37,729 nucleotides of DNA from an uncultured Trueperaceae bacterium (lineage in GTDB: Bacteria > Deinococcota > Deinococci > Deinococcales > Trueperaceae): NCBI GenBank assembly GCA_913057165.1, contig CAJXNS010000011.1:1-37729 (forward strand). Direction: 5' to 3'. How positions within the stretch are numbered: position 1 is the stretch's first letter; every line of letters starts with the position of its first letter. The translations under genes were made by a program, and so were the position numbers. This document shows positions 1-37,729 of the stretch, piece after piece. Below the pieces are notes generated by a model, which saw only the letters and a program-made list of their open reading frames with translations, was not told where the DNA came from and searched no databases.

Positions 1-1007
1 TCGGCGTCTGAACCGTGGATGGCGTCTGGATGGCGTTGCGGTTCGATGGCCAGACCGTCGCCTTGCATGAGGGCGTGACCGCCGGCGCGCTGCAGCGTGC
101 CGTCGAACGATTGACCGCCGAAGAGTTGCAGGCCGGGCTCGGTGGAGGCCAGCTCGAGGCGTCTGCCGGACTGGTCATCGGTCAGGGTGAGGATCGGTTG
201 CACCTCGCTGCGGACGTGCCCTGACACCACGAAGTCGTGGTCGAGGCCGCGTTCGGCACGGATTTCTGGGTGGGGGTCGCGCAGGACGCTGCCGACGGGC
301 GTGGGTTCGCGCAGGTCAAACGGCGTGCCGGCCACCGGTTCGGCTTGACCGCGTGGGATGCGCTCTACGTCGATGGGCATGTAGGTGTCGGCGTGGACTT
401 GCACGCGTTGGGTGTCCAGATTGCGGCGGCCGTCACCGGCAAGGTTCCAGTAGCCGTGGTGGGTGAGGTTGCAGAGGGTGGGCTGGTCGGTGGTGGCTTC
501 GTAGTGAAGGTCGAGTTCCCCTGCCGCCGTCCAGGTGACGGTGGCGCTGGCGGTGAGGTTGCCGGGGTAGCCGCCGTCACCGTCTGGGCTGACGGTCGTC
601 ATGTGAACGCTCACAGCACCGTCATGCTCACGCACTTCTGCGGCCCACACCTTCTTGTGGAACCCTTCGGGCCCGCCGTGCAGGTGATGACGGCCTTCGT
701 TGGCGGGCAGTTCGTAACGCACGCCGTCCAGTTCAAACGCACTGCCAGCGATGCGGTTGGCGCAGCGTCCCACCACGCAACCGAGGTACGACCGGTCGCT
801 TACGTAAGCTTGCAGGTCGTCGTACCCGAGCAGGATCGAGTCCACCTGGCCGTGGCGGTCTGGGGTCCACACCCCGAGCAGTGTCGCGCCAAGTGTGGAG
901 ACCGCGAAGCCTGCCCCGCTGTCGTCGCGAACGTCGATGCGTTCAACCATCAGGCCGCGGGGGTCGTGACCCCATTCGGTTCGTGTGACGTGCATGGTTC
1001 GGTCCAT
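1..1007 (-). CDS. galM: aldose 1-epimerase (mutarotase), 3' end cut by window edge
   Basis: Interconverts alpha and beta anomers of hexoses such as galactose and glucose; cytoplasmic. From the ATG at 1007 the frame stays open for 335 codons to the window edge, so roughly the last 15-30 residues of a ~350-residue family member are missing. Family motifs seen: NRIAGSAF (84-91), HHLHGGPEG (107-115), NLTHHGYWNL (180-189) and GLAIEPQRHPD (318-328). By alignment to E. coli GalM from memory, H110 and H184 are the acid/base histidines and E322 the catalytic glutamate, so the active site is intact. The start is supported by a TACACT hexamer ending 5 bases upstream (leaderless pattern); an in-frame ATG four codons later is an alternative. 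It lies downstream of, and in the same direction as, the nrd operon but has its own promoter. Confidence 0.93.
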   Translation of the reverse strand, partial: MDRTMHVTRTEWGHDPRGLMVERIDVRDDSGAGFAVSTLGATLLGVWTPDRHGQVDSILLGYDDLQAYVSDRSYLGCVVGRCANRIAGSAFELDGVRYELPANEGRHHLHGGPEGFHKKVWAAEVREHDGAVSVHMTTVSPDGDGGYPGNLTASATVTWTAAGELDLHYEATTDQPTLCNLTHHGYWNLAGDGRRNLDTQRVQVHADTYMPIDVERIPRGQAEPVAGTPFDLREPTPVGSVLRDPHPEIRAERGLDHDFVVSGHVRSEVQPILTLTDDQSGRRLELASTEPGLQLFGGQSFDGTLQRAGGHALMQGDGLAIEPQRHPDAIHGSDA

Positions 1008-1012
1008 GGCTG

Positions 1013-1018
1013 AGTGTA
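1013..1018 (-). promoter_or_regulatory. -10 element of leaderless galM promoter
   Basis: On the minus strand TACACT is followed by 5 bases and then ATG of galM. A TANNNT box this close to the start codon places the transcription start at or next to the A of ATG. It lies just beyond the nrdB terminator. Confidence 0.5.
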
Positions 1019-1039
1019 CCCCCAGCATCTGACCGCCAT

Positions 1040-1065
1040 AAAAAAGGCGGGCCCGAAGGCCCGCC
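1040..1065 (-). terminator. rho-independent terminator after nrdAB
   Basis: Read on the minus strand, GGCGGGCC-TTCG-GGCCCGCC forms a perfect 8-bp stem with a UUCG tetraloop, followed directly by six T. It begins 25 bases after the nrdB stop. This separates nrdAB from galM. Confidence 0.93.
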
Positions 1066-1090
1066 GTCGTTTTGCGTGGTGTGCGCGGCT

Positions 1091-2092
1091 TCAGGCGGCG
1101 AACAGGTCGTCGGCGCTGATGCTCTTGCTCTTTTTGGCGTACGTCGTCGGGCGCTTGTGGAAGAAGTCGACGTGCTTCGCCGCGAGGATTTCCTCTTCGA
1201 ACCAGAGGGTGTCATCCACCAAGGCTTCGTTGACCGTGAACTCCGGCTCCATGCCGACCGACGTGAGCGAGTTGTTGAAGCGGTGCTGCAGGAACGCTTC
1301 GACGGTGGCTTTGGGCAGGAAGTCGAGCTCGCCTTCTTCGAAGATCCAGTCGAGGATCTCCTTTTCGGCTTCGTAGCCGGCGCGGATGACCTCGCGAATG
1401 TTGGCGTCGAAGGCATCGTCGAACCAGTGCGGGCGTTCTTGCTTCAGGATGTTGATCAGTTCGTAGCCGAACAGGCCGTGGATTTGTTCTTCCATGCTGG
1501 TGGCGTCCACGATGTTGGCCACGCCTTTAAAGAGGCCTTTGCTGCGTTGGAACGACTTCATGATCAGGAACTGACTGAACAGGCTGACGTGTTCGGTGAA
1601 GGCGCTGAACAGCAGCAGGGTGGTCGCAAACTCGCGGCCTTCGTCCTCCATGCTGTGGACATTGGCGTTCTCGATCGCGCGGTTGAGCACCTCGACACGG
1701 CCTTTGAGGGCGGGGATGCTTTGGACCTTCTCAAACTCGCTGTTGAGGCCGAGGACGTGCAGCAGGTGCGCGTAGGCGTCCTGGTGCCGCACTTCGGATT
1801 CAGCGAAGGTGTAGCCCACCGCGCCAATCTCGGGCTTAGGGAAGCGTTTCATGAGGTCGCCCCAGAAGCTTTTGACGGACACTTCCACTTGCGCGATGGC
1901 CAGCATGGTGCGGGTGATGGCGCTGCGTTCCGCTTCGCTCACGCGGGCGTGGAAGTCGTGAATGTCGTCGCTCAGGTTGAACTCGGTATGCACCCAGTAG
2001 GCGTGCCGAATGGCGTCTTTAAAGGGCGTGAACTCGGGGTACTCGACCGGGCGCATGTTGACGCGTTTTTGAAGGAGATCGCGGTTGCTCAT
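1091..2092 (-). CDS. nrdB: class I ribonucleotide reductase small (radical) subunit
   Basis: Provides the dinuclear-metal radical cofactor that starts ribonucleotide reduction in NrdA. 333 residues, ferritin-like. Metal ligands read by alignment with E. coli NrdB are E70 (a Glu where E. coli has Asp84), E100 and H103 in SEVRH, E167, and E202/H205 in EEQIH. Tyr107 occupies the place of the radical Tyr122. The segments QVEVSVKSFWGDL and KPEIGAVGYTFAESE resemble the compact NrdB type common in Bacteroidetes and some phages. There is no N-terminal ATP-cone. It starts 2 bases after the nrdA stop, so the two are one operon. Whether the metal centre is Fe2, MnFe or Mn2 cannot be read from the sequence. 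Confidence 0.95.
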   Translation of the reverse strand: MSNRDLLQKRVNMRPVEYPEFTPFKDAIRHAYWVHTEFNLSDDIHDFHARVSEAERSAITRTMLAIAQVEVSVKSFWGDLMKRFPKPEIGAVGYTFAESEVRHQDAYAHLLHVLGLNSEFEKVQSIPALKGRVEVLNRAIENANVHSMEDEGREFATTLLLFSAFTEHVSLFSQFLIMKSFQRSKGLFKGVANIVDATSMEEQIHGLFGYELINILKQERPHWFDDAFDANIREVIRAGYEAEKEILDWIFEEGELDFLPKATVEAFLQHRFNNSLTSVGMEPEFTVNEALVDDTLWFEEEILAAKHVDFFHKRPTTYAKKSKSISADDLFAA

Positions 2093-2094
2093 GG

Positions 2095-3813
2095 TTATCC
2101 CTCACAGGCCGTGCACGTCAGGAGGTCACGGCTGAATTCCTGCGCGGCGTTCATGCTGCGCTGGTAGTACAAGGTTTTGACGCCCCGCTCCCACGCTTCC
2201 ATGTGGAGCATGTTGAGGTCGGCGGCGGGCGTGTCGGGGTGGATGATCAGGTTGAGTGACTGGGCTTGGTCGATGAACTCTTGGCGCTGTCCGGCCTGGA
2301 CCACGACGTCCAGTTGGCTGACCTCGTTGAAGGTCTTGAAGACCTCTTTTTCTTCGCTGGAGAGGACGCCGAGGTGCTGCACGCTGCCGTCGTTCTCGAG
2401 GATGCTGCGCCACGTGTCGTTCGTGTCGGCGTCTTTGCTGGCCAGCAGGCGCTTGAGGGCAGGGTTGCGGAAGCTGGTGACCGACTTGGCCAGATCGCGG
2501 ACGTAGTAGTTGCTGCGGAGCGGTTCGATCGACGGGCTGACTTGGCCGAGGATGAAGCTGCTGGAGGTGGTCGGCGCGACCGCCATCAAGGTGCTGTTGC
2601 GGCGGCCAAAGCCTTCCATCACTTCGGGTTCGCCGTAACGGTCGGCGAGTTTTTCAGATGCCGCGTAGGCGTGTTCTTTGATGGTTTTGAAGATTTCGCG
2701 GTTCTTCATGGACGCCATCAGGCTGCCGAACGGCATGCCTTGGTCTTGCAGGTAGGTGTGCCAACCGAGGACGCCGATGCCGAGCGCGCGGTGGCGCTTG
2801 GCGAAGCGGCGCGAGCGGTGCAGGTGCGGGATGGCGGCGCTGCTTTCGATGAACTCGGTCATGACCGCGTCGAGGAAGTAGGTGAGGACTTCGACCGCGT
2901 CAGTGTTCTTCCACTCTTCGTAGTGGACGAGGTTGAGGCTGGAGAGGTCGCAGACGAACGATTCGTCTTCATCGACGGGGAGCATGATTTCGCTGCAGAG
3001 GTTGCTGCTGCGGATCTTCATGCCGCGTTGTTTGTAGACCTCGGGCGCGCCGCGGTTGGCGTTGTCTTCGTACATGATGTACGGCAGACCGGTTTCGGTG
3101 CGGGCTTGCAGCACGCGGGCCCACAGGGCGCGCTTGTCGGCGTCGCCGGCTTTCATCGATTCGAGCCAGGCGTCGCTGACCGTCACGGCGAAGAACAGGT
3201 TTTGGATCGGGTTGCCTTCGGTGCGGATCTCAAGGAACTCTTTGACGTCGGGATGCTCGATGGGCAGGTAGGCGGCAAACGAGCCGCGGCGGGTGGCGCC
3301 TTGTTTGGTGACGTCGATGAGGGTGTCGAAGAGGCGCATGAAGTTGACGGCGCCTTCGCTTTGGCCGTTATCCCGAATGGGTGCCCCGCGGGGACGGACA
3401 TCGCCGAAGTACGCGCTGGTGCCCCCGCCGTACTTGCTCATCGTGCCGACCTCGGCTGCGGTGTTGAGGATGCCGCTCATGCTGTCGGCCACGTACGAAC
3501 CGAAGCAGGAGATCGGCAGGCCGCGCGCCAGCCCGAAGTTCGCCCAGATGGGGCTCGCCAGGGAGTACCAGCCGCGGCTCATGTAGTCGTAGAACTTGTC
3601 GGCGTAGCCGGTCATGCCGGGCAGCAGGCTTTCGGCGCGTTCGGCGATATCGCGAATGCGGCCCTCGGGCGTGGTGCCTGGGAGCAGGTAGCCCTGTTCG
3701 AGGAAGTTGCGGCTGTCGTCGTTAAGCCACGAGAACGGTTCGCGCTTGGCGGCTTCGCTGGTGACGGTGCCGAAGCTGGGGATGCTCATGTCGGGCGTCT
3801 GGCGTGTGTCCAT
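2095..3813 (-). CDS. nrdA: class I ribonucleotide reductase catalytic subunit, compact form without ATP-cone
   Basis: Reduces ribonucleoside diphosphates to deoxyribonucleotides. At 572 residues it is about 190 shorter than E. coli NrdA and starts almost directly in the catalytic barrel, so the N-terminal ATP-cone (overall activity switch) is absent. Active-site residues seen: C103 (PISCFGS), N271-C273-E275 (NLCSE) and C288 (FVCDLSSLNL), corresponding to E. coli C225, N437/C439/E441 and C462. Radical-transfer tyrosines are Y549-Y550 (TLYYQRS). The tail Cys pair is C567/C570 (CTACEG), re-reduced by thioredoxin or glutaredoxin. First gene of the operon, with a leader of about 175 bases; upstream AGGAAG/AGGTAG stretches can serve as ribosome binding site. 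Confidence 0.95.
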   Translation of the reverse strand: MDTRQTPDMSIPSFGTVTSEAAKREPFSWLNDDSRNFLEQGYLLPGTTPEGRIRDIAERAESLLPGMTGYADKFYDYMSRGWYSLASPIWANFGLARGLPISCFGSYVADSMSGILNTAAEVGTMSKYGGGTSAYFGDVRPRGAPIRDNGQSEGAVNFMRLFDTLIDVTKQGATRRGSFAAYLPIEHPDVKEFLEIRTEGNPIQNLFFAVTVSDAWLESMKAGDADKRALWARVLQARTETGLPYIMYEDNANRGAPEVYKQRGMKIRSSNLCSEIMLPVDEDESFVCDLSSLNLVHYEEWKNTDAVEVLTYFLDAVMTEFIESSAAIPHLHRSRRFAKRHRALGIGVLGWHTYLQDQGMPFGSLMASMKNREIFKTIKEHAYAASEKLADRYGEPEVMEGFGRRNSTLMAVAPTTSSSFILGQVSPSIEPLRSNYYVRDLAKSVTSFRNPALKRLLASKDADTNDTWRSILENDGSVQHLGVLSSEEKEVFKTFNEVSQLDVVVQAGQRQEFIDQAQSLNLIIHPDTPAADLNMLHMEAWERGVKTLYYQRSMNAAQEFSRDLLTCTACEG

Positions 3814-4038
3814 TGGCTACCTGCTTCTTCCTGGGTCTGCCCGGGGGCGGCGGGCGGCGGAACGGGGGGCGTTCCGGGAGTGGCGGGGCTGGCGGGGCTT
3901 GCGCCCGCGCGGCGTTTGGGTCGGCCTCTTGGTGCGTGTGTGACGCACTTCGTTAGGTTTTAATGACCCACCTATGGTAGGTGCGTTCGGTAAAGATACT
4001 ACATCTGGTGCCTAGACGTCCAACGTGGATAATTCCAC
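3814..4038 (-). promoter_or_regulatory. nrdAB promoter and leader region
   Basis: On the minus strand, TTGGAC (4018-4023) and TAGTAT (3996-4001) are 16 bases apart, a sigma70-type promoter with start near 3989. Two palindromes flank it: GTGGA-TAAT-TCCAC (4025-4038) just upstream of -35, and CACCTA-TGG-TAGGTG (3969-3983) at about +6 to +20. The first contains TTATCCACG on the minus strand, one base from the DnaA box TTATCCACA. The leader holds a 7-bp hairpin CGGAACG-N5-CGTTCCG (3858-3876), and the opposite strand is very G-rich (3843-3897). No gene is seen in the roughly 300 bases between nrdA and the DUF427 gene. Confidence 0.6.
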
Positions 4039-4101
4039 ATTCGTACAAAAGTTACCCCACTGGGTGTGCCGACGAGCCACCCAACGCGGCCTGTGCCCAC
4101 G

Positions 4102-4107
4102 TACACT
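4102..4107 (+). promoter_or_regulatory. -10 element, leaderless promoter of DUF427 gene
   Basis: TACACT is followed by 7 bases and ATG at 4115. There is no Shine-Dalgarno match. This spacing decides the start codon against the in-frame ATG at 4025, which overlaps the nrd regulatory palindrome. Confidence 0.5.
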
Positions 4108-4114
4108 TGAACGC

Positions 4115-4612
4115 ATGCCCAGACCACAGCCGATCAAGCCCGCGCCCGGACAAGAATCCGTCTGGGATTACCCCAGACCACCCCGCCTCGACCACGTCCG
4201 CAAGACCGTCACGGTGACCTTCGCAGGGCAGGTGGTGGCCCAAGCCAGCGAAGCCATCCGCGTGCTTGAGACCTCCCACGCCCCCACGGTGTACCTCCCG
4301 CCCGGCAGTTTCATAGACGGCAGCCTCACCGAAAGCGGCCGGACGACGTTTTGTGAATTCAAAGGCGCTGCGGCGTATGCGCACCTCGTCGCCGGCGGTC
4401 AGCGTGCCGAGCATGCGGTGTGGTGGTACCCGAACCCAACCCCCGGCTTTGAAGCGATCGCTGGCTGGCCGACGGTGTACCCAAGCCGCGTGGACCGGAT
4501 CGTGTTCGGCGATGACGTGGTGACCCCCGTCGGTGGGGACTTTTACGGCTCGTGGGTGACACCAGACGTGGTCGGCCCGTTTAAGGGCGGACCTGGCACC
4601 GAAGGTTGGTAA
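4115..4612 (+). CDS. DUF427 domain protein
   Basis: 165 residues. The family (DUF427, also called NTP_transf_9) has no well-established biochemical role. Typical family features are ESVWDYPRPPR near the N-terminus, a strand with VTVTFAGQVVAQASEA, LETSHAPTVYLPPG, RTTFCEFKG, a WWYPNPTPGF segment and the closing YPSRVDRIVFGDDVV; the family is a small all-beta fold. A C-terminal stretch ends GGDFYGSWVTPDVVGPFKGG, as in longer members. It has its own leaderless promoter and is convergent with msrC. Cytoplasmic, with no signal peptide or membrane segment. Confidence 0.85.
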   Translation: MPRPQPIKPAPGQESVWDYPRPPRLDHVRKTVTVTFAGQVVAQASEAIRVLETSHAPTVYLPPGSFIDGSLTESGRTTFCEFKGAAAYAHLVAGGQRAEHAVWWYPNPTPGFEAIAGWPTVYPSRVDRIVFGDDVVTPVGGDFYGSWVTPDVVGPFKGGPGTEGW

Positions 4613-4622
4613 GCACACGACC

Positions 4623-4635
4623 GGCGCTTAGCGCC
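4623..4635. terminator. small hairpin between convergent genes
   Basis: GGCGC-TTA-GCGCC, whose loop is the msrC stop codon itself (TAA on the minus strand). It lies between the convergent DUF427 and msrC genes. There is no T-run, so termination is only a suggestion. Confidence 0.25.
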
Positions 4636-5098
4636 AGCTGCGGTCGCCCCAGTCGAAACGTTCCGCTGCCGCCCGAGCGGCCGCTGCCAGCAGTTCCGCC
4701 TCGGCGTCACTGAACGCCGCGGGTGACCGCGAGTCCACATCCAGCACGCCGACCGTGCGGCCGTCCGCGGCCTGCAGCGGCACGACCACCTCCGATTGCG
4801 ACGTCGGGTCGCAGGCGATATGACCCGGGAACGCGTGCACGTCCGGCACGACCAGCGTCTCGCCGCGACTGAAGGCCGCGCCGCACACGCCGCGGTCGTA
4901 GGCAATACGCACGCACGCCGTCGGGCCCTGAAACGGCCCCAGCGTCAGCGCGTCATCCCACGTGAGGTACACACCCGTCCAACTGGCTTGCGGCAAGGCG
5001 TCGTGCACCAACGCCACAAAATTCGATGCATTCGAGATCCACGGGTCGTTCGGTTCCAGCAATGCCCGCACGCGATTGGGAAGGTCGGTTAGGTCCAT
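4628..5098 (-). CDS. msrC: free methionine-(R)-sulfoxide reductase (GAF domain)
   Basis: Reduces free L-methionine-(R)-sulfoxide with thioredoxin; cytoplasmic oxidative-stress repair. The 156 residues are a single GAF domain. Three cysteines, C62 (ACVRI), C72 (RGVCG) and C96 (GHIACD), have the 10- and 24-residue spacings of the E. coli enzyme's redox cysteines. DVHAFPGHIACD, SEVVVPL and VGVLDVDS are also family signatures. The ATG at 5098 (MDLTDLPNRV) is chosen because a longer reading would run into the methyltransferase gene. It follows that gene by 28 bases in the same direction and is probably co-transcribed. Confidence 0.92.
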   Translation of the reverse strand: MDLTDLPNRVRALLEPNDPWISNASNFVALVHDALPQASWTGVYLTWDDALTLGPFQGPTACVRIAYDRGVCGAAFSRGETLVVPDVHAFPGHIACDPTSQSEVVVPLQAADGRTVGVLDVDSRSPAAFSDAEAELLAAAARAAAERFDWGDRSWR

Positions 5099-5126
5099 GA
5101 CACAGCCGAGCGTAACCGAGACAGCG

Positions 5127-6338
5127 TCAAGGCGCCACGCGCCCAGCCAGCACCGCCAGCGGCCGGCCGCGCACCTCAACGGCTTCGTGGCGTTCGACTG
5201 AAACGCCAGGCACGCCGTACACGACCTCCGGCCGCGGGTAGAGCAGCACAAACGCCGCACCGGCGCCCGCACGAAGCGTTTCGGCGATCAGCGTGTCGGC
5301 GCTCTCGGCATCTTGAGCTTGCGCGCGGTCGCCGTACGGCGGGTTGGTCACGATCACCACCGGACCGGCATGACCCTCAACCGCACGGCTTAAGCACGTC
5401 CGCGCGTCGCCCGTGTCCAGCCGAATGCGTCCCGCCTCCAAACCCTGTGCCAAGTTGTGTTCGGCGACCACCACCACCTCTGGGGCCACGTCGCTCGCCA
5501 TGAGCGCGGGTGGTTGCGCCCACGCGGCCGCCTCCACGTCACGCCGGGCCTGCCGCCAAGCGCCTTCACGCCAAGCCGGACCGGCCCGCAGCGACCAAGG
5601 GGCGTCCGCATCGTGCGGCTGCCCAGCAACTCGCCGTTCCGCCTCGCGGATGACCGTGCCCGATCCTGCAAACGGATCGATCCATAACGCGCCCTCAGGC
5701 GTCCCAAACGTTTCGGTCGCGGTCTGCACGAGCGCAGCGGCGGTGGTTTCTTGCAGGCTGCCTTCGGTGACCCACCAGGCGTCACCTGCCACAATCCCGC
5801 GGCGGCGCAACGGCAGGCCGGCCACGTCAAGCCACACGGTCATGTGGTCGTGATGGACATCAAGCTCGATACGGACCGAATCCGCACCTGGCGTCGGCAG
5901 GCAACCGTGCTGCACCAGAGCACCATCGAGCGCACGCAACCAGTCGTCCTTGGCGCTGTAGGCGCTGGCGCCTTCACGGACGTCCACTTGTATCTCCACC
6001 GCCGGTGGAAGCCACCAAGACCAAGGCACCCTAGCCAGCCGGGCGGTGACGGTCGCATGGTCGATCAGCGGGAAGCGCACGAGACGCAAACGCAACCGGT
6101 CGATGGTGCGCACCCGCCCAGCGAGGATGTCGAACACCCGCGCGAACGGTGCCTCGAAGGTGAGTCGGCCGCTGCCGACCTGCTGCATGACAACGCCCGG
6201 TAGCGCCTCAAGCTCGGCTTGGGCGAAGCCTTCAAGCCCGAGGGCGCAGGTGGCGCGGAAGGTAAAGCGTTGGGGCCAAACGTGACGTTTGACGGCGCGG
6301 CGCAAAGCCGCAGGACTGCGTCCAGATGCGGGGCTCAA
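5127..6338 (-). CDS. THUMP-type RNA guanine-N2/adenine-N6 methyltransferase (RlmL/TrmN family)
   Basis: SAM-dependent methyltransferase acting on rRNA or tRNA; the substrate cannot be assigned. The N-terminal part (about 25-185) reads as a ferredoxin-like plus THUMP region starting FTFRATCALGLEGFAQAEL and closing with LPLRRRGIVAG. The Rossmann domain has SAM motif DPFAGSGT (221-228), ASDVAPEV (281-288) and catalytic NPPYG (332-336). The start is a TTG overlapping the upstream stop as TTGA (6335-6338), with GGAG about 9 bases upstream, so translation is coupled to the DUF429 gene. 403 residues, near the usual 370-400 for single-domain homologues and about half of the fused E. coli RlmKL. Confidence 0.85.
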   Translation of the reverse strand: MSPASGRSPAALRRAVKRHVWPQRFTFRATCALGLEGFAQAELEALPGVVMQQVGSGRLTFEAPFARVFDILAGRVRTIDRLRLRLVRFPLIDHATVTARLARVPWSWWLPPAVEIQVDVREGASAYSAKDDWLRALDGALVQHGCLPTPGADSVRIELDVHHDHMTVWLDVAGLPLRRRGIVAGDAWWVTEGSLQETTAAALVQTATETFGTPEGALWIDPFAGSGTVIREAERRVAGQPHDADAPWSLRAGPAWREGAWRQARRDVEAAAWAQPPALMASDVAPEVVVVAEHNLAQGLEAGRIRLDTGDARTCLSRAVEGHAGPVVIVTNPPYGDRAQAQDAESADTLIAETLRAGAGAAFVLLYPRPEVVYGVPGVSVERHEAVEVRGRPLAVLAGRVAP

Positions 6339-7039
6339 TAGACGATCTCCATCCTTCGTCCGGCTTGATCGACCTCGGCCGGCGCGACACTGACGTGCTC
6401 ACCGGCGGCGATCCGCCGGGCGGTCCACACGGCCGCCACGGCATCGTACAGGTCATCGCGGGCGCAACCCCGCCCGCAGGCCGCCTCAAGCGCTTCAAGG
6501 TCAGGCCCGTGCGCCCGCCCGATGAGCGCCCGCCGTACAGCCCGTCCGTCAGCGGTGCGTTTGCCTTGCCGGATGGGCGCTCCTGACCAGGCCGCAAACG
6601 ATACTTCGGGGTGAACCTCGTACAAAGGCGGGCGGCCGGTTTGGTCGAGCCAGGCGTCCACCTCACGAATTTTGGGGAATAGGTGGAACGCTTGCAGGGT
6701 CAAACCGCGCCCTGAGGCGCGGCGGTGAAGGGCGGCTGCCTCACCGTAGGTGGTGGCAGCCAGACTGGCGCGGACCGGTGCTGAGAACACACTTGAAGCG
6801 CGCGGCGCGCCAAGCAAGCGCCGGGCGGCCGTATCGCAGCGGCGCACGTCACGTTCGGGCAGGCCTACGGGCATATCGACCGCCCATAAGGCGGCGTCTG
6901 GCCAGGTGCCTTGTAGGTCTTGCAGGGTGGCGAACACCGCGGCGGTGAGGCCCGAGTTTGCGTCGTGGCGGACCGCCACCCAGCCGGCTTTGCAGCCGTC
7001 CATGCCCACCACCGCTGGTTCGTTTGTTTCGGTGCTCAT
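6335..7039 (-). CDS. DUF429 family predicted RNase H-like nuclease
   Basis: 234 residues. Family motifs: GMDGCKAGWV (12-21), WAVDMPVGLPE (52-62), SSVFSAPVRA, YEVHPEVSF, and DDLYDAVAAVW near the C-terminus. The conserved acidic residues (first Asp in GMDG, Asp in DMP, Glu in EVHPE, Asp pair in DDLYDA) are arranged as expected for an RNase H fold with metal-dependent catalysis, but no substrate is established for the family. The start ATG at 7039 sits 6 bases after TACGCT. Its stop overlaps the start of the RNA methyltransferase, so the two are one operon, perhaps extending to msrC. Confidence 0.85.
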   Translation of the reverse strand: MSTETNEPAVVGMDGCKAGWVAVRHDANSGLTAAVFATLQDLQGTWPDAALWAVDMPVGLPERDVRRCDTAARRLLGAPRASSVFSAPVRASLAATTYGEAAALHRRASGRGLTLQAFHLFPKIREVDAWLDQTGRPPLYEVHPEVSFAAWSGAPIRQGKRTADGRAVRRALIGRAHGPDLEALEAACGRGCARDDLYDAVAAVWTARRIAAGEHVSVAPAEVDQAGRRMEIVY

Positions 7040-7045
7040 CCCCTA

Positions 7046-7051
7046 AGCGTA
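7046..7051 (-). promoter_or_regulatory. -10 element, leaderless promoter of DUF429 operon
   Basis: TACGCT on the minus strand ends 6 bases before the ATG at 7039. The intervening bases include AGGGG, which could instead act as a weak ribosome binding site. Confidence 0.45.
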
Positions 7052-7052
7052 C

Positions 7053-7078
7053 GCCGCCTCGGCTAGGGCGGAGGCGGC
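7053..7078. terminator. hairpin after hsp20
   Basis: GCCGCCTC-N10-GAGGCGGC, an 8-bp perfect inverted repeat 26 bases beyond the hsp20 stop. No T-run follows on the minus strand, so it may only stabilise the 3' end. It overlaps the start of the DUF429 promoter. Confidence 0.35.
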
Positions 7079-7103
7079 GCGAACCTTTCGTGGCGGGTGG
7101 CGT

Positions 7104-7586
7104 TCAGTCGACCTTAATATCGATCTTTCGTGAGCGCGATTCCGGGGTCTTGGGAAGGCGCAGCGTCAGCATGCCGTCCTTCACGTGCGCATGGACCGAT
7201 TCAACATCCACATTGCTCGGCAGGGTGACGGTCCGGCGGAACTCACCGCGCGGAATGGACTGAAGCCAGTAACGCTGCTTTTCGCCATCGCTGACCTCAG
7301 GCAGGCTGCCTTCGATGGTGAGTTGACGGCCTTCGATATGGACGTTGATGTCGGACACGTCCATGCCCGGGACCGCCATTTCCATCACCACATCGTTATC
7401 GGTCTCGAACAGGTCGGCTGGGTAGCCGTTCGACCAGCTGAAGGCGGTCACGTCGCTTGGCCAGAGGTTTTGGGTGGCGCGTTCAAACCAGGGGTCGAAC
7501 TCGCTCATCATCTGGCGGAAGCCTGGGGTGAGGTCAAGGGCTTCGCGTGGGCTGGGGCGGCGGCCGGTGCGGCGAATGAGGGCCAT
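7104..7586 (-). CDS. small heat shock protein, Hsp20/alpha-crystallin
   Basis: ATP-independent holdase chaperone that binds unfolding proteins. 160 residues. The alpha-crystallin domain spans about 52-147, from PADLFETDNDVVMEMAVPG to the GML-TLRLPK motif (138-146). The C-terminal I-x-I motif used for oligomerisation is IDI at 155-157. The ATG at 7586 (MALIRRTG) is preferred over one five codons upstream because GGAAGGAGT ends 5 bases before it. An 8-bp hairpin lies just upstream of the ribosome binding site. It follows the histidine kinase gene by 53 bases in the same direction. Confidence 0.94.
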   Translation of the reverse strand: MALIRRTGRRPSPREALDLTPGFRQMMSEFDPWFERATQNLWPSDVTAFSWSNGYPADLFETDNDVVMEMAVPGMDVSDINVHIEGRQLTIEGSLPEVSDGEKQRYWLQSIPRGEFRRTVTLPSNVDVESVHAHVKDGMLTLRLPKTPESRSRKIDIKVD

Positions 7587-7604
7587 GATGACTCCTTCCA
7601 TCGG

Positions 7605-7626
7605 GCTGCGGCTTGGAGGCCGCAGC
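7605..7626 (-). promoter_or_regulatory. hairpin in hsp20 leader
   Basis: GCTGCGGC-N6-GCCGCAGC, an 8-bp stem between the kinase stop and hsp20. Its loop reads CTCCAA on the minus strand and could pair with the GGAG of the hsp20 ribosome binding site. It may be an RNA thermosensor element or simply the 3' end of the upstream operon. Confidence 0.3.
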
Positions 7627-7639
7627 GCAGACCTTCAAT

Positions 7640-8914
7640 TTAGTCGCCGTTTACACCTGTGTCGGTGCGGCCGTCACCGCCCACACCAGGCAGCCGAAGC
7701 TCGACGCGTGCACCCCCAAGCGGTGACGCCAAAGCGCGTGCCTCACCGCCGTGCGCGCGGGCGAGCGCGCGGGTGAGCGCCAGCCCGAGTCCTGAGCCGC
7801 CGGCGTCACGCTGGCGGGCTTCATCGAGCCGGTACAGCCGCTCGAATACCCGCTCGCGTTCGTGCTCTGGGACGCCCGGCCCATCGTCGTCCACCCACAC
7901 GGTGGGACCTCCCGCCTGATTGGACACGGTCACACGGACGGTGGTGGACGCGTGACGTAGCGCGTTTGAGATGAGGTTCTCAAGCATTTGCGTGAACCGG
8001 ACCGGATCGGCAAGCGCGTCGGCCTTCTCCCCTTCGAGGGTCAGGGTCACCTCCGACCGGCGAGGGCTGAATGCACCCACAATCCGTGCCGCCTGCTCGT
8101 GTAAGTCAATGGGTTCCTTTTCGAGACCCAGAGCCCCTTCCTCAGCACGGCTCAAGGCGCGAAGGTCATCGACCAGGCGCGTCAACATGTTGACCCGCAT
8201 GAGCAGACCCTCGGTGCGTTCCTGATCGGCGGTGTAGACGCCGTCTTGAATCGCTTCAAGTTCAGCCTTGAGCACCGCCAGTGGGGTTCTGAGTTCGTGC
8301 GCCACGTCGCTGGTCAAGCGGTCGCGCCTGCGCCGCTCTTCTTCCAACGCATCGGCGGTGTCATTGAACGTTCGGGCTAACTGGGCGACCTCAATGGGGC
8401 CTCCCGGTTCGGCGCGCAGCGACCGCTCACCCCGCCCGAAACGTCGGGTGACGTCCGCAAGGCGGTCGATCGGCCTCGCAATCCCGACCGCGAGGACCGT
8501 ACCCACCACCAGTGCGATCAGCAGCGCCAGGCCGGCAGCCCATGCTTGCGCCTCCCGGATCTCGGTCGCGACGACGGGATTAAACCGCTCCCCGAAGCGG
8601 AACGGTCCATCGTCGTCGTCCCAAAGATCGTCAAACCGGTCGTCATCGTCGTGGTCATTGTCATCGTCGTCATGGTCGTCGTCATCGTCGTCAAATTGAC
8701 GTCTTGGGGGAACGAACGCCTCGTCTTGCGTGCGGCCGTCCGGCAGGACGCGGCCGGGCTCTCGGCCGGGCACGTTTGACTCGATCACGCCGGGGGCACG
8801 AATGGCGTCGGGTAGACGCTGAAGCGCGACGCGCGTCGCAAGCAAGCCTGACAACCCAAGCGACAGGATGGTCACAAGCACCACCGCCAGCAGAATGCGG
8901 GTCCTGAGGCTCAC
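7640..8914 (-). CDS. sensor histidine kinase with Asp-rich extracytoplasmic domain
   Basis: 424-residue membrane kinase. Order: TM1 (7-27), extracytoplasmic region (28-122), TM2 (123-146), HAMP (147-195), HisKA with phospho-acceptor H206 in DVAHELRTPL, and HATPase with N-box NLISNALRHA (313-322), DDGPGVP (342-348) and GGSGLGLAL (372-380). All catalytic boxes are intact. The striking part is residues 75-102: 21 of 28 are Asp, with two His, just outside TM2. Such a patch would bind Ca2+, Mg2+ or transition metals, so cation sensing is inferred. The GTG start at 8914 overlaps the regulator stop (GTGA), so the pair is translationally coupled. Signal and metal are unknown. Confidence 0.93.
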   Translation of the reverse strand: MSLRTRILLAVVLVTILSLGLSGLLATRVALQRLPDAIRAPGVIESNVPGREPGRVLPDGRTQDEAFVPPRRQFDDDDDDHDDDDNDHDDDDRFDDLWDDDDGPFRFGERFNPVVATEIREAQAWAAGLALLIALVVGTVLAVGIARPIDRLADVTRRFGRGERSLRAEPGGPIEVAQLARTFNDTADALEEERRRRDRLTSDVAHELRTPLAVLKAELEAIQDGVYTADQERTEGLLMRVNMLTRLVDDLRALSRAEEGALGLEKEPIDLHEQAARIVGAFSPRRSEVTLTLEGEKADALADPVRFTQMLENLISNALRHASTTVRVTVSNQAGGPTVWVDDDGPGVPEHERERVFERLYRLDEARQRDAGGSGLGLALTRALARAHGGEARALASPLGGARVELRLPGVGGDGRTDTGVNGD

Positions 8915-9585
8915 GGTGTGGTCCGCACCCGGTAGCCGATGCCGCGGACGGTTTCAATGGCGTTGCCGCAGGGGCCAAGCTTGCGCCTGATTTGGCTGAC
9001 GTGCACATCGACCGTGCGGGGGTCGAGCGAATCCAGGTGCACAAGAACCATGAGCGCTTCGCGGTGAACCGCCGTGCCTGCATCGGCGACGAGGCGGCGC
9101 AGGAGGGCAAATTGGTTGGGTGTGAGGTGAACATCGTTGCCGCGGCACGTGACGGTGTGACCGTTCTCGTCGATCGCAATGCCACCCACCTCAAGTGAGC
9201 GTGGGGCACGAAGACCGCCTTGGGCGCGGCGCAAGATCGCGTCGACGCGCAGGACAAGCTCGCGTGGGCTGAACGGTTTGGTGATGTAATCGTCCGCCCC
9301 AACACCCAAACCCTCGAGACGATCGGTCTCATCGGCCCTGGCCGTGAGCATGGCGATGGCGACGTCGCTTTCAGCCCGCACGGTTTTGGCAACCTCGATG
9401 CCATTGGGTCCTGGGATCATGAGGTCAAGCACAATCAGGTCAGGGTCGAACGTGCGCCACATTTGCAGGGCGTCCCGCCCGTTCGCGGCGCGCTCGACCC
9501 GATAGCCGGCTTGCCGTAAGTAGGCATCAACGACATCAGCGATCGCCGTCTCATCTTCAACCACCAGAATTCGCGCACCACTCAT
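8911..9585 (-). CDS. OmpR/PhoB-class response regulator
   Basis: 224 residues. Receiver domain with acidic pair E10-D11, phospho-acceptor D54 (VLDLMIPGPNG), the Thr of AMLTARAD and Lys of ITKPFSPREL. C-terminal winged helix with LTPNQFALLRRLV and TVDVHVSQIRRKLG ending in VRGIGYRV. It should bind direct repeats spaced about one helical turn. The ATG at 9585 (MSGARILVVEDE) is chosen because the domain begins there and TAGGTT ends 7 bases upstream; the longer reading adds 21 untypical residues. Middle gene of the Asp-rich locus, coupled to the kinase. Confidence 0.95.
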   Translation of the reverse strand: MSGARILVVEDETAIADVVDAYLRQAGYRVERAANGRDALQMWRTFDPDLIVLDLMIPGPNGIEVAKTVRAESDVAIAMLTARADETDRLEGLGVGADDYITKPFSPRELVLRVDAILRRAQGGLRAPRSLEVGGIAIDENGHTVTCRGNDVHLTPNQFALLRRLVADAGTAVHREALMVLVHLDSLDPRTVDVHVSQIRRKLGPCGNAIETVRGIGYRVRTTP

Positions 9586-9592
9586 CGCAAAT

Positions 9593-9598
9593 AACCTA
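9593..9598 (-). promoter_or_regulatory. -10 element, leaderless promoter of the response regulator
   Basis: On the minus strand TAGGTT is followed by 7 bases and the ATG at 9585. It gives regulator and kinase a promoter separate from that of the Asp-rich secreted protein. Confidence 0.4.
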
Positions 9599-9614
9599 AC
9601 CTTGTGTGCCAATT

Positions 9615-9645
9615 CGGGTTCCGCCCAGTGTCTGGGCGGAACCCG
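9615..9645. terminator. 14-bp perfect hairpin between secreted Asp-rich gene and regulator
   Basis: CGGGTTCCGCCCAG-TGT-CTGGGCGGAACCCG. A 14-bp perfect stem with a 3-base loop lies about 40 bases after the stop of the secreted-protein gene and 16 bases upstream of the regulator -10. No T-run follows, so it may be an mRNA-stabilising end, a leaky terminator or an operator. Confidence 0.5.
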
Positions 9646-9684
9646 CAACCGGATCTCATGACGGCACGTGGTCGTCAGTGGACG

Positions 9685-10239
9685 TTAGTCGTCATCCCAA
9701 TCGTTGTCGTCACGGTCGTCGTCGTACCGATCATTGTCATACCGATCGTCGTCATAACGATCATCGTCGTAACCCGGCCGGTCGTGGTCAACCCGGCCGG
9801 CTTGCATCCAAGGCAGCATGACCGAGTCGCCCGTGAACGCGGCTCGCGTCCGAGCTTCGTACGTCCCCATCATGGTGACCGCACGCTCTTCGCTGAGGGC
9901 GCCATTGGCAACCGCCGCATCCACCGCCGCTTGGCGCTCGCTGACCAGAGCCGTCACAACATCATCGACGGTCAAGCCGGCCTCGAGCGTCAATTCTTCA
10001 AGCGACGCGCCTGTACGAAGCGCATCCTGAAGCAGCATGGGGGTCAAACCCAGTTCGCTTGCGACAACGTCGGTGACGTTCTGATCCATGTAACGTCCAA
10101 TAAAACCGCCTGTGCCGCGCTCGTGCATCCCGTGGGAATCGTCCATACCGTTCGGGCCCATCTGCGCGAAGACGAACGTCTTACCGGCAACGAGCACCAC
10201 CAAAAGGGTAAGTAGAACAACCTTGACTGTTTTCATCAT
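9685..10239 (-). CDS. secreted protein with helical module and YDDDR repeat tail
   Basis: 184 residues, function unknown. A signal peptide covers 1-25 (hydrophobic core VVLLTLLVVLVAG, cleavage after FVFA before QMG). A Met/His/Asp patch (MDDSHGMHERG) follows at 32-42. Residues about 55-135 form a helical module of the type ELGLTPMLLQDAL...GASLEELTLEAGLTVDD, seen in many small exported proteins of Gram-positive bacteria. The tail (157-184) is four YDDDR-like pentapeptides (one YDNDR) then DDNDWDDD, likely to bind cations. Two adjacent ATGs begin it, with GAGAGG 6 bases before the first. It lies directly upstream of a two-component system whose sensor carries a similar Asp tract. Confidence 0.85.
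   Translation of the reverse strand: MMKTVKVVLLTLLVVLVAGKTFVFAQMGPNGMDDSHGMHERGTGGFIGRYMDQNVTDVVASELGLTPMLLQDALRTGASLEELTLEAGLTVDDVVTALVSERQAAVDAAVANGALSEERAVTMMGTYEARTRAAFTGDSVMLPWMQAGRVDHDRPGYDDDRYDDDRYDNDRYDDDRDDNDWDDD
9712..9771 (-). repeat. four 15-bp tandem repeats coding YDDDR
   Basis: Four consecutive 15-bp units code the pentapeptide Y-D-(D/N)-D-R. The codons vary (TAC/TAT, GAC/GAT, CGT/CGG), so the amino-acid repeat is kept while the DNA has drifted. Confidence 0.8.
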
Positions 10240-10251
10240 TGATTCCTCTCT

Positions 10252-10311
10252 CGGTCGCTTTTTCGACCGTGGCGCTAACGTACGCCCAGAATCGTGAAGG
10301 TTGCGTGAAGG
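10252..10311 (-). promoter_or_regulatory. promoter of the Asp-rich secreted protein with 11-bp direct repeat
   Basis: On the plus strand CGTGAAGG occurs at 10293-10300 and again at 10304-10311, an exact 8-bp match with 11-bp period. Read toward the gene, a -10 element TACGTT (10277-10282) starts 10 bases after the repeats, and no good -35 is present. This is the layout of PhoB/OmpR-activated promoters, where the repeats replace the -35 region. The leader has a 6-bp hairpin CGGTCG-N6-CGACCG (10252-10269). Confidence 0.5.
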
Positions 10312-10343
10312 TCAACGGACGACTCTCTAAATCGTGCCTGGGC

Positions 10344-10372
10344 TTGCATTCTTTCGGCGTACAGCGTATGGT
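10344..10372 (+). promoter_or_regulatory. cold-shock gene promoter
   Basis: TTGCAT (10344-10349) and TATGGT (10367-10372) are 17 bases apart. Predicted start near 10379 gives a leader of about 93 bases, long as in many cold-shock mRNAs. Within the leader CGTTCCGGG (10378-10386) can pair with CCC (10456-10458) and GGAACG (10463-10468), which contains the ribosome binding site. Confidence 0.5.
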
Positions 10373-10471
10373 GCGGACGTTCCGGGAAAGCACAGCCTTT
10401 TTCGTAACCGCGGGCTTCGCGCTCGTGATTCTCTGTAAGTGCCCATTGAGTTGGGCCCGTTAGGAACGATC

Positions 10472-10699
10472 ATGGCAAGTGGTACCGTTAAGTGGTTCAG
10501 CAACGAGAAGGGCTACGGTTTCATCCAGCCCGAGGACGGCAGTAAAGACCTGTTCGTCCACTTCAGCGCCATTCAAGGCGATGGGTACAAAACCCTCGAT
10601 GAAGGCGACAAGGTCGAGTTTGACGTTGGCGAGGGCCAAAAAGGCCCGCAAGCCCAAAACGTCTCCGTGACCGAAAAATCGATGGGGGACCGCTTCTAA
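10472..10699 (+). CDS. cold-shock domain protein
   Basis: Small single-stranded nucleic-acid binding protein, RNA chaperone. 75 residues, one cold-shock domain. RNP1 is KGYGFIQ (13-19) and RNP2 is DLFVHFSAI (26-34), with the usual opening [15 protein letters not shown]. The ATG at 10472 is preferred over an in-frame ATG 11 codons upstream because the domain begins MASGTVKWF and AGGAA lies 5 bases before it. Monocistronic, with a strong terminator. Confidence 0.97.
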
Positions 10700-10722
10700 A
10701 CGAAGCTGCACTCGTCACACGC

Positions 10723-10759
10723 GTTGGGGCCTCAACTTAGGTTGAGGCCCCAACTTTTT
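10723..10759 (+). terminator. rho-independent terminator of cold-shock gene
   Basis: GTTGGGGCCTCAAC-TTAG-GTTGAGGCCCCAAC, a perfect 14-bp stem with a 4-base loop followed by TTTTT. It lies 24 bases after the stop and before the convergent deoxyhypusine synthase-like gene. Confidence 0.95.
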
Positions 10760-10797
10760 ATGGATTGACGGGCAGGCCGATACTGTCTGCGTCCTGA

Positions 10798-11775
10798 CTA
10801 CACGCCCCGCACAAGGGCGAACACGAGGGGTGCGACGATGGTGGCGTCGGACTCGATGACAAACGATGGGGCCTCAGGCGTCAACTTGCCCCAGGTGATC
10901 TTTTCGTTCGGTACTGCCCCCGAGTATGAGCCGTAACTGGTGGTCGAGTCGCTGATTTGCGCGAAGTACGACCAGGTTGGCACGTCACGCCCAACGTCCT
11001 GGTTGAGCATCGGCACCACACAAATCGGAAAGTCACCCGCGATGCCGCCCCCGATCTGAAACATCCCGACCGGCGCCTCCCTACTGGTCTGCGTGTACCA
11101 ACCAGCGAGGTCCACCATGGCCTCAATGCCACCCTTAATGGTGCCGGTGTTCTTGAGGTCACCGCGCAGGAACGCAGCGGCGTACATGTTGCCGGTGGTG
11201 GAATCCTCCCAGCCAGGCGTGACGACCGGCAGGTCGGCCGCAGCCGCCGCCACAAGCCACGATTCTTCCGGGTCGCGTTGGTATTCGCCATCCAGGACGC
11301 CTGAACGAATCAGGTCGTACAGCACCTCGTGAGGAAAGCGGCGTTCACCGGCGGCCTCGAGTGCTTGCCAGGCGGCAAGCAGCCGTTGCTCCAGTGGACG
11401 CAAGGCCTCCTCTTCAGGGATGGCGGTATCCGTCACGCGATTCATCCCGCGCGCCAGCAAAGCCGCTTCGTCCGCTTTTGTTAGGTCACGGTAGTGCGGC
11501 AGGCGTTCGTAGGCCGGGCCGGCAAGCAGCTGAAACAGGTCCTCTTCAAGGTTCGCGCCTGTCGTACTGATGGCGTGCACCCAACCTTCACGGATCAGCG
11601 GTGCAAGCGAACGGCCTAGCCTCGCGGTGCTCATGGCGCCTGCCAGCGTCACCATCATCCGTCCGCCTGCGTGAACGTGCGCACGCCACGCGTCGGCCGC
11701 GTCGACCAGGGCGGCGGCGTTGAAGTGCTTAAAGTGCTCGCGGACGTAACGCCCGACCGGCCCAGCCTGGCTCAC
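10798..11775 (-). CDS. deoxyhypusine synthase-like protein
   Basis: 325 residues of the DHS family, Rossmann-like NAD enzymes. Seen: VTLAGAMSTARLG (42-54), STTGANLEEDL (70-80), WEDSTTGNMYAA (189-200), IGGGIAGDFP (241-250) and NEKITWGKL, where K297 matches the catalytic lysine of eukaryotic DHS (WGK). The stretch around the active-site His of eukaryotic DHS reads GDFPICVVPMLNQD here and lacks that His. Bacteria usually have no eIF5A, so a polyamine role (for example homospermidine formation) is more likely than hypusine synthesis; this is inference. The GTG start overlaps the aldo/keto reductase stop (GTGA). Confidence 0.85.
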   Translation of the reverse strand: MSQAGPVGRYVREHFKHFNAAALVDAADAWRAHVHAGGRMMVTLAGAMSTARLGRSLAPLIREGWVHAISTTGANLEEDLFQLLAGPAYERLPHYRDLTKADEAALLARGMNRVTDTAIPEEEALRPLEQRLLAAWQALEAAGERRFPHEVLYDLIRSGVLDGEYQRDPEESWLVAAAAADLPVVTPGWEDSTTGNMYAAAFLRGDLKNTGTIKGGIEAMVDLAGWYTQTSREAPVGMFQIGGGIAGDFPICVVPMLNQDVGRDVPTWSYFAQISDSTTSYGSYSGAVPNEKITWGKLTPEAPSFVIESDATIVAPLVFALVRGV

Positions 11776-12803
11776 TCGACGTCGCTGGACGGCTTCCAGA
11801 GGTTCAGGCCACTCTCGGTGGCGTACCGGTCGATCGACGTCAACTCATCCTCGGAGAAACCAAGCTTCTCGGTAGCGGCGACGTTCTCCTCAAGCTGCTT
11901 CACGCTGCTCGCGCCAATCAGGACGCTCGTCACGCGATCGTCGCGAAGGCACCAAGAGAGCGCCATTTGCGCGAGGCTCTGTCCGCGATCTTGGGCGATC
12001 GTACGTAGCGAACGGACCTTTTCTAGGACCTCTTCGCGCAAGAACTCGCGGTGGAACGACCCCTGCTCATCAGCCGCACGGGAGTCTGCAGGGATGCCAT
12101 CTAAGTAACGGTCGGTCAGCAGACCTTGCGCGAGCGGCGAGAACACAATCGCGCCCGCGCCCACATCCTCAAGCGCGTCAAGCAGGTCGGTTTCAATCCA
12201 GCGGTTCAGCATTGAGTAGGACGGTTGGTGGATCAGCAGTTTGGTGCCCTGCTCCTCAAGAATCGACGCTGCCTCACGGGTGCGCTTAGCGGAGTAACTG
12301 GACACACCGACGTACATCGCCTTGCCCCAACGTACGGCGTCTGAAAGGGCGGACATGGACTCCTCAAGGGGCGTGTTGGGATCGGCGCGGTGGTGATAGA
12401 AGATATCGACGTAATCGAGGCCCATGCGCGACAGGCTTTGGTCGAGGCTGGCCAGCATCGACTTGCGTGAACCCCACTCACCGTAGGGGCCGTCCCACAT
12501 GCGGTAGCCCGCTTTGGTGCTGATCACAATCTCATCGCGGTAAGGCGCAAGATCCTCGCGCATCACGCGACCGAAGTTGATTTCAGCCGCCCCAGGACGC
12601 GGGCCGTAATTGTTGGCAAGGTCAAAATGGGTGACGCCCAAATCGAACGCGCGAAGCACGCGTGCGCGGATGCTTTCGTACGTCACGTCCTCACCGAAGC
12701 GTTGCCATAAACCGAGCGACACCGCCGGCAGGTGCAGGCCGCTGCGGCCGCTGCGAAGGTAGGTCATTTGGTCGTAACGTTGAGAATCTGCAGTGTAAGG
12801 CAT
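11772..12803 (-). CDS. aldo/keto reductase, YghZ/Gpr-like (L-glyceraldehyde 3-phosphate reductase family)
   Basis: NADPH-dependent TIM-barrel reductase of 343 residues. The catalytic tetrad is D61, Y66 (FDLANNYG), K97 (STKAGY) and H138 (FYHHRAD). It follows E. coli YghZ closely in order, including the N-terminal RYDQMTYLRSGRSGLHLP, AGYRMWDGPYGEWGSRK, LIHQPSYSMLNRW and FSPLAQGLLTDRYL, so the long N-terminus is real and the first ATG is used. TATGCT ends 5 bases before that ATG. YghZ detoxifies L-glyceraldehyde 3-phosphate and other aldehydes; the link to the coupled DHS-like gene is unexplained. Confidence 0.92.
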   Translation of the reverse strand: MPYTADSQRYDQMTYLRSGRSGLHLPAVSLGLWQRFGEDVTYESIRARVLRAFDLGVTHFDLANNYGPRPGAAEINFGRVMREDLAPYRDEIVISTKAGYRMWDGPYGEWGSRKSMLASLDQSLSRMGLDYVDIFYHHRADPNTPLEESMSALSDAVRWGKAMYVGVSSYSAKRTREAASILEEQGTKLLIHQPSYSMLNRWIETDLLDALEDVGAGAIVFSPLAQGLLTDRYLDGIPADSRAADEQGSFHREFLREEVLEKVRSLRTIAQDRGQSLAQMALSWCLRDDRVTSVLIGASSVKQLEENVAATEKLGFSEDELTSIDRYATESGLNLWKPSSDVE

Positions 12804-12808
12804 GCATA

Positions 12809-12814
12809 AGCATA
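12809..12814 (-). promoter_or_regulatory. -10 element, leaderless promoter of aldo/keto reductase operon
   Basis: TATGCT on the minus strand, 5 bases before the ATG at 12803, with no ribosome binding site between. Confidence 0.45.
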
Positions 12815-12879
12815 CCCCCGGGTGCTGAAACGCCCCCGGTTAAGGCGCCCTAAGCCCCATCACGCATTCCTTGCGCGTG

Positions 12880-14478
12880 CTACAGCCCGCCGGCGTGGCC
12901 GTCCTTGCGGGGGTCTGAACCCGCGACGTAACCCCCATCGTCGCGCCTCCAGATGAGCTGCGCACCCCCGAACGCGAACGCGGCATCCGGGCTGGCTTCC
13001 TGCCGCTGCACGTCATGACCCAAGGCGGCCAGGCCGGACGCAAGGTCGTCTGGCACCTGGGGTTCAAGCGCCACCCGCATGCCTTGCATGAACCGCCAGC
13101 GTGGCGCATCGGCCGCCGTTTGGGGGTCTTGTCCGTGGAGGGCTGTGCGGACGACCATCTGCAGGTGGCCTTGGGGTTGCATGGGGCCGCCCATCACCCC
13201 AAAGCTCATGCGCGGCCTTCCGTCTTGCGTCAAGAAGGCCGGAATGATCGTATGAAACGGCCGCTTGCCTGGACCGACCTGGTTCGGGTGGCCCGGCTCA
13301 AGCGTGAATCCCGCGCCACGGTTTTGCAGGCTGATGCCGGTGCCCGGCACCACCACCCCGGAACCGAAGCCCATGTAGTTCGATTGGATGAACGACACCA
13401 TGCGCCCATCCCGATCCGCCGCAGTCAAGTAGACCGTGCCGGTGTCGCGTGGCGTGCCCCAGGTGGCCTCAAGCGCTCGGTCTGGCTGCACGAGGGCGGC
13501 ACGGCGGTCTAGGTACGCCGGGTCGAGCAGTTCGCGTGGGTCAAGCGGCATGCTTCGCACGTCACCCACATGCTGGCTTGCGTCCGCAAACGCCAGTTTG
13601 ATCGCCTCAATCTGCAGGTGCCACGATGCGACCGAATCCACCGGGTGGCGTCCCACATCCAAACGCTCCAGAATGCCGAGCGCTTGCAGGGCCACGATGC
13701 CTTGCCCGCTCGGCGGGATTTCGTGTAGGGCGTACGCGCCAAAGCTTTGCTGCAGGGGCTCAACCCAATCGGCGGTGTGCTGTTCGAGGTCGCTTAAGGC
13801 GAGGGCGCCGCCGTGCTGCTGGGCGTGGTCAACCATCGCCTCAGCGAGTGTCCCGCGGTAGAACGCCTCGCCGCGGGTGGCAGCGATCGCTTCGAGCGTC
13901 TGGGCTTGTGCTTCTGAGCGAAAGCGCTCTCCCGCCTGGGGGGCGCGGCCGCTGGGCATGAACGCTTCACCAAAGCCTGGTTGTTCGCGCAGGGTTGGCA
14001 CAGAATGTTTCCAGACCTCAGCGACGAATGGGGTAACGCCAAACCCGTTGCGGGCAGCACGGATGGCGTCGTCAAACAGCCGGTCGAAGGGGAGTCTTCC
14101 AAACCGTTCTGAGAGAGCGACCCAAGCCGACACGGCGCCGGGAACGGTGACGCTGTCCCACCCATGCGTTGGCATGGCCTGCCGGCCGGAAAAGCGTTCT
14201 GGGGTCCATGCGGCTGGCGCGCGACCTGAGGCGTTCAGGCCGTGAAGTCGGCCGTCATCCCAGACGAGGGCGAAGGCGTCCGACCCTAGGCCGTTGCCGG
14301 TGGGCTCCACCACCGTGAGGGTGATGGCCGCCGCCAAGGCGGCGTCGATGGCGTTGCCGCCCTGCCTGAGGGCGTTTAGGCCGGCTTGGGTGGCCAGCGG
14401 GTGGCTGGTGGCGACGGCGTCATCGGCGAGAACAGGGGAGCGCCGGCTTGGGTACGTGGGTTGCGGTGAGAGGTTCAT
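12880..14478 (-). CDS. gamma-glutamyltransferase-family Ntn hydrolase, YwrD/HpxW type
   Basis: 532 residues with no signal peptide, so cytoplasmic. Typical opening AVATSHPLATQAGLNALRQGGNAIDAALAAA (20-50), then NASGRAPAA and VPGAVSAWVAL. Autocatalytic cleavage should occur before T348 (DTGTVYLTAADRDG), aligning with Thr391 of E. coli GGT. SNYMGFGSGVVVPGTGI (366-382) and ISLQNRGAGF resemble the YwrD/HpxW branch, which includes oxamate amidohydrolase, so glutathione need not be the substrate. Start ATG at 14478 has AAGGGA upstream; the frame continues open upstream only as a shadow of chrA. It follows chrA by 8 bases. Confidence 0.9.
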   Translation of the reverse strand: MNLSPQPTYPSRRSPVLADDAVATSHPLATQAGLNALRQGGNAIDAALAAAITLTVVEPTGNGLGSDAFALVWDDGRLHGLNASGRAPAAWTPERFSGRQAMPTHGWDSVTVPGAVSAWVALSERFGRLPFDRLFDDAIRAARNGFGVTPFVAEVWKHSVPTLREQPGFGEAFMPSGRAPQAGERFRSEAQAQTLEAIAATRGEAFYRGTLAEAMVDHAQQHGGALALSDLEQHTADWVEPLQQSFGAYALHEIPPSGQGIVALQALGILERLDVGRHPVDSVASWHLQIEAIKLAFADASQHVGDVRSMPLDPRELLDPAYLDRRAALVQPDRALEATWGTPRDTGTVYLTAADRDGRMVSFIQSNYMGFGSGVVVPGTGISLQNRGAGFTLEPGHPNQVGPGKRPFHTIIPAFLTQDGRPRMSFGVMGGPMQPQGHLQMVVRTALHGQDPQTAADAPRWRFMQGMRVALEPQVPDDLASGLAALGHDVQRQEASPDAAFAFGGAQLIWRRDDGGYVAGSDPRKDGHAGGL

Positions 14479-14486
14479 GGTCCCTT

Positions 14487-15029
14487 TCAGCTGAGGAAGA
14501 GGATGCCGAGGACGCCGCCAGCCACGATGAGGAGGGCGGGGTGGACGTTCCATTGCAGGGCAAGCACGAGGGCGGCTGTGGCGAGTAACCAGAGCGGCCA
14601 GGTTTGGGTGAACGCGGCAGGGTTGCCCAGGGCGCGGGGGGCGAACTGGAAGGCGACGACCAGCAGGAGGGCGACGACGACAGGTCGGACGCCGCGCAGG
14701 AAGCCTTCCACTTGGGGGACGTGCCGGAAGCGGAGGTAGATGGCGAGAAGGCCGATCATCATGAGGGCGGTTGGCAGAGCGATGCCGATCAGTCCGGCAG
14801 CGGCCCCGAGGCCTCCGGCGGTTTTGTAGCCGACGTAGGCAGCCATTTTGGTGGCAATGGGTCCTGGCAGGGTGTTGCCGAATGCGAAGGCGTCGAGGAA
14901 TTCGTCTTGGGTGAGCCAGCCGCGAAGCTCGACGACCTCTTCTTGGATGAGGGGGATCATGGAGGGGCCTCCGCCGAAGCCGAAGAGGCCTACTTTGGCG
15001 AACGACCACAAGAGCTGCAGGAGTTCCAC
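14487..15029 (-). CDS. chrA: short-chain chromate transporter (CHR) protein
   Basis: 180-residue membrane protein, a half-size CHR family member. Motifs FAKVGLFGFGGGPSMIPLI (10-28) and FGNTLPGPIATKMAAYVGY (50-68) define the family. About 5-6 membrane segments. The family exports chromate (CrO4 2-); many members act on other anions. Short CHRs are normally encoded as adjacent pairs that form a heterodimer, but only one is present here. The GTG start at 15029 lies 5 bases after TAGCCT. It forms an operon with the downstream GGT-family gene and is divergent from the unknown gene at 15112. Confidence 0.9.
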   Translation of the reverse strand: MELLQLLWSFAKVGLFGFGGGPSMIPLIQEEVVELRGWLTQDEFLDAFAFGNTLPGPIATKMAAYVGYKTAGGLGAAAGLIGIALPTALMMIGLLAIYLRFRHVPQVEGFLRGVRPVVVALLLVVAFQFAPRALGNPAAFTQTWPLWLLATAALVLALQWNVHPALLIVAGGVLGILFLS

Positions 15030-15034
15030 GCCTT

Positions 15035-15105
15035 AGGCTACCGGAGGTGGTCTTGCACCGCACCCGACAATGGCGACGCTAGTTGTCGCGTGCGCTGTTT
15101 AGGTT
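15035..15105. promoter_or_regulatory. divergent leaderless promoters of chrA and the 15112 gene
   Basis: Minus strand: TAGCCT (15035-15040), 5 bases before the chrA GTG. Plus strand: TAGGTT (15100-15105), 6 bases before the ATG at 15112. Between them are CGACAA (15065-15070) and TTGTCG (15083-15088), a 6-bp inverted repeat with 12-base spacing that could be a shared operator. Confidence 0.45.
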
Positions 15106-15111
15106 GGCGGC

Positions 15112-16152
15112 ATGAACCCTTACGAACTGCTCAGCCAGGACGCACCCGCCAAGCCACCGGACCCAAAAACCGCAAGCGTGCTGCTTTGGCGTCTGCAGCA
15201 CCACCTACCCAAGGCGAGACGGGCCGAACCGGAAGACGACACGCTCATCTGGGATGCTGGACCACCCACCGTGCAGATTCAAGCGGTACCCCACCACCAG
15301 TCGTTCCGGCTTGTGGTGCGTACCCGCGTCGGACGCCTTCACGAGATCGACAGCGTCGACCGCATGTTTCGTTTATGGGGCGCTGGGACCGACGCGACCG
15401 CCACCCTCCAAGTCAATCCAGAGAACGGTGTCGTGCACGCCGTATTGGCCCTCAACCCCATGACGGGTGGCTGGGCGCACGAGGGCCGCCTTCTCCAGGT
15501 TGCCACCCTGGTCAAAATGCTTGCCGTCCGGGTGCGCGAAGCACGGCGTGCCGCCCAATCGGCAGGCTTGCTTTGTACAGACCCTGACGTGCAGCTGGGT
15601 GGCTGGCCCGACGCTGAAGCCGAAAACGCCAAGCACTCGGCGGCCGTGACGGGCATGCTGTTCTGGTCGCACGTCACGCTGACGGGCACCTCGAAACTTG
15701 GGCCGTGGTTCTCCGGCAAGCAGCAGGACGACCACCTGCGCGAGCTGCTCAATCGTGGCTGGAAGAAGCACACGCGCCGGACGGCCACAGGGGTCACATT
15801 GATCGCCCCAACAGGCGAACCCGATATCGCCCGCGTCGAGCTTGCTTGGGCGGATCACTCCCCCACGTACGGCCCGATGCTACGGATTCTGGCGTGGCCG
15901 CGCACCGTGCAGCCGGCCACCACTGGAACCCTGCTACGGCTTCAAGGGGAAGGGGTTTCACCTGTCCGGTTTGGCAACTGGACGCCGTCCAGCGATGTTC
16001 CCGCCATGAACGTGCCGGGCGAACCGGTGCCGGAAGGCATGGTGTTTGCGGTGCACCTGCCAGCCGCACTGGCCCATGCAGGCCTACTCAATGATGCGTG
16101 GGGGTGGGCTGAAGCCGCTGCGAGTGCAGCCTCAAGACGTACGACCAATTAG
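15112..16152 (+). CDS. unrecognised protein, possible tandem YbjN/chaperone-like domains
   Basis: 346 residues with no signal peptide, membrane segment or catalytic motif I recognise. Each half seems to repeat a pattern of beta strands then helix: TVQIQAVPHHQSFRLVVR and NGVVHAVLALNPMTGGWAHEG followed by a helix at about 125-147, and in the second half ARVELAWADHS and GMVFAVHLPAALAHAG followed by helix to the end. This is reminiscent of YbjN or type III-chaperone-like folds, a weak impression only. It has a leaderless start and precedes a WYL regulator in the same direction by 71 bases. Confidence 0.75.
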   Translation: MNPYELLSQDAPAKPPDPKTASVLLWRLQHHLPKARRAEPEDDTLIWDAGPPTVQIQAVPHHQSFRLVVRTRVGRLHEIDSVDRMFRLWGAGTDATATLQVNPENGVVHAVLALNPMTGGWAHEGRLLQVATLVKMLAVRVREARRAAQSAGLLCTDPDVQLGGWPDAEAENAKHSAAVTGMLFWSHVTLTGTSKLGPWFSGKQQDDHLRELLNRGWKKHTRRTATGVTLIAPTGEPDIARVELAWADHSPTYGPMLRILAWPRTVQPATTGTLLRLQGEGVSPVRFGNWTPSSDVPAMNVPGEPVPEGMVFAVHLPAALAHAGLLNDAWGWAEAAASAASRRTTN

Positions 16153-16200
16153 CATGAAGTGTCTGACGTACCAGCCCGCAGTCCTGCCGCACCGGCGCGG

Positions 16201-16206
16201 TACATT
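16201..16206 (+). promoter_or_regulatory. possible -10 element for the WYL gene
   Basis: TACATT, with a predicted start near 16213 and a short leader carrying GTGAGG before the ATG at 16224. The -35 region is poor, as for activator-dependent or autoregulated promoters. Confidence 0.3.
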
Positions 16207-16223
16207 GCAGAACGTGAGGCACC

Positions 16224-17174
16224 ATGAGTAGGAACACCGTCAAGGCGCAACGCCTCAGAGAGATCGAACGCAAGCTTGGGTTGCGGCCGTACGGCACCCG
16301 CGAGCTTGCTGCCGCCTTCGGTGTGTCCGCGCGCACCATCGAGCGTGACCTGCAGGACCTTCGTGACATGGGCATTGCCGTTGAAGAGCACGATCACCGG
16401 TACAGCCTTCCTAGCCAACCCAGCGCCCTCAACGATGTGGAAGCCTTAGCCGTCCACAGCGCCGCGCGGCTGCTTCAGCACACCGGCATTGGCGAACGGC
16501 ACTACAGGCAGGCCATGGAAAAACTCGCCGGACAGCTTCCCGATCCGGCGCGCCGCACGCTGCTGCGCGCGACCGAGGCGCTGCCCACGCAAAGCCAAGA
16601 CCGCACGCTTGATCTCGTCGCCCAGGCGTGGTTTCAAAGCCGCGTGCTGCGTTGCACGTACCACGGGGCACGCAGCGGTTCCGAGCGGACACTCAACCTT
16701 GAGGTGTGGTTTTACGAACTCAACCCAAGGAACTTAGACCCGTATGTGATCGCTTACGATCGGACGCACGCCCTTGAACTCCGCGTGTACAAGCTTGCCC
16801 GCATGACGCAGGTGCGCCTGCTTCCCGATCGTTACGTCATCCCAGAGGCGTTTGACCCGCTTGAACACATGTCGGGCGCGTGGGGCATCGTGATCGGTGA
16901 ACCCATTGAGGTGGACGTGGCTGTGTCAGCCGAGGTGGCCTTCTGGTTCACCGAGCCGAACTCCCAAACCGGTCGCATGGAGGTCCTTGACAGGCATGAC
17001 GACGGCAGCCTGGTGGTTCGGCTTTATGCGCACACCACCAAAGACGGTGACATCCATGAGTTGCTGTCGTTCCTTCTCGGGTGGGGCTCGCGCATCAAGG
17101 TACTGGCGCCGGTTGCGGTTCAAGAACGCGTGGCGGAGGAACTAAGGGCCGCGGCGCAGGTTTACGCATCGTGA
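16224..17174 (+). CDS. WYL-domain transcriptional regulator
   Basis: 316 residues. N-terminal winged HTH (about 1-60): YGTRELAAAFGVSARTIERDLQDLRDMG. The central WYL domain (about 130-215) contains LEVWFYELNPRNLDPYVIAYDR and YKLARMTQVRLL; the eponymous Trp-Tyr-Leu motif reads PYVIAYD here. The C-terminal WCX extension covers about 230-310. Family members bind DNA and respond to nucleic-acid or nucleotide ligands, controlling DNA-damage, CRISPR and phage-defence genes, but nothing adjacent is a recognised defence gene. The start has GAGG 4 bases upstream. Its neighbours on the same strand are the unknown 346-residue protein and the candidate small RNA. Confidence 0.9.
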   Translation: MSRNTVKAQRLREIERKLGLRPYGTRELAAAFGVSARTIERDLQDLRDMGIAVEEHDHRYSLPSQPSALNDVEALAVHSAARLLQHTGIGERHYRQAMEKLAGQLPDPARRTLLRATEALPTQSQDRTLDLVAQAWFQSRVLRCTYHGARSGSERTLNLEVWFYELNPRNLDPYVIAYDRTHALELRVYKLARMTQVRLLPDRYVIPEAFDPLEHMSGAWGIVIGEPIEVDVAVSAEVAFWFTEPNSQTGRMEVLDRHDDGSLVVRLYAHTTKDGDIHELLSFLLGWGSRIKVLAPVAVQERVAEELRAAAQVYAS

Positions 17175-17190
17175 AGCGCATGACGTTTCG

Positions 17191-17220
17191 TTGACAAAGA
17201 ATCACGCCAAGGACTACACT
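17191..17220 (+). promoter_or_regulatory. strong sigma70-type promoter with no downstream ORF
   Basis: Consensus TTGACA (17191-17196), 18-base spacer, TACACT (17215-17220). It begins 17 bases after the WYL gene stop and points away from that gene. The next plus-strand protein gene I accept is at 32008. Confidence 0.65.
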
Positions 17221-17226
17221 TGACGT

Positions 17227-17425
17227 GTTCCACAACTCATGGCCGTCCGCGATCCCGTCCCTCCACGGATCGTAGACCCGCTGAACAGGGTCGACTTGGA
17301 CGCCACGCTGACGCGCACGCGAGTTTGCTGTCATGCAGCAGGGTTACGGTCCAACCCTCTCGTTGTTGGTGAAACCACCTGGCGCGTCACACCAACGCCC
17401 GGCGACGGCCGGGCGTTCTCCTTGG
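17227..17425 (+). ncRNA. candidate structured small RNA (~200 nt)
   Basis: It runs from the predicted start of the TTGACA/TACACT promoter to a terminator-like hairpin AACGCCCGGC-GACG-GCCGGGCGTT (17394-17417) followed by CTCCTT. Internal inverted repeats: CGATCC-N11-GGATCG, TGCTG-N5-CAGCA, TTGGAC paired with GTCCAA, GGGTT-N7-AACCC, and near the ends CCACAAC with GTTGTTGG (one bulge). No tmRNA, RNase P, SRP or tRNA signature is visible. The length is in the 6S RNA range but I cannot show the 6S fold. An ORF starting at 17239 is arginine/proline rich, lacks a ribosome site and runs antisense through the acetyltransferase gene, so it is not accepted. Confidence 0.45.
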
Positions 17426-17465
17426 GTTCAACCTGCCTGGCATCGACACGGCCTATCGCGCGCGG

Positions 17466-18071
17466 CTACCGGCCGTGCATCTTGGCCGCCAACCGGGCCG
17501 CCAACTTCGCCTTCGCGGCTGGCCATTCAACATCCAGCATGGAGAACACGACGGAGTCACGAAGGCCGCCATCAGCCGCCCGGCCGTAGCGGCGAAGCGT
17601 TCCTTCGCGCGTCAACCCGAGTGCCTCGAGGGCCGCAAGGGAGCGAACATTACGCGCGTCAGCTTGAACCTGCAACCGAACCGTCTGACAGGCTTCAAAG
17701 GCGTACGCAAACATCACGAACTTGGCGTCGACGTTGGCTGGTCCGCCATGCTCGCTGGGGTCAAGCCAGGTAAACCCAAGCTCCATCCGCGACTCAGCCA
17801 CCACAATCCGGTTGAAACGGGAGGTGCCAATCAAACGGCCGTCGGACTTGCGTTTCACGGCCAACGGCACCGCTGTCCCCGCGTCCCGGTCCGCAAACGC
17901 TTGCGCGAAGTACGGATCATGGGGCGACGGCGAGCGCGGAACGTACGTCAGCATGAAGGCTTCGGGATTCGCTTCCACGATGGCGTGCAACGGCTCAAGG
18001 TGCGTGACCTCGAGCGGCTCCAAAGAGACGTACTGTCCTTCAAGCCTTACGTATGGATCGGGTGGCCTCAT
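17466..18071 (-). CDS. GNAT acetyltransferase, RimJ/RimL-like
   Basis: Transfers acetyl from acetyl-CoA, probably to an amino group; the substrate is unknown. 201 residues. Opening VRLEGQYVSLEPLEVTHLEPLHAIVEANPEAF and the strand-helix MELGFTWLDPSEHGGPANVDAKFVMFAYAFE fit RimJ/RimL relatives. The core ends VRLQVQADARNVRSLAALEALGLTREGTLRRYG, the usual C-terminal GNAT signature. The normal Q/R-x-x-G-x-G/A acetyl-CoA loop reads PSEHGGPANVDAK and is atypical, as in this subfamily. Start ATG with AGGT 6 bases upstream. Own promoter; its 3' end faces the small-RNA candidate. Confidence 0.88.
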   Translation of the reverse strand: MRPPDPYVRLEGQYVSLEPLEVTHLEPLHAIVEANPEAFMLTYVPRSPSPHDPYFAQAFADRDAGTAVPLAVKRKSDGRLIGTSRFNRIVVAESRMELGFTWLDPSEHGGPANVDAKFVMFAYAFEACQTVRLQVQADARNVRSLAALEALGLTREGTLRRYGRAADGGLRDSVVFSMLDVEWPAAKAKLAARLAAKMHGR

Positions 18072-18102
18072 CGTGACCTGCTACCTCCGGCTCGTGAACC
18101 AT

Positions 18103-18133
18103 CAGGTTAGGCAACCTGCGCCGTCAACGTCAA
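18103..18133 (-). promoter_or_regulatory. acetyltransferase promoter with overlapping palindrome
   Basis: On the minus strand TTGACG (18128-18133), 18-base spacer, TAACCT (18104-18109). The palindrome CAGGTT-AGGC-AACCTG (18103-18118) covers the -10 element, a position suited to repression. Confidence 0.45.
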
Positions 18134-18178
18134 CACGCCGCGGTTTCCCGTTCATCTCAAGCGGATTCCGCGGCGTGT
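18133..18178. terminator. 11-bp inverted repeat after livF
   Basis: ACACGCCGCGG and CCGCGGCGTGT, perfect over 11 bp with a 24-base loop, 44 bases beyond the livF stop. The loop is long and no T-run is present; a 3'-end stabiliser for the liv mRNA is likely. Confidence 0.4.
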
Positions 18179-18221
18179 GATGTGTGCGTCACGTTCCTAC
18201 ATGCAGGTGGCCAGGGGCCGC

Positions 18222-18947
18222 TTACACGTCACCAAGGTACGCCTTCTTCATGTCTTCGTTGGCCAACAACTCTTGTGCTGGACCCGAGAGGACCACTTCG
18301 CCCGTCTGCAACACGTAACCGCGGTCGGCAACCGATAGCGCCACATTCGCGTTCTGTTCGACCACAAAGACGCTGATGCCTTCATCGTTGACGGTTTTGA
18401 TGATCTCGAAGATCTTTTCAACGAACAGCGGGGCCAGACCCATCGACGGTTCATCCATCAAGATGAGTTTCGGGCGACTCATCAAGGCTCGCCCCATCGC
18501 CAGCATCTGCTGTTCGCCGCCGGACATGGTGCCGCCCATCTGGTTGAGGCGTTCACCGATACGAGGGAACAACGAGATGACGTAATCCATATCTTCGCGA
18601 ATGCCTTTACGGTCGTTTCGCAGGTAGGAGCCCATCTCTAGGTTCTCGCGGACCGTCATCTTTGGAAAGATCCGGCGGTTCTCAGGGACAACCGCCATGC
18701 CTCGTTCAATACGTTCGGCAGTGGTGAGGGTGTCGGCCCGCTCGCCCCGAAAGTACATTTCTCCTTCGCTGACGCGCACAATGCCGAGGATGGTCTTCAA
18801 GGTTGTGCTTTTACCGGAGGCGTTACCGCCTAAGAGGCACACCATTTCGCCGGGGTAGATCTGCATGTCCACGTTGTGGAGCACACGAATCGGCCCGTAG
18901 TGGGTGGTGACCTGCCGCATATCGAGCAGTGTTTCGCGGTCGCTCAC
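18222..18947 (-). CDS. livF: branched-chain amino acid-type ABC transporter ATPase LivF
   Basis: One of two ATPases of the HAAT-family importer. 241 residues. Walker A GGNASGKST (40-48), Q-loop region VVPENRRIFPKMTVRENLEMG (86-106), signature MSGGEQQ (141-147), Walker B LILMDEP (161-167) and switch region VFVVEQNA. All key residues are intact. The GTG start overlaps the livG stop by GTGA. Last gene of livKHMGF. Confidence 0.96.
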   Translation of the reverse strand: MSDRETLLDMRQVTTHYGPIRVLHNVDMQIYPGEMVCLLGGNASGKSTTLKTILGIVRVSEGEMYFRGERADTLTTAERIERGMAVVPENRRIFPKMTVRENLEMGSYLRNDRKGIREDMDYVISLFPRIGERLNQMGGTMSGGEQQMLAMGRALMSRPKLILMDEPSMGLAPLFVEKIFEIIKTVNDEGISVFVVEQNANVALSVADRGYVLQTGEVVLSGPAQELLANEDMKKAYLGDV

Positions 18948-19747
18948 AGTTCCACCTCCTCGCTGGCATCGTCGTCCGCACGCTTGCCCAGGTAGGCCTC
19001 AAGGACCTTCTCGTCGTTGACGACATCCTTGTAGCTGCCTTCGGCAATCTTTTGGCCGTAATCGAGCACGACCACGCGGTCGCTAATTTCCCCGACCAGG
19101 TTCATTTTGTGCTCCACGAGCAGGATGGTGTAGCCCCCTTCGTCGCGCATGCGCCGGATGATTTGGGTGATCTCAGCGGTTTCTTTGGGGTTCATCCCGG
19201 CGCTCGGTTCATCCAGCAGCAGCATTTTTGCACCCGTCGCCATTGCCCGAGCCATTTCCGTGCGCCGACGGTTGGCGTAACTGAGCACGTACACCGGTTG
19301 ATGCAACCGGAAGCTCATGAGGCGTGGACCGAAAAAGGCCAGCTTCTCCATGGCCACGTCGTGCATGTGCGCTTCTGCCTTGCGGTAGCTAGGGGTACGC
19401 AAGACCGCTTGCCACCACGGGACTTTCAGTTGGTGGTGCTGCGGGATGAGGACGTTATCGAGCACAGAGAGATTGGTGAAGAGGCGCAGGTTTTGAAATG
19501 TTCGTGCAATACCCGCGTCCACCACTTGGTTTGGACGCATGCCCACCAGTGAACGGCCTTCCAGTTCAATGCTGCCGCTGTCTGGGGTGTACACGCCTGT
19601 GATCAGGTTGAACAGGGTGGTCTTCCCTGCGCCGTTTGGGCCGATCACCGACACAATTTCGCCGGGCTCGACGTCGAAGCTTAGGTTGGTGGTGGCTTGC
19701 AAGCCACCGAAACTCTTGTTGAGGTTACGAACGCTGAGCATCGACAT
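18944..19747 (-). CDS. livG: branched-chain amino acid-type ABC transporter ATPase LivG
   Basis: 267 residues. Walker A GPNGAGKT (36-43), the LivG-typical GIARTFQNLRLFTNLSVLDNVL (78-99), Walker B LLLDEP (175-180), H212 in LLVEH and the C-terminal BCA-type extension YLGKRADDD. The ABC signature reads LSYANRR (154-160) where LivG usually has LxYGQQRR, so its Gly-Gln is replaced by Ala-Asn; hydrolysis may lean on the LivF signature. It ends in an acidic tail (ADDDASEEVEL). It starts 2 bases after the livM stop. Confidence 0.95.
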   Translation of the reverse strand: MSMLSVRNLNKSFGGLQATTNLSFDVEPGEIVSVIGPNGAGKTTLFNLITGVYTPDSGSIELEGRSLVGMRPNQVVDAGIARTFQNLRLFTNLSVLDNVLIPQHHQLKVPWWQAVLRTPSYRKAEAHMHDVAMEKLAFFGPRLMSFRLHQPVYVLSYANRRRTEMARAMATGAKMLLLDEPSAGMNPKETAEITQIIRRMRDEGGYTILLVEHKMNLVGEISDRVVVLDYGQKIAEGSYKDVVNDEKVLEAYLGKRADDDASEEVEL

Positions 19748-19749
19748 CG

Positions 19750-21264
19750 TTAGCGGCCCTCCTCTTCGTCGTCTTGTTCGGGCTGCCAGTCGCGCCCCTC
19801 GCCGTAGCGGGGTTCGTCCGGATCGGGCTTGGTACCCCGCTCAAGGAACGGCACCGCATTCGGCGCGTCCTCAGCCGTCAAGCTTGCTGGGAGCGGGTCT
19901 TCACTGGAGGTGGCAGAACCACGGTTGAGGTCGGGGTTCGATAACCACGCATCCTGGGCGCGCTCCTCATCGCTGGGTTGATCTTTGCGTTCACGTAACG
20001 CCCAAGCCCAGCTGAACTCCGCCCGACTCATGATGCCTTCTGGACGGAACGCCATGATCACGATCAGCAGGACCGCGAGAAGAATCCGCCGCATCCCGAA
20101 CGCTTGGAAGGTCCCATCAAGCGCTGGGCTGTTCTGGCCAAAGATCGCGAACAGGAGTGTCCCGAGCCCGATCAGGCCTAAGACGACCACCAGCGGGTGG
20201 AGCACGGGCCTCATACGACGGGTTTTTCGGTACAGCCAGCCGCCCGCCGCTGCGATCAAGATTAGCGAACCGATCACGCCGAACCAGACCGGCAGGCCGT
20301 AGGTCTTCTCAAGCGGGTCGCCGTACTGTTGGACGAAGACCACCACCGCCACGCCCATGAGGACGCCCGTATAAGATCCCGTCCCGCCGACACTGATGGC
20401 CACAAGGAAGAAGAAGGTCAAGAAGAACAAGAAGAAGTCGAGCCGGGCAGCGGATAGGTAGGACACCCACAGACCACCGGCAATGCCGGCAAAGAACGCG
20501 GAGATGGCGAAGGCGAGCACCTTGCTGCGGGCGAGGTTGACGCCCATGGCTTCGGCTGCGATTTCGTCTTCACGAATGCCTTGCAGGGCCCGCCCGAACG
20601 AACTGAACTTGATTTTCGTCATCACGAACAGTGTGAGGCCGAGGATGGCGAACGTCCACCAAATGCTTTTGCCGAAGTCGTTGGGCACGCCCGCAAAACC
20701 TAGTGCGCCGTTGGTGAACGGGCTGAAGAGGCTGGTGGAGGCCGACAGGCGGATGATCTCACCAAACCCGAACGTGACGATGGCGAGGTAGTCACCTTTG
20801 AGCCGCAGGCTGGGGATGCCCACAATGAGGCCGAAGATCATCGCCACGAAACCGCCGACAAGCAAGGCCACCAGGAAGCGAACCCAAAGCGTTTCGGGGG
20901 TGGTGAGCGCTTGGAGGCCTACGGCATTGAAGGCGTTTTCAACGGACAGGCTGAGGGTAAACGGCGTCATGTCTGAACGTGCTTGGGATGCGATGCGTTC
21001 CCGCACGTCGGCTGGCACGATGAGCAGTGACGTGACGTAACCGCCGATGAGCATGAAGCCGTGGTGGCCCAGCGACAGAATGCCGGTGGTGCCGTTCACC
21101 AGGTTAAGGCTTAGTGCGGCAATACCCCAGATGGCGAAGAGGGCAAGCGTGTCGTTCAGCTTCGCGCCACCATTGCCCTCGACGAGGGCGAGAAGGACGG
21201 CGACGATGGCGCCGACACCGAGGGTGAGCATGACGTTTCGCAGTCGGGTACGCGAGTCGCTCAT
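19750..21264 (-). CDS. livM: branched-chain amino acid-type ABC permease LivM with long acidic C-terminal tail
   Basis: Membrane permease of about 504 residues, against 300-350 for most LivM. The core has LNLVNGTTGILSLGHHGFMLIGGY (54-77), IPSLRLKGDYLAIVTFGFGEI and the ATPase-coupling loop IREDEIAAEAMGVN. After the coupling loop there are extra membrane segments (GSLILIAAAGGWLY, LVVVLGLIGLGTLLFAIF) before the closing RPEGIMSR. A tail of about 90 polar, acidic residues follows, with no recognised domain. The ATG at 21264 overlaps the livH stop as TGATG; a GTG one codon earlier is possible. Confidence 0.93.
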   Translation of the reverse strand: MSDSRTRLRNVMLTLGVGAIVAVLLALVEGNGGAKLNDTLALFAIWGIAALSLNLVNGTTGILSLGHHGFMLIGGYVTSLLIVPADVRERIASQARSDMTPFTLSLSVENAFNAVGLQALTTPETLWVRFLVALLVGGFVAMIFGLIVGIPSLRLKGDYLAIVTFGFGEIIRLSASTSLFSPFTNGALGFAGVPNDFGKSIWWTFAILGLTLFVMTKIKFSSFGRALQGIREDEIAAEAMGVNLARSKVLAFAISAFFAGIAGGLWVSYLSAARLDFFLFFLTFFFLVAISVGGTGSYTGVLMGVAVVVFVQQYGDPLEKTYGLPVWFGVIGSLILIAAAGGWLYRKTRRMRPVLHPLVVVLGLIGLGTLLFAIFGQNSPALDGTFQAFGMRRILLAVLLIVIMAFRPEGIMSRAEFSWAWALRERKDQPSDEERAQDAWLSNPDLNRGSATSSEDPLPASLTAEDAPNAVPFLERGTKPDPDEPRYGEGRDWQPEQDDEEEGR

Positions 21265-22469
21265 CACACCTTCTCCGACAGGTCTTCACCGACGATGCCG
21301 CTGGGGCGAACGAGCAGCACGACGATCAGCAACGCAAAGGCGAACGTGTCTTTAAATTCGGTCAAGCCGGGGAAATCACCCTGGCGAGGGAACAACGCCG
21401 TCATGAAGTTTTCAAGGAATCCGAGCAGCAGACCCCCGATCACAGCGCCAGGCAGACTGCCGATACCGCCGATGACGGCGGCCGCGAACGCCTTAATGCC
21501 GGGCAGAATGCCCATGACGGCAGGCTGGTTCAAGCTGCCAAAGTTAAGACCCCACAAGAATCCACCCGCAGCGGCCAGCATGGAACCGAGGAGGAACGTG
21601 GTGGCGATCACCCGGTTGACGTTAATGCCCATCATCTGCGCGGTTTCGGCGTCTTGGGCTGAAGCGCGCATCGCCTTACCCAGGCGCGTGCGCGTGACGA
21701 ACAAGGTCAGTGCCGTCACAAGAACCGCCGTCAGGATTGGAATCAGGAACATGAGGCGGCTGGTGTAGACCGTGCCACCGAGCACGTCAAACTGTAGAAA
21801 TGCCGTCCAGTCGGTTTCAGGACGGAACGGTGTTTGGTTGCGCGTAAAGACGATCAGACCGGTGTTCTGCAGCAAGAACGACACGGCAATGGCGGTAATG
21901 AGCAGCGAAATGCGCGGCGCACCCCGAAGCGGCCGGTAGGCGACCCGGTCGATGACGACACCCAGGACGCCGGTGAAAAGCATGCTGAGGAGCAGCGCTG
22001 CGACCCAGTTCACTTGGAACGTGGAGAGCAGGAAGGTGAGCGCGGCGAAGGCCACCAAGCCGCCCGCGATCACGGTTGGGTGCGTCATGCTGCCGCGCCA
22101 AAGGTTGAGAATGAACGCGACGCCCCAGGCGAGCACGGCCGACCAAAGGAGGGCCCACGGCAGCGCGAACGGGGCTCCCGAAAAAAGGAAATAGGAAATG
22201 AACGCGCCGACCATAAAGACCTCGCCGTGGGCGAAGTTAATCAAACGAATGATGCCGTACACCATCGTGTAGCCAAGCGCGATGAGGGCGTAGAGACTGC
22301 CAAGCTGGAGCGATTGGACCATCGCCCCGATGAAGAACGCATAATCGCGAACCTCAACGACATTCACAAGATAGTAGATGCGAGCGAGGACAAGGGCGGG
22401 GATCCCAAGGCCGAAAATCCAGCCCCAAGGAATCGCGCGCCTGCCCGCGGTTGTCGTGATTGCTGCCAC
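21264..22469 (-). CDS. livH: branched-chain amino acid-type ABC permease LivH
   Basis: 401-residue membrane permease. Family segments: GSLYALIALGYTMVYGIIRLINFAHGEVFMVGAF (57-90), AYRPLRGAPRISLLITAIAVSF and the coupling loop ASAQDAETAQMMGINVNRVIA, then IGGIGSLPGAVIGGLLLG and closing VRPSGI. It is about 100 residues longer than E. coli LivH, with an added N-terminal segment and a hydrophobic insertion near 105-160. GTG start with AAGGAGT 6 bases upstream. Separated from livK by a hairpin. Confidence 0.95.
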   Translation of the reverse strand: MAAITTTAGRRAIPWGWIFGLGIPALVLARIYYLVNVVEVRDYAFFIGAMVQSLQLGSLYALIALGYTMVYGIIRLINFAHGEVFMVGAFISYFLFSGAPFALPWALLWSAVLAWGVAFILNLWRGSMTHPTVIAGGLVAFAALTFLLSTFQVNWVAALLLSMLFTGVLGVVIDRVAYRPLRGAPRISLLITAIAVSFLLQNTGLIVFTRNQTPFRPETDWTAFLQFDVLGGTVYTSRLMFLIPILTAVLVTALTLFVTRTRLGKAMRASAQDAETAQMMGINVNRVIATTFLLGSMLAAAGGFLWGLNFGSLNQPAVMGILPGIKAFAAAVIGGIGSLPGAVIGGLLLGFLENFMTALFPRQGDFPGLTEFKDTFAFALLIVVLLVRPSGIVGEDLSEKV

Positions 22470-22540
22470 CAGGACTCCTTGTCGTGATGTAGGGAGGAGA
22501 TTAAATAGAGACGTTCAGGTGAGCTTTGGTTCAGCGTTTC

Positions 22541-22574
22541 GTGGTTCCGGGAGGGCTTGCGCCCTCCCGGCCAC
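22541..22574 (-). terminator. livK-livH intergenic hairpin (partial terminator/stabiliser)
   Basis: CCGGGAGGGC-TTGC-GCCCTCCCGG (22547-22570), a 10-bp stem extended by GTGG/CCAC with a TT bulge. It lies 44 bases beyond livK and 77 before livH and has no T-run. Such hairpins after binding-protein genes keep binding-protein mRNA above permease mRNA. Confidence 0.6.
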
Positions 22575-22614
22575 GTGCTTTCCGCCTTAAGTGGCGGCGG
22601 TTAAGCGAGCTGAA

Positions 22615-23769
22615 TTACTGACCGGTACCGATACCGAACAGGCTGCTCTTGGTCCACTCGCTGCCGTCAGCGCCCGGCACGGAGTACTGGAAGAAGGCGA
22701 TCGTACGATCGGCAGGCGTGCCGTCGGTGCCGGCGTAGGTGATGTCACCGGAAACACCGGGGTAGCCTTCGAGGTTCTGAAGGGCGTCGAGCACGGCGTC
22801 CGGATCGGCGGAGCCAGCGTTGTTGACGGCTTGCACCATCACGTTGTAGCTGTCCGCGCCGGCCAGCGTGAAGCCGTTAAAGTCCGCGGCGTCTGGGTAG
22901 ACCACATCGAAGAATGCAGCGAAATCTTCAGCGCGGGCAGCAGCATCACCGCTCAGCACATCAGCACCACCGAAGCCGGTGAGGATGTAACCGTCAAACG
23001 CTTCGCCACCACCGACGGGGCACTGGCTGTCGTCTGATGCATCGGCGCCGAGGATTTGCTGGTTGAAACCCTGCTGGCGAAGCTGCGGCATCAGGCTGGC
23101 GCCTTCGGCGCAGAAGCCGGAGTAGTAGATGACGTCGGCGTCAAAACCGCGGGCGTCGTTGATCTGGGCACTGAAGTCGACGGTGTTGGACACGAAGTCA
23201 AGCGTGATGGTCTCGCCACCGAGGCTTTCGAACTCTTCTGCGAAGAAGCCGGCCAGACCGAAGCTGTAATCGTCATCTTGCTGACGGAAGACCACGGCGC
23301 GTTCCGCTTCCAAGTCATCAGCCGCATAGCGGGCAGCGACTTTGCCTTGGAAGTCATCGGTGTAGGCCATACGGAAGATGTGTTCACCGATTTGGGTGGT
23401 GGCGGGGTTCGTGGAGCTGGTCGAGATCATGATCACGCCAGCCTCTTCGAGCGGGTTGGCTGCGGCGATCGCCATCGTTGAGGAGATGGGACCGAGCACG
23501 CCGATGACGCCTTCATCCACGAAGCGTGCAGCGCAGTTGATCGAGCCTTCGGGCGTGGTCTGGTTGTCGCAGATCGACAGTTCGACTTCTTGTCCGAGCG
23601 CGTCGCTCATCTGTTCCCGTGCCACTTCAATCCCTTGCAGGGTGGCGTTACCGATGGTGGCGAAGCGACCGGAAAGCTCAAGGTTCACGCCGATGGTGAC
23701 GGGTCCTTGGGCGAACGCGGTGCCTCCCAGCAACACTGCGGCGAGGAGGGCAAACAGTTTCTTGGCCAT
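22615..23769 (-). CDS. livK: periplasmic substrate-binding protein LivK
   Basis: Captures the substrate, probably a branched-chain or other aliphatic amino acid or related acid, for LivHMGF. 384 residues. Signal peptide MAKKLFALLAAVLLGGTAFA, cleaved before Q21. Type I binding-protein fold: VTIGVNLELSGRFATIGNATLQGIEVA, GVIGVLGPISSTMAIAAANPLEEAGV, ISTSSTNPA, RMAYTDDFQGKVAARYA, ADVIYYSGFCAEGASL and TLAGADSYNVMVQAV. C-terminal strands DITYAGTDGTPADRTIAFFQY. The protein is strongly acidic. ATG at 23769 with AGGA 9 bases upstream; an in-frame extension into the promoter is rejected. Confidence 0.95.
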   Translation of the reverse strand: MAKKLFALLAAVLLGGTAFAQGPVTIGVNLELSGRFATIGNATLQGIEVAREQMSDALGQEVELSICDNQTTPEGSINCAARFVDEGVIGVLGPISSTMAIAAANPLEEAGVIMISTSSTNPATTQIGEHIFRMAYTDDFQGKVAARYAADDLEAERAVVFRQQDDDYSFGLAGFFAEEFESLGGETITLDFVSNTVDFSAQINDARGFDADVIYYSGFCAEGASLMPQLRQQGFNQQILGADASDDSQCPVGGGEAFDGYILTGFGGADVLSGDAAARAEDFAAFFDVVYPDAADFNGFTLAGADSYNVMVQAVNNAGSADPDAVLDALQNLEGYPGVSGDITYAGTDGTPADRTIAFFQYSVPGADGSEWTKSSLFGIGTGQ

Positions 23770-23839
23770 GATAGTTGGTCCTTTCCCTATGGCTGTGGAT
23801 TTGGCTTCCGACGCGCGGACGCGACGGTTACCAAGCACG

Positions 23840-23956
23840 CTGCATTTTGATGCAGGTCTGTGAAGTTTACGTGGTTTTTGCAGGCGTGTCAACGCAAAGA
23901 TTGCGATGCAGACGGCATTTCTGCCATGTGAACGTATTCACGAGGACCTGCATCAA
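23840..23956 (-). promoter_or_regulatory. liv operon promoter and operator sites
   Basis: On the minus strand TTGACA (23887-23892), 17-base spacer, TAAACT (23864-23869), start near 23857. The palindrome CTGCAT-TTTG-ATGCAG (23840-23855) lies at about +2 to +18. TTGATGCAGGT (23847-23857) recurs inverted as ACCTGCATCAA at 23946-23956, 99 bp away, and GATGCAG recurs at 23905-23911. One repressor binding a start-site operator and an upstream site is suggested. Confidence 0.65.
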
Positions 23957-23986
23957 TGAATCCGAGAACCCACAAGCGCTTCGGAA

Positions 23987-25195
23987 CTAAACCAACAACC
24001 GTTCCATACGTCCGGCAATTTCATCGCCGATCGCCAACGAAGCGGTCGCGGCAGGCGACGGTGCATTCAGCACATGCAAGGACACATCGTCTTCTTCAAA
24101 CCAGAAATCATCCACCAGCCGGCCGTTCGGACCGACCGCCTGCGCGCGCACGCCCGCCCCGCCACGCACCACGTCCTCGGGTCGCAACGTCGGCATCAGC
24201 CGCTGTAACGAACGGACGAACGCCGGTCGCGACATCGACCGGTAAATTTCAAACAGGCCGATATGCCAAAAACGCGCCATAAGTCGCCAGGTGCCAAAGA
24301 ACGACAGGCTATCGGCCAACTCAGCAGGGTTGACGTCGGTCAGCTTGTAACCTTCACGCGCGAAGGCAGGCACGGCGTTCGGGCCAGCCTCCACCTCTCC
24401 ACCAACCGTCCGGGTTAGGTGGACCCCTAAGAACGGCAGGGCCGGGTTGGGGACCGGATAGATCAACCCGTTGACCATGTGCGCCTTGTCGGGCCGCAGG
24501 TAGTAGTACTCCCCGCGGAACGGCACAATACGGCCGTTCACCTCCAAGCCGGCCATCCGTGCCAACCGGTCCGCGTACAGACCGGCGGTCGCCAACATCC
24601 GCTCGGCGCGCACGTCACCCCCGCCGGTGCGCAGCGTCACGCCGCTCGCATCGTTCTCTAGGCCTGTCACCGCCGAGCCGAAACGAAACTCAGCACCCGC
24701 CTCCTGCAGAAGCTTCTTGAGGGTCTGAGACACCCCAGGGTAGTCCACGATCGCGGTGTACGGCGAGTGAATCCCGGCCACACCTGCGGCAAACGGCTCA
24801 TGCCTGCGGATGCCTTCGTCATCCAGCATCTCAAGGCCTTGCACCCCGTTTTTAATGCCGCGATCCATCAGCGCCTCAAGGCGTGGCACCTCGTCCTGAT
24901 CGATGGCGGTAATGACCTTGCCCACATCGTCGTAACGGATGTCGTGCTCACGGCTGAACGCCTTGAGGCGTTTAACGCCATCGACGCACAAGCGCGCCTT
25001 GAGTGAGCCAGGCTTGTAGTAGATACCGGAGTGCACCACCCCGCTGTTGTTGCCGGTTTGATGCCGCGCCACATCGGTTTCTTTTTCGATGAGCACCATC
25101 TTGAGATCGGGGTGGCGTTGCTTAAGCTCCCACGCAGCCGCCAGGCCCACAATGCCGGTGCCGACAACGGCTAGGTCGAACCCATTCGTGCTCAT
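23987..25195 (-). CDS. lhgO: L-2-hydroxyglutarate oxidase/dehydrogenase
   Basis: FAD enzyme oxidising L-2-hydroxyglutarate to 2-oxoglutarate, either for metabolite repair or in the glutarate branch of lysine breakdown. 402 residues. FAD-binding VVGTGIVGLAAAWEL (10-24), IEKETDVARHQTGNNSGVVHSGIYY (36-60), VPFRGEYYYLRP, FLGVHLTRTVGGEVEAGPNAV and the C-terminal NAPSPAATASLAIGDEI are LhgO signatures. The ATG overlaps the FAH-family stop as ATGA. The liv promoter lies about 95 bases beyond its stop. Confidence 0.93.
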   Translation of the reverse strand: MSTNGFDLAVVGTGIVGLAAAWELKQRHPDLKMVLIEKETDVARHQTGNNSGVVHSGIYYKPGSLKARLCVDGVKRLKAFSREHDIRYDDVGKVITAIDQDEVPRLEALMDRGIKNGVQGLEMLDDEGIRRHEPFAAGVAGIHSPYTAIVDYPGVSQTLKKLLQEAGAEFRFGSAVTGLENDASGVTLRTGGGDVRAERMLATAGLYADRLARMAGLEVNGRIVPFRGEYYYLRPDKAHMVNGLIYPVPNPALPFLGVHLTRTVGGEVEAGPNAVPAFAREGYKLTDVNPAELADSLSFFGTWRLMARFWHIGLFEIYRSMSRPAFVRSLQRLMPTLRPEDVVRGGAGVRAQAVGPNGRLVDDFWFEEDDVSLHVLNAPSPAATASLAIGDEIAGRMERLLV

Positions 25196-26040
25196 GGGCG
25201 CACCTTCAAATCACGAACCGGCGACTCGATCCGGCCAATCCCACTAACCTCGCACGCCACGACGTCGCCATCAGCAAGCGGAATGGCGCCCGGCGTGCCC
25301 GTCGAAATCACGTCGCCCGGTTCAAGGGTGGAGACGGAGGAGAAGAAACTCACCAACGCAAGCGGCTGCGTCATCATGTTGCCGACCACATTGGAACGCT
25401 GCGCCTCACCGTTCAGTTCGGTGGTGACACGCACCTCGTCCAGTGGCCCCAGCTCATCCAGCGTGACAAGGTCTGGACCCAGCACCAAAAAGCCATCGAA
25501 ACTTTTGGCGCGCGTCAAGAAACGAGGGTTGCGTTGCAGAATGTCTTCCGCGGTCATATCGATCACCGTCGTAAACCCCGCAATCACGTCGGCTGCATCC
25601 TCGAGGGTCACGTTTTTGCAGCGCCGGCCGATCACGATGCCCAATTCCGCTTCGCCGGTGGTGCGCATGCTTTGTGGCGGGATTGGCACGGTGCCACCCG
25701 CTGGCAGTAAGGCCGTCGCGGGCTTCATGAAGGTGGCGGGCTCATCGGGGCGCGTCTCGCCCAAGTCGCTGGCGTGGTCGGCGTAGTTCAGGCCAACCCC
25801 GAGAAGCTTGCCAGGCTGCTCGAGAAGCACCCCGGGCGCGAGCGCCCCAGCCACGAGCGGCACGTCACGGCCTGCTTCAGGGTTCGTGAACGGAGCGGTC
25901 AGTTCCGTGCGCCGTTCAAGATTCACCACGTCGTCCATGCGGACGGTGGTGCCGTGATAGGCGCTTAAATCAATCCAGCCGTCGGGTCCGGCCAGCGCGG
26001 CCCGCGGGCCGTCGGGGGTGGCGTAGCTCGTAAAACGCAT
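25192..26040 (-). CDS. fumarylacetoacetate hydrolase (FAH) family protein
   Basis: 282 residues. The FAH fold starts at about 75 with KLLGVGLNYADHASDLG. The metal-ligand acids expected for the family are present: E130 and E132 (TGEAELGIVIG) and D161 (TVIDMTAEDILQR), then KSFDGFLVLGPDLV and DVISTGTPGAIPLADGDVV. Members hydrolyse C-C bonds in beta-diketo acids, decarboxylate oxaloacetate or isomerise related acids; the substrate here is open. GGAGG lies 6 bases before the ATG. Coupling to lhgO suggests handling of a hydroxy- or keto-acid. Confidence 0.92.
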   Translation of the reverse strand: MRFTSYATPDGPRAALAGPDGWIDLSAYHGTTVRMDDVVNLERRTELTAPFTNPEAGRDVPLVAGALAPGVLLEQPGKLLGVGLNYADHASDLGETRPDEPATFMKPATALLPAGGTVPIPPQSMRTTGEAELGIVIGRRCKNVTLEDAADVIAGFTTVIDMTAEDILQRNPRFLTRAKSFDGFLVLGPDLVTLDELGPLDEVRVTTELNGEAQRSNVVGNMMTQPLALVSFFSSVSTLEPGDVISTGTPGAIPLADGDVVACEVSGIGRIESPVRDLKVRP

Positions 26041-26118
26041 GCGGGGCCTCCGTTGCAGTGTGGTGAGGCAAGGTTACCTCAGCCATGCGGGCGTCACGGA
26101 AGCGATGAAGCGTTGTCC

Positions 26119-27342
26119 TTACGGTAGTTCAGGAACAACCAGCACCATGCCGGTAAAAATCAGATCTGGGTCATCGATCAGGTGATCGTTGGCAGCCAAA
26201 ATGGCCGGCCACTGATTGCCATCACGGTAGAAAAACCTTGCCACACCCGACAGCGAGTCTGCCGGTTGCACCGTGTACACACCGCGGGCGTTGGCCAGCC
26301 GAGCAACATCGCCCTGCGCCTCAACGAGGGCCACCTGTAAGGCTTTAAGCAAGCGGCCGTCCCGGGCGCCTTCGACCGCTTGGGCTGCGGCCAACGCGTC
26401 GGTCAATTCACGCGCTCGTGCCTCGGCCGCTTCAAGGTCGGCCAGGGCGCTATCGCGTTCCATGCGCAACGCTTGCGTTTCGCTCTCGACCGCCGCCCGA
26501 ACGTCGGACTGCAGGGCCGCTAACGCCGCCTCGCTTTCAGCGAGCCGCGCTTGCAAGGCCGTGCGCCTGTCCTCAAGGTCACGCAGCCGGTTTTGTGCCT
26601 CTTCGCGTTCCGCTTCAAGCTCAGCCACCCGCTCGAGCGCATCTTGTAGGGCGGGCGGAAGGTCTGCGTCCGCAGCCGATTCGGTCACGTTGAGTTCTTC
26701 ACGGAGGGCCACCACCGTGGCGCGCGCGCCTTCAAGGTCCGACTGAAGGCGTTCCACCACCGCCTGTTGTGCGTCCAGCGCCGCAGCGTTGCCGTCGGCT
26801 TGCGCACGGGCGCGCTGCCGGGTCTGCTCCAGCGTCGACAGTTGCTCAAGCGCGTCTCCCAGGCCGGTTTCAATACGGTCGGCACCGGTACGCAACCGAA
26901 GCAGCCGGTCGGTGAGTTCACGGTTTTGGGCCTCAAGGGTCTCCGCGCGGTTTTGGGCGGCTTGGGTTTGAATGTCGGCCGCCGCCAACTGCGCTTGCAA
27001 GCGACGGTTTTCTTCAATCAAGCCTTCTTCAGAAGGCGACGCATCGTCCGCATCCGTTGAAGCAGCGCGGGCCAATTCCGCTTCGGCCGCTTCAAGTTCA
27101 GCCTGGACGTCCGTTAAGGCTTCCTGAGCAGCGTCACGTTCGCTTTGGGCCGCTGCGAGCGCGTCTTCAAGCTCGCTGGTGACGTCTGCACGATCGCTCA
27201 AGGCCACCTCAAGCTCGTTGATGCGGTCTTGCAGGGCGGCTGCTTCAGCTTCTAAGGCTTGCTCGCGCTCGCTGGGCCCACAGGCCGTCACCGAGATGGC
27301 CACGGCCATGCCCACAGCAACCCAGCGCGTCAGGCTTCGCAT
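26119..27342 (-). CDS. coiled-coil lipoprotein with C-terminal LysM domain
   Basis: 407 residues. Lipoprotein signal with lipobox SVTAC, modified Cys21. Residues about 25-350 are almost continuous coiled coil rich in Ala, Glu, Gln, Leu and Arg, with a short acidic break near 95-105. The C-terminus (about 355-405) is LysM-like: YTVQPADSLSGVARFFYRDGNQWPAILAAND. LysM binds glycan of the cell wall, so the protein probably ties membrane to peptidoglycan across the periplasm. No catalytic domain. A leaderless start is suggested by TATCGT 7 bases upstream. Confidence 0.85.
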   Translation of the reverse strand: MRSLTRWVAVGMAVAISVTACGPSEREQALEAEAAALQDRINELEVALSDRADVTSELEDALAAAQSERDAAQEALTDVQAELEAAEAELARAASTDADDASPSEEGLIEENRRLQAQLAAADIQTQAAQNRAETLEAQNRELTDRLLRLRTGADRIETGLGDALEQLSTLEQTRQRARAQADGNAAALDAQQAVVERLQSDLEGARATVVALREELNVTESAADADLPPALQDALERVAELEAEREEAQNRLRDLEDRRTALQARLAESEAALAALQSDVRAAVESETQALRMERDSALADLEAAEARARELTDALAAAQAVEGARDGRLLKALQVALVEAQGDVARLANARGVYTVQPADSLSGVARFFYRDGNQWPAILAANDHLIDDPDLIFTGMVLVVPELP

Positions 27343-27349
27343 GGCGCTT

Positions 27350-27355
27350 ACGATA
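27350..27355 (-). promoter_or_regulatory. -10 element, leaderless promoter of the LysM lipoprotein
   Basis: TATCGT on the minus strand, 7 bases before the ATG at 27342. Confidence 0.35.
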
Positions 27356-27390
27356 CATGTTTTATGCGGTCCGTCCGCTCGGAGGCGGGA

Positions 27391-28689
27391 TTACTCGGTT
27401 GCCGTTTGCCCTTCTACTGGTGCAGGTGGGACGTTGCGTCGTAAGACGAACATCCCGACACCGAGGATGACCGCCAACCCAACCAGCAGCCCACCGACGG
27501 TGGGCACCAAACTGGCAGCCGCGATCAGCAACACGCCAAGCGGCAAGGCCACCACATCGCGGCTGTTCGCCTGACCGGTGCGTTGCAGCACCCAGCGGCC
27601 CAACACCAGTCCGGTGAGCGGCGGGGCGACGCTGGACGCGAGCAGGGTGAGCCCGACAGAAAGCAGCACCGTCAGACCAACACCAAGGCCGATCAGTCCA
27701 GCACCGGCACCTTCCAGGTTCAGTGCAGCGGCAATCCCACCCAGGACGTAGAACGGCACACCCAGCACGAGGAGTGCAAGCGGGGCGAGGAATAAGACCA
27801 GTGCACCCCAACCCAGCGCCCGCCAGAGTCGGCCACTGGCAGCCTCAAGCCGCGTGGTTGCGCGGCGGCGGAAAAGCGCGTAGAGGGCCAAACCAACCAC
27901 CGACCAGAACAAGAACCGTTCAAGCAGAAGCAGCGTCCACGGGCGTGGTTCAGGCCGCGGGACGGGTTTGAACTCGTAGTCTCCCATCACCGCATCGCGG
28001 GCTTCGGTGGGCTCACCGAAAGCGCGCAGGGTGAGATCACCCTGCACTTCGGCGTCTGAGCCTTGGGTGAAGCCTCCGGGGAGCGTGGGCACGAACGCAG
28101 GTCGGTCTTGCCACGTTGCGGCGAACGCGTCGCCGTCGCCTTCACCCACCGCCACGTTGAGGTTGCCCCCAACGGTGCCTTCAAGCCTTACGGCACCGCC
28201 AGCCAGCGCGGCATTGCCGGCAGCCGTTCCTGCGTGGAGGACTTGGCCGGCCGCGGCGTAAAGGTCACCGGCCACGGTTGAGCCGCGCGTGACGTGCACG
28301 CTGGCACCCGTGGCGAAGATGTCGCCGCCGACGTCGGTGTCGATGTGGATGGCGGCGCCGGCGGCGCGCAAGTCGTCCCCAACCTCGCCGTAAAACTCGA
28401 GGCTGTCCCCCATCACGGTGACGTCGCCCGACACGCGCCCTTCCACAACGATGCTGTCCCCGATCACGAACAGGTCACCGTTGACGGTGCCTTCGATCCG
28501 CACGGTCTCAGCAGCCACGTACAGGTCGTCGTTGATGGTGCGGTCTCGCTCAATGGTTACGGCGTCGCCACTCTCGAACGTGGCGGCCGACACGCCACCG
28601 CTCAGAACGAGTAAGACGGCTGCGAGGAAAAGGCGGACGCCAAGGGCACTTGGAGCAAGACGGGACAGCGTTCGGGTGGCTTGATGCAT
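27391..28689 (-). CDS. exported bactofilin-like (polymer-forming) membrane protein
   Basis: 432 residues. Signal peptide about 1-35 (LFLAAVLLVLSGGVSA). Residues about 38-230 are a right-handed beta-helix with short repeats of the type VRIEGTVNGDLFVIGDSIVVEGRVSGDV, as in bactofilins. The rest has a Pro-rich linker (PVPRPEPRP) and about five membrane segments from 255 to 420. Unlike classical cytoplasmic bactofilins, the helix would sit outside the membrane. The domain pair (exported polymer-like helix plus membrane anchor) is found in uncharacterised bacterial proteins. 48 bases separate it from the LysM lipoprotein, whose start lies downstream in the same direction. Confidence 0.85.
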   Translation of the reverse strand: MHQATRTLSRLAPSALGVRLFLAAVLLVLSGGVSAATFESGDAVTIERDRTINDDLYVAAETVRIEGTVNGDLFVIGDSIVVEGRVSGDVTVMGDSLEFYGEVGDDLRAAGAAIHIDTDVGGDIFATGASVHVTRGSTVAGDLYAAAGQVLHAGTAAGNAALAGGAVRLEGTVGGNLNVAVGEGDGDAFAATWQDRPAFVPTLPGGFTQGSDAEVQGDLTLRAFGEPTEARDAVMGDYEFKPVPRPEPRPWTLLLLERFLFWSVVGLALYALFRRRATTRLEAASGRLWRALGWGALVLFLAPLALLVLGVPFYVLGGIAAALNLEGAGAGLIGLGVGLTVLLSVGLTLLASSVAPPLTGLVLGRWVLQRTGQANSRDVVALPLGVLLIAAASLVPTVGGLLVGLAVILGVGMFVLRRNVPPAPVEGQTATE

Positions 28690-28691
28690 GA

Positions 28692-28712
28692 TGCCGTGAG
28701 GTTACCGCGCGA
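28692..28712 (-). promoter_or_regulatory. possible -10 element and short palindrome before the bactofilin-like gene
   Basis: TAACCT on the minus strand ends 9 bases before the ATG at 28689, a bit far for a leaderless start. Immediately upstream is CGCGAG-C-CTCGCG, a 6-bp palindrome. Confidence 0.25.
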
Positions 28713-28747
28713 GCCTCGCGGCAGCAGGTGGCAAGTGACCCATGTGC

Positions 28748-29938
28748 TTAAGCCGACGACGGCGTACGGGGAGGCACCACGCGTGATGCGACGAAGGCGC
28801 TTGGGATGAGGGCCGCAAAACCGATGGTCATGGCGACCGTCAGGCCCAGCGTTTCCTGCAGGGCTCCCATGCCGATATACAGCACGCCGGCGGTACCCCA
28901 GGTGAAACCCATCAGCATGCCGGTAGCGCTAGCAACGGCGTTCGGCGCGAGGTCTTGTGCGCTAACCACGAGCAGGGGGATGGACCCGTTGGTGGCGAGG
29001 CCGGCCGCGAACACGATGACGTAAAAGGCGAGGGTGCCGGGCGTGACGAACAGGGTGGCCAGCAAGGCTGGAAAGGCGATCAGCATGCTGCCGACCACGA
29101 GCAGCCGGCGGCCGAGACGGAGTTCAAGTGCGCCGGCGATCATCATGCCGGCCGAGGCAGCCACCTGGTACACCGCTAGGGCGTAACCGATGATCGGCGC
29201 GTCCGTGGCGTAGCCGTGCACACCGACGAGATAGAGGGGGAAGGCGTTTAGGAATGAGATGTACGCCGTGGCGCGCAGGATCCCAACGAAGGCAAGGACA
29301 CCCACAGGCCCGAAAAAGAGTTTGGGGTCAAAAATTTTGGGTCGTGTGGCGCGGCTTGGGCGGCTTTGCTGCGGGCTGAACCAGAATAAGGCCAGGCCGA
29401 GGGCGATCCCAAGCAGGGCAAGCCACGGGATGGTGTGCGGGCCGAACTCACGGAGCAACCAGAGCGCAACGATCGGCATGACGGCGGCGCCGAACGGACC
29501 GCCTGAACCGAAGAGCCCAACAGCGAGGCCTTTACGTTTGCCGACGTCGCGTGCCATGGCAGCAGCAGCGGGGTGAAAAATGGCGCTGCCGAGGCCGCCG
29601 ATCGCGAGAATCAAAACCAACGCCATCAGCGATGGCACCACCGGGATGAGGCTCATGAGGACCGAGCCGGCGATCAGTCCGGCGGCGGCGACGCGCCGGC
29701 GTCCCCAACGGTCCGCAAGCGCGCCAGCGGGGGCCTGCAGCACGTTGGAGCTGAACGAAATGAGGGCCACGAAACCCGCCAGGGCAGCTTCGCCAAGACC
29801 GAAGCGAGCCTGCAGGGTCGGCAGGAAGACCGGCAAGATGTTGGCGAACGCGTCGTTCATCGCGTGCGCCAGGCTCAGCAGGAACGCCAGCGAAAAGCCA
29901 CCCAGCGTGACGCGTTTGATGGGTGGGCTCATCTGCAT
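28748..29938 (-). CDS. MFS transporter, fosmidomycin-resistance-like
   Basis: 396 residues, 12 predicted membrane segments. The opening LAHAMNDAFANILPVFLPTLQARFGL and ALADRWGRRRVAAAGL (loop 2-3 motif DRxGRR), then GLGSAIFHPAAAAMARD, are typical of the Fsr group of MFS exporters. The substrate is unknown; FosmR-like proteins also include siderophore and drug exporters. TACACT ends 6 bases before the ATG. A second ATG two codons on is possible. Confidence 0.88.
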   Translation of the reverse strand: MQMSPPIKRVTLGGFSLAFLLSLAHAMNDAFANILPVFLPTLQARFGLGEAALAGFVALISFSSNVLQAPAGALADRWGRRRVAAAGLIAGSVLMSLIPVVPSLMALVLILAIGGLGSAIFHPAAAAMARDVGKRKGLAVGLFGSGGPFGAAVMPIVALWLLREFGPHTIPWLALLGIALGLALFWFSPQQSRPSRATRPKIFDPKLFFGPVGVLAFVGILRATAYISFLNAFPLYLVGVHGYATDAPIIGYALAVYQVAASAGMMIAGALELRLGRRLLVVGSMLIAFPALLATLFVTPGTLAFYVIVFAAGLATNGSIPLLVVSAQDLAPNAVASATGMLMGFTWGTAGVLYIGMGALQETLGLTVAMTIGFAALIPSAFVASRVVPPRTPSSA

Positions 29939-29944
29939 CGGGTC

Positions 29945-29950
29945 AGTGTA
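29945..29950 (-). promoter_or_regulatory. -10 element, leaderless promoter of MFS gene
   Basis: TACACT on the minus strand, 6 bases before the ATG at 29938; the same hexamer as at galM and the DUF427 gene. Confidence 0.5.
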
Positions 29951-29995
29951 CGCCCAGCCGGCTTGCCTGCACGTGGCGTGTCGCGGCGGCTGCGA

Positions 29996-30787
29996 TCAAG
30001 GCTTGAGTGTGCTGCGCGCTGGGTCGAAGAGGCACGGGGTAATACTGGTGATGAACTGAAAGCCCATCCGCTCGAGGATCGGACGGCTTTGCGGTCCGGC
30101 ATCAACGGCGGCGTAACGCATCCCCCGTTCGCGTGCGATTTCGAGACGTTTTTGGGTCATGCGCCGGTAAAAACCGCGTTGGCGGGCCTCCTCAATGACG
30201 GTCCCGGCCCATAGTTCAGCCATCTGTGCGCCGTCCCTGAAGGTCATCCAGGCGGCACCAACCACCGCGCCCTCCAGTTCGGTGTGCACCAGCACACCGG
30301 TGGCCTGACCGGTCATGTGCTGCTCAAAGCGGCGTTCAAGCTCGTCGGCATGGTCCGGCCAGACGCCACGGTAGACGTTCATGACGCGTTCAATATCGCT
30401 GAGTTCGCTGACGCGCACCTCGCCCTCGGTGGCATCGTCAGACTCAAGTACCGCGGCCGAATCAACGTCGATGGCGAGCAGTGCCTCTTGTTCCTCTTCG
30501 GTGAAGCCCGCAGACCTTAGACGGTCGGCAAGGTCGGCCGGTTGGTCGTGGCCGTAAACCTTCCACTCAACCAGCCGGTTGCGCTGTAGGAAAAGGTCCC
30601 GCTCGTGACGGATAACCTCATCGGCGTTGTCACCGGTCAGTTGGCTCCAGACGATCCAACAGTCGTGCTCATCGGTGGGCACGTGGCGAATGACGTGCGC
30701 CTCTACCTCGCGTTCGGTACGAACGTCGGCAGGGCCGCGGCGGACGTGCTGGTCGTAAAGGTCAAGAAAAGCGGCTTTGTCCATCAC
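29996..30787 (-). CDS. GNAT acetyltransferase with N-terminal extra domain
   Basis: 263 residues. The C-terminal GNAT domain (about 122-255) has VRVSELSDIERVMNVYRGVWPDHADELERRF, GTVIEEARQRGFYRRMTQKRLEIARERGMRYAAVDAG and SRPILERMGFQFI; the acetyl-CoA loop is EARQRGFYRRM. The N-terminal 120 residues look like a second, degenerate GNAT-like half (CWIVWSQLTG, HERDLFLQRNRLVEWKVYGHDQPADLADRLRSAGF). Substrate unknown. The GTG at 30787 lies 7 bases after TAGACT (30795-30800), favouring it over the next codon ATG. Confidence 0.87.
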   Translation of the reverse strand: MMDKAAFLDLYDQHVRRGPADVRTEREVEAHVIRHVPTDEHDCWIVWSQLTGDNADEVIRHERDLFLQRNRLVEWKVYGHDQPADLADRLRSAGFTEEEQEALLAIDVDSAAVLESDDATEGEVRVSELSDIERVMNVYRGVWPDHADELERRFEQHMTGQATGVLVHTELEGAVVGAAWMTFRDGAQMAELWAGTVIEEARQRGFYRRMTQKRLEIARERGMRYAAVDAGPQSRPILERMGFQFITSITPCLFDPARSTLKP

Positions 30788-30794
30788 GCAGCGC

Positions 30795-30800
30795 AGTCTA
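30795..30800 (-). promoter_or_regulatory. -10 element, leaderless promoter of GNAT gene
   Basis: TAGACT on the minus strand, 7 bases before the GTG start. Confidence 0.35.
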
Positions 30801-30826
30801 ACGACGGCTGGTTCGCAAGCGCAGGA

Positions 30827-31603
30827 TTAGCGGTTGAGCAGGTGCAGGCTCGGGCGATAGCGCGACGTCGCGAAGGTACTGAACACGAGATCAAGCGGGC
30901 GGTCTTCTTGGTCGTAGGTGATGCGTTCAACCACCAGGACGGGTTCTTCGACGTCAAGTTTGAGGAGGGCTTCCTCGTGAGGGTTGGCCGGTCTGGCGAG
31001 CATGGTTTGTTCGGCGCGGTAGGCGGCAACGGAACCAATCGCGTGAAGGGTGCCGTAGAGGCTGCGGTGACGATCGAGCAGCTTGGTTGGGACTTGCGGC
31101 AGGTGCGGCGCCAGGAAGTTGGTCATCAACACGACGGGTTCTTGGTCGGCGTAGCGCAAGCGTTGGATGCGTTGCACCTTGGTGGAGAGCCGGGTGCCAA
31201 GGCGGTGCGCGACGTCTTCTTCCGCCGGGACGGTGCCGTTTTTGAGGATTTTTTGGTCGGGTTGCTTGCCGGCGTTGATGAGTTCCTGCTCGAACGATAG
31301 CCGGTGGTCGTCTGAGAGCGGGAAGCGGTGTTGGGCGTTGACGTAGGTGCCCGATCCTTGCCGTTGGCGCAGTTTGCCTTCGGTGACGAGTTGCTTGATG
31401 GCCTTGCGGACGGTGACGCGGGAGACGCCGAGCCTTTCAGCGATGATGCGTTCTGGGGGGAGGGCGTCGCCGGGCGCGAAGCGGCCGTCGTGGATGGCGT
31501 CACGGTAGGCGTGCGCGAGTTGGAGGTAGCTCGGTAAGGCGTCGTCTTTGCGGATCGTGACGTCCAGCGCGGGGTGGCTCAGGTCAAACGCGGTGGCGGT
31601 CAT
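30827..31603 (-). CDS. GntR-family regulator, HutC subfamily (UTRA domain)
   Basis: 258 residues. N-terminal winged HTH (about 22-90): PSYLQLAHAYRDAIHDGRFAPGDALPPERIIAERLGVSRVTVRKAIKQLVTEGKLRQRQGSGTYV, with the GntR hallmark RxTVRKAIKxL. The C-terminal UTRA ligand domain (about 100-255) has LSFEQELINAGKQPDQKI, IQRLRYADQEPVVLMTNFL and the closing YRPSLHLLN. HutC regulators sense small effectors such as sugar phosphates or urocanate. No obvious target operon adjoins it; a palindrome at its own start site suggests autoregulation. Confidence 0.93.
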   Translation of the reverse strand: MTATAFDLSHPALDVTIRKDDALPSYLQLAHAYRDAIHDGRFAPGDALPPERIIAERLGVSRVTVRKAIKQLVTEGKLRQRQGSGTYVNAQHRFPLSDDHRLSFEQELINAGKQPDQKILKNGTVPAEEDVAHRLGTRLSTKVQRIQRLRYADQEPVVLMTNFLAPHLPQVPTKLLDRHRSLYGTLHAIGSVAAYRAEQTMLARPANPHEEALLKLDVEEPVLVVERITYDQEDRPLDLVFSTFATSRYRPSLHLLNR

Positions 31604-31638
31604 CGTTGCGCCATTCGTACGGTTGGCTGGGCTGGGTT

Positions 31639-31695
31639 AAGCCTCACGGAGGCTTGCGTCGGCATGGCTTACGTCGTAGCACCATCGTAGGTCAA
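31639..31695 (-). promoter_or_regulatory. GntR gene promoter with start-site palindrome
   Basis: On the minus strand TTGACC (31690-31695), 18-base spacer, TAAGCC (31666-31671). The palindrome AAGCCTC-ACG-GAGGCTT (31639-31655), 7-bp arms, follows the predicted start by about 5 bases. CGTAG recurs at 31675, 31686 and 31699 (plus strand). Confidence 0.45.
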
Positions 31696-31903
31696 CGCCG
31701 TAGGTTGCATCGGCATCTGCCTAGTAACCAGGTTAAAGAGACGGAACCAATGTCGTGTTTTGGTCTTATTTTAGAATGGAACCGGAGATCGATAGTGTCG
31801 TGGTTTGGTGGCACTCAACCTAGGTGACATGGCTACCACCTGATTCGGTCAAACGGTTAAACCAACGAAGCCCGAGTGATTGTGCGGCAAAGGTGCATTT
31901 TGC

Positions 31904-31940
31904 GTTGTCTGCAGAAGACAACCGGTCTCTTCAGTAAACT
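31904..31940 (+). promoter_or_regulatory. lipoprotein promoter region with 7-bp-arm palindrome
   Basis: TAAACT (31935-31940) is a good -10 element, with start near 31947. The palindrome GTTGTCT-N5-AGACAAC (31904-31922) covers the -35 region, suggesting regulator control; GntR at 31603 is a possible but unproven partner. Confidence 0.4.
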
Positions 31941-32007
31941 AACGTAAGTCGTTTGGTAGTGCCGATTAAGGTTGTGCGCCGTCAGACGCTTAGTGAGGAG
32001 CTCGCCC

Positions 32008-32859
32008 ATGACCCACCGTCCCTCCAAAACACCAGCCCACACCCAAGAAGGCTGGGGGCACACCGGTCGCTTTCGGCTGCTGCTCACAACCGTCTTACTT
32101 GTTGCGCTCACCTCGGCCTGCAACCTGCCGTATCCCGAACTAAAAAATGCCGACCGGACCTCTGTAAGCGAAGCGACGCTGGAGGTGGGCGCCACCACCG
32201 ACATTTATGCCGGTGCGGATAGCGGCAGTTACTTCCCCATCGCCTACAAATGGGAGACCAGCGATCCCGACGTCTTGCGCATTGAAAACAGCGAAGAATT
32301 AGGGGCGTACTCGCAGCGGGCCACCGTCACCGGCGTGAGCGCTGGCACCGCCACGTTGACCTACGGCGAGTTTGTAAACGGTCGTGCCGGCGAACGCTCG
32401 GACAGCATCCAATTCACCGTGGTGCCTGCCTCACCGGTTGTCCCCACCCTGAGCCTCACAGGCCCATCAGCAGCAGGCTGGGAAACCACGCCCGAGGCGG
32501 ACCTCTCAGACTTTTCCTCGTTACGTATTGAACTTCTGTTTAACGTCGACGGATTTGATCAGTACGGCAGCGCCGAATTCTTTGGTGATTCAGACGGCCG
32601 TGACCCCGCGAGTGAGCTCCAAATTGCGGCCGCCGGTGCGGGCGCCATCGGCGCCACCACGCTGGCCGCAACATTCACGTCATTCCCGACCGGCTCGCCT
32701 GTAAACGGTGAAACCATCGCCTGGGATGTAACCGTCGACTTGTCCAATTGGCCTGAAGGGGCCACGAGCCTATCGTTGCGTCCTGTGGACGCTCTGAACG
32801 GTACGGCCGTCAGTAATTTCCTGACACTCACGGACGCTACGTTGACCATCACGCCGTAA
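32008..32859 (+). CDS. lipoprotein with Ig-like (BIG2-type) domain
   Basis: 283 residues, function unknown. Long charged N-terminus, then hydrophobic LLLTTVLLVALTSAC with modified Cys38. Residues about 48-135 resemble a bacterial Ig-like group 2 domain (LEVGATTDIYAGADS, KWETSDPDVLRIEN, ATVTGVSAGTATLTY). Residues about 140-283 form a second all-beta part (LSLTGPSAAGWETTPEADLSDFSSLRIELLFN, WDVTVDLSNWPEGATSLSLRPVD) I cannot name, perhaps carbohydrate- or surface-binding. The ATG at 32008 has GAGGAG 7 bases upstream; an upstream in-frame ATG lacks a site. Shares a terminator with the convergent tRNA. Confidence 0.85.
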   Translation: MTHRPSKTPAHTQEGWGHTGRFRLLLTTVLLVALTSACNLPYPELKNADRTSVSEATLEVGATTDIYAGADSGSYFPIAYKWETSDPDVLRIENSEELGAYSQRATVTGVSAGTATLTYGEFVNGRAGERSDSIQFTVVPASPVVPTLSLTGPSAAGWETTPEADLSDFSSLRIELLFNVDGFDQYGSAEFFGDSDGRDPASELQIAAAGAGAIGATTLAATFTSFPTGSPVNGETIAWDVTVDLSNWPEGATSLSLRPVDALNGTAVSNFLTLTDATLTITP

Positions 32860-32866
32860 ACAAAGC

Positions 32867-32893
32867 GGCCCACCGAGGGTGTAACGGTGGGCC
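32867..32893. terminator. bidirectional terminator between lipoprotein and tRNA-Val
   Basis: GGCCCACCG-N9-CGGTGGGCC, a 9-bp perfect stem. Read from the tRNA side it is followed by GCTTTGTTT, a fair T-run; from the lipoprotein side by AACAAGC. The best fit is the tRNA terminator, with the plus-strand gene also ended there. Confidence 0.7.
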
Positions 32894-32912
32894 AACAAGC
32901 TTCGTTGTTGTG

Positions 32913-32987
32913 TGGTGGGCGGTACTGGGATTGAACCAGTGACCCCTCGCGTGTGAAGCGAGTGCTCTCCCGCTGAGCTAACCGCCC
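32913..32987 (-). tRNA. tRNA-Val, anticodon CAC, CCA encoded
   Basis: 75 bases on the minus strand. Acceptor arm GGGCGGT pairs with ACCGCCC, then A-CCA is encoded. D-arm TAGCTCAGCGGGAGAGC, anticodon stem CTCGC/GCGAG with loop TTCACAC, so anticodon CAC (plus-strand 32953-32955, reading GUG valine codons), and T-arm GGTTCAATCC. Confidence 0.97.
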
Positions 32988-32998
32988 GAGCGCCGTTG

Positions 32999-33027
32999 AG
33001 CATACGCCACCGCCGCCCAACCTTCAA
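32999..33027 (-). promoter_or_regulatory. tRNA-Val promoter
   Basis: On the minus strand TTGAAG (33022-33027), 17-base spacer, TATGCT (32999-33004). The tRNA begins 11 bases after the -10 element. Confidence 0.7.
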
Positions 33028-33036
33028 GCGCCGCGC

Positions 33037-33990
33037 CTAACCGGTGATTTCACGCAACCAAGAAAACACAAGCCCCCACATCCGCTCGGTACTCGCGAGG
33101 CCCTCATCCGCCGACCACACCCCGTGCACCGTTCCCGGTAGTTGCGCGTGCGCCACCGCCACACCCGCCTCACGCAACCGCTGCGCATAAGCATCCCCCT
33201 CATCGCACAACGGATCGTGCTCGGCGGTCAAAACCAAAGCAGGCGGTAGGTCGCTCAAGTCCTGCACCACCAGCGGCGACGCGTCAGGGTGAAACGCGTG
33301 GAGCTCATGCCGCAAATACATTCGGCCAAACCAGTCCATGACCTCTTGCGTTAAACCAAACCCGTTGGCCTTCTGCAACCGTGATTCCCACTGGCTTTCA
33401 GGCCGCATGTCCGTCACGGGGTAAATCAACCCTTGACCAGTCAAACTTGGTCCGCCTTCATCACGAAAACGGCGCGCCACGACCGCCGCCAAGTTGCCCC
33501 CTGCCGAGTCGCCCATCACGACCGTACGCGCCGCATCGGCACCCCACGCATCCGCTTGGGACACCGCCCAGCGGGCCGCTTGGACCGAATCCTCCACGGC
33601 CGCAGGGAACGGATGCTCAGGCGCCAAACGGTAGTCAACCGACGCGACAACCGACCCCGCACCCACCGCCAGCCTGCGGGCGGCATGGTCGTACGTTTCA
33701 ACGTCGCCAAGCGCAAAACCGCCGCCGTGTACGAAGACGATGAGCGGCTTAACACCGTCACCCCCCGGGTGGTAGACGCGCACCATCACAGGCTCGGCGT
33801 CACCGGTCGCCCACTCATCACGCACCCAAGCAACGTCGTGCCGTTTTGGTTTCGCCATCCAAAACGACCGGTCGCCATCACGTAACTCACGAATCGGCAC
33901 CGACCACGGCTCCGGGCGTTCTTCGGCATCCTGTCGTTCAAGCATCGCCCGTACGTCCGCATCGAGCGAGGCAAAGTCCCGTTTGGTCAT
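33037..33990 (-). CDS. alpha/beta-hydrolase, hormone-sensitive-lipase-type esterase
   Basis: 317 residues; hydrolyses short acyl esters, cytoplasmic. Oxyanion-hole motif HGGGF (88-92), nucleophile S162 in GDSAGG (160-165), D259 in EHDPLCDEG and H289 in GTVHGV complete the triad. N-terminal cap region about 1-60. SVDYRLAPEHPFPAAVED is diagnostic of family IV esterases. GAGAGG lies 9 bases before the ATG. It follows dppB by 34 bases in the same direction, so it may be expressed with the transporter. Confidence 0.94.
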   Translation of the reverse strand: MTKRDFASLDADVRAMLERQDAEERPEPWSVPIRELRDGDRSFWMAKPKRHDVAWVRDEWATGDAEPVMVRVYHPGGDGVKPLIVFVHGGGFALGDVETYDHAARRLAVGAGSVVASVDYRLAPEHPFPAAVEDSVQAARWAVSQADAWGADAARTVVMGDSAGGNLAAVVARRFRDEGGPSLTGQGLIYPVTDMRPESQWESRLQKANGFGLTQEVMDWFGRMYLRHELHAFHPDASPLVVQDLSDLPPALVLTAEHDPLCDEGDAYAQRLREAGVAVAHAQLPGTVHGVWSADEGLASTERMWGLVFSWLREITG

Positions 33991-34024
33991 GCTGTGTCGC
34001 CTCTCCGCCTCAGCCTTTGGCGCT

Positions 34025-34969
34025 TCACGCCAAACGAATACGAGGGTCTAAATAAGCGTACATGACGTCTGCCACCGCGTTTGCCAACGCAAAGAACATC
34101 ACCGACACCAGCGTGATCGCCTGCATCAGCGGCACATCGCGCCGATCGATCGCAAACGTCATCAAGCGGCCCAGGCCAGGATAGTTAAAAACGTTCTCCA
34201 CGACGATCAACCCGCTCATCAACCAACCGAAACTGATGGCGACCACCGTGACCGTGGGCAGCAAGGCGTTTCTGAGGACGTGCCGCCGCAGCGTGACCGC
34301 CTCACGCACCCCGTTCAAACGGGCGGTCCGCACGTACGGCCGACCCAGCTCCGCCAGCACACTCGCGCGCGTCAGCCGAGTCACGTACGCCAGCATCACC
34401 AGCGATGCCGTCAACGCCGGCAAGATCCGAAGCGGCAGCGCTTCAAGCCAGGTGGCGTCGGAAGGAAACGACGCATTGGCAGGAAACCACCCCAACCCGA
34501 ACGCGAACACTTGGATCAGAACCAAACCTGTCACGAACTCCGGTAGGCCCACCACCGCGAGCGTCGAGACTGAGATGACGTGGTCTGGCCAACGATCGGC
34601 CCGCACCGCAGCGATCACACCAAGCAGCACCGCCACTGGCACCACCAGCACCAACGTGAGCAACGCCAGGTGCAGACTGTTGACCGCGCGCTCAAGCACC
34701 AGCCCACGCACCGGCTCGCCCGTCGCAAACGACACGCCCCAATCGCCACGGATGTACCCGCCCAGCCAGCTGACGTACTGCACCGGCAACGGACGGTCCA
34801 ATCCCAACTCGGTCCGTAACGCCTGCACAGCAGCGTCGCCCGCTTCCCGACCGAGCATCAAGCGGGCAGGATCACCGGGTAACGCGAAGGTCACCAAAAA
34901 CACGAAGACGGACGTGAGCAGCAAGGTGAGCAACACCGAACCCAAACGCACGAGCAAGTAGCGGCGCAT
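34025..34969 (-). CDS. dppB: dipeptide/oligopeptide/nickel-type ABC permease, DppB-like
   Basis: 314 residues, six membrane segments. N-terminal RYLLVRLGSVLLTLLLTSVFVFLV and ALPGDPARLMLG (the DppB GDP motif), GGYIRGDWGVSF, GLPEFVTGLVLI, the coupling loop YVRTARLNGVREAVTLRRHVLRNALLP, VVENVFNYPGLGRLM and the closing YAYLDPRIRL. The ATG at 34969 lies 1 base after the ATPase stop; the longer open frame is a shadow of the ATPase gene. Substrate not assignable without the binding protein. Confidence 0.94.
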   Translation of the reverse strand: MRRYLLVRLGSVLLTLLLTSVFVFLVTFALPGDPARLMLGREAGDAAVQALRTELGLDRPLPVQYVSWLGGYIRGDWGVSFATGEPVRGLVLERAVNSLHLALLTLVLVVPVAVLLGVIAAVRADRWPDHVISVSTLAVVGLPEFVTGLVLIQVFAFGLGWFPANASFPSDATWLEALPLRILPALTASLVMLAYVTRLTRASVLAELGRPYVRTARLNGVREAVTLRRHVLRNALLPTVTVVAISFGWLMSGLIVVENVFNYPGLGRLMTFAIDRRDVPLMQAITLVSVMFFALANAVADVMYAYLDPRIRLA

Positions 34970-34970
34970 C

Positions 34971-36956
34971 TCAGCCGTCCCCCAACGGTTCATTGAGGGC
35001 AGACCGGTCGGCATGGCACGCCAGGCGGTGACCTTCGGTGCCCTCAAGCAAGGGTGGCATGGTGGTGTCGCAGGTGCCTGGGATCGCGAGCGCGCAACGT
35101 GGCTGAAACGGACAACCGGTGGCGGGCACAGCCACCGCTGGCTCCTGGAGGGGGGCTGTCGGTGGGCTCTCAAGGCGCGGCACCGACCCAAGCAGCAAGC
35201 GCGTGTACGGATGAAACGGCGGGCTCATCACGCGTTCAAGAGGCCCGACCTCCACCAGTTCGCCTTGGTACATCACGGCAACGTCGTCGGCCACGTCCGA
35301 CACCACCGCCAAGTCATGGCTGATGAACAAGAACGTCGCCCGGAAGGTGTCGCGGATGCGCTTCATCAACGCCAGCATGCCGGCTTGGATGGTGACGTCC
35401 AAACCGGAAAACGACTCGTCAAACACGATCACGTCGGGTCGCATCGCGACCGCGCGGGCGATGGCCACACGTTGCTTTTCGCCACCTGACAGATCCGCCG
35501 ACAAGCGCTCACGGTAGTCAAGCGGTAGCTGCACCGCGTCCAAAAGCGCATCAAGGGTGGGGACGTCCTTCACGCCTGCTTGGCGTGCGCGGTGCAGGAC
35601 ACGCGTCAGGATGGCACCGACGGTGCGGTACGGATTGAGTGACGCATCGCTCGACTGAAACACCATCTGCACGCGCGCCCGCTGCGCTGCCGACCGATCT
35701 TCAAGGCGTAACGGCAGGGGCTCACCGGCGAGGTGAACGACCCCTTCCTGGGGTGGATTGAGTCCCATCACGGCCTTGGCGAGGGTGCTTTTGCCGCTGC
35801 CGGACTCGCCCACAAGACCCAGCGTTCTGCCGGGCTTCAGCCGCAGAGACACGTTCGATACGGCGGGCCGGGACGGTCCCGCTTGCGTGCCACGGGAGCG
35901 GTAGCGGAACGTGACGTTGGTCAGCCGGCAGGCATCCTCTTCGGTGCTGACGTCCGCCCGTTCGGTCGCGTTGACGGTTGGCAAGACGAACTCGGGCAGG
36001 TCGCTTGCGTGGTGGCACGCCACCGTGCGTCCGCCTGCATCTTGCACCTCGGGGGGCTCTTGGGTGAAGCACACGTCGGTGGCGTGCGGGCAACGTGGCG
36101 CAAAAGCGCACGCGGCAGGCTCGTGGTCGCCGGACGCTGGCGGGTGGTAAGGCAGCGCCTCCGCGCGGGCGCCCATCCTAGGGACGCTGGCCATCAGCAT
36201 GCGCGTGTACGGATGCCGTGGCCGCTTGACAACGGCATCCACGTGACCTGCTTCAACGCAAGCGCCTTCGTAGAGAACCATCAAGCGGTTTGCGACGTGC
36301 GCGAGAACGGCCAGGTTGTGGCTGACGAACAGGGTCGTCATGCGGCGGCCCTCAACGCGTTCACGCACCAAGTTCAAGATGGCCGCCTCGGTGGTGACGT
36401 CCAGGTTGGTGGTGGGCTCGTCCAGCATCAGGATGCTGGGTTCACGCACCAACGCCATCGCGATCATCACCCGCTGCTGTTGACCGCCTGAAAGCTCGAA
36501 CGGAAACGCCCGCCGCACGCGTGCTGGGTCATCAAGACCCACCTGCCGCAGCATGTCGTCCAGACGTCCGGTCTCTGCGCGGGCGGGATTCCCTGGATTC
36601 AGGGCTTCTGCCAGCTGACGCCCCACCCGCATGGTGGGGTTGAGGGACACGCTTGGGTTTTGTGGAACGACCGCCAAGCGCTCATGCCAAAACGTACGGC
36701 GCGCCAAAGGGGTGGCAGTGGCGGGGTTAAGGCCCGCCACATCCAATTCGTGGGCGCGGACCCAGGCGCCGTCTGGCAGCGTGCCGGCCAGGGCGTGAAG
36801 CAGCGTCGATTTTCCGCTGCCGGATTCACCCAGGATGCCGAGCACATCGCCGTGGTTGGCGTGCACACTGACACCCCGCAAGACCGTGCGGTCGCCGTAA
36901 CCGACATCCAATCCTGCAGCATGGAGGGTGGCTTTTTGGGTTGCTGGCACCGTCAT
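34971..36956 (-). CDS. fused double ABC ATPase (DppD-DppF type)
   Basis: 661 residues holding both ATPases of a peptide/nickel importer. First half: Walker A GESGSGKST (43-51), signature LSGGQQ (155-160), Walker B LMLDEP (176-181). Second half: Walker A GESGSGKST (383-391), signature LSGGEK (489-494), Walker B IVFDES (510-515), with Ser for the usual Pro. Each half ends in an oligopeptide-type C-terminal extension with four Cys: C283, C289, C296, C314 and C615, C621, C629, C647. Such Cys sets have been reported to bind an iron-sulfur cluster in some Dpp ATPases. The ATG at 36956 overlaps the dppC stop (ATGA). Confidence 0.93.
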   Translation of the reverse strand: MTVPATQKATLHAAGLDVGYGDRTVLRGVSVHANHGDVLGILGESGSGKSTLLHALAGTLPDGAWVRAHELDVAGLNPATATPLARRTFWHERLAVVPQNPSVSLNPTMRVGRQLAEALNPGNPARAETGRLDDMLRQVGLDDPARVRRAFPFELSGGQQQRVMIAMALVREPSILMLDEPTTNLDVTTEAAILNLVRERVEGRRMTTLFVSHNLAVLAHVANRLMVLYEGACVEAGHVDAVVKRPRHPYTRMLMASVPRMGARAEALPYHPPASGDHEPAACAFAPRCPHATDVCFTQEPPEVQDAGGRTVACHHASDLPEFVLPTVNATERADVSTEEDACRLTNVTFRYRSRGTQAGPSRPAVSNVSLRLKPGRTLGLVGESGSGKSTLAKAVMGLNPPQEGVVHLAGEPLPLRLEDRSAAQRARVQMVFQSSDASLNPYRTVGAILTRVLHRARQAGVKDVPTLDALLDAVQLPLDYRERLSADLSGGEKQRVAIARAVAMRPDVIVFDESFSGLDVTIQAGMLALMKRIRDTFRATFLFISHDLAVVSDVADDVAVMYQGELVEVGPLERVMSPPFHPYTRLLLGSVPRLESPPTAPLQEPAVAVPATGCPFQPRCALAIPGTCDTTMPPLLEGTEGHRLACHADRSALNEPLGDG

Positions 36957-37729
36957 GGGTCTTGCCTCAACGCGCGTGCCACACCATCGGCAGCGAGATT
37001 GACGCTCACCACGACGGTGGCGATGGCTGCCGCTGGTGCGACGAGCGACCAGGGGGTCAGGAAGACGTAATCGCGGGCTTCGCTGACCATCAGCCCCCAA
37101 TCGGGGGTTGGCGGCTGGACGCCAACGCCTAAAAACCCGAGGGAAGCGACCAGAAAAATCGCGTAACTGAACCTCAGGGCCGTTTCGACTGCGAGGGCGG
37201 GCACCACACTGGGAAGAATTTCGCGGGTCATGATCCAGGCGAGCGGTTCGCCTTGGGTGCGGGCTGCCGTGACCCACTCACGGGTTTTGACGCTCAAGAC
37301 CACGCTGCGGACGACGCGGGCGACGATCGGGGTGTACGCCACCGCGATCACCCACAAGACGCTGCTGGATGAGGGGCCGATGGTGCCTAGGATCAGCAGG
37401 GCGAGCAGCAGTGCCGGTACGGCCAAGACGGCGTCGAACGCACGGAAGGTGACGTCTTCAAGCCAGCCGCCGATGGTGCTGGTGACCAGGCCGATGGCCG
37501 TACCGAGGAACGCCGCGATGAGCGTCCCTCCGCCTGCCAGTAGGAACAGGCTGGACGTGCCGTGTACAACGCGGCTGAATACATCCCTGCCGAGGCGGTC
37601 GGTGCCAAACCAGTGCGCCAGGCTTGGGGGTTGGCTGCGTTCAAGCAGCAGTTGTTCGGTCGGACCGTAGGGTGCCCACAGGCCGCCTGTGAGGGCCACG
37701 ACGGCGAAGAGTGCCACGGCGGTGACGCC
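36953..37729 (-). CDS. dppC: dipeptide/oligopeptide/nickel-type ABC permease, DppC-like (5' end outside window)
   Basis: At least 258 residues, open to the right edge; a GTG at 37717 lies within the first membrane segment, so the true start is probably outside. Family features: HWFGTDRLGRDVFSRVVHGTSSLFLLAGGGTLIA (35-68 counting from that GTG), VPALLLALLILGTIGPSS, the coupling loop EWVTAARTQGEPLAWIMTREILPS and FLGVGVQPPTPDWGLMVSEAR. The gene order dppC-ATPase-dppB runs opposite to the more usual B-C-D-F. No substrate-binding protein is in the window. Confidence 0.92.
   Translation of the reverse strand, partial: GVTAVALFAVVALTGGLWAPYGPTEQLLLERSQPPSLAHWFGTDRLGRDVFSRVVHGTSSLFLLAGGGTLIAAFLGTAIGLVTSTIGGWLEDVTFRAFDAVLAVPALLLALLILGTIGPSSSSVLWVIAVAYTPIVARVVRSVVLSVKTREWVTAARTQGEPLAWIMTREILPSVVPALAVETALRFSYAIFLVASLGFLGVGVQPPTPDWGLMVSEARDYVFLTPWSLVAPAAAIATVVVSVNLAADGVARALRQDP

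Follow-up and report, generated by a model that had tools for sequence, protein, structure and literature searches.

The analyzed window (a stretch of 37,729 bp from an uncultured Trueperaceae bacterium) contains a signalling operon that is conserved in Deinococcota, has a predicted regulator site and is apparently undescribed. The signalling unit is real and wider than could be seen in the original prediction, and the aspartate (Asp) tracts that drew attention to it are a local variation on the conserved operon. The preferred reading, to which we give a probability of about 0.5, is that the operon regulates itself and serves envelope signalling in the manner of CpxP or DbfQ, and that poly-Asp was added to both outer partners and signalling would depend on a cation or a cationic compound.

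The genes of the operon are located on the minus strand. The first gene (position 9685-10239) was called as an ORF encoding an exported helical protein of 184 aa; the protein begins with a hydrophobic N-terminal signal, and its orthologues occupy the same position. The next gene (position 8911-9648) encodes an OmpR/PhoB-type response regulator, the start of which is probably at 9585 (MSGARIL...), and is followed by the gene of a membrane sensor histidine kinase of 424 aa (position 7640-8914), whose GTG start overlaps the stop of the regulator gene. The domains found, namely the receiver and winged-helix output of the regulator (Pfam Response_reg and Trans_reg_C) and HAMP, HisKA and HATPase_c of the kinase, are those of an OmpR/PhoB-type two-component system. 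The NCBIfam models nearest to the regulator were PhoB, MtrA and BaeR, all below cut-offs. For the kinase, the nearest NCBIfam model was BaeS (E=1e-69) and the nearest structure was CpxA (4biw). According to the curated NCBIfam cut-offs, it is an equivalog of neither BaeS (235.5 bits vs. 500) nor CpxA (160.7 vs. 486), and its score of 91.2 bits vs. a cut-off of 497 places it outside the PhoQ family.

A small heat-shock protein gene (Pfam HSP20; position 7104-7601, minus strand) is located 38 nt behind the kinase gene. No HSP20 was found beside the orthologous operons of relatives, and HSP20 may belong to the operon in the window's genome only. Note that the 38-nt gap contains a GC-rich hairpin (GCTGCGGC..GCCGCAGC).

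Modeling of the exported protein using AF2 led to helices at residues 43-136 (pLDDT ~90; confident at 50-136) and a disordered tail. No PDB fold was matched at E<=0.001 by this model, which was obtained from four sequences only and leaves remote similarity possible; the only PDB profile match was the helix-pair repeat 8vd6. A CpxP/Spy/ZraP identity was rejected, since neither an LTXXQ Pfam domain nor, with this low-depth model, a CpxP/Spy fold match was found. A PepSY identity was also rejected, and neither PepSY nor CpxP/Spy gave a match in Pfam or NCBIfam. The protein has no Pfam match to DUF2680, and a Thermus-type relative scored 23.0 against this family, below the gathering score of 25. 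The first sequence scan of genome contigs with the exported protein gave no match.

Other Trueperaceae and genomes of the Thermaceae type show the same gene order of exported protein, OmpR/PhoB regulator and BaeS/CpxA-like kinase, so that the exported protein adjoins the regulator and the kinase in conserved synteny, as in DbfQ-type modules. In the genome G048 and its kin, the exported protein gene is followed by the kinase gene without a called regulator gene between them. Two Thermaceae-like loci (L085 and L141) have the order DUF2202, exported helical protein, kinase, and the response-regulator gene is apparently missing between the last two. In the tree of kinase and regulator, the window groups with three same-genus operons (support 98/95). 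Its branch is the longest one (1.09 vs. a median of 0.32), and some change in the window may therefore be relaxed drift.

A direct repeat, TTCRC-N6-TTCRC with 11-bp spacing, was found in 15 of 15 orthologous loci, where it precedes the exported gene or whichever gene comes first in the operon (a match of at least 9 of 10 positions was required, and some of these loci are close relatives and not independent). Shuffled sequences contained it in 0.16 loci on average and in two at most, and other spacings gave 0-3. A sixteenth locus, in G018, is without the repeat, and no exported gene was recognised ahead of the regulator there. The copy in the window, CTTCACGCAACCTTCAC (position 10294-10310, minus strand), is the sole match to the pattern used in the window's genome. 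Judging by the aligned upstream regions, it is followed by a presumed -10-like element, TACGTT (position 10277-10282, minus strand), which sits where relatives show CCTATC/CCTACC. Sites of OmpR/PhoB regulators usually have this form, with a repeat whose period is one DNA turn and a -10-like element behind it, and it is therefore very likely that the operon is autoregulated through the site predicted at 10294-10310. Conserved synteny together with this conserved regulator-type site bears out the earlier view that the exported protein belongs functionally with the two-component genes.

A consensus search of the relatives revealed a second repeat in G002, beside the operon and upstream of an exported DUF2202 gene. 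In G029, the box precedes the DUF2202 gene by 75 nt on a contig other than that of the operon, and in G048 and G052 the same box lies upstream of DUF2202 as the operon's first gene. In the remaining six of the ten DUF2202 loci, the sequence read ahead of the gene contained no such box, the locus in G061 being cut by the contig start, and the window's genome lacks DUF2202. The exported DUF2202 gene (L263 1309-2034, L264 72-737, L268 1315-2025 and L269 1330-2031) is thus a predicted second member of the regulon. Its relative with solved structures is MJ0754, and we take DUF2202/MJ0754 to have a ferritin-like metal-binding fold. The literature search on DUF2202 returned nothing relevant in the library searched. 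As to the nature of the signal, the DUF2202 link gives the sole clue, which suggests metals or oxidative stress.

These findings also fit a different role of the exported protein, which could be mainly an output, acting in the periplasm under stress as a Spy/ZraP-like chaperone or as a sink for cations, without direct contact with the kinase. Its gene stands first behind the predicted regulator site, HSP20 lies just downstream in the window's genome, the ferritin-like DUF2202 genes have the same predicted site, and CpxA-type systems with Spy-like outputs have been described (PMC6737893). However, the LTXXQ domain and the Spy/CpxP fold match are lacking, and tight co-location with kinase genes across genera would be expected of a regulator rather than of a single output gene. 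We consider a pure output role possible but rather doubtful.

Both Asp features of the original prediction were confirmed at their positions. The exported protein ends in YDDDR-YDDDR-YDNDR-YDDDR-DDNDWDDD, and 17 of its last 28 residues (157-184; position 9688-9771, minus strand) are Asp. In the kinase, residues 75-102 (DDDDDDHDDDDNDHDDDDRFDDLWDDDD; position 8609-8692, minus strand) include 21 Asp in 28. The kinase tract is placed between the hydrophobic stretches ~7-31 and ~122-148, and hydrophobicity and standard kinase topology put it on the outer side of the membrane, so that an acidic cluster of the PhoQ kind would face outwards. Among the loci with DDDD runs in the window's genome (1.78 Mb, 95% complete), most of which are isolated, the kinase has the highest Asp density. 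Only three genes of this genome contain the DDD..DDD pattern with a gap of no more than 9 nt; besides those of the kinase and the exported protein, this is the gene of an acidic protein of 100 aa on contig C15. With ~1750 genes assumed, we estimate a probability of ~0.7% that two out of three such genes would by chance be no more than two genes apart; the feature was picked after it had been seen. The joint occurrence of the tracts in one operon is, as had been claimed, unlikely to be accidental. The acidic protein on C15 (G000:C15 ~10130-10201; L112 1393-1695), the genome's only other Asp-clustered gene and the densest case outside the operon, has 16 Asp per 28 residues and a Glu run, and its gene is divergent from that of a small protein with a HELQHH (zinc-protease-like) motif.

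Several simple origins of the tracts were rejected. The GAC:GAT ratios of 16:5 and 12:6 in the tracts are near that of the whole window (500:210), and this codon mix speaks against pure trinucleotide slippage or a fresh pure microsatellite. A halophile-type acidic proteome does not fit the window proteins (DE 12.1%, KR 9.3%). The idea that one tract arose as a copy of the other was not supported either, since their similarity was not significant (reached in 0.42 and 0.07 of shuffles).

The tracts are not a conserved defining feature, since the orthologues are without them. The ~30 best kinase relatives, drawn from 61 genomes of the genus, family and order, have <=5 Asp per 28 residues of the sensor region, and the alignment with ten orthologues showed the tract to be an insertion present in the window only. 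In a set of 80 related kinases, almost all of which belong to other phyla, the maximum was 8 Asp per 28 residues, and the literature search on Asp-rich or polyaspartate kinases gave nothing relevant in the library searched. The tails of the exported orthologues are likewise not Asp-rich; several end in RGP..RW, and those in G002 consist of Asn/Gly/His-rich repeats. In this same-genus genome, the operon's exported protein (L077 2366-3031) ends in QANHG repeats. Since same-genus orthologues keep the operon without an Asp tract (<=5 Asp in 28), both tracts are most simply explained as gains on the window's lineage, and because relatives run the operon without them, they are dispensable for its basic function.

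This distribution leaves a shared-cation Asp system, proposed originally as the essence of the locus, only partly standing. The joint tracts are unlikely to be accidental and Asp-tailed exported proteins recur beside two-component systems, but orthologues of the same and other genera keep the neighbours without either tract. Of the refuting outcome set beforehand, namely homologues that lack the tracts or are separated, one half was found, as the tracts are lacking and the neighbours are retained. The tracts could instead be near-neutral low-complexity Asp expansions in disordered, solvent-exposed segments with no shared function, in an operon that would still be a real self-regulated unit. 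Absence of Asp from all orthologues, the varying composition of the tail at that position, the long branch of the window and the insignificant similarity between the two tracts agree with such expansions. On the other hand, the mixed synonymous codons suggest that Asp was kept at the protein level or is old, two gains fell in one operon while only one occurred elsewhere in the genome, and Asp-rich tails recur on an unrelated two-component partner in the same family, Trueperaceae. We regard near-neutrality as less likely than a function, yet by no means negligible.

The recurrence was found through a search of relatives for runs of seven Asp codons. Pairs of Asp-tailed exported proteins were located next to another pair of regulator and kinase in G019 (C19; L090 4619-8221), G035 (two loci, C264/C265; L091 and L092) and G012 (C137; L093), and a single one was located in G017 (C27; L095); further loci are L218-L241. 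Proteins of this family are small and often occur in pairs. Their tails contain up to >25 consecutive Asp, some being poly-Asp and others rich in Pro/Asp or Ser, and the N-terminal domain has no Pfam match and is unrelated to the helical protein of the window. Of 121 genomes, 28 have this domain, and almost all of these are Trueperaceae (~25 genomes); the window's genome is without it. A regulator or kinase lay within 1.5 kb in 23 of the 28 loci, and just beyond in a 24th (G012), the neighbours being a histidine kinase and a regulator of the OmpR type. A TPR-like, cytosolic-looking protein with a poly-Asp tail (27 of 28 residues; G014:C189 5066-7006, L094), cut by the contig end, differs from the exported ones.

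What speaks most for a function of the tracts in the window is this recurrence of Asp tails on exported proteins beside two-component systems, with the reservation that the kinases read at those loci had no Asp-rich sensor. A tentative extension is that poly-Asp on exported partners might be a recurrent Trueperaceae route to cation-responsive two-component systems, taken independently in the unrelated exported family beside a different kinase (~25 genomes) and, on both outer partners, in the window's lineage.

According to the preferred cation-dependent reading, the small exported helical protein would be made together with the regulator and the BaeS/CpxA-like membrane kinase. The phosphorylated regulator is predicted to bind the repeat at 10294-10310 and to switch on its own operon, which has strong footprint support. 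The exported protein would most likely act on the outer loop of the kinase and damp or tune it, by analogy with DbfQ, which binds the DbfS sensor domain (PMC12714742), and CpxP, which inhibits CpxA (PMC6737893). The Asp segments may bind hard divalent cations as does the acidic patch of PhoQ, for which binding of Mg, Mn and Ca is known (PMC4473727), and cation sensing by the tracts is a plausible hypothesis. A divalent cation or cationic compound could neutralise or bridge the two like-charged segments and permit docking, so that docking to the kinase, and hence signalling, would depend on the cation. The PhoQ patch also binds cationic peptides (PMC4473727) and poly-Asp would be expected to bind polycations, so the loop might detect these rather than metal ions; however, the loci read showed no peptide-resistance genes with a link to the repeat and the DUF2202 link points to metals, and we consider detection of polycations in place of metals improbable.

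The small predicted regulon, comprising the exported helical protein and the ferritin-like DUF2202 protein, makes the signal of the operon testable in laboratory strains of Thermus. One lineage with Asp gains on both outer partners and sister lineages without them form a natural experiment, so that simply removing or transplanting the segments would test what poly-Asp contributes to sensing.

A comparison with known systems indicated partial similarity to several of them. ZraP-ZraSR and UipA-type partners are also exported proteins encoded beside a two-component system and are metal-binding; the protein families differ, and in the window metal binding is a prediction. PhoPQ shares an acidic outer-side cluster on the kinase sensor (PMC4473727). 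However, the kinase of the window scores far below the PhoQ model cut-off, and its loop of ~90 residues contains a low-complexity Asp run and no detected PhoQ sensor domain. The CpxP-CpxRA and Spy-BaeSR systems of enterobacteria are closest by kinase models (BaeS) and structure (CpxA) and would share an induced exported helical protein with the negative feedback expected from it. Unlike them, the window has an exported protein without the LTXXQ domain or a CpxP/Spy fold match and a kinase below the BaeS/CpxA cut-offs; its order of exported protein, regulator and kinase on one strand also differs from that of the divergent cpxP. In DbfQRS of Vibrio cholerae and related PepSY modules, the genes of a response regulator and a membrane kinase likewise go together with that of a small exported protein. 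The outer sensor domain of the kinase is the target of DbfQ, and the module is widespread and syntenic (PMC12714742). In contrast to DbfQ, the exported protein of the window is helical and has no PepSY domain, and the operon differs from DbfQRS in its Asp tracts on both partners and its 11-bp tandem regulator site.
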